64,000 nucleotides of DNA. Source: Sphaerotilus mobilis (GTDB lineage: Bacteria > Pseudomonadota > Gammaproteobacteria > Burkholderiales > Burkholderiaceae_C). A program made the position numbers and the translations under genes. The notes under the pieces are model-generated. The model was not told the DNA's origin and ran no database searches. It saw only the letters and a program-made list of their open reading frames with translations. The stretch spans positions 434,001-498,000 of the forward strand of contig NZ_SGWV01000011.1 in the NCBI RefSeq assembly GCF_004216565.1. The letters run 5' to 3'. This document shows positions 1-64,000 of this stretch, piece by piece. Every line of letters begins with the position of its first letter. Within the stretch, counting starts at the first letter, position 1.

Positions 1-91
1 GGCTGGCGTCCATCATGGGGTGAGGCTGGGTCATGTCTCTTGGGGCGCACGTTGGAGCGCGCCAGTGTCGGCTTGCCGCGTGTGCGCGTCG

Positions 92-2119
92 TCAGTCCGA
101 TGAGGGATGGCGCGCCAGCCAGTCCAGCACCTCGCGATACCAGAGCCGGCTGTTGCGCGGGCCGTCGATCCAGTGGTGCTCGGTAGGGAACCACAGCAGC
201 CGGGCTGGCACGCCGCGGGCCTTGAGGGTGTTGTAGTGGGCGAGGCCCTGGGCGTCGGGCACGCGGGCGTCGCGGGCGCCGTGCGAGACCAGCGTGGGCA
301 CCTGCATCTGGCCGGCCAGGCTGGAGGGGCTCTGCCGGGCGATCAGCTCGGCGTTGTCCCAGTAGTCCGCGCCCAGCTCGCGGGCGTGGGTGTCGTAGGC
401 GTCGTCCGCGTACATCGCCTGCCAGTCCCAGCAGCCGGCATGGCAGACCAGTGCGGCGTAGCGGCCCGGCTCGGCCCTGCCGTTCAGCCAGGCAGCCAGA
501 CAGCCGCCGTAGCTGCCGCCGGCCGCGTGCAGGCGCCGGCGGTCGGCCCAGGGCTGGGCCAGCAGCCAGTCGCTGGCGGCCTCGATGTCGTCAACCTCCA
601 GCTGACCCCAGCGGTGGGTGATGCTGTCAAGGAAGGCGTAGCCCCAGCCGCTGGACCCGTGGTAGTTGACGCAGGCGACGACGTGGCCGGCGGCGGCGAA
701 GACGTGAGCATTCCAGCGCCAGTGCCAGTTGTCGCCGTAGACCGAATGCGGCCCGCCGTGCAGCAGGTGCAGCACCGGCCAGGGCCGTGCCCGTGTCGGG
801 TCGAAGTCGGGCGGGTAGAACAGGCGCACCGAGACCGGATCGCCGAGCGCGCCGGTCACGCTCACGACCTCGCTGCGCGCCAGCCGGTGGCGGCGCAGCA
901 GCTCGTCGTTGAGGCGCTCGATCCGGCGCAGCGGCTGGCCCGGCAACTGGGCCCAGAGCTGCGGTGGCTGGCTGGCGCCTTCGAGCGCCACGGCCAGCGT
1001 GCCGGCCTTCTTGTCCCAGCCGGCGACCCAGCCCGAGGCGACCAGTCGTTCGGCCCGGCGGTCGGCCAGGTCGAAGCGCCAAAGCGGCTGCTCGCCGCGG
1101 TCCTGGGCGGTCAGCAGGACCGACAGGCCGTCCTCGTCCCACTGCAGCGGGGCGTTGACCGCGTGGTCCCACTGGCCGGACTCGACCTGCCAGCGGCTGT
1201 CGTGGGCCTGCCAGACCGCCAGCTGGGCCGGCATCGTGTGCTTCAGGCCGCGGTGGCTGGCCAGGAAGGCGATGCGCTGGCCGTCCGGGCTGTGACGTGG
1301 CGCGTCCAGGTGCCAGTCGGGGTTCTGGGCGATCTCTTGCACCGCGCCGCTGGCGACGTCGACGCGGGCCAGCGCGAGCGGGTGGCCGTGGTGCTTGTGC
1401 GGCGCCGGGTCATGCACGTACACGATGTGGCGACCGTCGGGCGAGATGTCGAAGGCGTTCTCGTTGAGGTCGAAACGTGGCAGCTCGCGGGCCGTACCCT
1501 CGAACAGGTCACGCAGCCGGCCGCTGGCGAGGTCCAGCACCAGCAGGTGGGGCACCCGGCCCATCGGCAGGTTGCGGTCCCACCAGCGGTAGAGCGATTC
1601 CTCGGTCACCAGCGCCGAGGGGCCTTGTTCGCGGCGGGCCTGCATGCGCTGCGCCTGGGCCTTGCTGCCGGCGAGGTCCGGCCAGACCCAGGAAACCAGC
1701 GCGATCCGGCGGCCGTCCGGGAACCAGCGCAAGGCCACCACGCCGGTCGGCACCTGCACCGCGCGGCGGGCCTCGCCGCCGTCGGGGGCGATCAGGTAGA
1801 GCTGCGGCTCGTCGTCGCGCAGGCCCTGTTGCTCGCGCCGGGCGATGAAGGCGATCAGGTCGCCGCGCGGGCTCCAGGCCGGTCGGCTGTCGCCATCGCC
1901 ACACTGGGTCAGGGCGCGGGGCTGGGCGGTGGTGGCGCCCGATGGGTCGTTGCGGCTCGCGATCGGGAACAGCCACAGGCTGGAGGCCAGGTGGTCATGC
2001 GCCATGTCGGGCCGGGCGACGGCGGCGACCGCGCAGCGGCCGTCCGGGCTCAGGCTGGGCGTGCCCAGACGCTGCAGTTGCCAGAGCGTGTCGACCGTGT
2101 AGGGGGCGTTGCGGGCCAT
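92..2119 (-). CDS. S9 family prolyl oligopeptidase-type peptidase
   Basis: A 675-residue protein with the usual two-part S9 layout. The N-terminal two thirds carry beta-propeller-like repeats (recurring SPDGR/SPRGD motifs). The C-terminal third is an alpha/beta hydrolase peptidase domain. The nucleophile motif GGSYGG places Ser536; Asp617 (GARDARVP) and His649 (EHHW) complete a plausible triad, in the order and spacing of acylaminoacyl-peptidase/dipeptidyl-peptidase relatives. No signal peptide is seen, so it is probably cytoplasmic and cleaves short peptides. The ATG start is preceded by a GGAGA-like ribosome site. It is last in a co-directional run with the acetyltransferase upstream. The exact substrate cannot be told from sequence. 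Confidence 0.9.
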   Translation of the reverse strand: MARNAPYTVDTLWQLQRLGTPSLSPDGRCAVAAVARPDMAHDHLASSLWLFPIASRNDPSGATTAQPRALTQCGDGDSRPAWSPRGDLIAFIARREQQGLRDDEPQLYLIAPDGGEARRAVQVPTGVVALRWFPDGRRIALVSWVWPDLAGSKAQAQRMQARREQGPSALVTEESLYRWWDRNLPMGRVPHLLVLDLASGRLRDLFEGTARELPRFDLNENAFDISPDGRHIVYVHDPAPHKHHGHPLALARVDVASGAVQEIAQNPDWHLDAPRHSPDGQRIAFLASHRGLKHTMPAQLAVWQAHDSRWQVESGQWDHAVNAPLQWDEDGLSVLLTAQDRGEQPLWRFDLADRRAERLVASGWVAGWDKKAGTLAVALEGASQPPQLWAQLPGQPLRRIERLNDELLRRHRLARSEVVSVTGALGDPVSVRLFYPPDFDPTRARPWPVLHLLHGGPHSVYGDNWHWRWNAHVFAAAGHVVACVNYHGSSGWGYAFLDSITHRWGQLEVDDIEAASDWLLAQPWADRRRLHAAGGSYGGCLAAWLNGRAEPGRYAALVCHAGCWDWQAMYADDAYDTHARELGADYWDNAELIARQSPSSLAGQMQVPTLVSHGARDARVPDAQGLAHYNTLKARGVPARLLWFPTEHHWIDGPRNSRLWYREVLDWLARHPSSD

Positions 2120-2167
2120 GCGGATCTCCGGTCGTGGCGCCGCGCTGGCGAGGGTCAGGCGCGGGGC

Positions 2168-2788
2168 TCAGGCCGTTCGCGGGCGTTCCATCAGCCAGCG
2201 CAGGTGCGTGTCGATGGTCGGCCACTCGGGCGCGACGATGCTGTAGACGCAGGTGTCGCGCAGCAGGCCATCGGCGCTGCGCTGGTGGTGGCGCAGGATG
2301 CCGTCGAGCTGGGCACCCAGGCGCTCGATGGCGCGGCGGCTCTGCTGGTTGAGCCGGTGGGTGCGGAACTCGACGGCGATGCAGCCGAGCGTCTCGAAGG
2401 CATGCCGCAGCATCAGCCACTTGGCCTCGGTGTTCAGGCCGCTGCGCTGCACCCGGGGCGCCAGCCAGGTCGACCCGATCTCGACCCGGCGCTGCACTGC
2501 GTCGATGTTCATGTAGGTGCTCATGCCGGCCGGGCGGCCATCGGCGTCCAGCACGGTGTAGGGCCGCATCGAGCCGCTGGCTTGCAGGCCAAGCCGGCGC
2601 GTGATCTCGCGGTCCATGGTCTCGGCCGAGGGCACGACCGTGTACCAGAGCCGCTCCAGCCCGGCAGCGCGGACCTCGTCGGCCAGTGCCGGGCCATGGT
2701 CAAGCGACAGCGGCACCAGCGAGACACGCTGGCCGCGCAGGGCGGTGTGCTCGGGCCAGGCCGGCGTCGTCGACGGCAGGGTGCTCAT
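2168..2788 (-). CDS. GNAT family N-acetyltransferase (RimJ/RimL type)
   Basis: 206 residues with the RimJ/RimL-type acetyltransferase pattern. There is an N-terminal strand describing substrate position (LRGQRVSLVPLSLDHGPALA), a central EIGSTWLAPRVQRSGLNTEAK stretch forming the acetyl-CoA pyrophosphate loop region, and a C-terminal NQQSRRAIERLGA motif typical of the family. It probably acetylates an N-terminal amine or small molecule in the cytoplasm. It lies 18 bp downstream of the small membrane protein gene and 48 bp upstream of the S9 peptidase, so co-transcription is likely. The substrate is unknown. Confidence 0.88.
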   Translation of the reverse strand: MSTLPSTTPAWPEHTALRGQRVSLVPLSLDHGPALADEVRAAGLERLWYTVVPSAETMDREITRRLGLQASGSMRPYTVLDADGRPAGMSTYMNIDAVQRRVEIGSTWLAPRVQRSGLNTEAKWLMLRHAFETLGCIAVEFRTHRLNQQSRRAIERLGAQLDGILRHHQRSADGLLRDTCVYSIVAPEWPTIDTHLRWLMERPRTA

Positions 2789-2806
2789 GGGGATGCGATC
2801 CGCTGT

Positions 2807-3100
2807 TCAGCGCTTGCCGGTCTTGCCCGCCTTGGCGGACTTGGCGGACGCCTTGCTGGCCGGTGCGGCCGCGTCAGCCACCGTCTCGCGCTTGAGCAGC
2901 TTGCGCGCCGCCGCCTTGCCCAGTCCGGCGCCCAGGCCGACCAGCGCGATGCCGCCCATGGCCTTGGCGTCCCAGGTCGTGTTGGTCAGGAAGTCGAAGC
3001 CCAGCCAGCGGGCCAGCAGGCCGCCGGCCAGAGCGCCGCCGACGAAGCCCAGCGCATCGACCAGGCCTTCACCCAATGCGTTCTTGATCTGTGTGTCCAT
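2807..3100 (-). CDS. small glycine-rich membrane protein, unknown function
   Basis: 97 residues. Two short hydrophobic Gly-rich segments (about residues 16-30 and 47-61) could form a membrane hairpin. They are followed by a basic Lys/Ala tail (KASAKSAKAGKTGKR). It sits between moxR and the acetyltransferase on the same strand. The ATG is immediately preceded by an unusual tandem-repeat leader (3115-3158). I do not recognise a family. Codon use matches its neighbours, which supports a real gene, but function is unknown. Confidence 0.7.
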   Translation of the reverse strand: MDTQIKNALGEGLVDALGFVGGALAGGLLARWLGFDFLTNTTWDAKAMGGIALVGLGAGLGKAAARKLLKRETVADAAAPASKASAKSAKAGKTGKR

Positions 3101-3114
3101 CGTGTTGTTCTCGG

Positions 3115-3158
3115 CTCTTGGTTCTTGGTTCTTGGTTCGGGTGTTCGGGTGTTCGGGT
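3115..3158. repeat. adjacent 7-bp and 8-bp tandem repeats
   Basis: On the plus strand three 7-bp units (CTCTTGG, TTCTTGG, TTCTTGG) run straight into three 8-bp units (TTCGGGTG, TTCGGGTG, TTCGGGT). The array fills the gap between the moxR stop codon and the leader of the small membrane protein gene. Such arrays can change length by strand slippage. Confidence 0.85.
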
Positions 3159-4021
3159 CAGCGGTTGCGGCTTTGCATGAACACGAGCTTCTCGAACAGC
3201 GTCAGGTCCTGTTCGTTCTTCAGCAGCGCGCCCACCAGCGGCGGAATCTGGACCTTGTCGTCGCCGCTGTGCAGCGCAGCGGCGGGGATGTCCTCGGCGA
3301 CCAGCAGCTTGAGCCAGTCGATCAGCTCGCTGGTGCTGGGCTTCTTCTTCAGGCCGGGCAGGTTGCGCACGTCGTAAAAGTTCTTCAGCGCGGCGGCCAG
3401 CAGGTCCTGCTTGAGGGTCGGGAAATGCACGTCGACGATGCGGCGCATCGTGTCGGCTTCCGGGAACTTGATGTAGTGGAAGAAGCAGCGGCGCAGGAAG
3501 GCGTCGGGCAGTTCCTTCTCGTTGTTGCTGGTGATGAACAGCAGCGGCCGGTGCTTGGCCTTGATCAGCTCGCGGGTCTCGTAGACATGGAACTCCATGC
3601 GGTCGAGTTCGCGCAGCAGGTCGTTGGGGAACTCGATGTCGGCCTTGTCGATCTCGTCGATCAGCAGGGCCACCGGGCGCTCGGCCGCGAAGGCCTGCCA
3701 GAGCGTGCCCTTGACGATGTAGTTGCGGATGTCCTTGACCCGCTCCGAATCGCTGCCCTGGGCCAGCTGCGAGTCGCGCAGGCGGCTCACCGCGTCGTAT
3801 TCATAGAGGCCCTGCTGGGCCTTGGTGGTGCTCTTGATGTGCCACTGCAGCAGCGGCATGTCCAGGGCCCGGGCGACCTCCTCGGCCAGCATGGTCTTGC
3901 CGGTGCCGGGCTCGCCCTTGATCAGCAGCGGACGCTGCAGCGTGATCGCGGCGTTGACCGCGAGCATCAGGTCGGGCGTGGCGACGTACTGGTCCGAACC
4001 GGTGAACTTGGGGACGGTCAT
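3158..4021 (-). CDS. MoxR family AAA+ ATPase
   Basis: 287 residues from the chosen ATG at 4021, which begins the conserved MTVPKFTGSDQYVATPDL sequence. The open frame extends further upstream only through the tandem repeat and lacks conserved character there. Walker A is GEPGTGKT (about residues 42-49), Walker B is LLIDEID, and sensor-1-like ITSNNEKELPDAFLRRC follows. MoxR ATPases act as chaperones that insert metal cofactors or mature protein complexes, usually beside a von Willebrand A-domain partner. No such partner is visible here within the window, so the client is unknown. Confidence 0.92.
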   Translation of the reverse strand: MTVPKFTGSDQYVATPDLMLAVNAAITLQRPLLIKGEPGTGKTMLAEEVARALDMPLLQWHIKSTTKAQQGLYEYDAVSRLRDSQLAQGSDSERVKDIRNYIVKGTLWQAFAAERPVALLIDEIDKADIEFPNDLLRELDRMEFHVYETRELIKAKHRPLLFITSNNEKELPDAFLRRCFFHYIKFPEADTMRRIVDVHFPTLKQDLLAAALKNFYDVRNLPGLKKKPSTSELIDWLKLLVAEDIPAAALHSGDDKVQIPPLVGALLKNEQDLTLFEKLVFMQSRNR

Positions 4022-4151
4022 GGGGCTTCCGCGAGGGTCGTTCGGTGGGGCGCTGCAGGGCCTGTGCAGGCGTGCTGCAGAGGCGGCGGGCCAGTATATC
4101 GACGGGGTCCGGCGGCCTGGATGCGTCGCCCGGGCCGGGCCACAGCCCTTG

Positions 4152-4195
4152 CACAAGCCCCTACACAAACCCCTACACAAACCCCTACACAAGCC
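4152..4195. repeat. 12-bp tandem repeat, about 3.7 copies
   Basis: Three full units of CACAARCCCCTA (4152-4163, 4164-4175, 4176-4187) and a partial fourth unit. The array begins 2 bp beyond the stop codon of the GGDEF-EAL gene and lies in the leader region of moxR. The second and third units are identical; the first differs by one base. Confidence 0.9.
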
Positions 4196-4197
4196 GA

Positions 4198-6912
4198 TCA
4201 GGCCATCGGGGTGGCCGTCTGTCCCAGCCGGTCGACGAGCGCCTCGAACTCGGGCATCGGCACCGGGCGGCCGATCAGGTAGCCCTGGAAGCGCGAACAG
4301 CCGGCGGCCGTCAGCAGGCTGCGCTGCAAGGTCGTCTCGACGCCTTCGGCGATCACGTCCAGGTTCATGGTGTGGGCCATGGCGATGATCGTGCGCACGA
4401 TGGCCTGATCGTTGTGGTCGCTGGCCAGGTCACGCACGAAGGAGCGGTCGATCTTGAGCTGCGACAGCGGCAGGCGCTTGAGGTATTGCAGCGACGAGTA
4501 GCCGGTGCCGAAGTCGTCCATCGAGAAGCGCACGCCCGACAGGCCGAGCGACTGCATCAGCGCGACGACCTGATCCACGTCATCGAGCACCGCGCTCTCG
4601 GTGATCTCCAGCTTGAGCAGCGCCGGATCGATGCCGTGATCGGCGACGATCTGCCGGACCATCTCGACAAAGCCGGGTTCGTGCAACTGGCGCGGGCTCA
4701 CGTTGACGGCCAGCGACAGCCGTCCCAGCACGGGCCGGCCCTGCCAGGACCGGAGCTGCGCGGCGGCGCGTTCGAGCACCCAGCGGCCGATGGGCACGAT
4801 CAGGCCGACATCCTCGGCCAGGCCGATGAACTCGGCCGGTCCCACCAATCCCCGTTCGGGGTGGTGCCAGCGCAGCAGGACCTCGGCGCCGATCGGCCGG
4901 TCCTGGGTGTCGACCTGGATCTGGGCGTGCAGGTCGAACTCATGGCGCTGCAGGGCCAGGCGCAGGCCCGACTCGGTCTGGCTGCGGTGCTGCAGGGCAG
5001 CCTCCATCGCCGGATCGAAGAAACGCACCGTGTTGCGTCCGGCGGTCTTGGCCGCGTACATCGCCGTGTCGGCGTGCTTGAGCAGGTCCTCGACCCGTGC
5101 GCCGTGTTCGAACACGCGGATGCCGACGCTGCAGGTCGCCACATGCACGACGTCGCGCAGGGCGTGAGGCTGGGCGACCGCCGCGCCGATCTTCTCGCCG
5201 ACGCCGCGAGCAGCGGCAGCGGCGTTGTCGCCCGAGGGCTCCAGATCCTCGATCAGCACGACGAACTCGTCGCCGCCCAGGCGCGCGACGGTGTCGATCT
5301 CGCGCACGATGCCCGTCAGCCGCCGCGCCACCTCGACCAGCAGCAGGTCGCCGACGTCATGGCCTTGGGTGTCGTTGAGGCTCTTGAAGTTGTCCAGGTC
5401 GATGAACAGCAAGGCCGCGCGCCGGTGGTTGCGGGCGCAGGCCGACAGCGCATGGTGCAGGCGGTCGGTCAGCAAGCGGCGATTGGGCAGGCCGGTCAGC
5501 GGGTCGTGGAAGGCCAGCCGCTCGATCTCCTGCTCGACCTGCTGGCGGTGGGTCACGTCGCGCGACATCAGCACAAAGCGCGGGGCGACCGGGTCGTCGT
5601 TGACGGCCGCCGACAGCTCGAAATGGGACTCGCCATGAGGCAGCGTCAGCGTGATCCGCCGACCCCGCGCGCTGCCGGACGCCTTCGCCTCGGCCAAGGT
5701 CAGCATCACCTGGGTGACCGCTTCGGGCGGCAGCATCTGGTCCACGGTGCGGCCGATCAGGTCCTCGCGCCGGAACGCCAGCAGGTCGGCATCCCGGCCC
5801 GGCCAGATGTCGAGGTAGCGGCCGTCGCTGTCCATCTCGAACATCAGGTCGGGGATGGTCTGCAGCACGGTCTGCAGACGCAGGTTGGCGGCATTCAAGC
5901 GGGCATCGGATTCGGCCCGGCGCTGCGCCTGGCGTGTCAGGTTGAAGGCCAGCAGACCGGCCATGGCGCACATCAGCACGCCGACCAGACGCAGCCGCTG
6001 GACGCTGGCCGGCAGCCCTTCGTCGCGCGGGTAGGCGGCGATCTGCCACGCGCCGCCCGGCAGCACGATCTCCTGCTGCGCCAGCGCCTGGTCGAAGGTT
6101 GACGGCAGGCCCATGAAGACATCGCCCCGAGCGCCCTGGCCGTCGCGACCGCGCAGCGCCACCACGAACTCTTCTTCCAACTCGGGCAGGCCCGATTCGG
6201 CAAAGACCTTCTCGGCGTCGAGCGGGATGCTGATCGCGCCGAGGAAGTCGCCCAGGCCGGGTGTGTCGGGCGGACCGAGGCGGTGAACGGGGATGCGCAC
6301 GATGATCCCGGTGCCGCCCTGCACCAGCGCCACCGGGCCCGCAATGATGGTGGCCCGCGTGGCCATCATGCGCTGGAAGGCCGGCCACATCGACGGTGTC
6401 TTGCGGATGTCCAGGCCGATCGCTTTTTCACTGCCGGGCAGCGGATGCACATGGCGCAGCACCGTGCCGCGGATCAGGCCGATGTTGACCAGGCTGGTCC
6501 GGCCCTCCGAGGCGACCCGCGCCATGGCCACGAACTCGTCCTCGCTGAAGTCGGGCCGGGTGGCATAGACCAGCGCCAGGCTGCGCGCCGAGGCGATGAC
6601 CTCGTTGAGATGGCTCTCCAGCCGGACCCGCACCAGCGACAGGCGCTCCAGCACCATGGCGCGTTGATCGTGTTCCAGGTGGGCGCGTTCGGTGCGGTCG
6701 ACCATCGCCAGCAACAGGCCGACTGCCAGCGTGGCCAGCAGCGCCGACAGCCAGGGACGCCAGGCGGCCGGCACCCAGCGGGCCGGGGACAAGGTCGTGG
6801 CGGGAGGCACGGTGGGCGGGGTGTCGAGGGTTTGTCGGGTGAGCGAGGCGTTGGACACGTTGCAGATTGAACGCTGATGACTCGCGGGAAGGCTCGCGGC
6901 ACGGCTCGGCAA
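4198..6912 (-). CDS. membrane CHASE-PAS-GGDEF-EAL cyclic-di-GMP enzyme
   Basis: 904 residues. Order: transmembrane helix (about 53-71), periplasmic CHASE-like sensor (about 75-300), second helix (about 305-323), PAS domain (about 345-455), GGDEF (about 470-630) and EAL (about 645-895). The diguanylate cyclase motif GGDEF is intact at 546-550. An RxxD inhibitory site (REID, 537-540) sits five residues before it. The phosphodiesterase domain reads EVL rather than EAL at Glu677 but keeps the DDFGTGYSSL and AEGVET metal/catalytic motifs, so both activities are possible. The start is uncertain: the frame opens with TTG at 6912, and GTG at 6858 is an alternative. It lies downstream of the expansin-like gene on the same strand. 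Confidence 0.9.
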   Translation of the reverse strand: MPSRAASLPASHQRSICNVSNASLTRQTLDTPPTVPPATTLSPARWVPAAWRPWLSALLATLAVGLLLAMVDRTERAHLEHDQRAMVLERLSLVRVRLESHLNEVIASARSLALVYATRPDFSEDEFVAMARVASEGRTSLVNIGLIRGTVLRHVHPLPGSEKAIGLDIRKTPSMWPAFQRMMATRATIIAGPVALVQGGTGIIVRIPVHRLGPPDTPGLGDFLGAISIPLDAEKVFAESGLPELEEEFVVALRGRDGQGARGDVFMGLPSTFDQALAQQEIVLPGGAWQIAAYPRDEGLPASVQRLRLVGVLMCAMAGLLAFNLTRQAQRRAESDARLNAANLRLQTVLQTIPDLMFEMDSDGRYLDIWPGRDADLLAFRREDLIGRTVDQMLPPEAVTQVMLTLAEAKASGSARGRRITLTLPHGESHFELSAAVNDDPVAPRFVLMSRDVTHRQQVEQEIERLAFHDPLTGLPNRRLLTDRLHHALSACARNHRRAALLFIDLDNFKSLNDTQGHDVGDLLLVEVARRLTGIVREIDTVARLGGDEFVVLIEDLEPSGDNAAAAARGVGEKIGAAVAQPHALRDVVHVATCSVGIRVFEHGARVEDLLKHADTAMYAAKTAGRNTVRFFDPAMEAALQHRSQTESGLRLALQRHEFDLHAQIQVDTQDRPIGAEVLLRWHHPERGLVGPAEFIGLAEDVGLIVPIGRWVLERAAAQLRSWQGRPVLGRLSLAVNVSPRQLHEPGFVEMVRQIVADHGIDPALLKLEITESAVLDDVDQVVALMQSLGLSGVRFSMDDFGTGYSSLQYLKRLPLSQLKIDRSFVRDLASDHNDQAIVRTIIAMAHTMNLDVIAEGVETTLQRSLLTAAGCSRFQGYLIGRPVPMPEFEALVDRLGQTATPMA

Positions 6913-7011
6913 GATCCGCCAAGCGAAGGCGCGATGGTGCCTGCTTGCCGGCCCTTGCGAACTTGATCTGCGTCCAGGAACACCCTGAGCCGTGCGTCTT
7001 TCTCGACCCGC

Positions 7012-7830
7012 TCAGGGGAACTGGCCGCGACCGCTGACGGACAGGCCGCCCTGCGGCGCCGGCAGCGTGTCCTGCAGCGTCGAGCCGTCGCTGGCGGTGA
7101 CGCGCACCTCCAGCGCGCCGTCCGGCACCGTCTGCGCATGCACGAAGTAGTTGTAGTCGGTGCGGCCGACCGTCACCCAGCCGGTTGAGCCGACCGGGCG
7201 GATCTCCAGCTTCGCGATCGGCAGGCGGTGGTTGCGCACCTGGATCGCCGTCCAGAAGCGGCTGCTGCCTTCCTTGTAGCGGTAGCTGACCGGGCCGGCG
7301 ACGCTGGCCGGTTCGGCCTGCCAGCTCACGTCCACGCGCCCGTCGATCGGGGCGGCGATGCGTTCGAAGGCCTCGGCGCTCAGGTCGACGTCGCCCGGGG
7401 CGCATTCGGGACACTTGTCGACGACCCGCACGGTGACCGAACCGTTCGGGCCGCGCACCACCAGTTGGGCCCCGCAGGCCGCGCTGCCGGCGTAGTCCGC
7501 AGCGTTCATCGCCGCAATCATCCGGTCGTTGACGGCGCCCAGGCTGCAGGCGCCGGCGGTGTCGGGGTTGGCAACCGCGCCGGCGCTGTAGTCGTAGAAG
7601 GTGCCGTCGCCTTGGAACGTGACGCTGAGCGGGAATGCTGCGCCATCACCAGCGCCACCGTCGCCACCGCCGACGCCGCTGCCACCGCCACTGCCTCCTC
7701 CGCCCCCTCCGTTGTTGCCGCCACAGGCGACCAACGCCAGGGCACACAACAGACCTGCACCACGGGCGGCGAGGAAGGGCAGGGCGATCACGGTCGGACT
7801 CGGCAGAAGGTGTGGGACGGGCTTGTTCAT
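7012..7830 (-). CDS. secreted expansin-like lipoprotein
   Basis: 272 residues. The N-terminus is a lipoprotein signal ending LALVACGG. A Gly/Ser-rich linker follows, then a double-psi beta-barrel domain ([40 protein letters not shown] with the catalytic-type Asp). Last comes a second beta-sandwich domain that matches the cellulose-binding part of bacterial expansins (EXLX1 type). Expansins loosen cellulose without hydrolysis and are found in plant-associated or cellulose-handling bacteria. The ATG at 7830 was chosen because it directly begins the signal peptide (MNKPVPHLL). It is divergent from the chemoreceptor gene, with 239 bp between them. Confidence 0.85.
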
Positions 7831-8069
7831 TTTGGGCGTGGCCGCGCGGCCGGTGCAGACGGTTGCGGCATCTTGGCAACGCCCGCCAGCGCAGGCGTTC
7901 ACGGCTGTATCGGGCTGCGGTGCGGAACTGGGCCCACAAGGCCGCGCTGTTCCGGCGTTGGCGCTGCGGGTCCCCTTCCTACGATCCTGATCAGCGACCT
8001 GCTCACGTCGCCGGATGCCGGGTCGGCGCCACGTCGATCCTCGCAACACTTACATACCGGACACGAACC

Positions 8070-9866
8070 GTGAAACGCACCAACCTCCGACTGTCGACGC
8101 GACTGTTCCTTGCCTTCGGCACGATCGTGCTGATGTCGATCGTGGCCAGCGCCCTGGCGCTCTTCCAACTGCGGGCGATCCAGGCCAACCTCGACGACAT
8201 CGTCAAGGACAACAACGTCAAGCTGTCGCTGAACGCCCAGATGACCGAAGCGGTCGGCGTGGTCGACCGTGGCATGCGTTCGATGATGTTGCTCTACGAC
8301 CCGTTCAAGCGCGGTCTGGAACGCCAGAAGATCCACGCCGCCCGGGCGCGCTATGACCAGGCCCACGACGCGCTGGCGGCCATGCCGGCGTCCGCGGAAG
8401 GCGTGGCCAAGCGCCAGGCGATCGACGATGCCCGCGCCGTCGCCCGCCCGCTCAACGACAAGATCATCGACCTGGCCATCAAGGCGGATGTGGGCGAGGC
8501 CATCAACCTGCTGCTCAACGAGGGTGGCAAGTCGACCCAGCGCTGGCAGGAGGCGATTTCCGAGAACCTCGCTTTCCAGGAAGCGCGCAACCAGGAGCAA
8601 TACGCCGAGGCGCTCGCCGCCTATGCCTTCGCCCGCAACCTGCTGATCGGCGCCGCGCTGGTGTCGCTGCTGACGGCCGGCGTGCTGGCCACGCTGGTGG
8701 TGCGCGGTGTCGTCGACGAACTGGGCGCCGAGCCGGCCGAGGTGGCCGATGCGCTGCATGCCGTGGCCAACTCGGACCTCAGCCGCAGCATCCGCGTCCG
8801 TGCGGGCGACCAGCACAGCGTGATGGCCGGTCTGGCGCGCATGCAGGCCTCGCTCAGCGGCGTCGTCGCCACCGTGCGGGGCAATGCCGAAAGCGTGGCC
8901 ACCGCCAGCTCGCAGATCGCCCAGGGCAATGCCGACCTGAGCCAGCGCACCGAGCAACAGGCCAGCGCGCTGCAGCAGACCGCAGCCACCATGGAAGAAC
9001 TTGGCACGACGGTGCGCAGCAACGCCGACAACGCCCGTCAGGCCAACCAGCTGGCGCAGGGCGCTTCCGATGTCGCCGGCCGGGGCGGCGAGGTGGTCGG
9101 TCGGGTGGTCGACACGATGAAGTCGATCAACGACAGCTCCAAGAAGATCGCCGACATCATCTCGGTCATCGACGGCATCGCCTTCCAGACCAACATCCTG
9201 GCGCTCAATGCGGCGGTGGAAGCCGCCCGCGCGGGCGAGCAGGGCCGTGGCTTTGCCGTCGTGGCCGCCGAGGTCCGCACGCTGGCTCAGCGCAGCGCCG
9301 GTGCGGCGCGCGAGATCAAGTCGCTGATCACCGCCAGCGTCGAACAGGTCGAGCAGGGCACCTCACTGGTCGACCAGGCCGGTCAGACCATGGACGAGAT
9401 CGTCGGCGCGATCCGCCGCGTCACCGACATCGTGGCCGAGATCAGCGCTGCCTCCAGCGAGCAGAGCAGCGGTGTCAGCCAGGTTGGCCAGGCCGTCACG
9501 CAGATGGACCAGGTCACGCAGCAGAACGCCGCGCTGGTCGAGGAAAGCGCGGCAGCGGCCGAGAGCCTGAAGTCCCAGGCCCAGGCGCTGGTGCAGACGG
9601 TGTCGGTGTTCCAGCTCGGCGGCCATGGCGCAGGGGCGGAACATGTGACCGCGTCGGCACACGCGTCAGCACCTGCGTCGGCAGCCGCGAAGGCCCATGC
9701 GACGCCGGTCTTGCGGCCGGCCGTCAAGTCACCCGCCAGATCACCCGCGCCCGCCAAGGCTGCGGCAGCGCGCAAGGCCCCGGCGGTCGAGTCGACCCCG
9801 CCAGCGCCAGCGCCGGCCGCGGCCACCGCATCGGCCGGTGTCGACGACAGCTGGGAAACCTTCTGA
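8070..9866 (+). CDS. methyl-accepting chemotaxis protein
   Basis: 598 residues. A transmembrane helix (about 12-33), a periplasmic four-helix-bundle ligand domain, a second helix (about 190-212), a HAMP-like linker, and the long coiled-coil signalling domain with the conserved tip [18 protein letters not shown] (near residue 371). After an Ala/Pro-rich spacer it ends in SWETF, very close to the NWETF pentapeptide that tethers CheR/CheB in enteric receptors. This suggests adaptation by tethered methylation. The start is GTG at 8070, the only start codon just before the first helix; no strong ribosome site is visible. The ligand is unknown. Confidence 0.95.
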
Positions 9867-9950
9867 CGGCGTTGAGCTGCTGAGGCGATGCGGTCGTTGC
9901 GGTGACGACGACAAGGACGGCGTTGTCGTGTTGCTCGCCGGGGTCGTCGC

Positions 9951-10580
9951 TCAGGCCGGACCGGCCGGTGCGGTGATCGAGCCGTCGATCTGACCCCGTT
10001 CCAGCGCATGGCGACGTGTGTCGGCATCGACCGCCGCGCGGATGCGCTCGATCAGCGGATGCCCGCGGGTGACCTTGGCACCGTAGACCAGGTTGAAGGC
10101 GTAGTCGAACGAGGCCGGATTGGCGCCCTGGTTGTGCTGCAGGATGGTCTCGAGCTTGTCCAGCGCCTTGACCACCCGGGCCTCGGGCGTGCGGGCGTGT
10201 TCATAGTCTTCCCAAAGCGCCAGGTAGCGCTCGCGCACGTCCTCGGGCAGCGGCGCCATCAGCGTCAGCAGGTCAGCCCGCTCGCGCGCGGACTTGTCGG
10301 GCACCTGCGCTTGCTCGACCGCCGGGATGTCGCCGGAGATCGCCTCGCCCAGGTCGTGGATCACACACAGCTGCAGCACCCGCGCCAGGTCCAGCGGCGG
10401 CTCGCCTTCGGCATGCAGATGGGGCGCGAACACCATCGCCATCAGGCACAGGCGCCAGGTGTGCTCGGCCGTGCTCTCGTGCCGCCCGGTGGAGGTGTGC
10501 GCGCTGCGCAGCACGCTCTTGAGGCGCTCGGCCTCGCGGATGAAGGCCAGGCAGCCTTGCAGATCGGTGTCGTTCATCAT
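9951..10580 (-). CDS. HD domain phosphohydrolase (YfbR/HDDC2-like)
   Basis: 209 residues. HD-family metal site: H...STAEHTWRL early, then the HD pair in CVIHDLGEAISGDI, and a distal Asp (VKALDKLE). This layout matches small HD hydrolases acting on nucleoside 5-prime-monophosphates. Two ATGs are adjacent (10580 and 10577); either may be used. The gene starts 25 bp after the serine dehydratase stop codon and probably shares its transcript. Confidence 0.85.
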   Translation of the reverse strand: MMNDTDLQGCLAFIREAERLKSVLRSAHTSTGRHESTAEHTWRLCLMAMVFAPHLHAEGEPPLDLARVLQLCVIHDLGEAISGDIPAVEQAQVPDKSARERADLLTLMAPLPEDVRERYLALWEDYEHARTPEARVVKALDKLETILQHNQGANPASFDYAFNLVYGAKVTRGHPLIERIRAAVDADTRRHALERGQIDGSITAPAGPA

Positions 10581-10605
10581 CTCGTGCGGTTCTGGCGTGG
10601 GCGGT

Positions 10606-12006
10606 TCAGCATTCGACGATGTTGACCGCGAGCCCGCCACGGGCGGTTTCCTTGTACTTGCTCATCATGTCTGCGCCGGTTTCGCGCATGGTCTTGATGA
10701 CCTTGTCGAGGCTGACGTGGTGGGTGCCATCGCCGCGCAGCGCCATGCGCGCGGCATTGATCGCCTGCACCGAGGCGATCGCGTTGCGCTCGATGCAAGG
10801 GATCTGCACCAGCCCGCCGACCGGGTCGCAGGTCAGGCCGAGGTGGTGCTCCATGCCGATCTCGGCGGCGTTTTCGACCTGCTCGGGCGTGCCGCCCATC
10901 ACCGCGCACAAGGCGGCTGCGGCCATCGAGCAGGCCACGCCGACCTCCCCCTGACAGCCGACCTCGGCGCCGCTGATGCTGGCGTTTTCCTTGTAGAGGA
11001 TGCCGATCGCGGCGGCGGTCAGCAGGAAGTCGATCACGCTGGCGTCACTGGCGCCGTGCGTGCCCGGCATGAAGCGCACGTGGTAGTGCAGGACGGCCGG
11101 CACGATGCCGGCCGCGCCGTTCGTCGGCGCGGTCACGACCCGGCCGCCCGCAGCGTTTTCCTCGTTGACCGCCAGCGCGTAGAGGTTGACCCAGTCCAGC
11201 ACCTGCAGCGGGTCACGCAGGGCGGCTTCCGGGTGGGCCAGCAGCTTGCGGTGCCATTCGGCGGCACGGCGTCTGACCTTGAAGCCGCCGGGCAGCACGC
11301 CTTCGGTGGCGCAGCCGCGCTGCACGCAGGCCTGCATGACCTGCCAGATCTGCAGCAGGCCGGCGTCGATCGCGGCGTCATCGCGCCAGTGGCGCTCGTT
11401 GCGGCGCATCAGTGCGGCGATCGACAGGCCGTGGGTGCGGCACTGCGCCAGCAACTCGGCGCCGCTGTGGAAGGGCAGTGGCAGCACGGTGGTGTCGGGT
11501 GCGATGGTGGCGTGGCGTTCGCCATCGGCCGCCAGCGTGTCGCTGACCACAAAGCCACCCCCGACCGAGTAGTAGACGCGGCTGGCCAGCGCCGAGCCCT
11601 GGGCGTCCCACGCGCTCAGGCGCATGCCGTTGGTGTGCAGCGGCAGCTGCTCGCGGCGCAGGAACAGCAGGTCGGCGGCCTCGTCGAAGGCGATGGTGTG
11701 GCCGCCCGCCAGGCTCAACTGGCCGGCGCTGCGGACCTGGGCCAGCCGGGCCGGGATGGTGTCGATCTCGACCTGCTCGGGCCGCTCGCCCATCAGGCCC
11801 AGCAGGACGGCCTTGTCGCTGCCGTGGCCCTTGCCGGTGGCACCCAGCGAGCCGTAGAGCCGGCACTCGATGCGGGCGACCGCCACCAGCAGGCCGTCGG
11901 CGGCAAGCCGCTCGACGAACATCCGCGCGGCCCGCATCGGCCCGACGGTGTGGGAGCTGCTCGGCCCGATGCCGATCTTGAAGAGGTCGAAGACGCTGAT
12001 GGCCAT
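10606..12006 (-). CDS. sdaA: L-serine dehydratase (L-serine ammonia-lyase)
   Basis: 466 residues, the full length of the single-chain iron-sulfur enzyme that converts L-serine to pyruvate and ammonia. It begins [23 protein letters not shown], the family N-terminal signature; the beta domain is followed by the alpha domain. Cluster cysteines are present ([14 protein letters not shown] and a cysteine as the final residue, NIVEC). The open frame continues upstream without conserved sequence, so the ATG at 12006 is chosen. It is divergent from the glutathione transferase gene, and the HD hydrolase follows on the same strand. Confidence 0.96.
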
Positions 12007-12213
12007 GGTCCGATGATCGCTGGGGTGGGCCCGCCTTGCTGGCATGTCGGCAGGGCGCCTGCGTTGCAGCCGTTTGAACGCTGCGGCAAAGGTCGCAGCG
12101 CTGACGCCGGCCTGCGGAACGTGTAGCGTGTGCACCCGTCGCACGCGACCGAGCCTTCTGCGGTCCGGTCCGTGCGTCGTCGTTGTCGTCAAGAACCCCT
12201 CAGGAGATCCTGC

Positions 12214-12822
12214 ATGAAGCTCTATTACAGCCCCGGTGCCTGCTCGCTGTCGCCCCACATCGCCCTGCACGAAGCCGGCCTGTCCTTCGAGGCCGTGCTG
12301 GCCAGCACCAAGACCAAGAAGCTCGCCGATGGCAGCGACTTCCTGGCGATCAACCCCAAGGGTCAGGTGCCCGTGCTGGAACTCGACAACGGCGCGCGAC
12401 TGACCGAAGGCCCGGCCATCGTCCAGTACATCGCCGACCTGGCCCCGGCCGCCCAGCTGGCCCCGGCGGCCGGCACCTTCGAGCGCTACCAGCTGATGGA
12501 GTGGCTGAACTTCATCACCAGCGAACTGCACAAGGGTTTTTCGCCGCTGTTCACGCCGGGCACGCCCGACGAGTTCAAGACCATGGCGCGTGCGCGCCTG
12601 TCCGATCGCCTCGCCTGGGTCGACCAGCAGCTGGCCGGCCGTGACTACCTCATGGCCTCGGGCTACAGCGTGGCCGACATCTACCTGTTCGTGGTGTCGG
12701 GCTGGGGCCAGTACGTCGGCGTCGACATCTCGGGTCTGGCCAACCTTGGCGCGCTGCGTGCGCGCATGGCCGCCCGGCCGGCGGTGCAGGCGGCCCTCAA
12801 GGCCGAAGGCCTGCTGAAGTAA
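12214..12822 (+). CDS. glutathione S-transferase, beta class
   Basis: 202 residues. Thioredoxin-fold N-domain starting [18 protein letters not shown], with Cys10 in the position typical of bacterial beta-class enzymes. The glutathione-binding cis-Pro and Glu/Gly signature ([25 protein letters not shown]) is followed by a helical C-domain. An AGGAGA ribosome site lies just before the ATG. The enzyme conjugates or reduces substrates with glutathione in the cytoplasm. The physiological substrate is unknown. Confidence 0.95.
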
Positions 12823-12837
12823 GCCGATGCCGCCCGT

Positions 12838-13785
12838 TCAGGCCGCCGCCAGTGCGGTGGCCGGACGGGTGGCCCGCTGGCGCAGTTCCTCCGACCAGTC
12901 GATGATCTCCAGCCGGCCGTCGGCGTGTTCGACCAGCGCCGTCAGGCTCTCGACCCAGTCGCCGTCGTTGGCGTAGACCACGCCGTCGATCTCGCGCAGC
13001 TCGGCATGGTGGATGTGGCCGCAGATCACGCCGTCGACACCGCGCCTGCGGGCCTCGCGGGCGACCGCGGTCTCGAAGTCGCCGATGAAGCTCACCGCGC
13101 GCTTGACCTTGAGCTTGAGGTAGCGCGACAGCGACCAGTAGGGCAGCCCCATGCGCGCCCGCAGCGAGTTGAGGTGGCGGTTGAGCTTGAGGGCGGCCTC
13201 GTAGAGCCGATCGCCGACCAGCGCCAGCCAGCGCGCGCACTGCACCACGCCGTCGAACAGGTCACCGTGCGTGACCCAGAACTGGCGGCCGTCGGCGGTG
13301 CGGTGGATGCAGTCCTCGACCACCTCGATGCCACCGAAGTGATGACCGATGTAGCGCCGCGCGAACTCGTCGTGGTTGCCCGGCACGAAGATCACCTGTG
13401 AGCCCTTGCGGACCCGCCGCAGCAGCTTCTGCACCACGTCGTTGTGGGCCTGCGGCCAGTACCAGCGCCGCCGCAGCTGCCAGCCGTCGACGATGTCGCC
13501 GACCAGGTAGAGCCGCTCGCACTGCACGCACCGCAGGAAGTCCAGCAGCGCATCGGCCTGGCAGCCGGGCGTGCCCAGGTGAACGTCCGAGATGAAGACG
13601 CTGCGCACCTTCAGGCGGCGTGCGCGCTCGGGCAGTCCGTCCGACCCGTCCGTGCCGTCGTGGCCGGCGGGTTCATCCGGGGGCAGGAAACCGCCCCAGC
13701 CTGCCGGATGACCTGCGGGCAGGGTGCCCCCGGTCAGGGCCGTGGGCAGTGACGTGCGCATCAGGGGGGTGTGGGTCGGCGTCAT
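12838..13785 (-). CDS. UDP-2,3-diacylglucosamine diphosphatase-like metallophosphoesterase
   Basis: 315 residues from ATG 13785, which has GAGG nine bases upstream; ATGs at 13794 and 13761 are alternatives. The calcineurin-type phosphoesterase motifs are all present: ISDVHLG (Asp67, His69), GDIVDGW, GNHDEF, a THGD histidine, and GHIHHAE. The family includes the LpxH-type lipid A enzymes that cleave UDP-diacylglucosamine and relatives of uncertain role. The first 55 residues are a low-complexity Gly/Pro-rich extension. It is divergent from the CorA-type transporter gene. Confidence 0.87.
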   Translation of the reverse strand: MTPTHTPLMRTSLPTALTGGTLPAGHPAGWGGFLPPDEPAGHDGTDGSDGLPERARRLKVRSVFISDVHLGTPGCQADALLDFLRCVQCERLYLVGDIVDGWQLRRRWYWPQAHNDVVQKLLRRVRKGSQVIFVPGNHDEFARRYIGHHFGGIEVVEDCIHRTADGRQFWVTHGDLFDGVVQCARWLALVGDRLYEAALKLNRHLNSLRARMGLPYWSLSRYLKLKVKRAVSFIGDFETAVAREARRRGVDGVICGHIHHAELREIDGVVYANDGDWVESLTALVEHADGRLEIIDWSEELRQRATRPATALAAA

Positions 13786-13901
13786 GCGGGACATCCTCGG
13801 CCGCGCGCGTGACGCCGGCTTGATGTCGCGGTGACGGTTTGATGACGTGGCAGGGGGGCGACGCTGTGCCCGCAAGACCGGCCAGCACGACAATCCCGGC
13901 C

Positions 13902-14978
13902 ATGCTGCCCCTGCCCGAAGCCTCCGGCCTGAACCCCGCCGCCGACGATGCCGGCCTGATCTGCGCTTACCGCTTCCAACCCGGTCCGGCCGATGACGAG
14001 GACTGGCAGGGTGCGGCCGGCGTGCCCATCGACGCCCGCGAGGCGGCGCACTGGCTGAGCGCGACCGCAACGCTCGATGACGACGCGCCGTCGCCCGGTC
14101 TGCTCTGGCTGCACTTCAACTTCGCCCACAACCAGGCCCAGCCCTGGCTCGTGGCACATGCCGGTCTGCCCGATGCCTTCTACGACAGCCTGCGTGGCGG
14201 CCTGAACTCGACCCGCCTTGAACGTGTCGACGATGTGCTGCTGGCGGTCGTCAACGACCTGCAGTTCGACTTCGGCTTCGAGCCCTCGGACACCGCCACG
14301 CTGCTGATCTGCCTGGAACGCCGGCTGATCGTCACCGGCCGGCGCAAGCCGCTGCGCTCGATCGATCAGCTGCGCCGCGCCGTGCGGGGCGGCGAGCCGG
14401 TGCGATCCAGCCCCGACCTGCTGGCCCAGTTGCTGCGCCATCAGGCCGACATGCTGGTCGATCTGGTGCGCCAGATCACCGCCCGGGTCGACGACATCGA
14501 GGACCGCTTCCTGGCCGGCCGGCTTGACCACAAGCGCGCCCGTCTTGGCGCGCTGCGGCGCCTGCTGGTGCGGCTGCAACGCCTGCTGCTGCCCGAACCG
14601 GCGGCGCTGTTCCGCCTGCTGCAGCACCCGCCGACCTGGATGGACGGGCGCGACACGCAGGACCTGCGCGACGCCACCGAGGAGTTCTCGGTCGTGCTGC
14701 GCGACATGGTGGCGCTGCAAGAACGCGTCAAGCTGCTGCAGGAAGAGGTCGCCGCGCGCATCAGCGAGGAAACCAGCCGCAGCCTGTTCGTGCTGACCAT
14801 CGTGACCGTGCTGGCACTGCCCATCAACATCATCGCCGGCCTGCTGGGCATGAACGTCGGGGGCATCCCGCTGGCCGGCAACGACCACGGCTTCTGGGTC
14901 ATCGTCGGCCTGATCCTCGGCCTGACCGTGCTGGCCGGCCTCATCACCGTCATCCGGCGTCGCGACGACGACCGTTGA
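13902..14978 (+). CDS. CorA/ZntB family divalent metal ion transporter
   Basis: 358 residues with the CorA superfamily layout: a large cytoplasmic N-domain, a long stalk helix (TARVDDIEDRFLAG and onward), and two C-terminal membrane helices. The pore signature GMN is at residues 316-318 (LLGMNVGGIP). A zinc-transporter-like WLHFNF segment in the N-domain favours the ZntB branch over magnesium CorA, though ion choice is uncertain. The start could also be ATG at 13842; 13902 is chosen because it begins family-like sequence. Confidence 0.9.
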   Translation: MLPLPEASGLNPAADDAGLICAYRFQPGPADDEDWQGAAGVPIDAREAAHWLSATATLDDDAPSPGLLWLHFNFAHNQAQPWLVAHAGLPDAFYDSLRGGLNSTRLERVDDVLLAVVNDLQFDFGFEPSDTATLLICLERRLIVTGRRKPLRSIDQLRRAVRGGEPVRSSPDLLAQLLRHQADMLVDLVRQITARVDDIEDRFLAGRLDHKRARLGALRRLLVRLQRLLLPEPAALFRLLQHPPTWMDGRDTQDLRDATEEFSVVLRDMVALQERVKLLQEEVAARISEETSRSLFVLTIVTVLALPINIIAGLLGMNVGGIPLAGNDHGFWVIVGLILGLTVLAGLITVIRRRDDDR

Positions 14979-15005
14979 CGGGGTCTCCATCGAACGGAAT
15001 ATACT
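14975..15005 (+). promoter_or_regulatory. possible sigma70 promoter for the RHH-like gene
   Basis: TTGACG (14975-14980) overlaps the stop codon of the transporter gene. TATACT (15000-15005) lies 19 bp further on and is the first unit of the iterated 9-bp element. The spacing is slightly long but both hexamers are good matches. Confidence 0.45.
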
Positions 15006-15028
15006 GTTTATACGGTTTATACCGTTCC
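14992..15028 (+). promoter_or_regulatory. iterated 9-bp element inside an inverted repeat, possible operator
   Basis: Three 9-bp units in a row (GAATATACT at 14997, GTTTATACG at 15006, GTTTATACC at 15015) are enclosed by a perfect 6-bp inverted repeat, GAACGG (14992-14997) and CCGTTC (15022-15027). The element covers the likely -10 region and ends 13 bp before the ATG of the ribbon-helix-helix-like gene. Repeated short direct sites are what ribbon-helix-helix autorepressors usually bind. Confidence 0.6.
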
Positions 15029-15040
15029 TTGGAGATCGAC

Positions 15041-15652
15041 ATGAGCAACACCCCCGCCGCAGCCCCGGACGCCAAGATCGCCCTGGTGCGCGACAGCTAC
15101 ACCATGCCCGAGCAGGAATACGCCCAGCTCGACGCGCTCAAGCGCCGCGCGCTGGCGCTGGGCCATCCGGTCAAGAAGAGCGAGCTGCTGCGAGCCGGCG
15201 TCGCCGCGCTTGTGGCCATGGCCGACGACGTGCTGCTGGCCGCCGTGCAGGCCGTGCCGCCGCTGAAGACCGGTCGGCCCAAGGGCAGCAAGGCCGAGGT
15301 TGACGCACCGGTCGCCGAGGTCGCCAAGCCGGCCAAGGCGCCGAAGGTCGCGAAAGTGGACAAGGTCTTGAAGGCCGAGAAAGTCGAGAAGGTCGCCAAG
15401 CCCGAGAAGGCGGTGAAGGCTGTGAAGGCCGAATCAGCCGAAAAGCCCGCCAAGTCCGCCAAGCCGGTCAAGGCCAAGGTGGCCGCCGAGGTCAAGGCCG
15501 AGGTGAAGGCCGAGTTGAAGCCCGAGGTCAAGGCCGAGGCAGTGGTGCCCCAGGCCGTGGTCCGGGTCGGCAAGAAGGCCGCCGGCCAAGTCGTCAAGCA
15601 GGCGGTGCCGGCCAAGCCGGCCGCGCGTCGTGTGGCGGCCCCGAAGGCCTGA
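15041..15652 (+). CDS. ribbon-helix-helix-like protein with Lys/Ala/Glu-rich tail
   Basis: 203 residues. Residues 15-75 are a compact domain (RDSYTMPEQEYAQLDALKRRA, KKSELLRAGVAAL) whose strand-helix-helix pattern resembles ribbon-helix-helix DNA-binding proteins; similar N-terminal domains occur as hypothetical proteins in Burkholderiales. A GRPKGSK AT-hook-like motif follows. The rest is a low-complexity KVAKPEKAVKAVKA-type tail, like histone H1 or HupB tails, which would bind DNA nonspecifically. A GGAGATCGAC ribosome site precedes the ATG. A nucleoid-associated or regulatory role is inferred only. The 3-prime end overlaps the convergent alpha/beta hydrolase gene by 59 bp. Confidence 0.8.
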   Translation: MSNTPAAAPDAKIALVRDSYTMPEQEYAQLDALKRRALALGHPVKKSELLRAGVAALVAMADDVLLAAVQAVPPLKTGRPKGSKAEVDAPVAEVAKPAKAPKVAKVDKVLKAEKVEKVAKPEKAVKAVKAESAEKPAKSAKPVKAKVAAEVKAEVKAELKPEVKAEAVVPQAVVRVGKKAAGQVVKQAVPAKPAARRVAAPKA

Positions 15653-16460
15653 TCGACGCCAGCAGCGCCTCGATCAACCAGGCCGGGTCGTCCAGCGCCA
15701 GGTCGTGGCCAGCGTCCGGGTGACGCAGCAGCGGCGCTCCGGCCGCATCGGCCAGGCGCCGCGAACTGCGTGGGTCGACCAGCGCGTCGGCCGCGCTGCA
15801 GATCACCTGCAGCGGCACACGCGAGGCGCTCAAGTCTGCCGTCTCGCCCAGCCGAAAGCGTGCCGCCGCGATCAGCTGTCGCAGCACGTTGGCGCGGCTG
15901 ACGGGTTCCGCGCGGCGCAGCGTGATCCAGGCGTTGACCGCAGACGTGCGCAGCGCCGGTCGTTGGCTGGTCAGCGTGAAGAGTGCCTCTTCGCAAGCCC
16001 GGTCGCTCGCCGGCAGCGCCAGCAGTCGGATCAGCGTCGGCCAGGCCGATGGCCGCATGCGCCAGTGCAGCGGCGCCAGGCCGCCCAGGCTGCTGTTGAC
16101 CAGCACGATGCGGCTCAGCTCGTCAGGCCAGCGACGCGCCCAGGCCAGCGCCACCATGCCGCCCATCGACAACGCCAGCAGGTGCAGCGCCACATCGGCC
16201 AACGGCTGACCGGCGTCGTCGTGCAAGGTCGGCCTCAGTGCCTGCCACTGCTGGCGCAGGTCATCGGCCAGGGCCTCGACGCGGACGGGGCTGCGCTCGC
16301 GCCAGCGCCGGCCGTTGCCGGGCAGGTCCAGACAGACCACGCGGGCCTGCGGATGCACCGCGCGCCGCAACGCGGCCTGCCAGGTCATCGGCAGCTCGCC
16401 CCAGTGCGCCGCCGAGCGGCTCAGGCCACGCAGCAGCAGCCAGACGGGGACGGCGCTCAC
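15594..16460 (-). CDS. alpha/beta hydrolase
   Basis: 288 residues with an alpha/beta hydrolase fold. Nucleophile elbow LSMGG (Ser98), acid SAADALVD (Asp225) and His252 (DAGHDLAL). The start is a GTG that overlaps the stop codon of the upstream M14 peptidase by 4 bp, so the two are translationally coupled. The C-terminal end runs antisense through the tail of the convergent RHH-like gene. The substrate is not evident; an esterase or peptidase-like step acting with the M14 enzyme is possible. Confidence 0.87.
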   Translation of the reverse strand: MSAVPVWLLLRGLSRSAAHWGELPMTWQAALRRAVHPQARVVCLDLPGNGRRWRERSPVRVEALADDLRQQWQALRPTLHDDAGQPLADVALHLLALSMGGMVALAWARRWPDELSRIVLVNSSLGGLAPLHWRMRPSAWPTLIRLLALPASDRACEEALFTLTSQRPALRTSAVNAWITLRRAEPVSRANVLRQLIAAARFRLGETADLSASRVPLQVICSAADALVDPRSSRRLADAAGAPLLRHPDAGHDLALDDPAWLIEALLASIRPSGPPHDARPAWPAPPA

Positions 16461-17599
16461 CGGCCAGCGGCGTCAAACCAGCGTGTCCGCGCACGCTGCT
16501 GCAAGGCCGCACGTTCGGCCTCGCCGACGGGTATCCAGTGCTGCCAGCTCGCGGCCGCGCGGGTCATGAAGTCCAGGCCGACCAGGTGACGCCGCAACAC
16601 CCGTTCGCGGCGGTGTTCCAGCAGCGGGTTGAACAGGCCGTCACGGCGCAGCAGCTGGCGCGGGTTCTTGCGCACCCAGCGCCAGGAGCCCATCTCCAGC
16701 GTCAGCGGCAGGAAGACCCCGCCACCCGGACGTTGCACGGCGCGCTGCGCCAGGTGGTCCCACAGGTCGCCATGGGTCAGGTACTGGCGACTCTGCGGCT
16801 CGAAGTGGTAGCGGTGGTGCAGCAGGCTCTGGTCGAGGATGTCGCCCAGCGCCTGCAGCTCGGCCAGGTGCGGATAGGGCTGGCGGCTGCCGGCCCAGGG
16901 GAACCACAGCCGGTCGTCCAGGCCGAAGCCGGAATGACAGTCCAGTGACAGCACGAAGGGCCGGCCCAGCAGTTCCTGCTCGACCAGCGTGCACAGCGCG
17001 GCGCTCTCGACCGGCATCGGCGCGTCGGCCTTGCCGCGGTACCAGGGCAGGAAACTGCCAAGCCGGTGGCCGCCGACCAGCGGCGCGACCGGGTCGATCG
17101 CCTCGACCGGCGCGCTGCGCATCAGGTCGATGCCCTCGGGGTTGCAGCGGCTGCCCAGCCACAGGCCACCGGGATTGACGATGGGCATGAAGACCAGCCG
17201 CAGGCCTTCGAGCTGGCGCTGCAGGGCCTCGTCCCAGCGCAGCCGCATCAGCAGGCTGCGCAGGTGCGCCAGCACGACCTGGGCACCGATGCGTTCGAGC
17301 CCGTGCACGCCGCCGAAGAAGGCCACCGCCGGTGCGTCGGGCCGCTCGCAGCCCAGGCTGAGTGCCAGCAGCGGCAGGCGCTGAGTCCCGGCGGCCGGCA
17401 TGGACGGGTCATCGAAGCAGACCTCGCCCAGCGTGTGGGTGGTGAGCCGCTCGCCACCCAGCGCGATCAGGGCCTCCAGTTCACGCCATTCCGCCGGCGC
17501 TTGCGGCAGGCCGCCGCCACCGTCCGCCAACAAGGCCGGCCTTGGCCAGCCCCCGGGGGAGGTCCAGCGCTTCCAGGTCGAATGCCACGAACTTGTCAT
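16457..17599 (-). CDS. M14 family zinc carboxypeptidase-like protein
   Basis: 380 residues. Zinc ligands HGLE (His99, Glu102) and His222 (LDCHSGFG), and a catalytic glutamate at Glu302 (LTLEMGS), fit the M14 carboxypeptidase/succinylglutamate-desuccinylase-like fold. No signal peptide is seen, so it probably acts in the cytoplasm on a small amidated or peptidic substrate. It overlaps the following alpha/beta hydrolase by 4 bp. It is divergent from ppx with 180 bp between. Confidence 0.85.
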   Translation of the reverse strand: MTSSWHSTWKRWTSPGGWPRPALLADGGGGLPQAPAEWRELEALIALGGERLTTHTLGEVCFDDPSMPAAGTQRLPLLALSLGCERPDAPAVAFFGGVHGLERIGAQVVLAHLRSLLMRLRWDEALQRQLEGLRLVFMPIVNPGGLWLGSRCNPEGIDLMRSAPVEAIDPVAPLVGGHRLGSFLPWYRGKADAPMPVESAALCTLVEQELLGRPFVLSLDCHSGFGLDDRLWFPWAGSRQPYPHLAELQALGDILDQSLLHHRYHFEPQSRQYLTHGDLWDHLAQRAVQRPGGGVFLPLTLEMGSWRWVRKNPRQLLRRDGLFNPLLEHRRERVLRRHLVGLDFMTRAAASWQHWIPVGEAERAALQQRARTRWFDAAGR

Positions 17600-17779
17600 C
17601 GTTGCTCGCTACCGTCGGCCTTGGGCCGGATGGCTGTTGGCCTCGGGTCGTGAGACGATGCCATCGTCGCGGCCGAAGGGCCTGTCAAAAACCGTATGCA
17701 TCGTATTCCATGAAGCGATCGATAGCCATCGCGGTCCGCGTGACCGATGTCGCCGCCCGCCACCGTGCCGAGGTGGCCC

Positions 17780-19333
17780 ATGCCTGAGGTGATCCCCGAC
17801 GTCCGTCCGGCCGAGACCGAGCGCAGCGCGCCAGCCCATGGCCAGCAGTGGCGCGGCGTGCTTGCTGCGATCGACATGGGCTCCAACAGCTTCCGGCTCG
17901 AACTGGCCCAGATCCGCGATGGCGGCTACCGCCGCATCGCCTACCTCAAGGAAACCGTGCGACTGGGCGGTGGCCTGGGTGCCGATGGCCGGCTGGCGCG
18001 TGATGCGGTCGAACGTGCGCTCGCCTGCCTGGCGCGCTTTCGCCAGCGACTGGGCGGCCTGCCGGCGGTGCAGTTGCGCGCGGTCGCCACGCAGACGCTG
18101 CGCGAGGCCAGCAACCGCGACGAGTTCCTGTTCCAGGCCGAGCAGGTGCTGGGCTACCCGATCGAGGTCATCTCCGGCCGCGAGGAGGCCCGCCTGATCT
18201 ACACCGGCGTGTCGCGCCTGGAGCCGGCCACCCACGCCCGGCTGGTGATCGACATCGGCGGGCGTTCGACCGAGCTGATCGTCGGCGAGGGCGAAGCCGC
18301 GCGGCTGGCCGAGTCCTTCCAGATCGGCAGCGTCAGCCTGTCTGAGCGCTACTTCGGCGATGGCCGCTGCACCGAGGCCGCATTCCGCGAGGCCCAGGTC
18401 GCCGCCGGTGCCGCCTTCGAGGAAGCCACCCAGGCCTTCGCCCGCTTCCGCTGGAAGGAGGTGCTGGGCTCGTCGGGCACGGCCGGCGCGGTGGCCGACC
18501 TGCTCGAAGCCAACGGCCAGAGCGACGGCACCATCACCGAGGCCGGCCTGCGCTGGTGCATGAAGGCCTGCGTGCGGTCCAGCTCGGTCCAACTGCTGCA
18601 GCTCGAAGGCCTGCGCGAGGAGCGCCGCGCCGTGCTGCCCGGCGGCCTCGCGATCCTCGCTGCGCTGTTCAACCAGTTCGGCATCGACGAGATCCGCCCG
18701 ACCCGTGCCGCGCTGCGCCAGGGCGTCATCTTCGACCTGTCCGAGCGCATCGCCGCGTCGCGCGCCCATGACGGCGCGACGTGGCGCGACGAGACCGTGC
18801 GCGAGCTGCAGCGCCGCTTCGCGGCCGATCTCGGCCAGGCCCAGCGGGTGCGCGAGCTGACGCTGGCGCTCTACGACCGCATGGTGCCCAGCCCGCCGCA
18901 CGAGGCCCGCCAGGAACTGGCCTGGGCGGCGGCGCTGCACGAGATCGGCATGAGCGTCTCGCACCACGACCACCACCGCCACAGCGCCTACCTGCTGGCC
19001 CACATCGACGCGCCCGGCTTCTCGCAAAGCCAGCAGCGCCGACTGGCCGATCTGGTGCTGGGCCAGCGTGGCGGCCTGCGCAAGATCGAGGTCCTGCTGG
19101 CCGACCCGCAACGCGCCGCCCAGGTGCTTGCGCTGCGTCTGGCCGTGCTGTTCTTCCACGCCCGCGCCGACCTGCTGATCGAGGTTCCGCAGATCGAACT
19201 CAAGGAAGGCATCGCCACCTTGACGCTTGACCCCGACTGGTCCCGCGCCCAGCCGCGCTGCATGCACCTGCTGCGCGAAGAGCAGCAAGTCTGGGCCCGC
19301 GTCGGCGATCTGGATCTGGTGCTGGTGGCCTGA
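17780..19333 (+). CDS. ppx: exopolyphosphatase (Ppx/GppA family)
   Basis: 517 residues. The ASKHA-type phosphate-binding motif IDMGSNSFRLEL is near residue 35, a second one (VIDIGGRSTELIVG) is near 160, and a C-terminal HD-like helical domain carries HEIGMSVSHHDHHRHSAYL. The enzyme removes terminal phosphates from polyphosphate, or hydrolyses pppGpp. The ATG at 17780 has GAGG seven bases upstream. ppk lies 1.1 kb further on in convergent orientation, so both synthesis and breakdown of polyphosphate are encoded here. Confidence 0.94.
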   Translation: MPEVIPDVRPAETERSAPAHGQQWRGVLAAIDMGSNSFRLELAQIRDGGYRRIAYLKETVRLGGGLGADGRLARDAVERALACLARFRQRLGGLPAVQLRAVATQTLREASNRDEFLFQAEQVLGYPIEVISGREEARLIYTGVSRLEPATHARLVIDIGGRSTELIVGEGEAARLAESFQIGSVSLSERYFGDGRCTEAAFREAQVAAGAAFEEATQAFARFRWKEVLGSSGTAGAVADLLEANGQSDGTITEAGLRWCMKACVRSSSVQLLQLEGLREERRAVLPGGLAILAALFNQFGIDEIRPTRAALRQGVIFDLSERIAASRAHDGATWRDETVRELQRRFAADLGQAQRVRELTLALYDRMVPSPPHEARQELAWAAALHEIGMSVSHHDHHRHSAYLLAHIDAPGFSQSQQRRLADLVLGQRGGLRKIEVLLADPQRAAQVLALRLAVLFFHARADLLIEVPQIELKEGIATLTLDPDWSRAQPRCMHLLREEQQVWARVGDLDLVLVA

Positions 19334-19350
19334 GCCCACCCCGGCCTTGT

Positions 19351-19968
19351 TCAGGCCGGTTCGCCCACCCCGGCCGGCGGGCGCACCGGCGTCAGCTTCT
19401 CGATGTAGTCGCGGCCTTCCCGGCTGGCGCGGCCGTTGCGTTCTCCGGGTTCGACCGAGAGGGCCAGGCGACGGGCGCCGACGGCCTGGGCGCGCAGGCT
19501 CAGTTCGGTGATCAGCAGGCGGGCGACGCCACGATCGCGCGCCGCCGGGTCGACCAGCAGGTCCTGCAGCACGGCCAATGGCTGACCGCCATGGCCCAGG
19601 CCGGGCAGGAGGTAGAGCGTGGCGGCACCGGCGAGGTCCGCGCCAGATTCGAGCAACCAGACCTGGCCACCGGCCTCGACCAGGCCTTGCCAGAGCGCGC
19701 CGGCCTCGTCCTCGGCCATGGGCTCGCGGCCCAGCGCAGCGGCCTGCAACTGGCGCAGCCGGGGCAGGTCATCGACGCTGGCGCAGCGCATCTGCCAGTC
19801 GGGCGCATGACCGCGCCGGCGCGCGGCCTTGGCCGCACGCAGCTTGTCCAGGCCCTTGCCGGGCAGGGCCACCAGTTCACCGGGAGACAGCGAGCGCATC
19901 ACCTGCATGGCGCCACGCGCGGCTGCGCCGATGGCCAGGTTCAGACCGTTGGGGGGTTTGCTCTTCAT
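19351..19968 (-). CDS. GNAT family N-acetyltransferase
   Basis: 205 residues. A leader of about 55 residues, rich in Lys/Ala/Arg, precedes a GNAT domain: CASVDDLPRLRQLQ start, AVLQDLLVDPAARDRGVARLLI acetyl-CoA loop, and LALSVEPGERNGRASREG near the end. It ends convergently with ppx, only 17 bp apart, with a short hairpin CCGGCCT/AGGCCGG at 19341-19359 spanning the junction. The substrate is unknown. Confidence 0.85.
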   Translation of the reverse strand: MKSKPPNGLNLAIGAAARGAMQVMRSLSPGELVALPGKGLDKLRAAKAARRRGHAPDWQMRCASVDDLPRLRQLQAAALGREPMAEDEAGALWQGLVEAGGQVWLLESGADLAGAATLYLLPGLGHGGQPLAVLQDLLVDPAARDRGVARLLITELSLRAQAVGARRLALSVEPGERNGRASREGRDYIEKLTPVRPPAGVGEPA

Positions 19969-20166
19969 CGCGGCGTCCTCGGGCCGACCGGCATCCGGTT
20001 CACCGTCCGGACCTGCCGCAGCCGGTGACGAGTCTGCGATGGGCGTATGACAGGGTGTTGGCGGCCTCGACAGAAGCGCGCCGGTGTCGTAGATTTGTCT
20101 CGCTTCGGTTCCCTGCGGAACCCGCCTGGGTCAGTCGATCCCAACCTCCCTCGAACAGGAGTTCAG

Positions 20167-20448
20167 ATGACGCCAAACCGCCTCGAACAGGTCTTTGCCC
20201 GCACCCGGTCCGGTCAGGTCCAGGTGCTGCGCACCGAACGTGTGACGACGCTGGCGCAGCACCTGCTGATGCGCTTCAACGGCTATTCGCCGCTGGCGAT
20301 GCTGGTGAGAGGCGATGAACAAACGCAGGCGCTCGCCGCGCTCGACGAGCTGCTGGCACAAGGCTGGATCGAGGCGGTGGTGGCGGACGAAGGCGCCCCG
20401 ACCGAGTCGCAATGGGGCTCGATCGGCGCGCTCGATCCCACGACCTGA
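20167..20448 (+). CDS. small conserved-looking protein, possible winged-helix fold
   Basis: 93 residues. A clear AGGAG ribosome site lies seven bases before the ATG. The pattern of short strand, LAQHLLMRFNGYSPLAMLV and ALAALDELLAQGWIEAV resembles the small winged-helix domains found in other beta-proteobacterial hypothetical proteins, where a helix pair is followed by a QGWIE turn. It lies between the acetyltransferase and ppk, facing ppk. Function is unknown. Confidence 0.75.
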   Translation: MTPNRLEQVFARTRSGQVQVLRTERVTTLAQHLLMRFNGYSPLAMLVRGDEQTQALAALDELLAQGWIEAVVADEGAPTESQWGSIGALDPTT

Positions 20449-20469
20449 CAGGACGGCTGCTGCGGTCCC

Positions 20470-22593
<2,124 letters not shown>

Positions 22594-22604
22594 CCCGCCA
22601 GCGT

Positions 22605-22633
22605 ATGACGATTCGATGACGCAGGTGTGACGA
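22605..22633 (-). promoter_or_regulatory. PhoB-box-like 11-bp iterated half-sites
   Basis: Reading toward ppk, CGTCAC, CGTCAT and CGTCAT recur with an exact 11-bp period. PhoB boxes are 7-bp CTGTCAT-type repeats spaced 4 bp apart, also an 11-bp period. The match is to the GTCA core only, and the array ends just 11 bp before the chosen start codon, which is close for a -35 element. Confidence 0.4.
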
Positions 22634-22742
22634 CGGACCCGCACCGCACCGACCTGGGGCCCGACACCGCGTCATCCCGCGCCGGTGTCGGATGAGGCAA
22701 AGACGGAACGCGGGAACAAGGGAACGAGACGCTTGAGCGCCC

Positions 22743-23591
22743 TCAGCCCCGCTCGGCCGCCTCGATCGTGTTGACCAGCAGCATCGTGATCGTCATCGGG
22801 CCGACGCCGCCGGGCACCGGGGTGATCCAGCCGGCGATGTGCTTGACGGCCTCGAAGTTGACGTCACCGCAGAGCTTGCCCTCGTCGTTGCGGTTCATGC
22901 CGACGTCGATGACGACGGCGCCGGGCTTGACCATGTCGGCCGTCAGCACGTTGCGCTTGCCCACCGCCGCGACCACGATGTCGGCCTCACGGGTGTGGTG
23001 GGCCAGGTCGGCGGTGCCGCTGTGGCAGACCGTCACGGTGGCGTTGGCGGCCAGCAGCATCATCGCCATGGGCTTGCCGACGATGTTGCTGCGGCCGATC
23101 ACCACCGCATGCTGGCCGCGCAGGTCTTTCCGGCCGATGGATTCGAGCATCTTCATGCAGCCATAGGGCGTGCAGGCCTTGAAGCCCTGCTCGCCAACCA
23201 TCAGGGCGCCGGCGCTGGCGACGTGGAAGCCGTCGACGTCCTTGTCCGGCGCGATGGCCTCGATCACCGCGTGGTCGTCGATGTGTCCGGGCAACGGCAG
23301 CTGGACCAGGATGCCGTGGATGCTCGGGTCCTTGTTCAGGGCATCGATGCGTGCGAGCAGCTCGGCCTGGGTCATCGAGGCCTCATGGCGCTCCAGCACC
23401 GAATGCAGGCCGCTCTCGGCGCAGGCCTTGACCTTGTTGCGCACATAGACCGCGCTGGCCGGGTTGTCGCCGACCAGGATCACGGCCAGGCCGGGCGTGA
23501 TGCCACGCGCGCCCAAGGCGGCGGCCCGTTGCGCGACATCGGCGCGGAGCTGGCGGGAAAGGGCGTTGCCGTCGATCAGTTGGGCAGTCAT
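22743..23591 (-). CDS. folD: bifunctional methylenetetrahydrofolate dehydrogenase/cyclohydrolase
   Basis: 282 residues, normal length. It carries the substrate-site YVRNKVKAC with its catalytic lysine, the QLPLPGHID loop, the nucleotide-binding [14 protein letters not shown] motif, and the C-terminal [12 protein letters not shown] signature. It interconverts 5,10-methylene-, methenyl- and 10-formyl-tetrahydrofolate. It is the last gene of a minus-strand series rpiR-like, Rieske ferredoxin, purU, folD, with 13 bp to purU. Its pairing with purU suggests disposal of one-carbon units, not biosynthesis. Confidence 0.97.
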
Positions 23592-23604
23592 CGCAGGCCT
23601 GCCC

Positions 23605-24453
23605 TCAGTTGAAGACCACCGTGCTGTGGCCGTTGAGCAGCACCCGCCGCTCGGTGTGCCACTTGACGGCGCGGGCCAGCACCTGGCTTTCGGTGTCGCG
23701 GCCGCGGGCGGTCAGGTCCTCCGGGCTCATCGCGTGATCCACCCGTGCGACGTCCTGCTCGATGATCGGGCCCTCGTCGAGGTCGGCGGTCACATAGTGC
23801 GCGGTCGCGCCGATCAGCTTCACGCCCCGGTCGTGGGCTTGGTAGTAGGGCCTGGCGCCCTTGAAGCTGGGCAGGAAGCTGTGGTGGATGTTGATCGCGC
23901 GGCCGGCGAGCTGGCGGCACATGTCGTCCGACAGCACCTGCATGTAGCGGGCCAGCACGACCAGTTCGGCGCCCTCGCGCTCGATGATCTCCAGCTGTCG
24001 TGCTTCGGCCTCGGGCTTGGTCGCCGCCGTCACTGGGATGTGGTGGAAGGGCACGTCGTGGCTGGCCGCCAGGCGGTAGAAGTCGCGGTGGTTGGAGACG
24101 ATCGCCTTGGGCGCGATCGGCAGCAGGCCGGACTTCCAGCGGAACAGCAGGTCGTTGAGGCAATGGCCGTGCTGGCTCACCAGGATCACGGTGGGCACCG
24201 GCGCGTGGTGCGCGTAGAGGCCGATGCCCATGGACCAGCCCGAAGCCATCGCGTGCAGGTCGGTGGTCAGGGCTTCCTTGGCCTCGGCCTCGCAGCTGAA
24301 CTGGACGCGCATGAAGAACTGTCCGGTGCGGACGTCCTGATGCTGGGCGGCTTCCTCGATGTTGGCTCCGTGGCGCAACAAGGTGCCAGAGACGGCATGC
24401 ACGATGCCGGGCTTGTCGGGGCAGGACAGGGTCAGGATGAAGGCGGCTCGCAT
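23605..24453 (-). CDS. purU: formyltetrahydrofolate deformylase
   Basis: 282 residues. An N-terminal ACT domain ([17 protein letters not shown]) is followed by a formyltransferase-fold domain with the catalytic region [16 protein letters not shown], a YHVT-like [10 protein letters not shown] segment and the invariant Asp. It hydrolyses 10-formyl-tetrahydrofolate to formate and free tetrahydrofolate. The ATG at 24453 starts the ACT domain. It lies 35 bp after the Rieske ferredoxin gene. PurU and FolD next to an oxygenase system is the known arrangement for formaldehyde released by demethylation. Confidence 0.96.
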
Positions 24454-24488
24454 GGCGGGGTTCCTTGGCAGGCTCGGGTTCGGGGGAC

Positions 24489-24797
24489 TCAGATCTCGAT
24501 GTGGACGACGCCGTCCTCGACCTTGGTGGGATAGGTCTTCAGCGCCACGCAGACCGGTGCGCCGAGCGGGCGGCCATCGCGGATGTCGAAGCGGCCGTTG
24601 TGCTTCGGGCACTCGATGACGTGGTCCATCACCAGGCCGTCGCACAGGTGGACGCGCTCGTGCGTGCACAGCCCGTCGCTGGCATAGGCGCGGTCTTCGA
24701 CGCGGTAGATCGCGAAGGTGCGGCCGGCGTGGTCGAAGCGGGTGACGTCCTCGTCGTCGATGGCGTCGAAGGAGACGGTGGGGATCCAGTTGGACAT
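24489..24797 (-). CDS. MocE-type Rieske [2Fe-2S] ferredoxin
   Basis: 102 residues, a stand-alone Rieske ferredoxin. Cluster ligands are Cys44-x-His46 and Cys63-x-x-His66, and the MSNWIP start and HNGRFDIRDG and LKTYPTKVE segments match what I recall of MocE, the ferredoxin of rhizopine (3-O-methyl-scyllo-inosamine) demethylation. It probably passes electrons to the membrane di-iron hydroxylase at 29839-30852. No matching ferredoxin reductase is visible in the window. The gene lies between the RpiR regulator gene and purU on one strand. Confidence 0.9.
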   Translation of the reverse strand: MSNWIPTVSFDAIDDEDVTRFDHAGRTFAIYRVEDRAYASDGLCTHERVHLCDGLVMDHVIECPKHNGRFDIRDGRPLGAPVCVALKTYPTKVEDGVVHIEI

Positions 24798-24820
24798 GGC
24801 GGTTTCCTTTCGCGGCGGAA

Positions 24821-24850
24821 GGTGAGGGAAGGTGAGGGAAGGTGGATGAA
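24821..24850. repeat. 10-bp direct repeat, three copies
   Basis: GGTGAGGGAA, GGTGAGGGAA and GGTGGATGAA follow each other between the regulator stop codon and the Rieske ferredoxin start codon. Confidence 0.8.
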
Positions 24851-24868
24851 TGGGTTCGCAGACGCGAT

Positions 24869-25651
24869 TCAGTCGTGGGCCCTGCGGTCCGGATGCAGCG
24901 CGTGCGTCAGGGCCTCGCTCAGCGCGAGGGCGTTGAGCAGGCGGCGCGAGTCGGTGCCCAGGCGCATGACGATGCCGTCGGGCCCGCCGCCGGTGAAGCG
25001 GTTCATGCGGCCGCGCGCCAGACTCAGCACGCGAGGGCCGTAGGACTGCGGTTCGCGCGGCCGGGTCTCGGGTGTGAGGTCCTGCCAGACGGCGACCTGC
25101 ACCAGCCAGTCGCCCGGCTGGGCCGGCGATCCGGGGTCGGGTCGCACCACCTGCAGGCCGCCGCGCAGGTGCGTGGCGATGGTCTCGTCGGTCGGGCCGG
25201 CGGCGATGACGTGGATGCGGCGCGCGCCGCGCAGCGCCTGTACCGCCAGGCGGAACTCGGGCCGCGCGACCAGGCCCTTGAGGCTGCCCAGGCCGAGCGC
25301 GCTGGCCTCGATGTCCTCCAGCGCACAGGCGCTGTCCGGGTGCAGACCATCGTCCGCAGGCTCGACGAGATCGGGCTTCTCGCGCTCGGCACGTTCGACC
25401 AGCGCGTACTTCAGCTCCTGGAAGCCGCTCAGCCCGAAACGCTTGGCCAGCCGCACGACCGAGGCCGGAATCGTCCCGCTGGCGCGCGCGACATCCTGGA
25501 TGCGGTGGTGGTGCAGCGTGGCCGCGTGTTCGATGCAGAAGCGCGCGACGTGGCCGAGCTTGGGACTCAGCGCGGGCAGTTCGCGCTGCATCGCCAGCAG
25601 CAGCCGCGACGGCGGATGTCCGCCGCGCAGGTCAAGGGAAACGTTCTCCAT
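24869..25651 (-). CDS. RpiR/MurR family transcriptional regulator
   Basis: 260 residues from the ATG that begins MENVSLDLRG; the open frame upstream is antisense to the LacI gene and not conserved. The N-terminal HTH_6 domain (LGHVARFCIEHAATLHHHRIQDVARASG, with the recognition helix near PASVVRLAKRFG) is followed by a SIS sugar-isomerase domain (RIHVIAAGPTDETIA) that normally senses a phosphorylated sugar. It leads the ferredoxin-purU-folD series and is divergent from the LacI gene 85 bp away. Confidence 0.9.
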   Translation of the reverse strand: MENVSLDLRGGHPPSRLLLAMQRELPALSPKLGHVARFCIEHAATLHHHRIQDVARASGTIPASVVRLAKRFGLSGFQELKYALVERAEREKPDLVEPADDGLHPDSACALEDIEASALGLGSLKGLVARPEFRLAVQALRGARRIHVIAAGPTDETIATHLRGGLQVVRPDPGSPAQPGDWLVQVAVWQDLTPETRPREPQSYGPRVLSLARGRMNRFTGGGPDGIVMRLGTDSRRLLNALALSEALTHALHPDRRAHD

Positions 25652-25736
25652 GGTCCGTGACTCCTGCGGCCAAAATGCCGCGACCCCAGTCCTTGTCGCT
25701 GCGCCCGTCAGCACCTGTCTGCTCCCCACATCCACC

Positions 25737-26756
25737 ATGGCCCGCGACCCTTCCAGCACCCGAAAGATCACCGCCAGCGACGTCGCCGAACGGGTGGGCG
25801 TGTCCAAGTGGACGGTCTCGCGCGCCTTCACCGACGGCGCCTCCATCGCGCCCGATGTGCGCGAACGTGTCCTGCAGGCCGCCGCCGAAATGGGCTACTC
25901 GCCCAACCTGCTGGCACGCAGCCTGTCGACCCGCAGCACGCGACTGGTAGCCGTGGTGGTCGATGAACTCGGCAACCCCAACCAGCTGTTCCTGATCAAC
26001 GAGGCGACCCGCCAGCTTCAAGCCCGCGGCTTCAGCTCGCTGCTGCTCAACCTCAGCCCCGAATACGGCCCGGCCGCAGCGCTGCGGCTGGCCGACCAGT
26101 TCCAGGTCGACGGGATCATGTTCATGGGCACCTCGCTGGACGAGGAACTCATCGAGCTGGCGCAGAAGATCCGCCGCGTGCCACTGGTCGTGGTCAGCCG
26201 CAACAGCTCGCTGTCGAACATCCCCTACGTCACCACCGACGGCTACGCGGCCGGTGCCGAGATCGCCGACCTGTTCCTGGCCCAGGGCCATCGCCGCATC
26301 GGCCACATGGCCGGCCCGCCCTCAGCGCGCACCGAACTGCGCCGGCTCGACGGCTTTCGTGACCGGCTGCAGGCGTGCGGCGTGCCGCTCACCTGCATCC
26401 TGACCTCTGACCACTACCGCCGTGAGCAGGGCATGCAGTCCTTGCTGAAGTACCTGGAGTCGACCCCCCGCGACCAGCGCATCGAGGCGCTGTTCTGCGA
26501 GAGCGACATCCTGGCCATCGGCGCGCTCGATGCCCTGCACCTGAGCGGCAACCCGCACCGCATCGCGGTGGTCGGCTTCGACGACATCGAGATCGCGTCG
26601 GCACCGCCCTACGAGCTGACCACCTTCCGCCAGCCGACGGCCTATCTGGTGGGCGAGGCGATCCGGCGCATCCTCGATGCCGATGCCGTCGACGCCGGTT
26701 CGCTGATGGCACCGGGCACGCTGGTGCTGCGGTCGTCACATCGCCGTCTGGCCTGA
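25737..26756 (+). CDS. LacI family transcriptional regulator
   Basis: 339 residues. LacI-type helix-turn-helix ASDVAERVGVSKWTVSRAF, hinge region MGYSPNLLARSLSTR, and a periplasmic-binding-protein-like effector domain with YVTTDGYAAG, GHRRIGHMAG and VVGFDDIEIASA. It probably represses the nearby sugar catabolic genes and is released by a sugar or cyclitol. Two 16-bp palindromes of LacI-operator type (29572-29587 and 29793-29808) are the likely targets. It is divergent from the RpiR gene and convergent with the dehydrogenase gene. Confidence 0.93.
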   Translation: MARDPSSTRKITASDVAERVGVSKWTVSRAFTDGASIAPDVRERVLQAAAEMGYSPNLLARSLSTRSTRLVAVVVDELGNPNQLFLINEATRQLQARGFSSLLLNLSPEYGPAAALRLADQFQVDGIMFMGTSLDEELIELAQKIRRVPLVVVSRNSSLSNIPYVTTDGYAAGAEIADLFLAQGHRRIGHMAGPPSARTELRRLDGFRDRLQACGVPLTCILTSDHYRREQGMQSLLKYLESTPRDQRIEALFCESDILAIGALDALHLSGNPHRIAVVGFDDIEIASAPPYELTTFRQPTAYLVGEAIRRILDADAVDAGSLMAPGTLVLRSSHRRLA

Positions 26757-26774
26757 CGGCGGTGCGACGCGCCT

Positions 26775-27788
26775 TCAGCCTTCGAGGACCGGGCGACCGT
26801 CCTTCAGGCGCACGGTCTTGCCGGTCTTGCACGACAGCGTCGCGGCTTCGGCCACGGCCAGCGCGTTGACGCCGTCCTGCAACGTGACCGGGTAGCCGGT
26901 GCCGGCCTGGATGGCGTCGATGAAGGCGCGCCATTCGGCCTCGTAGGCGCGCATGTAGCGCTCCAGGAAGAAGTACTCCGGCTTGGCGCTGGTGGCACCG
27001 GCCGTGGTCACCTTGTTGACCGTGTTCTCGAGCACGTTGCCCGCCTGCAGCAGGCCGGTCGAACCCAGCAGTTCCAGGCGCTGGTCGTAGCCGTATACGG
27101 CACGGCGGCTGTTCTTGATGACGGCGATGCGGCCGTCGGCGTAGTGCAGCGTGATCACGGCGGTGTCGACGTCACCGGCCTCGCCGATGGCGGGGTCGAC
27201 GATGGACGAGCCGATGGCGGTGACCGTCTCGGGTGCACCACCGAAGATCCAGCAGGCCATGTCGAAGTCGTGGATGGCCATGTCGCGGAACAAGCCGCCC
27301 GAGACCTGGATGTAGCTGACCGGCGGCGGGGCCGGGTCAAAGGAGGTGATCGACAGCAGCTCGCCCTTGCCGATCTCGCCGGCATCGAGCGCGCGCTTGA
27401 CCGCCGCGAAGTTGGGGTCGAAGCGGCGGTTGAAGCCGATCATCACGGGCTTGCCCGACGCGGCCACGGCCGCCTGGCAGGCCAGCGCACGTTCGAGGCT
27501 CAGATCGACCGGCTTCTCGCACAGCACGGCCTTGCCAGCGGCGGCAGCGGCCTCGATCAGGCCGGCGTGGGTGTCGGTCGAGGTGGCGATCAGCACCGCG
27601 TCGATCGAGCGGTCGTTGATGATGTCTTGCGAGCTGCGCGCCTGCGCACCGTAGGCGGCGGCGAGCTTCTCGGCCGCGGCCTGGTTGACGTCCGACACGG
27701 CGACCAGCTGGCTGTCCGCGTTGGCTGCGATGCTCTTGGCGTGCACGTTGCCGATGCGGCCTGCGCCGAGCAATCCGACCTTGATCAT
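26775..27788 (-). CDS. inositol 2-dehydrogenase-like oxidoreductase (Gfo/Idh/MocA)
   Basis: 337 residues. The Rossmann motif GLLGAGRIGNVHA opens the protein. The catalytic lysine lies in CEKPVDL (Lys92), and the Asp169/His173 pair in FRDMAIHDFD matches the Lys-Asp-His arrangement of IolG. FNRRFDPNF is also typical of myo-inositol dehydrogenases. It oxidises a ring hydroxyl of a sugar or cyclitol with NAD+. It is third in the minus-strand operon isomerase-like, PanB-like, dehydrogenase. The exact substrate is uncertain. Confidence 0.9.
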   Translation of the reverse strand: MIKVGLLGAGRIGNVHAKSIAANADSQLVAVSDVNQAAAEKLAAAYGAQARSSQDIINDRSIDAVLIATSTDTHAGLIEAAAAAGKAVLCEKPVDLSLERALACQAAVAASGKPVMIGFNRRFDPNFAAVKRALDAGEIGKGELLSITSFDPAPPPVSYIQVSGGLFRDMAIHDFDMACWIFGGAPETVTAIGSSIVDPAIGEAGDVDTAVITLHYADGRIAVIKNSRRAVYGYDQRLELLGSTGLLQAGNVLENTVNKVTTAGATSAKPEYFFLERYMRAYEAEWRAFIDAIQAGTGYPVTLQDGVNALAVAEAATLSCKTGKTVRLKDGRPVLEG

Positions 27789-27897
27789 GATGGGAACTCC
27801 AAAGGTGAGGGCGGGCGCGCACGGCGCGCCGCAGTGGGTTGGAACAAACAAGCGTAGGCCAAGGCCAACACGAAGGCGCGCGGGCTTGGACCCTGGC

Positions 27898-28722
27898 TCA
27901 GTCGGTGAGCCTGCCGAGGAACTGTTCGAATTCTGCGTCGGCGATCGGCACGACGTGTTCGGGCGCTGGGTAGGCGCCGGTCTGCACATCGGCGACGAAC
28001 TCCTGGAAGGCGGCGACACGTTCTCGCTGCAGGCGCTCGAACTCGGCCGCAAAGTTGCGGTAGGTCTTGGCGTGGCGCGGCTTGTGGCCACGGGTGTGGC
28101 CCAGCACGTCCTCGGTGAAGAGGTATTGCGCATCGGCACCGGCACCGGCGCCCATGCCCAGCATCAGCACCGAGGTGCGGCGCGAGATCTCGGCGGCGAC
28201 CCGATCGGGCACGACCTCCAACTCGGCCGCGAAGACGCCGATGGCTTCGAGTCGCTGCACGTGTTCCCAGACCGCGAGCGCGCTGGCGGCGGTCTTGCCG
28301 ACGGCCTTGAAGCCGCCCGTCCAGGTCGCTTGCGACGGGATCAGGCCGACATGGCCGACGACCGGCACGGCCTCCTCGCACAGCCGCTTCTGCACCGCCA
28401 GCGAGGCGGCGCAATAGAAGCAGTCGCCGCCCAGGGCCATGAACTTGAAGGCCTCGCGCAGGTAGTCCTCGGCGGTGATCAGCTGGCCGTAGGGGCCGTA
28501 GGGCAGGCCGACCTGCACGAAGCAGGTGCCGGCGGCGGCGCGCATGTCGGCGGTGAAGAAGCGGCCTTCGATGGACAGCATGTCCACGCCGGCCGCATCG
28601 GCAGCAGCGGCCTCCTCGGGCGTGGTGACGTAGAGCATCGAGATCTGGCGCTTGCCCTTCAGGGCGCGCATGTCGGCCACGGTCGGGCGGCGGGTGCGGG
28701 CGGTGTTCGTGGTGAGGCTCAT
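27898..28722 (-). CDS. KPHMT (PanB)-superfamily protein with altered active site
   Basis: 274 residues with the ketopantoate hydroxymethyltransferase barrel: VPVVGHVGLIPSQ, GGFKAVGKT and LGMGAGAGADAQ align well with PanB. Compared with E. coli PanB as I recall it, metal ligand Asp84 is Gly72, Lys112 is Tyr103, Glu114 is Ala105 and Asp45 is replaced by Glu52 or a neighbour. Only the base Glu181 is kept (Glu169). It is therefore unlikely to be an ordinary pantothenate enzyme. Its operon position between an isomerase-like and a dehydrogenase gene points to a sugar-catabolic C-C bond step. Function unproven. Confidence 0.82.
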   Translation of the reverse strand: MSLTTNTARTRRPTVADMRALKGKRQISMLYVTTPEEAAAADAAGVDMLSIEGRFFTADMRAAAGTCFVQVGLPYGPYGQLITAEDYLREAFKFMALGGDCFYCAASLAVQKRLCEEAVPVVGHVGLIPSQATWTGGFKAVGKTAASALAVWEHVQRLEAIGVFAAELEVVPDRVAAEISRRTSVLMLGMGAGAGADAQYLFTEDVLGHTRGHKPRHAKTYRNFAAEFERLQRERVAAFQEFVADVQTGAYPAPEHVVPIADAEFEQFLGRLTD

Positions 28723-28736
28723 GGGGGCGTCCCGGG

Positions 28737-29528
28737 TCAGACCGTGAAGGCGCTGCGGAAGGCTTCCAGCGCGGCATCCGCGTCGCCGGAGGCAAACGCC
28801 TCCATGCAGACCGCACCGCTGTAGCCCATGGCCTTGAGAGCACGCGCCACGCCGGCGTAGTTGACCTCGCCCGTGCCGGGCTCCATGCGGCCGGGCACGT
28901 CGGCGACCTGCACCTCGCCGATCCACGGCAGGCAGGCGCGGCAGAGTTCGACCAGGTTGCCCTCGCCGATCTGCGCGTGATAGAGGTCCAGGTTCAGCCG
29001 CAGGCCCGGGCGGTTGATCGACGAGACCAGCGCCAGCGTGTCGCGGGCCAGCGCGAAGGGCACGCCCGGGTGATCGACCGGCAGGTTGAGGTTCTCGATC
29101 ATGAAGGTCACGCCTTCACGTTCGGCCAGATCGGCGATGCGCATGAGCGTGTCGCGGGCCTTGAGCCACATCGCGCCGGTCACGGTCTCGCAGGGGGTGA
29201 CCGGCAGACCGCGGTCGCCCAGGCCGGTGCCGTGCAGGTTCAGGCGGTCGACGTTCAGCCGCTTGCCGATGGCGATGGCCTCGGTGGCGGTGGCCAGCAG
29301 CTCGTCGGCGCCGGCATCGTCGGCCAGCCGGCCGCGCAGGTAGCCGGTCATCGACGAGAAGCGTGTGCCCGCAGCAGCGGCCTGTTCCAGCATCGCCAGC
29401 TCATGGTTCTGCCAGCCCCAGATGCCGACCTGGTAGCCCAGCTCGGTCAGGCGGGACAGGCGCCAGGCCATCGGCCGGTCGTTCCAGAGCATTTCGGCGC
29501 AGGCGGCCAGGACAAAAGGAGGGTTCAC
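28737..29528 (-). CDS. hydroxypyruvate isomerase-like TIM-barrel protein
   Basis: 263 residues of the xylose-isomerase-like TIM-barrel superfamily, closest in pattern to Hyi and IolE/IolI proteins (LGYQVGIWGW, LNLHGTG, FMIENLNLP, LNLDLYHAQIGEGN, IGEVQVADVPGR, CMEAF). Metal-binding Glu and Asp candidates lie at ENLN, DLYH and MEAF. The start codon is GTG. It is the first gene of the minus-strand operon, and a LacI-type palindrome lies 44 bp upstream. It probably isomerises or dehydrates a keto-sugar or keto-inositol intermediate. Confidence 0.85.
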   Translation of the reverse strand: MNPPFVLAACAEMLWNDRPMAWRLSRLTELGYQVGIWGWQNHELAMLEQAAAAGTRFSSMTGYLRGRLADDAGADELLATATEAIAIGKRLNVDRLNLHGTGLGDRGLPVTPCETVTGAMWLKARDTLMRIADLAEREGVTFMIENLNLPVDHPGVPFALARDTLALVSSINRPGLRLNLDLYHAQIGEGNLVELCRACLPWIGEVQVADVPGRMEPGTGEVNYAGVARALKAMGYSGAVCMEAFASGDADAALEAFRSAFTV

Positions 29529-29571
29529 GGCAGGGTTCCTTCGGTGGGTTCGGGGTGCAGTGTAGAAAGCG

Positions 29572-29587
29572 TTGCAATCGGGTGCAA
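29572..29587. promoter_or_regulatory. LacI-type operator O1
   Basis: The 16-bp palindrome TTGCAATCGGGTGCAA, with a central CG as usual for LacI-family operators, lies 44 bp before the hydroxypyruvate-isomerase-like gene. It matches the reverse complement of the site at 29793 at most positions. Confidence 0.75.
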
Positions 29588-29792
29588 CAAGAACAGAAAG
29601 AATTTTCTCTTCCGACCGGCTGGATCTCGGGAAAACGATAGGTTCTCACGAGTGGCGCTGGCCAGCCAGGGTGCAGATGACGGGGTTGTTCAAGGTTCCC
29701 TCTCGTTGCCGCAGGGCTTCTTGCTCTCTGCAATCCCGATTTCGTCCGGGAAAGTACGTAGAAGTATTTTTTCAAGTGACAGATAAAGTCTA

Positions 29793-29808
29793 TTGCACTC
29801 GGTTGCAA
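29793..29808. promoter_or_regulatory. LacI-type operator O2
   Basis: The 16-bp palindrome TTGCACTCGGTTGCAA lies 30 bp before the hydroxylase start codon. It shares the TTGCA-N6-TGCAA frame with O1 and would overlap the promoter of the plus-strand operon. Confidence 0.75.
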
Positions 29809-29838
29809 GAACCGCCCTCCAACAGGACGCAGCAGATC

Positions 29839-30852
29839 ATGGATGACTCGCACTTTGGCGTGCGCAACAAGCGTGGTGACTGGGCCCCGAACGGCCGTCG
29901 CGAGGTCGCCCCCTTCTGGGCCTGGCCGCCGCAGCTGATCAAGGTGCTGAAGTGGCTGCCCGGCTACGTCTGGCCGTGGAACGCCTTCCACATGACCACC
30001 GCGCTGCTGTGGTGGTTCTTCGTCGTGCCCGACGTCGACACGCTCCAGACGCTGGACTGGGGCTGGCCGGCGCTGCTGCTGGCGGCCAACTGGGTCGGCT
30101 GCCTGATCTGGTACGGCGCCTTCGAATGGCGGCTTTACCGCCAACGGGCGCAGGGCTCGCGCTTCAAGTACCACCACAAGTTCCCGTCCGAGTCGCCCTC
30201 GGACGTGTTCTGGTTCAAGAGCCAGAACCTCGACAACTTCCTGCGCAGCTTCCTGATCTCGATCCCGCTGTGGACGCTGGTGCAGGTGATCTTCCTGTGG
30301 TGTTGGGCGAACGGCATCGGCGCCTGGCTGACGTGGGACGAGCACGCGCTCTGGCTGACGCTGCTGGTGCTGTTGTCGCCGGCCCTCCACGAGGTCCACT
30401 TCTACGCCATCCACCGGCTGATCCACACGCCGACGCTTTACAAGTGGATCCACTCGATCCACCACAACTCGGTCAACCCGAGCCCGATCTCGTCGCTGAG
30501 CATGCACCCGGTCGAGGCCTTCCTGTACCACGCGGTCGCGCTGTGGCACCTGGTGATCCCGTCCAACCCGGTCGTGGCGATGTTCCAGCTGCACGCGGCC
30601 GGCTTCGGTGCCGTCAACGGCCACATCGGCTTCGACCGCATCGAGCTGGGCGGCGAGCAGACGATGCAGAGCCACGCCTTCTTGCACCACCTGCACCACA
30701 AGCACTTCGAGGTGAACTTCGGCGGCGACGGCCTGGTGCCGCTGGACCTCTGGCTGGGCACCTGGCATGACGGCAGCAAGGACGGCGAACGCCAGATGCA
30801 GGCCCGCTACGAACGCAAGCTGGCCCGCATGAATGCGGGCAAGGCGAGCTGA
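29839..30852 (+). CDS. membrane di-iron hydroxylase (fatty acid hydroxylase superfamily)
   Basis: 337 residues. Hydrophobic stretches (about 52-64, 78-92, 138-165, 170-185) span the membrane. The histidine clusters of the sterol desaturase/fatty acid hydroxylase family are complete: HFYAIHRLIH (187-196), HSIHH (205-209), His223 and HHLHH (283-287). These bind two irons that activate oxygen. It leads the plus-strand operon that continues with a sugar ABC importer, an unusual setting for a lipid enzyme. With the MocE-type ferredoxin nearby it may oxidise the methyl group of a methylated sugar. A lipid substrate is the main alternative. Confidence 0.85.
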   Translation: MDDSHFGVRNKRGDWAPNGRREVAPFWAWPPQLIKVLKWLPGYVWPWNAFHMTTALLWWFFVVPDVDTLQTLDWGWPALLLAANWVGCLIWYGAFEWRLYRQRAQGSRFKYHHKFPSESPSDVFWFKSQNLDNFLRSFLISIPLWTLVQVIFLWCWANGIGAWLTWDEHALWLTLLVLLSPALHEVHFYAIHRLIHTPTLYKWIHSIHHNSVNPSPISSLSMHPVEAFLYHAVALWHLVIPSNPVVAMFQLHAAGFGAVNGHIGFDRIELGGEQTMQSHAFLHHLHHKHFEVNFGGDGLVPLDLWLGTWHDGSKDGERQMQARYERKLARMNAGKAS

Positions 30853-30921
30853 GCCGCACGAGGCGCGCGCCGCTGCGCTCGCCTCGAACCTCCGATTCCT
30901 ACGCGCTGATTCCACCCGGAT

Positions 30922-30966
30922 GGCCGCCATGCGCGGGCGGCCTCGTCACGTCCGTGCTGCACGGAC
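30922..30966 (+). other. two consecutive intercistronic hairpins
   Basis: GGCCGCC (30922-30928) pairs with GGCGGCC (30936-30942), and GTCCGTG (30950-30956) pairs with CACGGAC (30960-30966). They lie just before the binding-protein ribosome site. No T run follows, so they are not simple terminators; processing or partial termination is possible. Confidence 0.5.
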
Positions 30967-30997
30967 CCACCGTTCCTTCCAACATCAGGAGACCACC

Positions 30998-31975
30998 ATG
31001 ACCTTCCTCAGCAAGACCTTCAAGCTGATCGCCGCCACTGCCGCGATCGTGGCCGCCACCAGCGCCATGGCCGCTGGTCCACGCATCTTCGTGATCGGCG
31101 GCAAGGCTGACGACCCGTTCTGGTCGCGTGTCAAGAAGGGTGCAGACGATGCCGGTCTGGTGGTCAAGGCCGCCGGTGGCAGCGTGACCTGGCTCGGTCC
31201 GCAGACCTATGACAACCTCGGCCCGGACGCCGCCAAGCTGATCCGCACCGCGCTGAGCCAGAAGCCCGATGCCATCGTTGGTCCGGACTGGGTGCCCGAG
31301 GCGATGGACGCCGCCTTCAAGGAAGTGGTGGCTGCTGGCGTGCCACTGATCATCTACAACGCCGGTGGCATGGAAGCCGCCAAGCGCCTGGGCGCGATGA
31401 ACTACGTGGGCAGCGAGGAATACGTCGCCGGCATGGGCGGTGGCGAGTACTTCACCAAGAGTGGTGCCAAGAACGTGCTGTGCGTGAACACGCAGCCGGG
31501 CTCGACCAACCAGGAATCGCGTTGCAAGGGCGTGGCCGATGGCATGGCCAAGGCCGGTGGCAAGTCGTCCCAGCTGCCGCTGCCGGCATCGGCCTTCGGC
31601 AACCCGACGGCGGTGGCGCAGGCCGTCAAGGCCGCGCTGCAGAAGGACAAGACGGTCGACGGGATCATCACCATCAGCGCCGGTGACGCGACCAGCGCGG
31701 CCACCGGCATCGCCCAGGCCGGTCTGGTCAAGCAGGTCAAGCTCGGCACCTTCGACATCGACCCGACCAACCTCGCGCGCATCCAGGACGGCACGCAGCT
31801 GTTCTGCATCGACCAGCAACCCTATCTGCAGGGCTATCTGGCGGTGTCCATGCTCAACAGCTTCGTGCAGTACGGCCTGAAGGTGCCGGCCGCACCGCTG
31901 CTGACGGGCCCTGGCATCGTCGACGCGTCCAACGTCGCGGCCACGCTGGCTGGTGCCAAGGCCGGCGCGCGCTGA
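30998..31975 (+). CDS. sugar ABC transporter substrate-binding protein (FrcB/RbsB type)
   Basis: 325 residues. Sec signal peptide ending ATSAMAAG, then a type I periplasmic-binding fold with VIGGKADDPFWSRVKKGADDA, DAIVGPDWVPEAMDAA, GTFDIDPTN and FCIDQQPYLQGYLA. The last motif is typical of fructose/ribose-type binding proteins of the Frc family. It captures a sugar or polyol in the periplasm. CAGGAG lies before the ATG. It is followed by a strong hairpin and then the permease and ATPase genes of the same operon. Confidence 0.94.
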   Translation: MTFLSKTFKLIAATAAIVAATSAMAAGPRIFVIGGKADDPFWSRVKKGADDAGLVVKAAGGSVTWLGPQTYDNLGPDAAKLIRTALSQKPDAIVGPDWVPEAMDAAFKEVVAAGVPLIIYNAGGMEAAKRLGAMNYVGSEEYVAGMGGGEYFTKSGAKNVLCVNTQPGSTNQESRCKGVADGMAKAGGKSSQLPLPASAFGNPTAVAQAVKAALQKDKTVDGIITISAGDATSAATGIAQAGLVKQVKLGTFDIDPTNLARIQDGTQLFCIDQQPYLQGYLAVSMLNSFVQYGLKVPAAPLLTGPGIVDASNVAATLAGAKAGAR

Positions 31976-31999
31976 TCGAAGCCTGATCTTCACGTCGTT

Positions 32000-32039
32000 C
32001 GCCGGTCGGGTCCGGGCCCCATCCCGGGCCTGACCGGCG
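32000..32039 (+). other. strong intercistronic hairpin after the binding-protein gene
   Basis: CGCCGGTC (32000-32007) pairs with GACCGGCG (32032-32039), and the stem continues inward through a GGnCCGGG/CCCGGnCC pairing. No T run follows. It would stabilise the upstream binding-protein message relative to the permease message. Confidence 0.65.
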
Positions 32040-32107
32040 GGGTCGGTCGTCTTCACGGCGGCTGGCGGCCCCTGTTGTCCCTCCGCCGTGACACCGACGC
32101 CTGGAAC

Positions 32108-33184
32108 ATGAACCCGTCCATCACCAGCGCCCCGCTTACCGGGGCCACATCTGAACAGAGTCCGCGCATGCCCACCTTCTCACTTGGCAACCTCATGCGA
32201 CGGCCCGAGACCGGCTCCTTCATCGGCCTTGTCTCGGTCTTCATCTTTTTCGCGGTCTTTGGCGGCGAGACCTTCCTGTCGGCCAGCGGCGCGGCCAGCT
32301 GGCTCAACATCGCCGCCGAGCTGGGCATCATCGCCTTGCCGGTGGGCCTCTTGATGATCGCCGGCCACCTCGACCTGTCGGTCGGCAGCGTGATCCCGGC
32401 CAGCTCGATGACGGTGGCCATCGTCTCGGGCCATTTCGGCCTGCCGATGCCCTTGGGCATCGCCGCCTCGCTGGCCCTGGGCCTGGCGATCGGCTTCATC
32501 AACGGCTACCTGATCGTGCGCACCGACCTGCCGTCCTTCGTGGTCACGCTGGCCACGCTGTTCGCGGTCGCCGGCCTGACGCTGGGCCTGTCGGTCATCA
32601 TCGCGGGCAGCACCAGCGTCGCGCTCAAGGCCGACCCGATCACCAAGGCCATCTTCGGCGACTACATCGACGGCAAGTTCCAGATCGTGCTGCTGTGGTG
32701 GATCGCCGCCGCGCTGCTGGTGGGCTTCATCCTCAGCCGCACCCGCTACGGCAACTGGATCCTGGCCCTCGGCGGCGACAAGGTCAGCGCCCGCAATGCC
32801 GGCATCCCGACCGATCGGCTCAACATCGCGCTCTACATGGGCAGCGGCTTTTGCGCGGCCTTCGTGGGCATGTGCCAGGCCATCCTCTACAACAGCGCGC
32901 AGGTCTCGGCTGGCCAGTCCTTCATCTTCAACTCGATCATCGCGGTGGTGATCGGCGGCGTGATCCTGACCGGCGGCTACGGCTCGGTGCTGGGCATCGT
33001 GCTGGGCACCATGACGTTCGCGATCGTGAACCAGGGCATCTACTACACCGGCTTCGACGCCAACTGGGCCAGCCTGATCATCGGCGTGCTGCTGCTGGCT
33101 GCCGTGCTGCTCAACAACAGCTTCCGGACCAAGGCGTTGTCGCACTCGAAGTCCACCGCCAAGACCGCCGTCAAGAAGGCCTGA
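32108..33184 (+). CDS. sugar ABC transporter permease (FrcC/RbsC type)
   Basis: 358 residues, about ten membrane helices, of the branched-type ribose/xylose/fructose permease family. Typical segments are LGIIALPVGLLMIAGHLDLSVG near residue 75, INGYLIVRTDLPSFVVTLAT, and GGVILTGGYGSVLGIVLGT near the end. The start is uncertain: ATG 32108 is chosen, ATG 32168 is an alternative that would remove 20 residues. It pairs with the ATPase 2 bp downstream and the binding protein upstream. Confidence 0.93.
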   Translation: MNPSITSAPLTGATSEQSPRMPTFSLGNLMRRPETGSFIGLVSVFIFFAVFGGETFLSASGAASWLNIAAELGIIALPVGLLMIAGHLDLSVGSVIPASSMTVAIVSGHFGLPMPLGIAASLALGLAIGFINGYLIVRTDLPSFVVTLATLFAVAGLTLGLSVIIAGSTSVALKADPITKAIFGDYIDGKFQIVLLWWIAAALLVGFILSRTRYGNWILALGGDKVSARNAGIPTDRLNIALYMGSGFCAAFVGMCQAILYNSAQVSAGQSFIFNSIIAVVIGGVILTGGYGSVLGIVLGTMTFAIVNQGIYYTGFDANWASLIIGVLLLAAVLLNNSFRTKALSHSKSTAKTAVKKA

Positions 33185-33186
33185 CC

Positions 33187-34008
33187 ATGACCACCCCCCT
33201 GCTCAAGCTCGACGGCATCAACAAGTCCTTCGGCCCGGTCGATGTCCTGCACGACATCTCGCTGGAGGTCCATGCCGGCGAGGTCCTCTGCCTGCTGGGC
33301 GACAACGGCGCGGGCAAGTCCACGCTGATTCGCATCCTCTCGGGTGTGCACCAGCCCACCCGCGGCACGATGATGATGAATGGCCAGCCGGTGGCCTTCA
33401 CCTCGCCGCGCGTGGCCAGCGACCACGGCATCTCCACGGTGCACCAGTTCGGCGGCACCTTCCCGCTGATGAGCATCGGCCGCTCCTTCTTCGTCGGCGC
33501 CGAGCCCACCAAGCGCTTCGGGCCGTTCGAGGTGTTCGACCGCAAGACCGCCAACGAGATCGCGGTGCGCGAGATGCGCGAGCTGGGCATCACCCGCATC
33601 GACGATGGCAACCGCCTGGTTGGCGGCCTGTCCGGTGGCGAGCGTCAGGCGCTGGCGATCGCCCGCGCGGTGCACTTCGGCGCCAGCGTGCTGATCCTCG
33701 ACGAGCCGACCGCTGCGCTGGGCGTCAAGGAAGCCGCGCATGTGCTGCGCATCGTCTTGCAGGCCCGCAAAAAGGGCATCGCGGTGATCTTCATCACCCA
33801 CAACGTGACCCATGCGATGACGGTGGGCGACCACTTCGCGGTGCTGATCCGGGGTGCCAAGGCAGCCGATTTCCGCAAGGGCGAGAAGACCCGCGAGGAG
33901 ATCACCGACCTGATGGCCGGCGGCGAGGCCATGGCCGAACTGGAAGCCGAGATCGAGGGCTATATGGCGACGCACGACGGCCATCCGCCGCCGGTGGCCG
34001 CGGCCTGA
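33187..34008 (+). CDS. sugar ABC transporter ATP-binding protein (FrcA type)
   Basis: 273 residues, a single ATPase domain, unlike the double-domain RbsA; single-domain subunits are typical of Frc-type importers. Walker A is GDNGAGKST (near 36-44), the signature is LSGGERQ, Walker B is VLILDEP, and the switch histidine lies in FITHN. A Phe/Arg-rich insert around FFVGAEPTKRFGPFEVFD also fits this group. It is the last gene of the plus-strand operon, 2 bp after the permease. It is convergent with the diguanylate cyclase gene 16 bp away. Confidence 0.94.
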   Translation: MTTPLLKLDGINKSFGPVDVLHDISLEVHAGEVLCLLGDNGAGKSTLIRILSGVHQPTRGTMMMNGQPVAFTSPRVASDHGISTVHQFGGTFPLMSIGRSFFVGAEPTKRFGPFEVFDRKTANEIAVREMRELGITRIDDGNRLVGGLSGGERQALAIARAVHFGASVLILDEPTAALGVKEAAHVLRIVLQARKKGIAVIFITHNVTHAMTVGDHFAVLIRGAKAADFRKGEKTREEITDLMAGGEAMAELEAEIEGYMATHDGHPPPVAAA

Positions 34009-34024
34009 GCCGGGGCCGGCCGCC

Positions 34025-35908
34025 TCACCAGGCTTCGGCGGTGACGGTGTCGATGCTGGTGTCGATGCCGGTGTCGCCCGTCGGGTCGTCGCGGCGCCGA
34101 GCGTCCTTGCCCAGCATCGCCAGCGTCGCCGGATCGGCGATGCGGGCGCAGTCCCGGCCGGCTGCCTTGGCCTGGTAGAGCGCCATGTCGGCCAGCTGCA
34201 CCAGTTCCTCGGGTCGGCTGGACATGCTGGCGTCGGCGATGCCGAAGCTGGCGGTGTAGAGCGGCACCCGGCCACCCCGCAGGGCCGCCGCGAGCTGGTG
34301 GCGGATCGCGTCGACCGTCCGTTGGGCGGCCAGCGCATCGGCCTGGGCCAGCAGCAGCGTGAACTCCTCGCCGCCCCAGCGACCCGCCAGGTCGCCGTCA
34401 CCCAGCGTGTCACGCAGGACCTCGGAGAAGACCCGCAGCGCAGCGTCGCCGGTGGCATGGCCGTAGCGGTCATTGAGCAGCTTGAAGTGGTCCAGGTCGC
34501 ACATCACCACCGCATGCGGCTGGCCGCTGGCGACCAGCGCGCGCAGCCGCTGTTCAAGGGTGCGGCGGTTGGGCAGGCCGGTGAGGGTGTCGGTGGCGGC
34601 CTGGATCTGGGTCCGCTCGAAGGCCCGCACCGTGCCGATGCGCATGCCCAACTGGCCGCCCATGACCGTGATCTGCTGCGCCTGGGCCGGACTGAGCGGC
34701 CGCTCCGGCGTGCCAGCGGCATGCAGCACGCCCAAGGCGCGGCCCATGAACGTCACGGGCACGCAGACCGCCGACGCGGTGCCGCAGGCGCGCCCACGCA
34801 GGTGCTCGCAGGCGTGCAGGTCGGCGCTGCTGTCGAAGGTGACCGCGGTGCCGCGCCGCACCGCCACGCAGTCGTAGGGCGAGCGCACGCCGCAGCCCGG
34901 GCTGCCAGCGCCGGGGTGTTCGGCCACCCGCTCCATCTGGGCCCGGCTGGAGTCCGAGATCAGCAGCTCCATCGGGTGCGCGGCAGAGACCTCGCCCATC
35001 GCCCGGGCCGCGACGGTACAGACCTGGTGCTCGCGGTCGGCCATGTCCAGCGCATCGCTCAGGCGTTGCCCGAAGGCGGCCAGGCGGGCCTCGCGGCGCA
35101 TGTCGTCGATCATGGTGTTGAGGCTGCCGGCCATGCGGTCGACCGCCGCGCCCAGGGCGCCCAGCTCATCGGAGCGTCCGGTGCTGGCGCGGCGCGTCAG
35201 ATCGCCATCGGCAATGGCCTGGGCGACGCTGCACAGCTCGCCCAGCCGGCGCCGGATCGCCAGCGTCATCAGCGCGACGATAGCGCTGGCCACGCCGATG
35301 GTGATCACGCAGGTCCAGACCAGCGAACGGCGGGCCCGCGTGGCCTCGCGGGCCGCCATCAGTTGCGCCTCGCGCAGGGCCTCGCCGATCTGCGCGCCCT
35401 GCTGTTCCAGCTCGCCGACGAGGTGCCGGAACTGGCCGTCGAAAGCCGGCAGTGCCGCCAGCGCCGCCTCGCGGCGGTCGAGCGCCTGGCGGGCCAGCTC
35501 CAGCGCCGACTGCCCATAGGCACGCGCGGCGCTGCGGTTGCGGCGCACCTGCTCGATCAGTTCGGCCGGCAGCTCGGTGAAGGTCGACAGCCGGTCCAGC
35601 GCGTCCTCCAGCTCCTGGGCATCGTCGGCGACGTGGCGCAGCACGTCCTCTTGCGCCAGTTGCGGCACCTGGCCGATCAGCAGCGAGGCCAGCACGTCCG
35701 AGCGCAGCGCGTCATGGACCATGTCGGCCTGCTTGTTGAGGTGCAGCGCTTCGGCCAGACGGACCTGCCGGGCCTGGGCAACGTCCTGGTCCGACGAACT
35801 CTGCCAGGCCAGCATCGCCAGCAGCAGCAAGGCGGCCGCGACCGCCGCGTTCAGCGTGGCGAGCTTGGCGCGCAAGGACATGGCACCGACGAGAGACGGC
35901 AGGTTCAT
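34025..35908 (-). CDS. membrane HAMP-GAF-GGDEF diguanylate cyclase
   Basis: 627 residues. Transmembrane helix (about 13-31), helical periplasmic sensor, second helix (about 187-207), HAMP (about 208-258), GAF domain (about 275-425) with several cysteines (CGVRSPYDC, HACEHLRGRACG, AVC), and GGDEF domain (about 455-600). The active site reads GGEEF at 512-516. The inhibitory RxxD position reads GDGD, so product inhibition through that site is unlikely. The cysteines in the GAF domain could bind a metal or sense redox state. It stands alone between the ABC operon and the IclR gene. Confidence 0.92.
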   Translation of the reverse strand: MNLPSLVGAMSLRAKLATLNAAVAAALLLLAMLAWQSSSDQDVAQARQVRLAEALHLNKQADMVHDALRSDVLASLLIGQVPQLAQEDVLRHVADDAQELEDALDRLSTFTELPAELIEQVRRNRSAARAYGQSALELARQALDRREAALAALPAFDGQFRHLVGELEQQGAQIGEALREAQLMAAREATRARRSLVWTCVITIGVASAIVALMTLAIRRRLGELCSVAQAIADGDLTRRASTGRSDELGALGAAVDRMAGSLNTMIDDMRREARLAAFGQRLSDALDMADREHQVCTVAARAMGEVSAAHPMELLISDSSRAQMERVAEHPGAGSPGCGVRSPYDCVAVRRGTAVTFDSSADLHACEHLRGRACGTASAVCVPVTFMGRALGVLHAAGTPERPLSPAQAQQITVMGGQLGMRIGTVRAFERTQIQAATDTLTGLPNRRTLEQRLRALVASGQPHAVVMCDLDHFKLLNDRYGHATGDAALRVFSEVLRDTLGDGDLAGRWGGEEFTLLLAQADALAAQRTVDAIRHQLAAALRGGRVPLYTASFGIADASMSSRPEELVQLADMALYQAKAAGRDCARIADPATLAMLGKDARRRDDPTGDTGIDTSIDTVTAEAW

Positions 35909-36026
35909 GGCGCCATCTTCGTCGCGAACGCATCGGGGTTGACGCAGGTCATGTGAGGGAAACCGCAGGGCGTGGCATTTGGACGCGCAAATGCGCACGG
36001 GCCGTGGTGGCGGGATCGACCCGTCC

Positions 36027-36878
36027 TCAGACCACCGGTCGCAGCGTCTGCGCCGTCTCCAGCAAGGCCGGCACCAGCCGGGCGATGACCTGCTCGGGTG
36101 GCCACGCGGCGCTCTGCAGCGTCATGCTGAGGGCGCCCTTGCACTCGCCGTGGCGGTCGCGCAGGGCGGTCGCCACGCCGGTCAGGCCGACGTCGAGCTG
36201 TCCGACCGAGATCCAGTGGTCCTGCCGACGGGCCTGCATGACCTGCTCGACGAAATCCTGCGCGGTGACCACGGTGCTGGCCGTGAAGCCAGCGAACTCG
36301 TGGGCGGCCACCCACTTCTGCAGGTCGGCATCCGACAGCGTGGCCAGCAGAACACGGCTGGTGCTGACGACGTGGGCCGGCACGCGCGCACCGGCGTGGA
36401 AGCCGATCGAGACCACGCGCGGCGTGTTGCTGCGGGCCACGTAGACGACCGAATGGCCGTCCAGCACGCTGACGTTGACCGTCTCGCCGGTGGCGGCCGA
36501 CAGCCGCTGCAGGAAGGGCTGGACGAGCCGAGGCAGGCGGGCGCTTTCCAGATAGCTCTGGCCCAGGCGCAGAACGCGGGGGGTCAGCCAGAAGTGCTTG
36601 CCGTCGGTCGCGGCATAGCCGAAGTGGCACAGGCTGAGCAGGTGGCGCCGGGCGGCGGTGCGCGGGATGCCGGTGCGCTGGTGGACTTGGGCGGCGGTCA
36701 GGCGGGCGTGTTCATCGTCGAAGCACTCGATCACCCGCAGCCCTCGGCCGAGGCCGGCGATCAGGTCGGCCGGGTCGATGGGGAGGTTGCCGTCGACCGC
36801 GAACTCGGCGGCTTCTGAGAGTGCCGGGGCGGGGTGGGCGGTGGCGCCGGGCGGTCGCTCAGGACTGGGGGAAACCAT
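36027..36878 (-). CDS. IclR family transcriptional regulator (PcaR/PcaU-like)
   Basis: 283 residues. An N-terminal winged helix (IAGLGRGLRVIECFDDEHARLTAAQVHQ, with the recognition region RTAARRHLLSL) is followed by the IclR effector domain (GETVNVSVLDGHSVVYVARS, GARVPAHVVSTSRVLLA). The layout resembles the PcaR/PcaU/PobR group, which responds to aromatic acids. It is divergent from the TRAP binding-protein gene. Two palindromes centred 21 bp apart lie just before its start codon and are the likely binding sites for itself and its target. Confidence 0.92.
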   Translation of the reverse strand: MVSPSPERPPGATAHPAPALSEAAEFAVDGNLPIDPADLIAGLGRGLRVIECFDDEHARLTAAQVHQRTGIPRTAARRHLLSLCHFGYAATDGKHFWLTPRVLRLGQSYLESARLPRLVQPFLQRLSAATGETVNVSVLDGHSVVYVARSNTPRVVSIGFHAGARVPAHVVSTSRVLLATLSDADLQKWVAAHEFAGFTASTVVTAQDFVEQVMQARRQDHWISVGQLDVGLTGVATALRDRHGECKGALSMTLQSAAWPPEQVIARLVPALLETAQTLRPVV

Positions 36879-36885
36879 GATTCGA

Positions 36886-36919
36886 TCCGATCATCGGACA
36901 AGATCGTCCGATCACCGGA
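36886..36919. promoter_or_regulatory. paired IclR-type operator
   Basis: TCCGATCATCGGA (36886-36898), a perfect 13-bp palindrome, and TCCGATCACCGGA (36907-36919), with one mismatch, have centres 21 bp apart, two turns of the helix. They lie in the divergent region between the regulator and the TRAP binding-protein gene. Confidence 0.75.
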
Positions 36920-37038
36920 CGGTGCGGACGTGGCCAGTCTATCGGCGCAGGGCCCCGATTCCTACAGTGATGACACCCCGCCGCTGACAACGGCTGAGCG
37001 CCATCTTCATCCCCCACCCAAGTCCCCGGAGACTCACC

Positions 37039-38055
37039 ATGAACACCTTGCGCCGACTCATTTCCCTTTCGCTGCTGAGCGCCAGCCTGCTGGCCGCCGG
37101 CCTGAGCCAGGCCGCCGACATCGAGAGCCGCACCATCAAGTTCCCCTCGGCCAGCAACAAGGGCCACCCGCAGGTGGTCGGCGTCGAGAAGTTCGCCGAG
37201 ATCGTGGCGCAGAAGAGCGGCGGCAAACTGGCCGTGAAGGCCTTCCCGGGCGGCGCGCTCGGCCCGGACCTGCAGACGGTCTCGGCCATGCAGGGCGGCA
37301 CTGTCGAGATGACGGTGATGAATGCCAGCCTGCTGGCCGGCAACGTCAAGGAAATGGCGGTTTTCGACTTCCCCTTCTTGATCAACAACGCCCGCGAGGC
37401 CGATGCCGTCGCCGACGGCCCGGTTGGCCAGAAGCTGCTCGACAAGCTGCAGGAACGCGGCCTGGTCGGCTTGGCCTACTGGGATCTCGGCTTCCGCCAG
37501 ATCCACACGATGAAGCGCGTCATCGCCAAGGCGGATGACTTCAAGGGCGTGAAGATGCGCGTCATCCCGACGCCGATCTACGTCGACTTCATGAAGGCCC
37601 TGGGCGCTGCGCCGGTGCCGATGCCCTTCACCGAGACCTACGCGGCGCTGGAGCAGGGTGCCATCGACGGCATGACCAACCCGCTGCTGAACATCCTGGA
37701 CGGCAAGTTCAACGACGTCTCCAAGCACCTGACGCTGACCAACCACATGTACACGCCGCAGGCGGTGGTGGTGAGCAAGAAGTTCTGGGACAAGCTCTCG
37801 CCGGTCGAGCAGAAGATCCTGCGCGACGCCGCCAACGAGACGGCGGTGTTCCAGCGCAAGTTCGCCCGCGACGAGGCCGCCAAGGTGCTGTCCGCGTTGA
37901 AGACGGCCGGCATGACGGTGCACGAACTGCCGCCGGCCGAGATCGCCAAGCTGCGCGAGCGCGCGCAGCCGGTCATCGACAAGTACACCCGCGAACTCGG
38001 CCCGATCGTGACCGAGACCTATGCGGCGGTCGAGAAGGTGCGTGAGAGGAAGTGA
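37039..38055 (+). CDS. TRAP transporter substrate-binding protein (DctP family)
   Basis: 338 residues. Signal peptide ending LSQAAD, then the DctP fold: FPSASNKGHPQVVGVEKFAEIV, the substrate-contact arginine in VKMRVIPTP, and FTETYAALEQGAIDGMTNPL. These proteins capture carboxylates for sodium-driven TRAP importers. No DctQ or DctM membrane genes follow in this window: a terminator and a tRNA come next. It is either an orphan partner of a distant transporter or a signalling-only binding protein. The IclR gene upstream is the likely regulator. Confidence 0.93.
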   Translation: MNTLRRLISLSLLSASLLAAGLSQAADIESRTIKFPSASNKGHPQVVGVEKFAEIVAQKSGGKLAVKAFPGGALGPDLQTVSAMQGGTVEMTVMNASLLAGNVKEMAVFDFPFLINNAREADAVADGPVGQKLLDKLQERGLVGLAYWDLGFRQIHTMKRVIAKADDFKGVKMRVIPTPIYVDFMKALGAAPVPMPFTETYAALEQGAIDGMTNPLLNILDGKFNDVSKHLTLTNHMYTPQAVVVSKKFWDKLSPVEQKILRDAANETAVFQRKFARDEAAKVLSALKTAGMTVHELPPAEIAKLRERAQPVIDKYTRELGPIVTETYAAVEKVRERK

Positions 38056-38097
38056 GGGAGCGCTGAGGGCAGCGGGCGGATCGCCCGCACCAAGCAA

Positions 38098-38128
38098 AAC
38101 GCCGACCTTGCGGGTCGGCGTTCTGTTG
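38098..38128 (+). terminator. terminator after the DctP gene
   Basis: AACGCCGACC (38098-38107) pairs with GGTCGGCGTT (38113-38122), followed by a partly T-rich run (CTGTTGT). It isolates the binding-protein gene from what follows. Confidence 0.7.
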
Positions 38129-38174
38129 TCGGGCGGTTGACGCTGCGGCCGTGGAACCACCGCTTCGTCGTGTT

Positions 38175-38250
38175 TGGCGCGCCCGGCTGGGATCGAACCA
38201 GCGACCCTTGGCTTCGGAGGCCAATACTCTATCCACTGAGCTACGGGCGC
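38175..38250 (-). tRNA. tRNA-Arg (CCG)
   Basis: 76-nt cloverleaf including an encoded CCA end. Acceptor GCGCCCG pairs with CGGGCGC, D arm GCTCAG, anticodon stem TTGGC/GCCAA around loop CTCCGAA (anticodon CCG), and T arm CTGGTTCGATCCCAG. It reads CGG arginine codons, common in this GC-rich DNA. Confidence 0.96.
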
Positions 38251-38382
38251 AAAACGGCGAGTCTAGCAGGCTTGTGGCCGGTGTCTGCACGCAACACCGG
38301 CGCGCCGGACCGGCCCCCTATAATTCCGGGGTTTTGCGCACCGTTGAACGGTCGCGCGGCGGATTCAACCCATGAGGACACC

Positions 38383-38928
38383 ATGAGCGACGCTCAACAC
38401 GCCCACGACGCACACGCAGACCACGGCGAAGCCCACGAAGGCCCGATCAAGACGTCCAACCAGCTGATCGCCGCTGTCGTCGCCGCCTTTGTGGTCCCGA
38501 TCTTCGTGATCGTGCTGCTGGTGAAGAACGTGGGCGTCGATGCGCTAGAAGGTGCCGGTGTCGACGCGATGAGCGCGGAAGCCACGGCCGCGCGCATCCA
38601 GCCGATCGGCCAGGTCGCGATCAAGCTTGAAGGCGGCCCGGCCAAGTCTGGCGAAGACGTCTTCAAGGGCCAGTGCGGTGCCTGCCACACCGCTGGTCTT
38701 GCCGGTGCGCCCAAGTTTGGCGACGCCGCTGCCTGGACCGCCCGCCTGTCGACCGGCCTGGATGCGCTGGTGAACTCGGCCCTCAAGGGCAAGGGCGCGA
38801 TGGGCGCCCAGGGCGGTGGCGATTTCAGCGACTACGAGATCGCCCGCGCCGTGGTCTACATGGCCAACGCAGCCGGCGGCACGTTCGAGGAGCCGAAGGC
38901 GCCCGCCGCTGCTTCTGCTGCGCAGTGA
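38383..38928 (+). CDS. membrane-anchored cytochrome c5-type protein
   Basis: 181 residues. The N-terminal 20 residues are rich in His/Asp/Glu (HAHDAHADHGEAHEG). A single membrane helix (about 28-48) anchors a periplasmic c-type haem domain with CGACH (Cys98, Cys101, His102) and a candidate axial methionine near KGKGAMGAQGGG. The YEIARAVVYM ending is typical of cytochrome c5. It carries electrons, probably to a terminal oxidase. GAGGACACC precedes the ATG. A bidirectional terminator follows. Confidence 0.92.
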   Translation: MSDAQHAHDAHADHGEAHEGPIKTSNQLIAAVVAAFVVPIFVIVLLVKNVGVDALEGAGVDAMSAEATAARIQPIGQVAIKLEGGPAKSGEDVFKGQCGACHTAGLAGAPKFGDAAAWTARLSTGLDALVNSALKGKGAMGAQGGGDFSDYEIARAVVYMANAAGGTFEEPKAPAAASAAQ

Positions 38929-38973
38929 GCTGATCCTTCAACCGGGCGCCGTCTTCGGGCGGTGCTCAGGCAG

Positions 38974-39011
38974 AAAAACCGACGAGGCCAAGGGCTGCGT
39001 CGGTTTTTTTT
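38974..39011. terminator. bidirectional terminator between cytochrome c and galK
   Basis: AAAAACCGACG (38974-38984) and CGTCGGTTTTT (38998-39008) form an 11-bp stem with a 13-base loop, and eight T residues follow on the plus strand. The A run on the left side makes it work for galK on the minus strand too. Confidence 0.88.
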
Positions 39012-39031
39012 CGTCCTGATCGGCCCTCAGG

Positions 39032-40210
39032 CTAGGGAAAGGGCAGGGGCCCGGCACCCGCGCTGGGGTGGCAGATGTAGACGGTGGCGGACTCGCCGCC
39101 CGGCGCCCGATAACGAGCCGTCAAGGCCGCCTGGGCCGCTTCGACGCGGGACTCCGGCAGCAGCGCGACCACACAGCCGCCGAAGCCGCCGCCGGTCATG
39201 CGTGCGCCGCCGTCGCGGCCGATGACGTCCTGCAGGATCTCGACCAGATGGTCGATCGCCGGCACCGTGATCTCGAAGTCGTCGCGCATCGAGGCGTGTG
39301 ACGCCGCCATCAGGGCGCCCATGCGTGCCATGTCGCCGACCGCCAGCGCGGCAGCGGCGTCCAGCGTGCGCTGGTTCTCGGTGACGATGTGGCGGGCGCG
39401 CCGGAACGTCAGGTCGTCCAGACCCGCACGGTCGCGCAGCAGCCGGTCGGTGTCGACGTCGCGCAGCGCGGCCACGTCGTAGTGGCGCGCAGCGGCCTCG
39501 CATTGTTGGCGCCGGGTGTTGTATTCGCTGTCGACCAGGCCCCGGCGCACGCGCGAATGCGCGATCAACACGGCGATGTCGTCGGGCAGGTGCACGGCTT
39601 GGGCGGCCAGGCTGCGGCAGTCGATCAGCAGCGCATGGCCGGCCGCGCCGCGAGCTGAAATGAGCTGGTCCATGATCCCGCACTGGATGCCGACGAAGCG
39701 GTTCTCGGCCTGCTGCGCGAGCTGCGCCAGCCGGGTCGCGTCGACGTCCAGGCCCTGCAGGGTCTTGAAGGCCTGACCGATTGCCACCTCCAGCGCCGCC
39801 GAGGACGACAGGCCCGCGCCCTGCGGCACGTTGCCGGCCACCGCCAGGTCACAGCCGCGCAGCAGCAGGCCATCGGCCAGCAGGGCCTGCACCATGCCGC
39901 GCACATAGTTGGCCCAGCCTTGTTCGGCATCGCTCAAGCGCTCGATCGGGGCGTCGAGCCAGAAGCTGTCCTGCCGGTCGCCAAAGTCGGACGCCACCAC
40001 GCGCACGCGGGTGTCGTCGCGCGGACGGGCCGCCACCAGGGTGTGGAAATCGATCGCGCAGGGCAGCACGAAGCCGTCGTTGTAGTCGGTGTGTTCGCCG
40101 ATCAGGTTGACGCGCCCGGGTGCATGCACCAGCGACGTGGGTGCCGCGCCGTAGGCGGCCGTGAACGAGGCCAGCACGCGCTGCTGCAGCCGTGACGCGA
40201 GGTCGGCCAT
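39032..40210 (-). CDS. galK: galactokinase
   Basis: 392 residues. GHMP kinase signatures are complete: [16 protein letters not shown] (substrate site), [16 protein letters not shown] (ATP loop) and [14 protein letters not shown] near the end. It phosphorylates galactose at C1 in the cytoplasm. It is the last gene of the minus-strand galactoside operon, 5 bp after galE. The expected partner galT is not in the window, so the product must be handled by an enzyme encoded elsewhere. Confidence 0.97.
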
Positions 40211-40215
40211 GGTGT

Positions 40216-41229
40216 TCAGGCGGCGTAGCCGCGCGGGTTGTTGGACTGCCAGCGCCAGCTGTCCTCGCACATCGTGCGCAGGTCGCGGCTGGCCTGCCAG
40301 CCCAGCACCTCACGGGCGCGGGTCGGGTCGGCCCAGCAGGCTGCGACGTCGCCCGGACGCCGCGCGACGATGCGGTGCGGCAAGGCATGGCCACAGGCCG
40401 CACCGAAGGCGGCCAGCATCTCCCGCACGCTGACGCCCGCGCCCGTGCCGAGGTTGAAGACATGCAGACCCGGCCGGCCGTGGCCATGGTCCAGCGCGGC
40501 CAGGTGGCCGTCGGCCAGGTCCATCACGTGGATGTAGTCGCGCACGCCGGTGCCGTCGGGTGTGGGGTAGTCGTCGCCGTAGATGCTCAGGAACTCGCGC
40601 CGGCCAACGGCGACCTGGGCGATGTAGGGCATCAGGTTGTTGGGCACCCCTTGCGGGTCCTCGCCGAGCCGGCCGCTGGGGTGGGCGCCAACCGGGTTGA
40701 AGTAGCGCAGTGCCGTCAGCGACCAGGCCGGGTCTGAGCGTGCCAGGTCGGCCAGCACCTGCTCGACCATCAGCTTGCTGCGGCCGTAAGGGTTGGTGGC
40801 CGAGGTTGGCGCGTCCTCGCGCAACGGCAGCTCCGGCGCGTCGCCATAGACCGTCGCCGACGAGCTGAAGACCAGCGTGCGCACGCCCGCAGCCTGCATC
40901 GCCGCCAGCAGCACCAGCGTGCCGTGCACGTTGTTGTCGAAGTAGCTCAGCGGCTGAGCCACCGACTCGCCGACCGCCTTCAGCCCGGCGAAGTGGATGA
41001 CCGCGTCGATCTGCTCGCGCACCAGCAGCGCGTCCAGCAGGGCGCGGTCGCGGATGTCGCCGTGCACGAAGGCAGGCCGCGTGCCGGCCACCTCGGCGAT
41101 GCGCTCGATCACGCCGGCCGAAGCGTTGTGCAGGTTGTCGAGGATGACCGGCCGGTGCCCGGCCGCGATCAGCGCGATCGTCGTGATGCTGCCGATGTAG
41201 CCGGCGCCGCCGGTGACGAGGATGTTCAT
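40216..41229 (-). CDS. galE: UDP-glucose 4-epimerase
   Basis: 337 residues. The short-chain dehydrogenase NAD motif GGAGYIGS opens the protein, the catalytic Ser/Tyr/Lys set is visible ([15 protein letters not shown]), and the [14 protein letters not shown] and [12 protein letters not shown] segments are GalE signatures. It interconverts UDP-galactose and UDP-glucose. It starts 11 bp after the permease gene and ends 5 bp before galK, clearly within one operon. The ATG at 41229 directly precedes the NAD motif. Confidence 0.97.
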
Positions 41230-41240
41230 GGTGACCTTGT

Positions 41241-42092
41241 TCAGCCCTTCGATGCGCCCAGCGTCAGGCCGGCGATGAACTGCTTCTGCATCAGGAAGAA
41301 GATGGCCACCGGCGGCAGCGCCGCGACGATGGAGCCGGCCGAGACCAGGTGCCACTGCGCCACCCACATGCCGTTGAGCGACTTCAGCCCGCCGGTGACC
41401 GGCATGGCGTGGTCGCCTTGGATCAGCACGGTCGACCAGAAGTAGTCGTTCCAGATGAAGGTGAAGACCAGCACCGCCAGCGCTGCCAGCGCCGGACGCA
41501 CAAGGGGCAGCACGACGCGCCAGAAGATCTGGAACTCGTTGGCGCCCTCGATGCGCGCGGCCTCGACCAACTCCATCGGCAGGTCGCGGATGAAGTTGCG
41601 CATGAAGAAGGTGCAGAAGCCTGTCTGGAAGGCGATGTGGAACAGCACCAGGCCGGTGATGGAGTCGTACAGCCCCAGGCGCAGGCTCAGGTCACGCACC
41701 GGCACCATCAGGATCTGGAAGGGCACGAAATTGCCGCCCACGAAGATGAAGAACACCAGCAGGTTGAGCTTGAAGCGGTAGACGCCCAGCGCATAGCCGG
41801 CCAGACACGCGAGCGAGACCGCGCCGATCACGGTCGGCAGCGTCACCAGGAAGCTGTTGCCGATGTAGCGCAGGATCGGCGTGTTGGTGAACACGGCGGT
41901 GTAGTTCTCGATGACCTGCCACTGCGTGGGCAGGCCCCAGTAGTTGCCGCTGGCGATGTCGCCCTGGCCGCGCAGCGAGGTCAGCGCGACCGCGATGATG
42001 GGCAGCAGCCAGACCAGCAGTGCGATCGGCAGGGCGACCTGGTAGAGCCAGCGCGTCGGTGCCGAGGTCTTGGCGATGGGGGTCGGGAACAT
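41241..42092 (-). CDS. carbohydrate ABC transporter permease (MalG type)
   Basis: 283 residues, six membrane helices. The EAA loop contacting the ATPase reads LVEAARIEGANEFQIFWRVVLPLVRP. It is the second permease of the beta-galactoside importer. Its ATG overlaps the stop of the preceding permease by one base (TGATG), so the two are translationally coupled. It probably imports lactose or another galactoside together with the binding protein at 43139 and the ATPase at 46592. Confidence 0.94.
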   Translation of the reverse strand: MFPTPIAKTSAPTRWLYQVALPIALLVWLLPIIAVALTSLRGQGDIASGNYWGLPTQWQVIENYTAVFTNTPILRYIGNSFLVTLPTVIGAVSLACLAGYALGVYRFKLNLLVFFIFVGGNFVPFQILMVPVRDLSLRLGLYDSITGLVLFHIAFQTGFCTFFMRNFIRDLPMELVEAARIEGANEFQIFWRVVLPLVRPALAALAVLVFTFIWNDYFWSTVLIQGDHAMPVTGGLKSLNGMWVAQWHLVSAGSIVAALPPVAIFFLMQKQFIAGLTLGASKG

Positions 42093-43006
42093 CAGGCAGT
42101 CTCCTTCTCTTGCTGATGGATGCGCCACAGCACGAACAGGATGTAGACCAGCATGATCGCGAACAGCACGGTGGCGATGGCGGTGCCATAGCCCATGCGG
42201 TAGCCGTATTCGGACAGCGCCTTTTCGTACATGTAGTACGCGAGCACGCGGGAGCTTCCGTAGGGCCCGCCCGAGGTCATGATGGAGATCATGTCGAAGC
42301 TGCGCAGCGAGCCGATGATGGTCACGACCACCGCGATGAAGGTGGCCGGACGCAGCTGGGGCAGCACGACGTGGCGCAGCATCGACCAGCCCTTGGCGCC
42401 CTCAAGGCGCGCGGCCTCGATCAGGTCGGGGCGCAGGTTGTTCAGGCCGGTGAGGTACAGGATCATGCAGTAGGCGATCTGCGGGTAGAGGCCGGCCACC
42501 ACGATGCCGTAGGTGACCCAGTCCTCGTCGGCCAGCACCGCGATCGGGTCCATGCCGAACAGGCCGAAGATCTCGCCGACCAGGCCATTTGCCGGGTTGT
42601 AGAACCAGGTGAAGATCAGGCCGATGACACCCTGCGAGATCACGAAGGGGAAGAAGAACATCGACTTGATCGCGCGGATGCCGAACACCGTCTGGTTCAG
42701 GAACAGCGCGAGGCCGAGGCCGATGGGCACGGCCAGCAGGAAGCCGACCAGCCAGATCAGGTTGTTCTTGAGCGCGACAAAGAAGTCGGGGTCGGTCGCC
42801 AGCTCCTGGTAGTTGCCCAGACCGATCCAGCGTGCCTCGCCCAGGCCGTCCCAGTCGTAGAAGCTCAGCGCGATCGACTCGACGATCGGCACCAGCACAT
42901 AGATCGTGAACATCAACGCGGCTGGCGCGAGGAACAGCCAGGGCGCGATGTCGCGCTGGTGGCGTGTCCACCAGGAAAACTGCCGGGGCGCAGGGGTCGG
43001 GCTCAT
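42092..43006 (-). CDS. carbohydrate ABC transporter permease (MalF type)
   Basis: 304 residues with six membrane helices. EAA loop: DLIEAARLEGAKGWSMLRHVVLPQLRP. The ATG at 43006 is preferred because the upstream frame is non-conserved and lies in the intercistronic hairpin region. It overlaps the next permease by one base. It forms the transmembrane channel with that partner. Confidence 0.94.
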   Translation of the reverse strand: MSPTPAPRQFSWWTRHQRDIAPWLFLAPAALMFTIYVLVPIVESIALSFYDWDGLGEARWIGLGNYQELATDPDFFVALKNNLIWLVGFLLAVPIGLGLALFLNQTVFGIRAIKSMFFFPFVISQGVIGLIFTWFYNPANGLVGEIFGLFGMDPIAVLADEDWVTYGIVVAGLYPQIAYCMILYLTGLNNLRPDLIEAARLEGAKGWSMLRHVVLPQLRPATFIAVVVTIIGSLRSFDMISIMTSGGPYGSSRVLAYYMYEKALSEYGYRMGYGTAIATVLFAIMLVYILFVLWRIHQQEKETA

Positions 43007-43064
43007 GGCGGGATGCTCGTCGGAGGGGTTGCCGGACGGCCGCAAGGCATGTCCGTTTCTGGCA

Positions 43065-43099
43065 GCGCCCGGACCGGGCATGGGGACCGGTCCGGGCGC
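43065..43099 (-). other. strong intercistronic hairpin after the galactoside binding-protein gene
   Basis: A perfect 13-bp stem, GCGCCCGGACCGG (43065-43077) with CCGGTCCGGGCGC (43087-43099), and a 9-base loop. It lies between the binding-protein stop and the first permease start. It has no T run and probably protects the upstream message. Confidence 0.75.
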
Positions 43100-43138
43100 G
43101 GGCGACTCAGGTGTCGCCCTTCAGGTCGTCGCTGCTGA

Positions 43139-44371
43139 TCACTTGTAGACGCGGGCGCGCACCTGCTCCAGTCGCTCCAGCACTTCCTTGCGCGACTCGG
43201 GCTTGATCATGTAGCGCTGGAAGCCCTCCATGCCGGCCTTGGCCATTTCGGCGGGCGCGTCGCGGTCGTAGAACTGACCCAGCGCATAGGCGCCCGACAG
43301 CATCGCGAAACCGTCCTTGAGGTAGACGTCGGTCGGGCGCGTGGCGTCCTTGTTGACCGGCAGCTGGCCCAGGATGGCGTTGACCTCGGTCTGCACCTTG
43401 GCGCTCGCCGCATAGGCCAGGAAGCGCCGCGCGTCGGCCTTGTTCTTGGCCTTGGCGGGGATGTGGATGGTGTCGGTCGGGGCGTCCTCGGCCATCGGCA
43501 CGTTGTTGATCTTCGGGAATTGCATGAAGCCCAGCTGTGCCTCGGTCAGGCCGGCCTTCTTCATCGGGTCGACCGCGAAGTTGCCCATCAGGTACATCGC
43601 GGCCTCGCCCTTGACGAAGGCGGGCACGGCGTCCTGCCAGTCGATGCCGGCGTGGTTGGCGAGGAAGTAGCCGGGCTTGGTCAGCTCGTCCCAGCGGTCG
43701 AAGACCTCGTTGACGCGCTTGTCGGTGTAGGGCACCTTGCCGGACGTGAGGTCCATGTGGAACTCGTAGCCGTTGACGCGCATGTTGAGGTAGTCGAACC
43801 AGCCGCCCGTCGGCCACAGGGCCTTGGTGCCAATGGCAAACGGCGTGACGCCGGCGGCCTTCAGCTTGGCGCTGGCCGCGACCAATTGCTTCCAATCGGT
43901 CGGCACGGCGATGCCGTTCTTGGCGAAGATGTCCTTGCGGTAGTAGATGCCCCACTGGTAGTAGGTGTAGGGCACGCCCCACTTCTTGCCACCGATGGTC
44001 ATCGACGCAGAGGCCGACTTCAGCTTGTCGTTGAGACCTTCCTTGGCCCAGACGTCGGACACGTCCTCGAACAGGTTGGCGTTGACGAAGGGCGCCATGC
44101 GGTTGCCGGCGTACCAGGTGACGATGTCCGGGGGATCGGCGGTCAGGAAGTTGCGGATCGAGGTCTTGAAGCCTTCATGGTCGAAGGTGTTGATCTTGAC
44201 CGTCACGTCCGGGTTGGCGGCCATGAAGCCCTTGGCCATGGCATCCCACGCGGCCTTGGGCGCCGGGTCGGACGCATCGGTGTTGATCACCAGCGTGCCG
44301 GCTTGGGCGCTGACCCAGGCCAGGCCGGCCAGGGCCAGGGCACTCAGTCGTGCCTTGTTGCGCATCGTCAT
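43139..44371 (-). CDS. extracellular sugar-binding protein of the beta-galactoside importer
   Basis: 410 residues. Signal peptide ending WVSAQAG; type 1 extracellular solute-binding fold with FKTSIRNFLTADPPDIVTWYAGNRM, MYLMGNFAVDPMKKAG and FPKINNVP. The ATG at 44371 has AGGAG seven bases upstream. It captures a galactoside in the periplasm. It lies 26 bp after the GH42 gene and is followed by a strong hairpin before the permeases. Confidence 0.94.
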   Translation of the reverse strand: MTMRNKARLSALALAGLAWVSAQAGTLVINTDASDPAPKAAWDAMAKGFMAANPDVTVKINTFDHEGFKTSIRNFLTADPPDIVTWYAGNRMAPFVNANLFEDVSDVWAKEGLNDKLKSASASMTIGGKKWGVPYTYYQWGIYYRKDIFAKNGIAVPTDWKQLVAASAKLKAAGVTPFAIGTKALWPTGGWFDYLNMRVNGYEFHMDLTSGKVPYTDKRVNEVFDRWDELTKPGYFLANHAGIDWQDAVPAFVKGEAAMYLMGNFAVDPMKKAGLTEAQLGFMQFPKINNVPMAEDAPTDTIHIPAKAKNKADARRFLAYAASAKVQTEVNAILGQLPVNKDATRPTDVYLKDGFAMLSGAYALGQFYDRDAPAEMAKAGMEGFQRYMIKPESRKEVLERLEQVRARVYK

Positions 44372-44397
44372 CGTCAGTCTCCTGTTGTGGCAGGCCG

Positions 44398-46491
44398 TCA
44401 AGCCTGCGCTGCGGTATCGGCGCCCGATGGGGACGGCGCCGTCGGCGTGTGCCACAGGGCGATGCCCCGTGGCGCCAGCGTCGCGCCGCCGATCAGCGGC
44501 AGGCAGGACGCGGGTTCGGTGTCCGGCGCGCTCGGCTGCCAGTGCAGCGTCGCGTCGGAGAAGTTGCAGGCCAGGGTCAGCGCGCCGATGCGGCTGATGC
44601 GCAGGCCCTCGTGCAGCGATTCGGCCGTCAGCCCGGCAGCTTCGGCGGCGCGCTGCAGCGTGGCGCGCCAGCCGGGTTCGTCCAGCCAGCCGGCGACATA
44701 GCGCAGCGCGCCCGCGCCGCAGGGCTTGCGGGTCAGGGCGGGGCGGCCGTCGTCGCCGAAGACAGCCTCGACCGTCACGTCGGCATCGACCGCGAGGTCC
44801 TCGCGCCAGCGCTGGACGTCGGTGGAGGTCCAGCCGCCCGCCAGATCGGCCGTTGGCAGCAACGTCGCCGCAAGACCCGGTGGCAACGAGGCGACCCGCT
44901 GCACCGACACGCCGACCGCGTGGCGCAGCGGTCCGGGTGCCAGGCCTTCGGGGATGGACAGCCGGTCCGTCTTTGACCCGGTGCGCGGACCGAGCACGAC
45001 CTGCGCGCCCGCATGCGCGGCCTGTTCGAGCGATGCGGCCAGGGCGGCGTCGACATGCAGTTGCACCGGCAGCACGATCAGCCGGTAGCCGCTCATGTCG
45101 GCATGGGGCGCGACGATGTCGACGTCCAGACCCAGGCCGCGCAGTGCGGCATAGACGCGGAAGTGCAGCTCGACCGGGTTGTAGTCCGCGCCTTGCGGCT
45201 GGATCTGCGCCATCCAGACGCTGGCGTAGTCGAACACCAGCGCGACGCGGTTGACGATGCCCGGCGCCGACAGCTCGGCCAGCCGATCACCCAGGCGGCG
45301 CAGTTCCTCGCCGACCGCGCTGGCTTCGAGCCCGCCCTGGTCGACGCTGCGGTCGGGCCGGTGCAGGCCGGTGTGCATCTGTTCCTGCGCCCACGGCGCC
45401 TGACGCCAGCGGAAGTAGCTGACCACCTCGGCGCCATGCGCGAGCGCTTGCCAGGTCCACAGCCTGACCATGCCGTTGTGGGGCGCCGGGTTCCAGCTCG
45501 CCCAGTTGACCGGGCCGGGTTGCTGCTCCATCACCCACCAGCGGCCATGGGCCGGTGCGCCCGGGCGCACGCTGGCGCACATGCCGCGGTAAAGGTCATG
45601 GTGGAAGGCAGGGATGTCGGGGTGGCCGGTGCGGGCCAGCGCGGCCTTCTCGTCGGCGCGCAGGAAGAAGTTCTGCGTGAAGCCCAGCGGGTAGCTGTCC
45701 CAGGTCGCGATGTCGAGGTCGGCCGCCACCTCATGGTGGTCGAACTCGGTGAAGAAGCCCATGTAGTTGTGGGACACCGGCCGGCCGGGCGAGTGCTCGC
45801 GCAGGATCTCGCACTGCTCGCGGTTGAAGGCACGCACCTCGGACGAGGCATAGCGGCGCCAGTCCAGCCGGTGGGCCGGATGCGCCTCGGTGACGGTGCC
45901 GACCGGCGCGTCGACCTCGTCGAAGCTGCGGACCTCCATGCTCCAGAACACATTGCCCCAGGCCTCGTTGAGCGCCTGCACCGAGCCATGGCGCTCGGCC
46001 AGCCAGCGCCGGAAGCCGGCCTTGGCAGCGTCGGAGTAGCTCAGCACCGTGTCGTGGCAGCCGTATTCGTTGTCGGTCTGCCAGGCTGCGACCGCCGGAT
46101 GGCGGCCATAGCGCTCGGCCACCGCGCGGCTGATGCGGCGCGACTCGGCCCGGTAGCCGGCGTGCGAGAAGCAGTAGTGGCGGCGCGAGCCATAGCCGCG
46201 TGGGTGGCCGTTGGCGTCCACCGCCAGCATGTCGGGCATGCGGTCGACCAGCCACTTGGGCGGCGTCGCGGTCGGCGTGCACATCACGACCTTCAGGCCC
46301 TGCGCGTGCAGGGTCTCGACCGCCTCGTCCAGCCAGGACCAGTCGAACACGCCGGGCGAGGGCTCGATGCGGCTCCAGGCGAACTCGGCGATGCGCACCC
46401 AGGTGATACCCATCTCGCGCATCCGGCGGGCATCGTCGGCCCACCACTCGCGTGGCCAGTGTTCGGGGTAGTAGCAGACGCCGAGTTGCAT
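44398..46491 (-). CDS. beta-galactosidase, glycoside hydrolase family 42
   Basis: 697 residues, full length for GH42. The start MQLGVCYYPEHWP is characteristic. Acid/base Glu142 lies in QTDNEYGCH and nucleophile Glu322 in VMEQQPGPVNW; the trimerisation and beta-sandwich domains follow. No signal peptide, so it hydrolyses imported beta-galactosides in the cytoplasm, releasing galactose for galK. It lies between the ATPase and binding-protein genes of one operon. Confidence 0.96.
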   Translation of the reverse strand: MQLGVCYYPEHWPREWWADDARRMREMGITWVRIAEFAWSRIEPSPGVFDWSWLDEAVETLHAQGLKVVMCTPTATPPKWLVDRMPDMLAVDANGHPRGYGSRRHYCFSHAGYRAESRRISRAVAERYGRHPAVAAWQTDNEYGCHDTVLSYSDAAKAGFRRWLAERHGSVQALNEAWGNVFWSMEVRSFDEVDAPVGTVTEAHPAHRLDWRRYASSEVRAFNREQCEILREHSPGRPVSHNYMGFFTEFDHHEVAADLDIATWDSYPLGFTQNFFLRADEKAALARTGHPDIPAFHHDLYRGMCASVRPGAPAHGRWWVMEQQPGPVNWASWNPAPHNGMVRLWTWQALAHGAEVVSYFRWRQAPWAQEQMHTGLHRPDRSVDQGGLEASAVGEELRRLGDRLAELSAPGIVNRVALVFDYASVWMAQIQPQGADYNPVELHFRVYAALRGLGLDVDIVAPHADMSGYRLIVLPVQLHVDAALAASLEQAAHAGAQVVLGPRTGSKTDRLSIPEGLAPGPLRHAVGVSVQRVASLPPGLAATLLPTADLAGGWTSTDVQRWREDLAVDADVTVEAVFGDDGRPALTRKPCGAGALRYVAGWLDEPGWRATLQRAAEAAGLTAESLHEGLRISRIGALTLACNFSDATLHWQPSAPDTEPASCLPLIGGATLAPRGIALWHTPTAPSPSGADTAAQA

Positions 46492-46591
46492 GGTCGTGAT
46501 GTCGTCAGGATGGCGGCGAGCGTGTCGTCCGGGTGAGGTCGGGCCGGACAGGCTCAGCGCGTGAGCCTGTGCAGCGTGTCGGGGATGGCGC

Positions 46592-47767
<1,176 letters not shown>

Positions 47768-47823
47768 GGTGCGGGTGGGGCTGCCTGTTGGAGGTGCCGG
47801 GGAGGCGATGGCCAGATTGTGGT

Positions 47824-47854
47824 GCTAATAAAATTAGCGATAACTGGTGAAAAC
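47824..47854. promoter_or_regulatory. putative operator at the beta-galactoside operon promoter
   Basis: GCTAAT-AAA-ATTAGC (47824-47838) is a perfect 6-bp inverted repeat, followed by GATAACTGGTGAAAAC. A close copy of the whole 31-base block lies at 49093-49122. It is 57 bp before the ATPase start codon. Confidence 0.7.
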
Positions 47855-47876
47855 CCGCCCTGATGTCAGCGGAACT

Positions 47877-49076
47877 TCAGCGCCGGCGCACCGTCTCGCG
47901 CTCGACCAGCGGGCAGTCGATCTTGGTCAGCGCGCGGCGGTGGCCCGCCGCCCGGCTGGTGGTCTCAACCCCAGCGCCTTCGGCCAGCAGCAGCTCGACC
48001 GCCGCCCGGCCCATCTCGTAGTTGGGCAGCACCATGGTCGTCAGCGGCGGGTGGGTGTGGCGCGAGATCTCCTGGTCGTCGTAGCCGATCAGCGAGACGT
48101 CCTCGGGCACCTTCTTGCCGAGCTGGGCCAGCGCCTCCAGCGCACCGATCGCCATCAGGTCGTTGGCACAGAAGATCGCGCTGGGTGGGCGCGCCAGCGC
48201 CATCAGCGCCATCGTGCCGTCGAAGCCGCCGCTGTTCATCCAGTCGCCGTCGCGCACCAGGGCAGGGTCGAAGGGCAGGTCGGCGGTGGCCAGTGCACGC
48301 CGGTAGCCCTTCAGGCGGTCCTTGGCGGCTTCCATCCAGGGCTCGCCGTTGATGAAGCCGATGCGGGTGTGACCGGCGCCAATCAGGTGGTCGGTGGCCG
48401 CATGGCCGCCGCCCACCTCGCCCGGCACGATGGTCGGGAAACGCCCGCTGTCATCGTGGCAATTCAGCAGCACGGTGGGCACCTCGTGCAGCGCGGCGGG
48501 CACCTGCGCGGCGCGCGTGAAGATGGTCGAGTAGATGACGCCCAGCAGCTGCGGATGGGCCCGCAGCGCGGCGATCGCGGCGGCTTCCTGGTCGGCGTTG
48601 CTGCGGGTCACGAACACGCTCAGCACACAGCCGTGCTCCCAGGCCGCGTCGCGCGCGCCGTCGACGCTGACGACCGGGTGCGGGCTGGTGGAGATCTCGT
48701 CAACCAGGTAGCCGATCAGGTTGCGGCGCGGTCCGGCGGCGTCGGCCGGCAGGGCCTCGTCGACCGAGCCCTCGCGGCGCGGCAGGCGGTAGCCCAGCTC
48801 GACGGCCGCGCTCAGCACCTTGGCGCGGGTGGCATCCGATAGCCGGGCGCTGCTGACGTTGTTGAGCGCCATGGAGACGGTGGACTGCGACACCCCCGCC
48901 GCCTTGGCGACGTCGGTCATGGTCGGGCGGCGGCTGGGAGGGCTGGCGGGCTTGCGGGGCGTCACGAGGGTCGGGTCCGTTTCGGCAGGAATCTGGAGCT
49001 GCGAATTATTGGCGCTGTTTCCGTCATGCGGAACAGACACGGCGCGGGCATCCGGTGTGGTCGCAAGGTCGATCAT
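47877..49076 (-). CDS. LacI family transcriptional regulator of the galactoside locus
   Basis: 399 residues from ATG 49076; an upstream in-frame start at 49127 would run through the operator-like block, so it is less likely. A 50-residue Ser/Pro-rich leader precedes the helix-turn-helix MTDVAKAAGVSQSTVSMALNNV. A sugar-binding domain follows with STSPHPVVSVDGARDAAWEHG, GHTRIGFINGEP and SLIGYDDQEISRHTHPPLTT. It probably represses both galactoside operons through the paired blocks at 47824 and 49093. Its gene is co-directional with, and just upstream of, the ATPase gene. Confidence 0.9.
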   Translation of the reverse strand: MIDLATTPDARAVSVPHDGNSANNSQLQIPAETDPTLVTPRKPASPPSRRPTMTDVAKAAGVSQSTVSMALNNVSSARLSDATRAKVLSAAVELGYRLPRREGSVDEALPADAAGPRRNLIGYLVDEISTSPHPVVSVDGARDAAWEHGCVLSVFVTRSNADQEAAAIAALRAHPQLLGVIYSTIFTRAAQVPAALHEVPTVLLNCHDDSGRFPTIVPGEVGGGHAATDHLIGAGHTRIGFINGEPWMEAAKDRLKGYRRALATADLPFDPALVRDGDWMNSGGFDGTMALMALARPPSAIFCANDLMAIGALEALAQLGKKVPEDVSLIGYDDQEISRHTHPPLTTMVLPNYEMGRAAVELLLAEGAGVETTSRAAGHRRALTKIDCPLVERETVRRR

Positions 49077-49092
49077 GAACACGATGCTGATA

Positions 49093-49122
49093 GCTAATAA
49101 ATTTGCTGATATTGGTGGAAAC
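49093..49122. promoter_or_regulatory. putative operator upstream of the LacI gene
   Basis: GCTAATAAATTTGC-TGATATTGGTGGAAAC repeats the order and most bases of the block at 47824-47854. It lies 17 bp before the regulator start and 108 bp before the alpha-galactoside permease gene, so it may control both. Confidence 0.7.
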
Positions 49123-49160
49123 ACCATGATCGCGCCGGAGCGTGCTGCGTATCCTTCGGG

Positions 49161-49174
49161 CTAACACGCGTTAG
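49161..49174. promoter_or_regulatory. second LacI-type palindrome, alpha-galactoside promoter
   Basis: CTAACACGCGTTAG is a 14-bp palindrome with one mismatched pair and a central CG, as in LacI-family operators. It lies 56 bp before the first permease gene and could be the target of the second LacI regulator (54187). Confidence 0.5.
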
Positions 49175-49230
49175 GTGGCCACCGGAAGCCGGCGGTCCAT
49201 GGCGCGATTCACTCCAGAAGGTCTGCCGCG

Positions 49231-50211
49231 ATGTCTGCTTCGTCTCCTGCTCCGGTCTCGCCTGCCCAGGCCGCGGCCCAAGCTGCACCGCTGTCCCGCC
49301 TGGCGCGGGTGCTGCGCGGCTGGCGTGCCGCCGTCTCGCCGCTGCGCCGGCTGGAGACCGTCACCGGCCTGATGCTGGTGCTGCCCGCGCTGATCGGCTT
49401 CGCACTCTTCTATGCGATGCCGGCGGTGCGGGCGCTCGAGATCAGCTTCACCGACTGGAACCTGCTGAGTCCGCCCAAGCCGGTCGGCTGGGCCAACTAC
49501 GCCAAGATGCTCGAAGACGGCCGCTTCTGGCAGGGCATGAAGCTGTCGCTCTATTACGTGGCGCTCAACATCCCGCTGCAGACCGTGCTGGGGCTGTTCC
49601 TGGCGGTGGCGATGGACCGGCTGACGCGCTCGCTGTTCGTCAAGTCGGTGGTGCTGCTGCCCTACCTGCTGTCCAACGTGCTGGTGGCGCTGATGTGGGT
49701 CTGGCTGCTCGATCCGCTGCTGGGCGGCGTCAACCACCTGATCACCGCCACTGGCCTGGACCGCCAGCCCTTCTTCGCCAGCCCGGACCAGTCGCTGGCG
49801 ACCGTCGCAGCAGTCAACATCTGGCGCCACATGGGCCTGATCGCGCTGCTCTTCCTGGCGGGCCTGCAGAACATCCCGCGCTACCTCTACGAGGCCGCTG
49901 CGCTCGAAGGCGCCAGCGAATGGCAGATGTTCCGCCGCATCACGCTGCCGCTGCTGCGCCCGGTGATGGTGTTCGTGCTGGTGACCAGCGTGACCGGCTC
50001 CTTCCAGATCTTCGACACCGTGGCCGTGGCCACCAACGGCGGGCCGCTGGACTCGACCCGGGTGATCGTTCACTACATCGTCCAGAACGCCTTCAGCTTC
50101 TACAAGATGGGCTATGCCTCGGCGATGTCGATGACGCTGTGCCTGGTCATGATCGCCTACACGCTGGTGCAGATGCGCATCCTGCGGGCCAACGAGAACG
50201 ACCTGGCCTGA
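49231..50211 (+). CDS. sugar ABC transporter permease (MalF type), alpha-galactoside importer
   Basis: 326 residues, six membrane helices after an Ala/Pro-rich N-terminus. EAA loop: YLYEAAALEGASEWQMFRRITLPLLRP. It starts the plus-strand operon, divergent from the LacI gene. An AGAAGG-like ribosome site precedes the ATG. With the next permease and the binding protein it forms an importer without an ATPase gene of its own. Confidence 0.94.
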   Translation: MSASSPAPVSPAQAAAQAAPLSRLARVLRGWRAAVSPLRRLETVTGLMLVLPALIGFALFYAMPAVRALEISFTDWNLLSPPKPVGWANYAKMLEDGRFWQGMKLSLYYVALNIPLQTVLGLFLAVAMDRLTRSLFVKSVVLLPYLLSNVLVALMWVWLLDPLLGGVNHLITATGLDRQPFFASPDQSLATVAAVNIWRHMGLIALLFLAGLQNIPRYLYEAAALEGASEWQMFRRITLPLLRPVMVFVLVTSVTGSFQIFDTVAVATNGGPLDSTRVIVHYIVQNAFSFYKMGYASAMSMTLCLVMIAYTLVQMRILRANENDLA

Positions 50212-50250
50212 GCGGCGGGAACCTCGATCAACACGGAGAAATTCGCCACC

Positions 50251-51177
50251 ATGTCCGTTGCCGTTCCGACCGCCGTCGTCCCCTCCGCCAGCGTGCGCGC
50301 CCGCCGTGTCTCGGCCTCGCGCTGGCTCGCCTGGGGCATCCTGGGGCTGATGCTCTTCATCACGCTGGCGCCGCTGTGGCTGGTCCTCAAGACCGCGATC
50401 ACACCCACCGGCGACCTGTTCACGCAGAGCGCGCAGCTGATGCCTGACCAGCCCACCGTCGCGCACTTCCTGCGCGTGCTGGGCCTGCTCACGCCCGAGG
50501 AGGCGATGTCGCACGGCGGCTCCGGCGCGCAGATCAACTTCCTGGGCTCGCTGCTGAACTCGCTCGTGTTCACCGCCACGGTGGTCGTCATGCAGGTGCT
50601 GACCAGCGCGATGGCCGCCTATGCCTTTGCCCGCCTGCGCTTCCCGGGCCGCGATGTGCTGTTCGGGCTCTTTGTCGCTTCGATGATGGTGCCCGGCGTC
50701 GTCACCTTCATTCCCAACTTCATCCTGGTCCGGGACCTCGGCTGGCTCAACACGATGGCAGGCATGGTCGCGCCCTTCTGCCTGTTCTCGGCCTTCGGCA
50801 TCTTCTTCCTACGCCAGTTCTTCATGTCCATCCCGCGTGACCTGGAAGAGGCCGCGATGCTCGAAGGCGCCTCGCCGCTGCGCATCTTCTGGACCGTGGT
50901 GCTGCCGCTGGCGACGACGCCGATCGCGACCATCGCGATCCTGCAGGGCATCAACATGTGGAACGAGTTCTTCTGGCCCTTCCTCGTCGCCAAGGACGAG
51001 GAAAAGCGCGTGCTGACCGTCGCCCTGCAGAGCTTCAAGTCGCAGACGCCGCAAGGCCAGCCCGACTGGACTGGCCTGATGGCCGCGACCGCCCTGACCA
51101 TCCTGCCGACCTTGCTGCTGCTGGTGGCCTTCGGCCGCAAGGTGGTCGAGTCGGTCCAGTTCAGCGGCAGCAAGTGA
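50251..51177 (+). CDS. carbohydrate ABC transporter permease (MalG type), alpha-galactoside importer
   Basis: 308 residues, six membrane helices. EAA loop: DLEEAAMLEGASPLRIFWTVVLPLATTP. It carries an extra periplasmic loop between helices 1 and 2 (LMPDQPTVAHFLRVLG and a Gly-rich stretch), longer than in the MalG-type permease at 41241. GGAGAA lies before the ATG. It sits 39 bp after the first permease gene. Confidence 0.94.
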   Translation: MSVAVPTAVVPSASVRARRVSASRWLAWGILGLMLFITLAPLWLVLKTAITPTGDLFTQSAQLMPDQPTVAHFLRVLGLLTPEEAMSHGGSGAQINFLGSLLNSLVFTATVVVMQVLTSAMAAYAFARLRFPGRDVLFGLFVASMMVPGVVTFIPNFILVRDLGWLNTMAGMVAPFCLFSAFGIFFLRQFFMSIPRDLEEAAMLEGASPLRIFWTVVLPLATTPIATIAILQGINMWNEFFWPFLVAKDEEKRVLTVALQSFKSQTPQGQPDWTGLMAATALTILPTLLLLVAFGRKVVESVQFSGSK

Positions 51178-51284
51178 GCGTTTGCCACTCCGGCCGTTTC
51201 AAGACCCCCGCATTGCCGGCCACCGGCCTGCATTTCACCCAGCGCCACACCAGCGCCTTTCATGACCCCAGAGGAGACCTGTTC

Positions 51285-52589
51285 ATGACCATCCGCCGCC
51301 ACATCCTGTCCGCCGCCGCGCTGCTCGCCGCCGCCGGTGCCGCCCACGCCGTTGACGTCAAGTACGTGCTGTGGGACTCCGGCCAGCGCCCGGCCTACCA
51401 GCAGTGCGCCACCGACTTCGAGAAGGCCAACCCCGGCATCTCGATCAAGATCAGCCAGCAAGGCTGGGACGAATACTGGACCGGCATCTCGACCGGCTTC
51501 ATCTCCGGCACCGCGCCGGACGTGTTCACCAACCACCTGGCCAAGTACCCCGAGTTCGCCAAGAACAACCAGCTCGTCGACCTGGCTCCGCTGGTCAAGC
51601 GCGACGGCGTCAAGACCGACGTCTACTCCAACGGCCTCTACGACATCTGGGGCCGCGACGGCAAGCAATACGGCCTGCCCAAGGACTGGGACACCATCGC
51701 CTTCATCGTCAACATGGACGTGGCGAAGAAGGCCGGCGTGACGCTGGCTGAGCTCAACAACATGACATGGAATCCGAAGGACGGCGGTTCCTTCGAGCAG
51801 GTCGTCAAGAAGCTGACGATCGATGCCAACGGCAACAACGCCCTGAGCCCGAAGTTCGACAAGACCAAGGTCGCGACCTACGGCTACCAGAATCCCGGTT
51901 CCGGCGGCATGATGGGCCAGACCGAGTGGAGCCACTTCGCGGTCTCCAACGGCTTCAAGTTCCAGGACAAGCCGTGGGCCGGCAAGTTCTACTACGACGA
52001 CGCCAAGCTGGCCGAGACCATCCAGTACATCGCCAGCCTGCCGGGCAAGGGCGTGTCGGCCACCGCCGAGGACGTCAGCAAGCTGGGCTCGGGCGGCATG
52101 TTCATGGCCGGCAAGGCCGCGATCATTCCGGAGGGCTCCTGGATGATCAACCACTTCGCCAGCAACACGAAGTTCAACTACGCCTGGGTCCCGCTGCCCA
52201 AGGGCCCGACCGGCTCGCGTGCCACCATGTTCAACGGCCTGGCCGATTCGATCTGGGTTGGCAGCAAGGTCAAGGAAGAGGCCTGGAAGTGGGTCAAGTA
52301 CCTGGGCTCCGAGGCCTGCCAGAACGTGGTCGCCAAGGCTGGCGTGGTCTTCCCGGCCATCAAGGGCCTGCCCGACACCGTGACCGCCGTGCACAAGGCC
52401 AAGGGCATCGACGACTCGGCCTTCCTGGAAATGGCCAAGGGCAAGACCTTCCTCGCGCCCATCGCCGACAACGGCTCGCAGGTCAATGAGCTGATGGCCA
52501 ATGCCATCGACTCGGTGCTGCGTGGCAAGGCCCAGGCTGCGCCTGCTCTGAAGGATGCCAATGCCCAGGTCAACGCGCTCTTCAAGTGA
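51285..52589 (+). CDS. extracellular sugar-binding protein of the alpha-galactoside importer
   Basis: 434 residues. Signal peptide ending AAGAAHAVD; type 1 solute-binding fold with ISQQGWDEYWTGISTGF, GTAPDVFTNHLAKYPEF and AAIIPEGSWMINHF. GAGGAG lies nine bases before the ATG. It binds an oligosaccharide, by context an alpha-galactoside such as melibiose or raffinose. A strong terminator-like hairpin follows, so it is probably made in excess over melA. Confidence 0.94.
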   Translation: MTIRRHILSAAALLAAAGAAHAVDVKYVLWDSGQRPAYQQCATDFEKANPGISIKISQQGWDEYWTGISTGFISGTAPDVFTNHLAKYPEFAKNNQLVDLAPLVKRDGVKTDVYSNGLYDIWGRDGKQYGLPKDWDTIAFIVNMDVAKKAGVTLAELNNMTWNPKDGGSFEQVVKKLTIDANGNNALSPKFDKTKVATYGYQNPGSGGMMGQTEWSHFAVSNGFKFQDKPWAGKFYYDDAKLAETIQYIASLPGKGVSATAEDVSKLGSGGMFMAGKAAIIPEGSWMINHFASNTKFNYAWVPLPKGPTGSRATMFNGLADSIWVGSKVKEEAWKWVKYLGSEACQNVVAKAGVVFPAIKGLPDTVTAVHKAKGIDDSAFLEMAKGKTFLAPIADNGSQVNELMANAIDSVLRGKAQAAPALKDANAQVNALFK

Positions 52590-52655
52590 GCCACTGATCT
52601 GACCTTCCGCATGTCTCCGAGGCGCTGACGGCAGGGACTCTGTCAGCGCAGGTTC

Positions 52656-52689
52656 ACGTGCCGGAGCGACAGGCTCCGGCACGTTTTTT
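52656..52689 (+). terminator. terminator or attenuator between binding-protein and melA genes
   Basis: ACGTGCCGGAGC (52656-52667) and GCTCCGGCACGT (52673-52684) form a perfect 12-bp stem with a 5-base loop, followed by six T residues. It looks like a full intrinsic terminator within a co-directional gene series, so melA must rely on read-through or its own promoter. Confidence 0.88.
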
Positions 52690-52736
52690 CCTTCTCCACG
52701 TCTCGCCTTGTTCACCTCCAGCCGTACCCCATCGAC

Positions 52737-54164
52737 ATGACCGCCGCCACCTCGAATCGCCGCTTGAAGATCACGCTGATCGGTGCCGGCAGCACCGTGT
52801 TCACCCGCAACCTGCTGGGCGACATCCTCGCCTACCCGGAACTGGCAGGCGCCGAGATCGCGCTGCACGACATCGACGCGCACCGCCTTGCGCTGTCCGA
52901 ACAGGTCGCCCACCGCATCGCCGACGCGCTGGGCGCCCAGCCCCGCATCACCGCCAGCATCGACCGACGCGCGGCGCTCGCCGACGCGAACTTCGTCATC
53001 AACACCATCCAGGTCGGCGGCTACAAGCCGGCGACCGTGACCGACTTCGACATCCCGAAGAAGTACGGCCTTGAACAGACCATTGGCGACACGCTGGGCA
53101 TCGGCGGGATCATGCGCGGGCTGCGAACCGTGCCGGTGATGCTCGACATGCTGCGCGACATGGAAGAGGTCTGCGCCAGTGGCGCCATCCACCTCAACTA
53201 CGTCAACCCGATGGCGATGATCACGTGGGCGCTGAACGCCTCGTCCACGCGCATCCCGACCATCGGCCTGTGCCACAGCGTGCAGCACACCGCCGGTGAA
53301 CTCGCGCGTGACCTGCAGATCCCCGTCGAGGAGATCCAGTACCACTGCGCCGGCATCAACCACATGTCCTTCTACCTGCGCTTCGAACACGAGGGGCGCG
53401 ACCTCTACCCGCGCCTGCGCGAGATCCACCGCGACGGCGCGATGCCCGACTGGAACCGCGTGCGCTACGAGATGCTGCACCAGCTGGGCTACTTCCCCAC
53501 CGAGTCCAGCGAGCACTTCAGCGAGTACGTGCCCTGGTTCATCAAGCAGGGCCGCGAGGACCTGCTCAAGAAGTTCAACATCCCGCTGGACGAGTACCCC
53601 GGCCGCTGCCAGGTCTTCGAACACGCGTGGCCCTACATCGAGCGCGAGCTGCAGACGCCCGGCTCGCAGGACCCGGCCGCGCTGCTGGCGCAATTGCGCG
53701 CGGCCGACATCCACGTCATGCCACGTTCGATCGAGGACGCGCCCCACATGCTCGAAGGCCTGCGTCAGGTCGTGCGCAGCGTCGAATACGGCAGCTCCAT
53801 CATCCACTCGGTGGTGACCGGCAAGCCCTGCGTCATCAACGGCAATGTGCTCAACCACCAGCTGATCGACAACCTGCCGCAGGGCTGTGCGGTCGAGGTG
53901 CCTTGCGTGGTCGACCACAACGGCGTGCAGCCCACGCGGGTGGGTGAACTGCCGGTGCAGCTTGCTGCATTGATGCGCACCAACGTCAATGTGCAGGAGC
54001 TGGTGGTTGCGGCAGTGCTCAAGCAGAACCGCGAGCACGTCTACCATGCCGCGATGCTGGACCCGCACACCGCCGCCACACTGGACCTGTCGCAGATCCG
54101 CGCCATGGTCGACGAACTGCTGACGGCGCACCGGCCCTTCCTGCCGGACTTCCTGCACGGCTGA
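52737..54164 (+). CDS. melA: alpha-galactosidase, glycoside hydrolase family 4
   Basis: 475 residues. GH4 enzymes use NAD+ and Mn2+ in an oxidation-elimination mechanism. The NAD site is ITLIGAGST (12-20), and the metal ligands are Cys179 (GLCHSVQHT) and His209 (GINHMSFY). The NYVNPMAM and CHSVQHTAGEL segments match the melibiase branch; alpha-glucosidase or galacturonidase activity is less likely given the galactose genes nearby. Cytoplasmic. It follows the attenuator-like hairpin and precedes the second LacI gene. Confidence 0.92.
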   Translation: MTAATSNRRLKITLIGAGSTVFTRNLLGDILAYPELAGAEIALHDIDAHRLALSEQVAHRIADALGAQPRITASIDRRAALADANFVINTIQVGGYKPATVTDFDIPKKYGLEQTIGDTLGIGGIMRGLRTVPVMLDMLRDMEEVCASGAIHLNYVNPMAMITWALNASSTRIPTIGLCHSVQHTAGELARDLQIPVEEIQYHCAGINHMSFYLRFEHEGRDLYPRLREIHRDGAMPDWNRVRYEMLHQLGYFPTESSEHFSEYVPWFIKQGREDLLKKFNIPLDEYPGRCQVFEHAWPYIERELQTPGSQDPAALLAQLRAADIHVMPRSIEDAPHMLEGLRQVVRSVEYGSSIIHSVVTGKPCVINGNVLNHQLIDNLPQGCAVEVPCVVDHNGVQPTRVGELPVQLAALMRTNVNVQELVVAAVLKQNREHVYHAAMLDPHTAATLDLSQIRAMVDELLTAHRPFLPDFLHG

Positions 54165-54186
54165 TCCGGCCGGGCTGACCGAGACC

Positions 54187-55302
54187 GTGGGCCAGACCGA
54201 GAACGTGACCGAGAACGTGACCGATACGCTGCGCACGCCCACCACCAGCGCCGAGGTCGCCCGCCAGGCGGGGGTCTCGCGCACGACGGTCAGCTTCGTG
54301 CTCAATGGCGTCGAGAACCGCGGCATCAGCGAGTCGACCCGCCAGCGCGTGCTGGCGGTGGCCGAGCAGATGGGCTACGCGCCCAACGCCGCCGCGCGCC
54401 AACTGGCGGGCGGCAGCAGCGGCACCGTCGGTCTGGTGATCCCGCAGGCGGCCCATCTCTACACCGACGTCTTCCTCTCGCAGATGGTGGCCAGCGTCAA
54501 CGACGCCTGCCACCGCGAGGGCCTCAAGCTGCTGATCGAATCGACCGAGGGCGAGGGCCGCGAGCCCGGCGGCTTCATCGGCCTGGTCAAGGCGCGGCGC
54601 ATCGACGGCCTGCTGATCGTCAGCCCGCGCCGCGACGTCTACGACCACCTGCACCGCATCGTCGAGGCCGGCATTCCGCTGGTCGTGCTGGGTCGTGCGC
54701 CCCGGGGGCTGGAACACATCCAGGCCCTGCCGACCCAGAACAACCGCGCCACCGCCGACCTGCTGGACCACCTGCAGCGCCTGGGCCACCGCCGCATCGG
54801 CCACGTCGCCTTTGCGCCGCCCGAGATCCTGGCGTCCCATGAGCGCATCGGCAGCTGGCGCGAGGCGCTCGAAGCAGAAGGCACCACGCCCGATCCGGCC
54901 TGGCTGACCCATGCCGACATCAGCGCCGCCAGCGGCCTGCTGGCGACCCGCGCGCTGCTGGCTCAGCAACTGAGCCTGCCGGCAGAACGCCGCATCACCG
55001 CCTTGTTTGCCGGCAACGACACCATCGCCTTTGGCGCCATGCGCGCCCTCGCCGAAGCCGGTCTGCGGGTGCCGCAGGACATCGCCGTGGTCGGCTACGA
55101 CGACATCCCGCTGGCGGCCTACGCCAGCCCGCCGCTGACCACCGTGCGCACCCACCCGATCGAGCAGGGCCGCGAAGCCGTCACCAGCCTGATGGCCCAG
55201 CTGCGCAAGGTCCCGCGACCGCCCTTCGGACCGGACCTGACCGAGCCGGAACTGGTGGTGCGGGCGTCGTGCGGGGCGGGCACGCTCACCCCCCGCGTCT
55301 GA
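54187..55302 (+). CDS. LacI family transcriptional regulator, second galactoside regulator
   Basis: 371 residues. Helix-turn-helix SAEVARQAGVSRTTVSFVLNG, hinge AAARQLAGGSSGTVG, effector domain with HRRIGHVAFAPPE and VVGYDDIPLAAYASPPLTT. The start is probably GTG at 54187; the first codons encode ENVTENVT from a 12-base direct repeat (ACCGAGAACGTG twice). Prior in-frame sequence is absent. It follows melA by 22 bp and overlaps the convergent amidotransferase-like gene by 17 bp. It probably controls the alpha-galactoside operon. Confidence 0.92.
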   Translation: MGQTENVTENVTDTLRTPTTSAEVARQAGVSRTTVSFVLNGVENRGISESTRQRVLAVAEQMGYAPNAAARQLAGGSSGTVGLVIPQAAHLYTDVFLSQMVASVNDACHREGLKLLIESTEGEGREPGGFIGLVKARRIDGLLIVSPRRDVYDHLHRIVEAGIPLVVLGRAPRGLEHIQALPTQNNRATADLLDHLQRLGHRRIGHVAFAPPEILASHERIGSWREALEAEGTTPDPAWLTHADISAASGLLATRALLAQQLSLPAERRITALFAGNDTIAFGAMRALAEAGLRVPQDIAVVGYDDIPLAAYASPPLTTVRTHPIEQGREAVTSLMAQLRKVPRPPFGPDLTEPELVVRASCGAGTLTPRV

Positions 55303-56071
55303 CCCGCAACGCCGCGAGGAAGGCCTGCATCAGCGGTTCGGCCGGCAGCAGGTCCGGCCGGGACGGGTGGAACTCCGGGTGCCACTGGACGCCGGTGACG
55401 AAGAGGTCGCCGCGCGCGCGGATGGCCTCGACGATGCCGTCGTCTGCCGAACGCGCCTCCACCTGCAGATCGCCGCCGAGCCGGTCGACCGCCTGGTGGT
55501 GGATGCTGTTGACCCGCGCACCGGCCGGTGTGCCGTAGATGTCGGCCAGGCGGCTGTGGGGTTCGATCCGCAGCCCGTGGTCCAGCTGGTCGTAAAGATC
55601 GGCGTCGACATGACGTATGGCCTGCGGGCGCTGGGTCGCGATGTCCTGGTAGAGCGTGCCGCCGAGCGCGACGTTGAGCAGCTGGCAGCCCCGGCAGATG
55701 CCCAGCAGCGGCTTGCCGGCGGCCAGGAAGCCCTCGATCAGCTCGATCTCGTAGCGGTCCCGCACGGCGTCGCCGCGCCAGGCGTCGCGCAGCGGCTGCT
55801 GGCCGTAGGTCAGCGGGCTGACGTCCGCACCGCCCTGCAGCATCAGGCCGTCCAGCAGCTCGACGTAGTGGTGCACACCGACCTTGCGGCGCGCCACCTC
55901 GGCGTCAAAGCCCAGCGTCGGCACCATCACCGCCATCGCGCCGTGGCCCATGATCCAGTGGGCAAGCGACTGCTCCAGGTACTGCAGCGTCTTGCCGCGA
56001 AAGCCCAGCTCGGCGGGCGGCTGGTGCATCAGCCGGGCCGTCAGGCCGATCAGCAGGGGGCGTTCGGCCAT
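55286..56071 (-). CDS. gamma-glutamyl-GABA hydrolase-like class I amidotransferase (PuuD type)
   Basis: 261 residues. Class I glutamine-amidotransferase fold: nucleophile Cys126 in GICRGCQ and His231/Glu233 in WHPEFHP. GGADVSPLTYG near residue 80 is a PuuD-family signature. It hydrolyses gamma-glutamyl amides. Its ATG overlaps the stop of the YbdK-type ligase gene by one base, so synthesis and hydrolysis of a gamma-glutamyl compound may be linked. The substrate is not known. Confidence 0.9.
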   Translation of the reverse strand: MAERPLLIGLTARLMHQPPAELGFRGKTLQYLEQSLAHWIMGHGAMAVMVPTLGFDAEVARRKVGVHHYVELLDGLMLQGGADVSPLTYGQQPLRDAWRGDAVRDRYEIELIEGFLAAGKPLLGICRGCQLLNVALGGTLYQDIATQRPQAIRHVDADLYDQLDHGLRIEPHSRLADIYGTPAGARVNSIHHQAVDRLGGDLQVEARSADDGIVEAIRARGDLFVTGVQWHPEFHPSRPDLLPAEPLMQAFLAALRVRRGG

Positions 56072-57204
56072 CAGCTCGCGCGGCCGGCCCAGCGTTCACA
56101 TTGCTGGCGCACTACCTCGGCGAGCAGGCCCTCGCGCGACTGCACCACCCGGATCCAGCCGGCGTCGTTGCCCTGGCGGCCCATCTCGCCACGCAGGTAG
56201 GCGATCGCGCCCTCGGCGCGCAGCTCCATCGCGTGGACCTCCAGCGCCGAGAAGGTCAGGGCGATGTCGTCGCGCAGCGTGCGGTGCTCGCCGGTCTGCG
56301 GGTCCACGAACAGGCCGTCCAGCCCGAAGCGGCAGGCCTGGAAGCGGTTGTAGGTGTAGGGCAAGTAGTCGTCCTCGTGCAGCGGGTAGGGCCGCTCGAC
56401 GCGCAACCAGCGTGCCAGGCACTGGATGAAGCCGGCCATCGCGGCGGCCTTCTCGATCGTCAGCGGCGTGTCCAGCACGCGCACCTCGATGGTCCCGTAT
56501 TCGGGCTTGGGGCGGATGTCCCAGTAGAAGTCCTTCATGCTGCGGACCACCCCTGTGCGGGTCATCTTCTCGAAGTAGACCTGGAAGTCGTCCCAGCTGG
56601 TCACGAAGGGCGCCCGGCCCGACATCGGGAAGGCGAAGACCGAGTTCAGGCGCGCCGAGTCAAAGCCGGTGTCCGTGCCCTGCACATAGGGCGAGGACGC
56701 GCTGAGGGCGATCAGGTGCGGGATGAAGCGCGACAGCCCGTGAAGCAGCACCAGCGCCTGGTCCGGCCCGGGACAGCCGACGTGCACGTGCTGGCCGAAG
56801 ATCGTGAACTGCTTGCTCAGATAGCCGTAGAGCTGCGAGAGCTCCTGGAAACGCGGCTTGTCGAAGATGCGGCGCTGGCTCCAGTCCTGGAAGGGGTGAG
56901 TGCCACCGCCGCACAGCCCCAGGTTGAGCTGGTCGGCGCAGCTCACCAGCGCATCGCGCAACTGGCCCAGCTGCGACAGGGCATCGGCATGGTCGACGCA
57001 GATGCCGGTGGACAGCTCGATCATGCTGTCGGTCATCTCCGGGACGATGCTGCCGGGCAGCTTGTCCTTGAGCCGGTCGACCAGTCGCAGCAGGTCCTTG
57101 GCCGACGGTGCCAGGTCGTAGTCGTGGGTGTTGACGATCTGCAGCTCCAGCTCGACGCCAAGCGTCAACGAGCGCGAGCGCGCGAAGGGTTCGAGCCGGA
57201 TCAC
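56071..57204 (-). CDS. YbdK-type carboxylate-amine ligase
   Basis: 377 residues of the glutamate-cysteine ligase 2 (GCS2) family: [11 protein letters not shown] at the start, [26 protein letters not shown], and the long [14 protein letters not shown] segment. These enzymes form a peptide-like bond between a carboxylate, often glutamate, and an amine using ATP. The start is GTG and overlaps the antiporter stop by 4 bp. The downstream PuuD-like hydrolase is coupled by a one-base overlap. Confidence 0.92.
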
Positions 57205-58595
57205 GACAGCGCCCCGCCGATGTCGCCGTGCAGCGGGCCGGGGCTGGCGCTGGTGGCGGATGCCGATGTCGGGGCCGGTGTGGACGCCGTTGTCGGTGTC
57301 TGTGCGGGGGTGGCTGCGGGCGCGGTGGTCGATCCGCGTCGTGCCGATTCCGCCGGCACCCGGCTCGGTGCCGACGCGGCCGGTGCGACCTCGCCGGCCA
57401 GGCGCAGCGCCGCGCAGACGGCCAGCGGGCCGGCCAGCTCCAGCAGGGCGATGGCGCTCAGCACGATCGGGCCGATCTGGCGGCCGTAGTCCGGGTGGAT
57501 CGCGTGCAGCTCGGCCAGCATCACCAGCGCGGTGGCGGACAAAGGCGCCAGCGTCAGGCCGAGCGCCAGGCCTTGGCGTGGCGCCAGGCCGCTCAGGCGG
57601 GCAAGGCCCATCACCGCCAGCAGCTTGGCCAGCCCGCGGGCACCGACCAGCACGGCGCCCAGCAACAGGCCGGTGGCCAGCGCTTCCAGGGTCCAGGCCG
57701 AGCCGACGATCACGAACAGCAGCAGCACCAGCACGCCGCCGGCCGTGCCGAAGTGGCGCGGCCAGACCCAGGGGCGCTCGCTGCGGTTGCGCAGCGCCAG
57801 CCCGGCCAGCAGCGGCACCAGCAGCGTCGACAGGGCCAGTGCCCGCGCCACGGTGATGGCCACGAGCACCAGGCCGAGCAGCAGCAGCACGGCATGGTCG
57901 TTGCGCAGGTCAAGCCGGCGGGCGACCAGGCCGACCAGCTTGGCCAGCACCAGCGCGAGCAGGAGCGAGCCGAGGAAGTTGTAGCCCAGCCGGGCCAGTG
58001 CCGGCAGCCAGTCGCCCAGCGTCTCCAGGCTCAGCCAGCCCCGCAGCAGCGTCAGGCCGAGCGCGGCATAGAGCGTGTTCAGGGCGGTCAGCAGGATCAT
58101 GCGTTCGGTGACCTGACCGGCGGCCCCCAGTTCCAGCGAGACCCGCCCGGCGACCGCCGCCGAGGCCGGCACCGCCAGCACCGCGCAGCCCAGCGCCACG
58201 GCCGGGTCCAGGCCTGCCCAGCGCAGGGCGCCATGCACGGTGACCAGCGTCAGCAAGGCCTCGGCCAGGCTGGTGGCGAGCAGGGCCGGGTTGTCGCGCA
58301 GCCAGCGCAGCCGCACCCGCGCGCCGATCTCGAACAGCAGCAGCGCCAGAGCCAGGTCGATCACCAGCTTGAGCGAGCCCGGCATGGCCGCGCCCGTCAG
58401 GCCTTGGCCGGACAGCGCCATGCCGATGCCGGCGGCGGTGTAGCCCATCACCCGCGGCAGCCGGGTCCAGCGCGCCACCAGCTCACCGAGCAGGCCGCCG
58501 GCCAGCAGCATCAGGACGGCCCAGAACAGCGCCCCCGGATCGGGTGGCCAGGGTTCGATGTGCAGCACGCGTGCCACGTCTTCCAGCCAATCCAT
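57201..58595 (-). CDS. cation:proton antiporter, CPA2 family
   Basis: 464 residues with about 12 membrane helices ([33 protein letters not shown] and onward). The KefB/NhaS-type exchanger core is present, but no TrkA-N domain follows. Instead the last 60 residues are an Ala/Pro/Thr-rich tail of repeated [10 protein letters not shown]-like segments. It probably exchanges sodium or potassium for protons. GAGGAG lies before the ATG, and a 9-bp hairpin lies just above that site. First gene of a three-gene overlapping series. Confidence 0.88.
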
Positions 58596-58610
58596 CTCAG
58601 CTCCTCGTGC

Positions 58611-58631
58611 GCCGCACCGAGCCGGTGCGGC
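58611..58631 (-). other. hairpin next to the antiporter ribosome site
   Basis: GCCGCACCG and CGGTGCGGC form a perfect 9-bp stem with a 3-base loop, ending a few bases before the GAGGAG ribosome site of the antiporter gene. No T run follows. Confidence 0.55.
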
Positions 58632-59160
58632 GTTGTGGTCGGCGCGAATCCTTCCACGCCGTCTTCTGCCGATGACTGTAGAGGCTAGTCCCCCTCCGCT
58701 GGTTCCGGGCTGTGCATCCGGTTGTCAGCGGAGCTTGGTAAGCCGGGCTCCACGAACATGTACGGAAACTGAATGGAACAAGATCCCTTGTTTTCGCTTT
58801 GTCCAACCTCCGGATTTCTCGGATCGTGATGTGTCTTGTTGCAGATGCCGCATCTGGAATGAACTTTGTTGCCTTCCATCGACGAATACTGCGTGAATTG
58901 ACCCAATAACCACACCCATTAGGGTGAAAAGTAGTGAGATCAGTCAATTCGATCGTGACTAGGATCGCGACCATTAAGAAATCCTCAAGACAAATTCAGT
59001 GCTTCAGGCGTCGTTTGACGACCGCTTGTCCAGAACAAACCGCCTGATCACCGATCTTCATCCAGACCTGCCTGACCTGATCTGAAGCGCCGCTATGGGC
59101 CCACTGCTTCTTGCGCCGGCTGACTGAACTGCAACCAAGACCCAGACCCGAGGTTCCACG
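58632..59160. other. A/T-richer gene-free stretch
   Basis: About 530 bp between the antiporter and multicopper oxidase genes with no convincing gene. From roughly 58730 to 59040 the A/T content is near one half, well above the surroundings. A short minus-strand frame (58597-58974) has poor codon character and no recognisable motif. A palindrome CAGATGC-C-GCATCTG lies at 58843-58857. Promoter elements for the oxidase must lie here but none could be fixed. Confidence 0.6.
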
Positions 59161-61077
59161 ATGACCGACTCCCTCAAGCCCGAAGCGCTGGCCGATGTGC
59201 CGGCGAACGACCGCGCGGAGCCCGCCACGGCCACCGCCACGCGTCGACAGATGTTCAAGATGAGCCTCGGCGCTGCGCCTGCAGCGCTGCTGGCTGCGGC
59301 AGCGACGCCGGCCCGGGCGGCAGATCCAGAGCCGAGCCCGCGCATCACGCCGTTTCTGGAACCGCTGCGCATCCCGCCCGAACTGCCACAGCGTCCGTTG
59401 ACCGATCCGGCCTTCGCGCTGCGTCCGACGGTCCAGCCCAACCGCCGCGTGAACCCGGCCACCGGTTTGCCGTTCGAAGGGCGTGGCGAGCCGCACCAGA
59501 AGCGCAACCTCAACCCGCCGCAGTTCTTCTACGCCCAGCGTTATGGCGCGGTGCCGCCGGTGTCGATCCACCCGCAGCTGCGTGCGCAGGTGAACTTCTG
59601 GGGTGCGAACCTCGGTGGCAGCGACCTGACGCTGGACCCGCCGACCTCGCCCTTGCCGACCATCGTCAGCCGCTACCAGGCCGGCGCGAACACCGCCATC
59701 CTCGTGCGGCGCTACAACGACCTGCCCAAGGGCGTGCCGGCCGGTGGCTATGGCCGCAACTCGATCTCCACCCACCTGCACAACTTCCACAGCGCGCCCG
59801 ACAGCGACGGCGGCCCCTGTGATCCGCGACTGGGGGGGCTGTCCGAAGACCCGTTCACCCAGGGTCGCTTCTTCTTCCCCGGCCAGTACTACGACTACTA
59901 CTACAACATGAAGCGGGCCGGCTTCACCAAGGCGGGGATGCCCGACGGCGATGTGCGCGAAACGCTCGGCACGCTCTGGTATCACGACCACCGCGAGGCC
60001 CACACGGCCGAGAACGTCTACAAGGGCCTGTACGGCTTCCACCTGATCTTCAACGAACACGACACGGGCGACGAGACCACCGGTTTCCGGCTGCCGAGCT
60101 ATCCGGCCTACGACGTGCCGATCTCGTTTTGCGACCTGCGCCTGGACCCGCGCACCGAGCAGCCCGTGTTCGACCTCGAGGACGATGACGGCCACATCGG
60201 CGACCGCTACCTGGTCAACGGCCGGCTGCAGCCCTACATGGACGTGTTCCAGCGCCGCTATCGCCTGCGGCTGCTCAACGTCGGCCCCTCGCGCTTCCAC
60301 CAGCTCTACCTGGTCAACCCGGACCAGCCGTCACAGCGCATCCCGTTCTGGCTGATCGCCAACGACGGCAACCTGCTGCCTCGGCCGCTGCAGGTGCCCT
60401 ATCTCCGGATGTCCTGCGCCGAGCGGGCCGATGTCATCGTCGACTTCCGCGAGCTGACCGCGCCGGGTGGCCCGGCGGCCGGCGCGACCCGGCTCTGGCT
60501 GGAAAACCGCCTGCTGCAGGACAAGGGACGGGGCCCCGAAGAGGACATCCTGCCCGCCGGCAACCCGGACCACGCGCTGATGGAGTTCCGCATCGGCCAA
60601 GTCGTGACGGACCTGAGCGTGCACCCGACGGAGATCGCCAGCTTCGCGCCGATCAGCCTGCCGCCGCTGGGCACGCCGGTCATCACCCGCACCTTTGACT
60701 GGGGGCGTGGCAATGGCGGCTGGGTCTGCAACGACAAGCCGATCAACTGCGACGAGGTCCGCTTCACGATGAAGAAGGGCGCGGTCGAGCGTTGGATCCA
60801 CAAGACCGGTGGCGGCTGGGCCCATCCGATCCACAACCACTTCGTCGAAGGCCGCATCGTCAAGCGCAACGGCAAGGCGATCGGGCCGAACTCGCCGGAG
60901 TTCTCGCGCAAGGACGTGGTCTGGCTGGGCGAGGGCGACGAGGTCGAGTACCTCGTGCGTGCCCAGGACTACGACGGCGTCTACCCGATGCACTGCCACA
61001 ACGTCGTCCACGAGGACAAGGGAATGATGCTGCTGTTCGCCGTCGACAACGTGGGCGACACCAACACGCGGCCCTGA
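59161..61077 (+). CDS. exported multicopper oxidase (CotA/bilirubin oxidase-like)
   Basis: 638 residues. Twin-arginine signal TRRQMFKMSLGAAPAALLAAA (Arg28-Arg29) ending near ARA, so it is exported folded. Copper sites are complete: HLH (205, 207), HDH (275-277), HPIHNH (555-560) and HCHNVVHEDKGMM (611-623) with the type 1 Cys612 and axial Met622. Three cupredoxin domains. Family members oxidise metals, bilirubin or phenolics; in sheath-forming relatives similar enzymes act on manganese. The substrate here is unknown. The SCO-type gene 64 bp downstream probably supplies copper. Confidence 0.93.
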   Translation: MTDSLKPEALADVPANDRAEPATATATRRQMFKMSLGAAPAALLAAAATPARAADPEPSPRITPFLEPLRIPPELPQRPLTDPAFALRPTVQPNRRVNPATGLPFEGRGEPHQKRNLNPPQFFYAQRYGAVPPVSIHPQLRAQVNFWGANLGGSDLTLDPPTSPLPTIVSRYQAGANTAILVRRYNDLPKGVPAGGYGRNSISTHLHNFHSAPDSDGGPCDPRLGGLSEDPFTQGRFFFPGQYYDYYYNMKRAGFTKAGMPDGDVRETLGTLWYHDHREAHTAENVYKGLYGFHLIFNEHDTGDETTGFRLPSYPAYDVPISFCDLRLDPRTEQPVFDLEDDDGHIGDRYLVNGRLQPYMDVFQRRYRLRLLNVGPSRFHQLYLVNPDQPSQRIPFWLIANDGNLLPRPLQVPYLRMSCAERADVIVDFRELTAPGGPAAGATRLWLENRLLQDKGRGPEEDILPAGNPDHALMEFRIGQVVTDLSVHPTEIASFAPISLPPLGTPVITRTFDWGRGNGGWVCNDKPINCDEVRFTMKKGAVERWIHKTGGGWAHPIHNHFVEGRIVKRNGKAIGPNSPEFSRKDVVWLGEGDEVEYLVRAQDYDGVYPMHCHNVVHEDKGMMLLFAVDNVGDTNTRP

Positions 61078-61141
61078 GCGAGGACGCTCCCGTCCTGACC
61101 GTTCTTGACCTGTGTGCCTGCCTGCCTTCCGGAGTGAAACC

Positions 61142-61777
61142 ATGAACCCGATCCAGACCTTGACCGAGCGTCGCTCGACCTTCGGCCGCGCCTTGCTGGG
61201 GGCCGGTCTGCTGGCCGCGGGTGCCGGCCTGATGGGCGCTGCCCAGCCGGCCCGTGCCCGCGACGAGGACCCGCGCGAGCGGGTGCGCCGTCGCCGCCTG
61301 CCCAACGTCCCGCTGCTGACCCACGAAGGCCGCGTCGTGCGCTTCTACGACGACATCGTGCGTGACCGCCAGGTGGTGATCAACGTCATGTACACCAGCT
61401 GCAGCAACATCTGCAGCCCGGCCACGCGCAAGCTGGTCGAAGCCCGGCATCACCTCGGCCCGCGCACCCGCGACATGCACTTCGTGTCGCTGACGCTGAC
61501 CCCGCTGACCGACACACCGGCCGAACTGGCCGCCTACCGCCGCGCCCACGGCATCGACGGCCGCGACGGCGACTGGACCTTCCTGACCGGCAAGCCCGCC
61601 CACGTCGAACAGGTCGCCCGCGCACTCGGCCTGATGAGCGACGACCCGGCCGATGACCTGCTCAGCCACTCCGGCGCTGCCGTGGTCGGCGATGAGCGCC
61701 GTGTGCAATGGGGCCACGCCAACACCCTGACCAGCGGCCGAGGCATCGCAAGGATGATCCGGTTCGAGCTGGTGTGA
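61142..61777 (+). CDS. SCO1/SenC family copper chaperone
   Basis: 211 residues. An N-terminal RR-containing signal (TERRSTFGRALLGAGLLAAG) is followed by a thioredoxin-like domain with Cys87-SNI-Cys91 and a downstream His176 (LLSHSGAAVVG), the copper ligands of SCO proteins. It is shorter than typical SCO proteins at the C-terminus. It follows the multicopper oxidase gene and probably loads or reduces its copper sites in the periplasm, though SCO proteins more often serve cytochrome oxidase. Confidence 0.9.
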   Translation: MNPIQTLTERRSTFGRALLGAGLLAAGAGLMGAAQPARARDEDPRERVRRRRLPNVPLLTHEGRVVRFYDDIVRDRQVVINVMYTSCSNICSPATRKLVEARHHLGPRTRDMHFVSLTLTPLTDTPAELAAYRRAHGIDGRDGDWTFLTGKPAHVEQVARALGLMSDDPADDLLSHSGAAVVGDERRVQWGHANTLTSGRGIARMIRFELV

Positions 61778-61799
61778 GGGTCTCGCGCCGCTGCCGCTG

Positions 61800-63374
61800 T
61801 CAACGCCAGACGGGCCGAGCGTTCGCGTTTTCCTGCAACGGTGACACCCGGCGCGCCTGGGCGGGTGTCTGCTCGTGCCAAGCCTCGCTCAGGGACGCGG
61901 CGCCGGCCCGGGCGGCGCTGGCCGTCGTCGTGGCGGGGCAACGGCCGGTGGCGCGGTGCGCCAAGGCGGTGGACAACAGGGCTTCACGGGTGTCGCCCCG
62001 TTCGTGCCAGCGGTCATCAGCGGCGGCACAGTCCGGTTGCAGTCCGTCGGCATAGTCGCCATGGCCCAGGTCGTTGGCGATCTGGAATTCGATCGGGAAA
62101 TACACGATGCCGTTCCTGCGGTGGCCCTTGAAGCCATAGGGCTTGCCGCAGGTCGTCTCGCCGACCAAGATAACTTGCACGCCGATGCCACGCAGACCAT
62201 TGACCAGCGCTTCGCTGGCCGAGCAGGTGCGTGATCCCGCCAGCACGTAGACGCGGCGCAGGCCCAGGGTGGGCAGCGGCGTGTCGTTGGTGCAGCGAAA
62301 GCTTGTCGGATTGGGCAGGCACGACGTGGTCACGAAGGGGGTGTTTCGCTCACCGTCGGCCACCGCCGCGTGTCGGGCGCTGAACTGCAGGCGGGTGAAC
62401 ATCCGGCCACTCGTGCGGGCGTCGCCTGCCAATGCATGTGCCAGACCATTGGCGATGAAGAGGTAGCCGCCGCCGTTGTAGCGAAGGTCCACCACGACGT
62501 CCTTGACCTGGGCCGCCCGGAAGCTGCGGATGGCGTCGGTCAACGGCGCTTCGGCCGACAGGATGTGCTGGTCGAAGGGCAGGTAGCCGACACGATCGCT
62601 GGCCGACAGATTCAGCACCCGGGCCGCCGGCACCGGATTTGGCGTGTAGCTGGCGCTGTCGACCAAGACGTCCACGACGGCACCGGTGGCCGCCTTGTAG
62701 ATCTGCATCGTTGAACGACAGGTCGTATTGGCTTCAACCGCGCCGACAAAACGATAGAAGCGCGTGCTCGTCTCATCCTGGCGTGTGTCCGAGAGGCGGA
62801 CGCCGTCGACCTTCAGCAGCATGTCACCTCGGCGGATCAGCCCTTGGCGTCCGACCGGCGAGTCCGGCTCGACCTTTTCGACCTGAAGCGTGTCGTTCAC
62901 GGCGTCGTAGTGCCAGGAGATGCCCGAGCCGATGGTCTGGTCACCGGCGTAATAGGCATCGGACGCCTGGGCGGTCGTCGCGTAGCTGTAGCGGTCACGC
63001 CCCGTCACGTTGCTCAACAGCGCCTTGAAGTAGTTCACCAGCGAGGCATAGGGCTCGGCCGCATCGGCGTAGGCGCTTGCGTTGGCATCGATGTTCGAGA
63101 TCTCGTCGGGCCAGAGGTAGTTGGCCTCCATCATCGATTTCACCCAGGCCTGTTCGGGACCGAGTTGCGTGACCGTCACCCCGCGGGTGTCGACCCCGCT
63201 GCCGGTGTTGTCCCAGGCGGGGCAGGGCGGCGGCGCGGCCTCGTTGCTTCCGCCCCCGCCCCCGCCCCCGCCCCCGCCACAGGCCGCCAGCGTGGCGGCG
63301 ATCAGGACCACTGCCAAGCGGCGTACCGATCGACCTGACCTGCTCGTGGCACAGGCATTCTTGATGTGATGCAT
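61800..63374 (-). CDS. S41 family protease lipoprotein
   Basis: 524 residues. Lipobox LAAC (Cys32) followed by an unbroken run of ten glycines. A PDZ-like region (VEKVEPDSPVGRQGLIRRGDMLLKVDGV) is followed by the S41 catalytic core: VVDLRYNGGGY, nucleophile Ser387 in CSASEALVNGL and general base Lys411 in CGKPYG. The Ser-Lys dyad fits C-terminal processing proteases. The C-terminal 60 residues are low complexity. It is a secreted, membrane-anchored peptidase of unknown substrate. It is convergent with the SCO gene. Confidence 0.9.
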   Translation of the reverse strand: MHHIKNACATSRSGRSVRRLAVVLIAATLAACGGGGGGGGGGSNEAAPPPCPAWDNTGSGVDTRGVTVTQLGPEQAWVKSMMEANYLWPDEISNIDANASAYADAAEPYASLVNYFKALLSNVTGRDRYSYATTAQASDAYYAGDQTIGSGISWHYDAVNDTLQVEKVEPDSPVGRQGLIRRGDMLLKVDGVRLSDTRQDETSTRFYRFVGAVEANTTCRSTMQIYKAATGAVVDVLVDSASYTPNPVPAARVLNLSASDRVGYLPFDQHILSAEAPLTDAIRSFRAAQVKDVVVDLRYNGGGYLFIANGLAHALAGDARTSGRMFTRLQFSARHAAVADGERNTPFVTTSCLPNPTSFRCTNDTPLPTLGLRRVYVLAGSRTCSASEALVNGLRGIGVQVILVGETTCGKPYGFKGHRRNGIVYFPIEFQIANDLGHGDYADGLQPDCAAADDRWHERGDTREALLSTALAHRATGRCPATTTASAARAGAASLSEAWHEQTPAQARRVSPLQENANARPVWR

Positions 63375-63500
63375 TCCAGCTTCCCTTCATCGACGACCGA
63401 TTCGTCGCGTGGGGGATGTTCTGGATGCCGGCGCTGGAAGGCGATGACCTGTTTAAGTCAAATCGGAGGGGGCTCGGGCGTCGAGCCTGCCCGCAAATCT

Positions 63501-64000
63501 TCAATCCACCTTCCGCGCCCCGATCGCCAAGGCGCCGGCCGCCACGACCACCACGAACATCGCGGCGGTCAGGGATTGGTTGTGGGCGATCACGCCGATC
63601 AGTGGCGGGCCGACCAGGAAGCCGCTGTAGCCGATCGACGAGACCGCCGCGATCGAGGCGGCGCTGCTGGTGCCGGGCACGCGGCTGGCGGCTGTGAAGA
63701 GGATCGGGACAATGGGTGCCAGCCCGATGCCGACCAGGGCGTAGCCGACGATCGAGACCCACGGCGAGCCCGTCAGCAGCACCGTTGCCATGGCCACCGC
63801 CGTCAACGTCGAGCAATGCCGCAGCAGGGCCTGTTCGCTGACATGGGCGCGCAGGTAGTCGCCCCCGAAGCGGGCGGCGGCCATGGCGCCGGCAAAGACG
63901 GCGTAGCCCATCGCGGCGACGTCCTGCGACAGGCCGACTTCCTGCTTCAGGTAGAGCACGCACCAGTCGTACATGACGCCTTCGGCCGTCATGCCCGCAA
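63501..64000 (-). CDS. MFS transporter, C-terminal part (cut by window edge)
   Basis: The last 166 or so residues of a major facilitator protein; the frame runs open past 64000, so the N-terminal half lies outside. Visible helices include YAVFAGAMAAARFGGD, AVAMATVLLTG, VGIGLAPIVPILFTA and GFLVGPPLIGVIAH. The AEGVMYDWCVLYLKQE segment is typical of the fucose-permease-like/YfkF group that moves sugars or drugs. The stop is at 63501. Confidence 0.85.
   Translation of the reverse strand, partial: AGMTAEGVMYDWCVLYLKQEVGLSQDVAAMGYAVFAGAMAAARFGGDYLRAHVSEQALLRHCSTLTAVAMATVLLTGSPWVSIVGYALVGIGLAPIVPILFTAASRVPGTSSAASIAAVSSIGYSGFLVGPPLIGVIAHNQSLTAAMFVVVVAAGALAIGARKVD

Follow-up and report, generated by a model that had tools for sequence, protein, structure and literature searches.

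Demethylation of rhizopine by MocDEF releases formaldehyde, and the known product of PurU is formate. Rhizopine catabolism (mocDEF, mocABCR and iol) of Rhizobium leguminosarum and Sinorhizobium meliloti resembles the locus described here in its membrane oxygenase, MocE-family ferredoxin, sugar-type binding protein, Gfo/Idh dehydrogenase, TIM barrel and link to inositol degradation (PMC10107442, PMC3538637, PMC5789663, PMC2593844); MocD is described as an oxygenase of rhizopine that turns 3-O-MSI into SI, i.e. with loss of the methyl group (PMC2593844). Genes for FolD and PurU lie beside demethylating oxidases in purU-mabO-folD on pAO1 and in glyA-soxBDAG-purU, the likeness being that FolD and/or PurU adjoin an enzyme giving methylene-tetrahydrofolate (methylene-H4F) from a methyl group (PMC3891541, PMC3691474). 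In those clusters an N-methyl-amine oxidase itself makes the methylene-H4F, whereas the membrane oxygenase of the present locus would release formaldehyde. The nicotine review among those sources prints formaldehyde as the PurU product. A literature search, which reached few subscription papers, found no description of a PanB-like barrel with mocDEF or of this gene set, and no enzyme set for demethylation of methylated inositols was recognised.

Genes in the window (the whole 64,000-nucleotide stretch of Sphaerotilus mobilis DNA) were identified using ORF calls and Pfam/NCBIfam profiles. All genes listed in the original prediction (importer, hydroxylase, MocE, IolG-like dehydrogenase, two barrels, FolD, PurU, and RpiR and LacI regulators) were found at positions 22743–34008. 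Encoded on the reverse strand are FolD, a 5,10-methylene-H4F dehydrogenase/cyclohydrolase (22743–23591; NF010786, 524 bits, cut-off 421), PurU, a 10-formyl-H4F deformylase (23605–24453; TIGR00655, 320 bits, cut-off 285.95), and a Rieske [2Fe-2S] ferredoxin (24489–24797) that scores above the cut-off of the MocE family (TIGR02377, 144.3 bits, cut-off 136.15) and whose Cys44, His46, Cys63 and His66 belong to the positions with a conservation of 97% or more across 73 aligned rows. The membrane di-iron hydroxylase lies on the forward strand (29839–30852; PF04116, 59.9 bits); its histidines 192, 196, 205, 208, 209, 223, 237, 262, 283, 286 and 287 show conservation of 97% or more across 47 rows, and a fold search with its predicted structure (pLDDT 80) gave no PDB match. 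Hydroxylase, MocE, PurU and FolD occur together at 7 of 80 loci of the PanB-like barrel (PanBL), and the locus is not a chance grouping.

Compared with mocDEF, the window oxygenase belongs to PF04116, whereas the mocDEF-like operons of relatives, which were compared in place of the original MocD, have PF00487 (those tested were L015 and the copy on contig C4 of the same genome); the window cluster also differs in having no reductase and in having PanBL, FolD and PurU. A sequence search recognised no MocF-type FAD reductase in the window. On contig C4, next to a MocDE pair of the PF00487 type and iol genes, lies the best match in the genome (46% identity to the Shinella reductase); the second-best (C5:333581) reaches 42%. 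Reductases of this type are present in sister clusters L007–L009, L019 and L022. At PanBL/MocE loci the oxygenase is of either PF04116 or PF00487, while PanBL and MocE are constant. The oxygenase type switches at least 10 times on a tree made by a quick method, with 56 of 121 inner branches open and oxygenase labels partly uncertain where both types lie nearby. Sixteen loci fetched as low-score paralogues were mostly PanBL loci already counted, the exceptions being L194 and L196, which were added to the tree and residue rows; none of the sixteen contributes to a neighbourhood count.

Most characterised PF04116 proteins have lipid substrates, which would fit an oxygenase whose target is not an O-methyl group but a lipid, a ring carbon or a C-methyl, with the folate genes as unrelated housekeeping. 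We regard this as improbable: the hydroxylase shares an operon with a sugar importer, the desaturase type (PF00487) stands beside the same MocE and PanBL at other loci, and the genome has second copies of FolD and PurU. Lipid hydroxylation in particular is thought unlikely from the context. Oxidative demethylation is, by comparison, the probable activity of the cluster.

A search for the same gene set in other genomes, as had been proposed, recovered it in Leptothrix discophora, rhizobia and Rhodobacterales. It occurs in Gemmobacter fulvus, Neotabrizicola and L. discophora, and also in Sinorhizobium sp. RAC02 and Rhizobium hidalgonense, reductase, PurU and FolD being included in one run. Co-occurrence, the absence of which would have spoken against the original prediction, thus holds for importer, membrane oxygenase, MocE, IolG and TIM barrel, with folD and purU in a subset only. 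Long residence beside ppk was ruled out, since the ppx-ppk region is without the cluster in all six same-genus genomes examined (of 12 others in the genus); the L. discophora cluster lies elsewhere than ppk.

In 40 genomes that were compared, a di-iron membrane oxygenase and MocE lie near PanBL in 37 and near true panB in none. Second PanBL loci, present in 20 of these genomes, have the pair at 19. In a phylum-wide sample, a MocE match (E 1e-25) was found in 18 of 19 genomes with PanBL vs 12 of 379 others. Fifty-four PanBL loci span at least 18 kb, and of these 49 have MocE and 50 the oxygenase, the exceptions for the latter being L026, L031, L076 and L088. Among the 24 phylum-sample loci the oxygenase is missing from L162 (at a contig end), L163, L184 (a partial PanBL) and L185 (a 33% outlier), and two more have no MocE. 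Overall, 14 of 80 PanBL loci are without an oxygenase, 10 of them on stretches shorter than 14 kb. A Pfam scan of 20 ORFs recognised no other demethylase in L026, L076, L088 and L185. Similarly, when the other ORF families at 98 loci were inspected by eye, from the first 60 residues and for the 22 that recur most, no formaldehyde dehydrogenase was recognised as a repeated neighbour. PanBL is the most constant partner of the oxygenase–MocE pair; it had been predicted as one item among many, and its presence stood while its standing was revised to that of a constant, non-pantothenate partner. Because MocE occurs without PanBL in the 12 phylum-sample genomes, and no PanBL was found in the moc-like clusters of Shinella and Rhizobium ACO-34A, PanBL is dispensable for some such oxygenases. 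What is new here is PanBL as partner of the pair, for which the rhizopine MocDEF system is the known precedent.

PurU or FolD is far less regular, being found at 10 of the 40 PanBL loci vs none of the 40 true-panB loci in the same genomes, at 3 of the 20 second loci and at 1 of the 24 phylum-sample loci. Neither enzyme is an obligatory member of the cluster; a role of the two as its constant core was ruled out, PanBL being more constant. The genome holds two FolD matches and two PurU matches above cut-off, in each case the window copy and one elsewhere, so the window copies are not the sole ones; together with a true PanB elsewhere, this makes them extra copies.

PanBL itself (27898–28722, reverse strand; PF02548, 129 bits) falls short of the curated PanB family (TIGR00222, 101.5 bits, cut-off 207.55). 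It shares with PanB (ketopantoate hydroxymethyltransferase) the fold, sequence kinship, and one His and one Glu retained in all 146 PanBL rows; the AF2 model (pLDDT 85) has PanB as its top Foldseek matches. It differs in lacking one stretch and three residues conserved in true PanB: an Asp (38 of 39 rows) is Gly in 143 of 146 PanBL rows, a Lys (39 of 39) is Tyr in 145, and a Glu (38 of 39) is Ala in 110 or Ser in 33. We take these three to be PanB active-site residues, with Asp and Glu forming the metal site. Given this loss and the true PanB elsewhere in the genome, pantothenate synthesis was ruled out. Many PanB-like proteins are annotated as 3-methyl-2-oxobutanoate hydroxymethyltransferase. 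To our knowledge, PanB has no described folate-binding residues for which PanBL could be checked.

The neighbouring TIM barrel of the AP_endonuc_2 type (28737–29528, reverse strand; PF01261, 98.7 bits) resembles keto-sugar or inosose isomerases; it does not reach the hydroxypyruvate isomerase score (TIGR03234, 104 vs 353 bits) and is below cut-off in all seven NCBIfam models matched. It lies within 150 bp of PanBL at 34 of the 35 long loci that have both, and IolG does so at 27 of 35. This proximity, and the aldolases and lyases found among the weaker Foldseek matches below PanB, would suit a PanBL that works on the carbon skeleton of the keto-sugar or oxidised cyclitol, as an aldolase, epimerase or lyase unconnected with the methyl group, FolD and PurU then handling formaldehyde condensed spontaneously with H4F. 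Such a role seems rather unlikely, given that PanBL also sits in LacI–desaturase–MocE–reductase–PanBL operons of S. meliloti and R. leguminosarum in which further sugar enzymes are few or absent, and that the presumed metal-site Asp and Glu are gone. That PanBL acts instead on the released C1 unit has, in our estimate, an even chance.

The dehydrogenase (26775–27788, reverse strand) scores as an IolG-type inositol dehydrogenase (TIGR04380, 429 bits, cut-off 355), with inositol 2-dehydrogenase 4hkt as best PDB match (E 2e-95). Downstream of the hydroxylase, on the forward strand, are a periplasmic binding protein (30998–31975; PF13407; PDB match 4ru1, E 3.6e-35), a sugar ABC permease (32108–33184; PF02653, sugar permease models under cut-off) and a single-domain sugar ABC ATPase (33187–34008; PF00005). 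The binding protein has a distant resemblance to rhizopine-binding proteins (NF052284, 195.8 bits) and is well under their cut-off of 420. Elsewhere in the genome are iolCDE, an IolG, the MocF-like reductase and the MocDE pair, and iolC/iolD also lie near some relatives' clusters. These features back the sugar or cyclitol substrate proposed originally and make a cyclitol the rather likely substrate class.

A Moc system for rhizopine proper (3-O-methyl-scyllo-inosamine), moved to a betaproteobacterium, would account for MocE and for the binding-protein resemblance, and elsewhere the same hydroxylase family adjoins a gene annotated as a rhizopine-binding protein. We consider this very unlikely. 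Besides the low binding-protein score, the dehydrogenase scores as IolG (by the IolG model), the PanBL family is carried by many Rhodobacterales, and, where mocABCR has MocR, the window has LacI and RpiR, and a scan of the ORFs at 17747–40270 gave no gene of the MocR type.

The RpiR-type regulator (24869–25651, reverse strand; PF01418) gave no SIS domain match in a Pfam scan, and the LacI-family regulator (25737–26756, forward strand) matches PF00356 and PF13377; start codons for both and for the ABC ATPase were chosen in this analysis. The palindrome TTGCA-N6-TGCAA, likely a LacI-type operator, has two exact copies in 64 kb vs 0.02 expected (29572–29587 and 29793–29808, neither assigned a strand), and one copy lies directly upstream of the hydroxylase in L023. 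LacI would repress two divergent operons through these palindromes. A scan of 22600–34400 found no sigma-70 promoters (0.7 expected).

On balance, we lean towards import of a methylated cyclitol, oxidative O-demethylation, capture of the C1 unit by PanBL and conversion to formate by FolD and PurU. The importer would most likely take up an O-methyl-inositol, or else another methylated cyclitol or a closely related sugar, and the hydroxylase would act on the O-methyl carbon with electrons supplied via MocE and a reductase encoded elsewhere. The hemiacetal would collapse to free cyclitol and formaldehyde; PanBL may trap the C1 unit on H4F as 5,10-methylene-H4F, which FolD and PurU would convert to formate. 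The freed ring would be oxidised and rearranged by IolG and the TIM barrel before entering the iol pathway on another contig. The sequence itself shows which genes are present, their conserved association, the changed PanBL site and the palindromes, whereas substrate, site of hydroxylation, PanBL reaction and regulation are inferred. Of the joint function predicted originally (import, O-demethylation, C1 disposal and ring or chain oxidation), conserved co-occurrence supports a part, and C1 disposal by FolD and PurU did not hold as a constant feature. Pinitol and other methylated inositols are widespread solutes of plants. In root exudate of Mimosa pudica, pinitol had the highest concentration of all components, and R. 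mesoamericanum exposed to this exudate showed raised levels of iol genes and mocDEF homologues, which the authors read as rhizopine use (PMC5789663).

More tentatively, PanBL may load formaldehyde, or the hydroxymethyl of the hemiacetal directly, onto H4F for FolD and PurU, and would then be the folate equivalent of Fae and Gfa: a former vitamin-synthesis enzyme minus its keto-acid site, standard in many Moc-type membrane demethylases of Alphaproteobacteria and some Betaproteobacteria. Fae (with H4MPT) and Gfa (with glutathione) are alike in the proposed role, i.e. faster condensation of formaldehyde with a carrier; they differ in that the PanBL carrier would be H4F, which condenses with formaldehyde without an enzyme according to a 2022 review (PMC8879981). 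If the proposal is true, whether an enzyme speeds this capture, given there as spontaneous, becomes a testable question. Two distinct Pfam families of membrane oxygenase occupy one seat beside one ferredoxin; genes would be named for the demethylation of methylated inositols, and a function would be given to hundreds of PanB-like proteins.

The gene set that the original prediction places at 22743–34008 of the window was confirmed as real, and it falls into four blocks. Within these coordinates, folD, purU, mocE (Rieske ferredoxin) and rpiR lie on the minus strand, lacI on the plus strand, iolG and genes for a PanB-like barrel protein (PanBL; 27898–28722, minus strand) and an AP_endonuc_2 TIM barrel on the minus strand, and genes for a PF04116 membrane di-iron hydroxylase, binding protein, permease and ATPase on the plus strand. 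The hydroxylase histidines were retained in an alignment of 47 rows. Two exact TTGCA-N6-TGCAA palindromes (expected 0.02 per 64 kb) separate the divergent main operons, and one copy lies immediately upstream of the hydroxylase gene in Leptothrix discophora; these are candidate LacI operators. The RpiR-type regulator (24869–25651) has an HTH domain and no SIS domain match, differing in this from the RpiR on contig C4 of the same genome. Elsewhere in the window, a c-type cytochrome ORF (38137–38928) overlaps a tRNA-Arg(CCG) gene of the opposite strand (38175–38250), and its true start is probably further downstream.

The interpretation as oxidative demethylation of a methylated sugar or cyclitol was broadly right; PanBL is the stronger result. 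In a search of the 4.65-Mb S. mobilis genome with the panB model, PanBL was the sole match besides genuine ketopantoate hydroxymethyltransferase (true PanB; C5:396104, 282 bits, above cut-off). Using the PanBL structure model (confidence 85), the first 28 Foldseek matches were PanB structures (TM-scores 0.58–0.74). Residues were compared between 39 true PanB rows (40 loci, one without a clean row) and 146 PanBL rows. The Asp of GDSLG (39/39 true PanB) is mostly Gly, Pro or Ser in PanBL, with Asp in 21/146, the alignment being gappy there; the Asp of DLPF (38/39) is Gly in 143/146, a Lys (39/39) is Tyr in 145/146, and a Glu (38/39) is Ala in 110 or Ser in 33. In E. coli PanB the changed Asp and Glu are metal-binding residues. 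PanBL also lacks a stretch that follows GDSLGM in true PanB, and retains the His of HxGL and the Glu of LE..P in 146/146. Given the altered Asp, Lys and Glu, enolate chemistry on a keto acid is improbable, while a function in C1/folate chemistry could have been retained. Methylene-tetrahydrofolate is used by PanB, according to PMC4814558.

Conservation was examined at PanBL loci of at least 18 kb, 54 of which came from the best 80 of 559 stretches confirmed in a scan of a genome collection. MocE was present in 49/54 and an oxygenase in 50/54 (36 PF04116 hydroxylase only, 13 PF00487 desaturase only, one both), with PurU in 14 (13 by a stricter count), FolD in 6 and a MocF-type FAD reductase in 17. 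As a same-genome control, ~9.5 kb each side of true panB was taken in 40 of these genomes, 4/40 stretches being just 11.5–12.5 kb owing to contig ends. The predicted co-occurrence of hydroxylase, ferredoxin, folD and purU held for oxygenase and MocE, found at 37/40 PanBL loci versus 0/40 true-panB loci (Fisher 2e-19). PurU or FolD occurred at 10/40 versus 0/40 (Fisher 0.001), a linkage clear in selected sets only, which counts against the reading. One control locus had a reductase match at 30%, and seven were flagged as PanBL at 33–36% identity, taken to be true PanB itself. Second PanBL loci, present in 20/40 genomes, had an oxygenase in 20/20, oxygenase and MocE in 19/20 and PurU in 3/20.

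In an evenly drawn phylum sample of 398 genomes, PanBL was found in 19. Of 24 loci from the other 18 genomes with PanBL, 18 had oxygenase and MocE, 20 an oxygenase and 1 PurU. The pair was missing at L162 (contig end), L163 (MocE, no oxygenase), L184 (partial PanBL), L178 and L181 (oxygenase, no MocE) and L185 (33% outlier). At L185 (G166:C2) the 33%-identical PanB homologue lies downstream of a TRAP transporter with no oxygenase nearby, and perhaps has a different function. MocE at E 1e-25 was found in 18/19 PanBL genomes versus 12/379 others (Fisher 2e-22); these 12, with MocE and no PanBL, also count against the reading.

Gemmobacter fulvus, RAC02, R. hidalgonense, Pararhizobium A13 and Rhizobium 32-5/1 each carry, in this order, genes for the hydroxylase, binding protein, permease, ATPase, MocE, TIM barrel, PanBL and IolG; the last four add reductase and PurU, and two of them, RAC02 and R. 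hidalgonense, also FolD. By tblastn against plasmids, the hydroxylase matched 115 records and PanBL 625, including true PanB. Moc-like clusters of Shinella, S. meliloti pSymA and Rhizobium ACO-34A (L011, L012, L013) carry PF04116 hydroxylase and MocE, PanBL being absent from the stretch. A Mesorhizobium PanBL (L026:5448–10807) lies with PurU, TIM barrel and two LacI genes, adjoining conjugation genes, with no oxygenase within 10 kb.

Nearer home the hydroxylase is rare, since at E 1e-40 it matched 0/59 other genomes of the family (60 including S. mobilis). PanBL occurs in 5/13 genomes of the genus, S. mobilis counted, and a third member (L228) has the TIM-PanBL-IolG-LacI-hydroxylase portion. 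Among the matches listed, which may omit own-genome records, the closest named locus was that of L. discophora (PanBL 94% identical). The cluster adjoins ppk in S. mobilis, ppx and ppk lie together without it in 6/6 other genus members examined, and in L. discophora it is on a different contig from ppx-ppk; it has probably moved horizontally.

S. mobilis has two FolD matches and two PurU above cut-off. A second cluster, lying within some 22 kb in the region C4:26000–62000 (L116, L117), comprises two IolG-like genes (one above cut-off) together with genes for IolC, IolD, IolE, the RpiR and LacI regulators, a sugar importer, a MocF-like reductase, a PF00487 desaturase and a MocE that shares 68% identity with that of the window; no PanBL was found in this cluster. 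With these iol genes and reductase, the cell is able to supply iol enzymes and reductase to the window pathway. A similar L. discophora locus (L196) has PanBL and PurU. Two more MocE-like ferredoxins of S. mobilis (C8:438–737, C9:74396–74695) fell under the family cut-off.

Composition, conservation and the altered PanBL site were observed directly. In the proposed mechanism, formaldehyde would be released and captured by PanBL on tetrahydrofolate, FolD and PurU would carry the C1 unit on to formate, and IolG and the TIM barrel would act in the pathway. A cyclitol substrate has modest support, because IolG scored above cut-off (nearest solved structure 4hkt, inositol 2-dehydrogenase), the structure nearest the binding protein is 4ru1 (presumably an inositol-bound entry), and iolC/iolD adjoin desaturase-type relatives. 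A methylated sugar could be the substrate instead, an alternative on which a distant Bradyrhizobium cluster bears, having ribokinase and a GH88 enzyme instead.

On a PanBL tree of 124 rows, the PF04116/PF00487 label changes at least 10 times, a few labels being doubtful. Loci of the desaturase type from S. meliloti and R. leguminosarum 248 are arranged as LacI, then desaturase-MocE-reductase-PanBL, in agreement with the mocDEF clusters adjoining a LacI-family gene described in PMC3538637; the text of that paper contains neither panB nor hydroxymethyltransferase. PanBL, placed beside desaturase, MocE and reductase and unmentioned there, thus looks like an overlooked fourth gene in many mocDEF-like operons. 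The window cluster is classed as a variant of a Moc-type pathway outside rhizopine catabolism proper.
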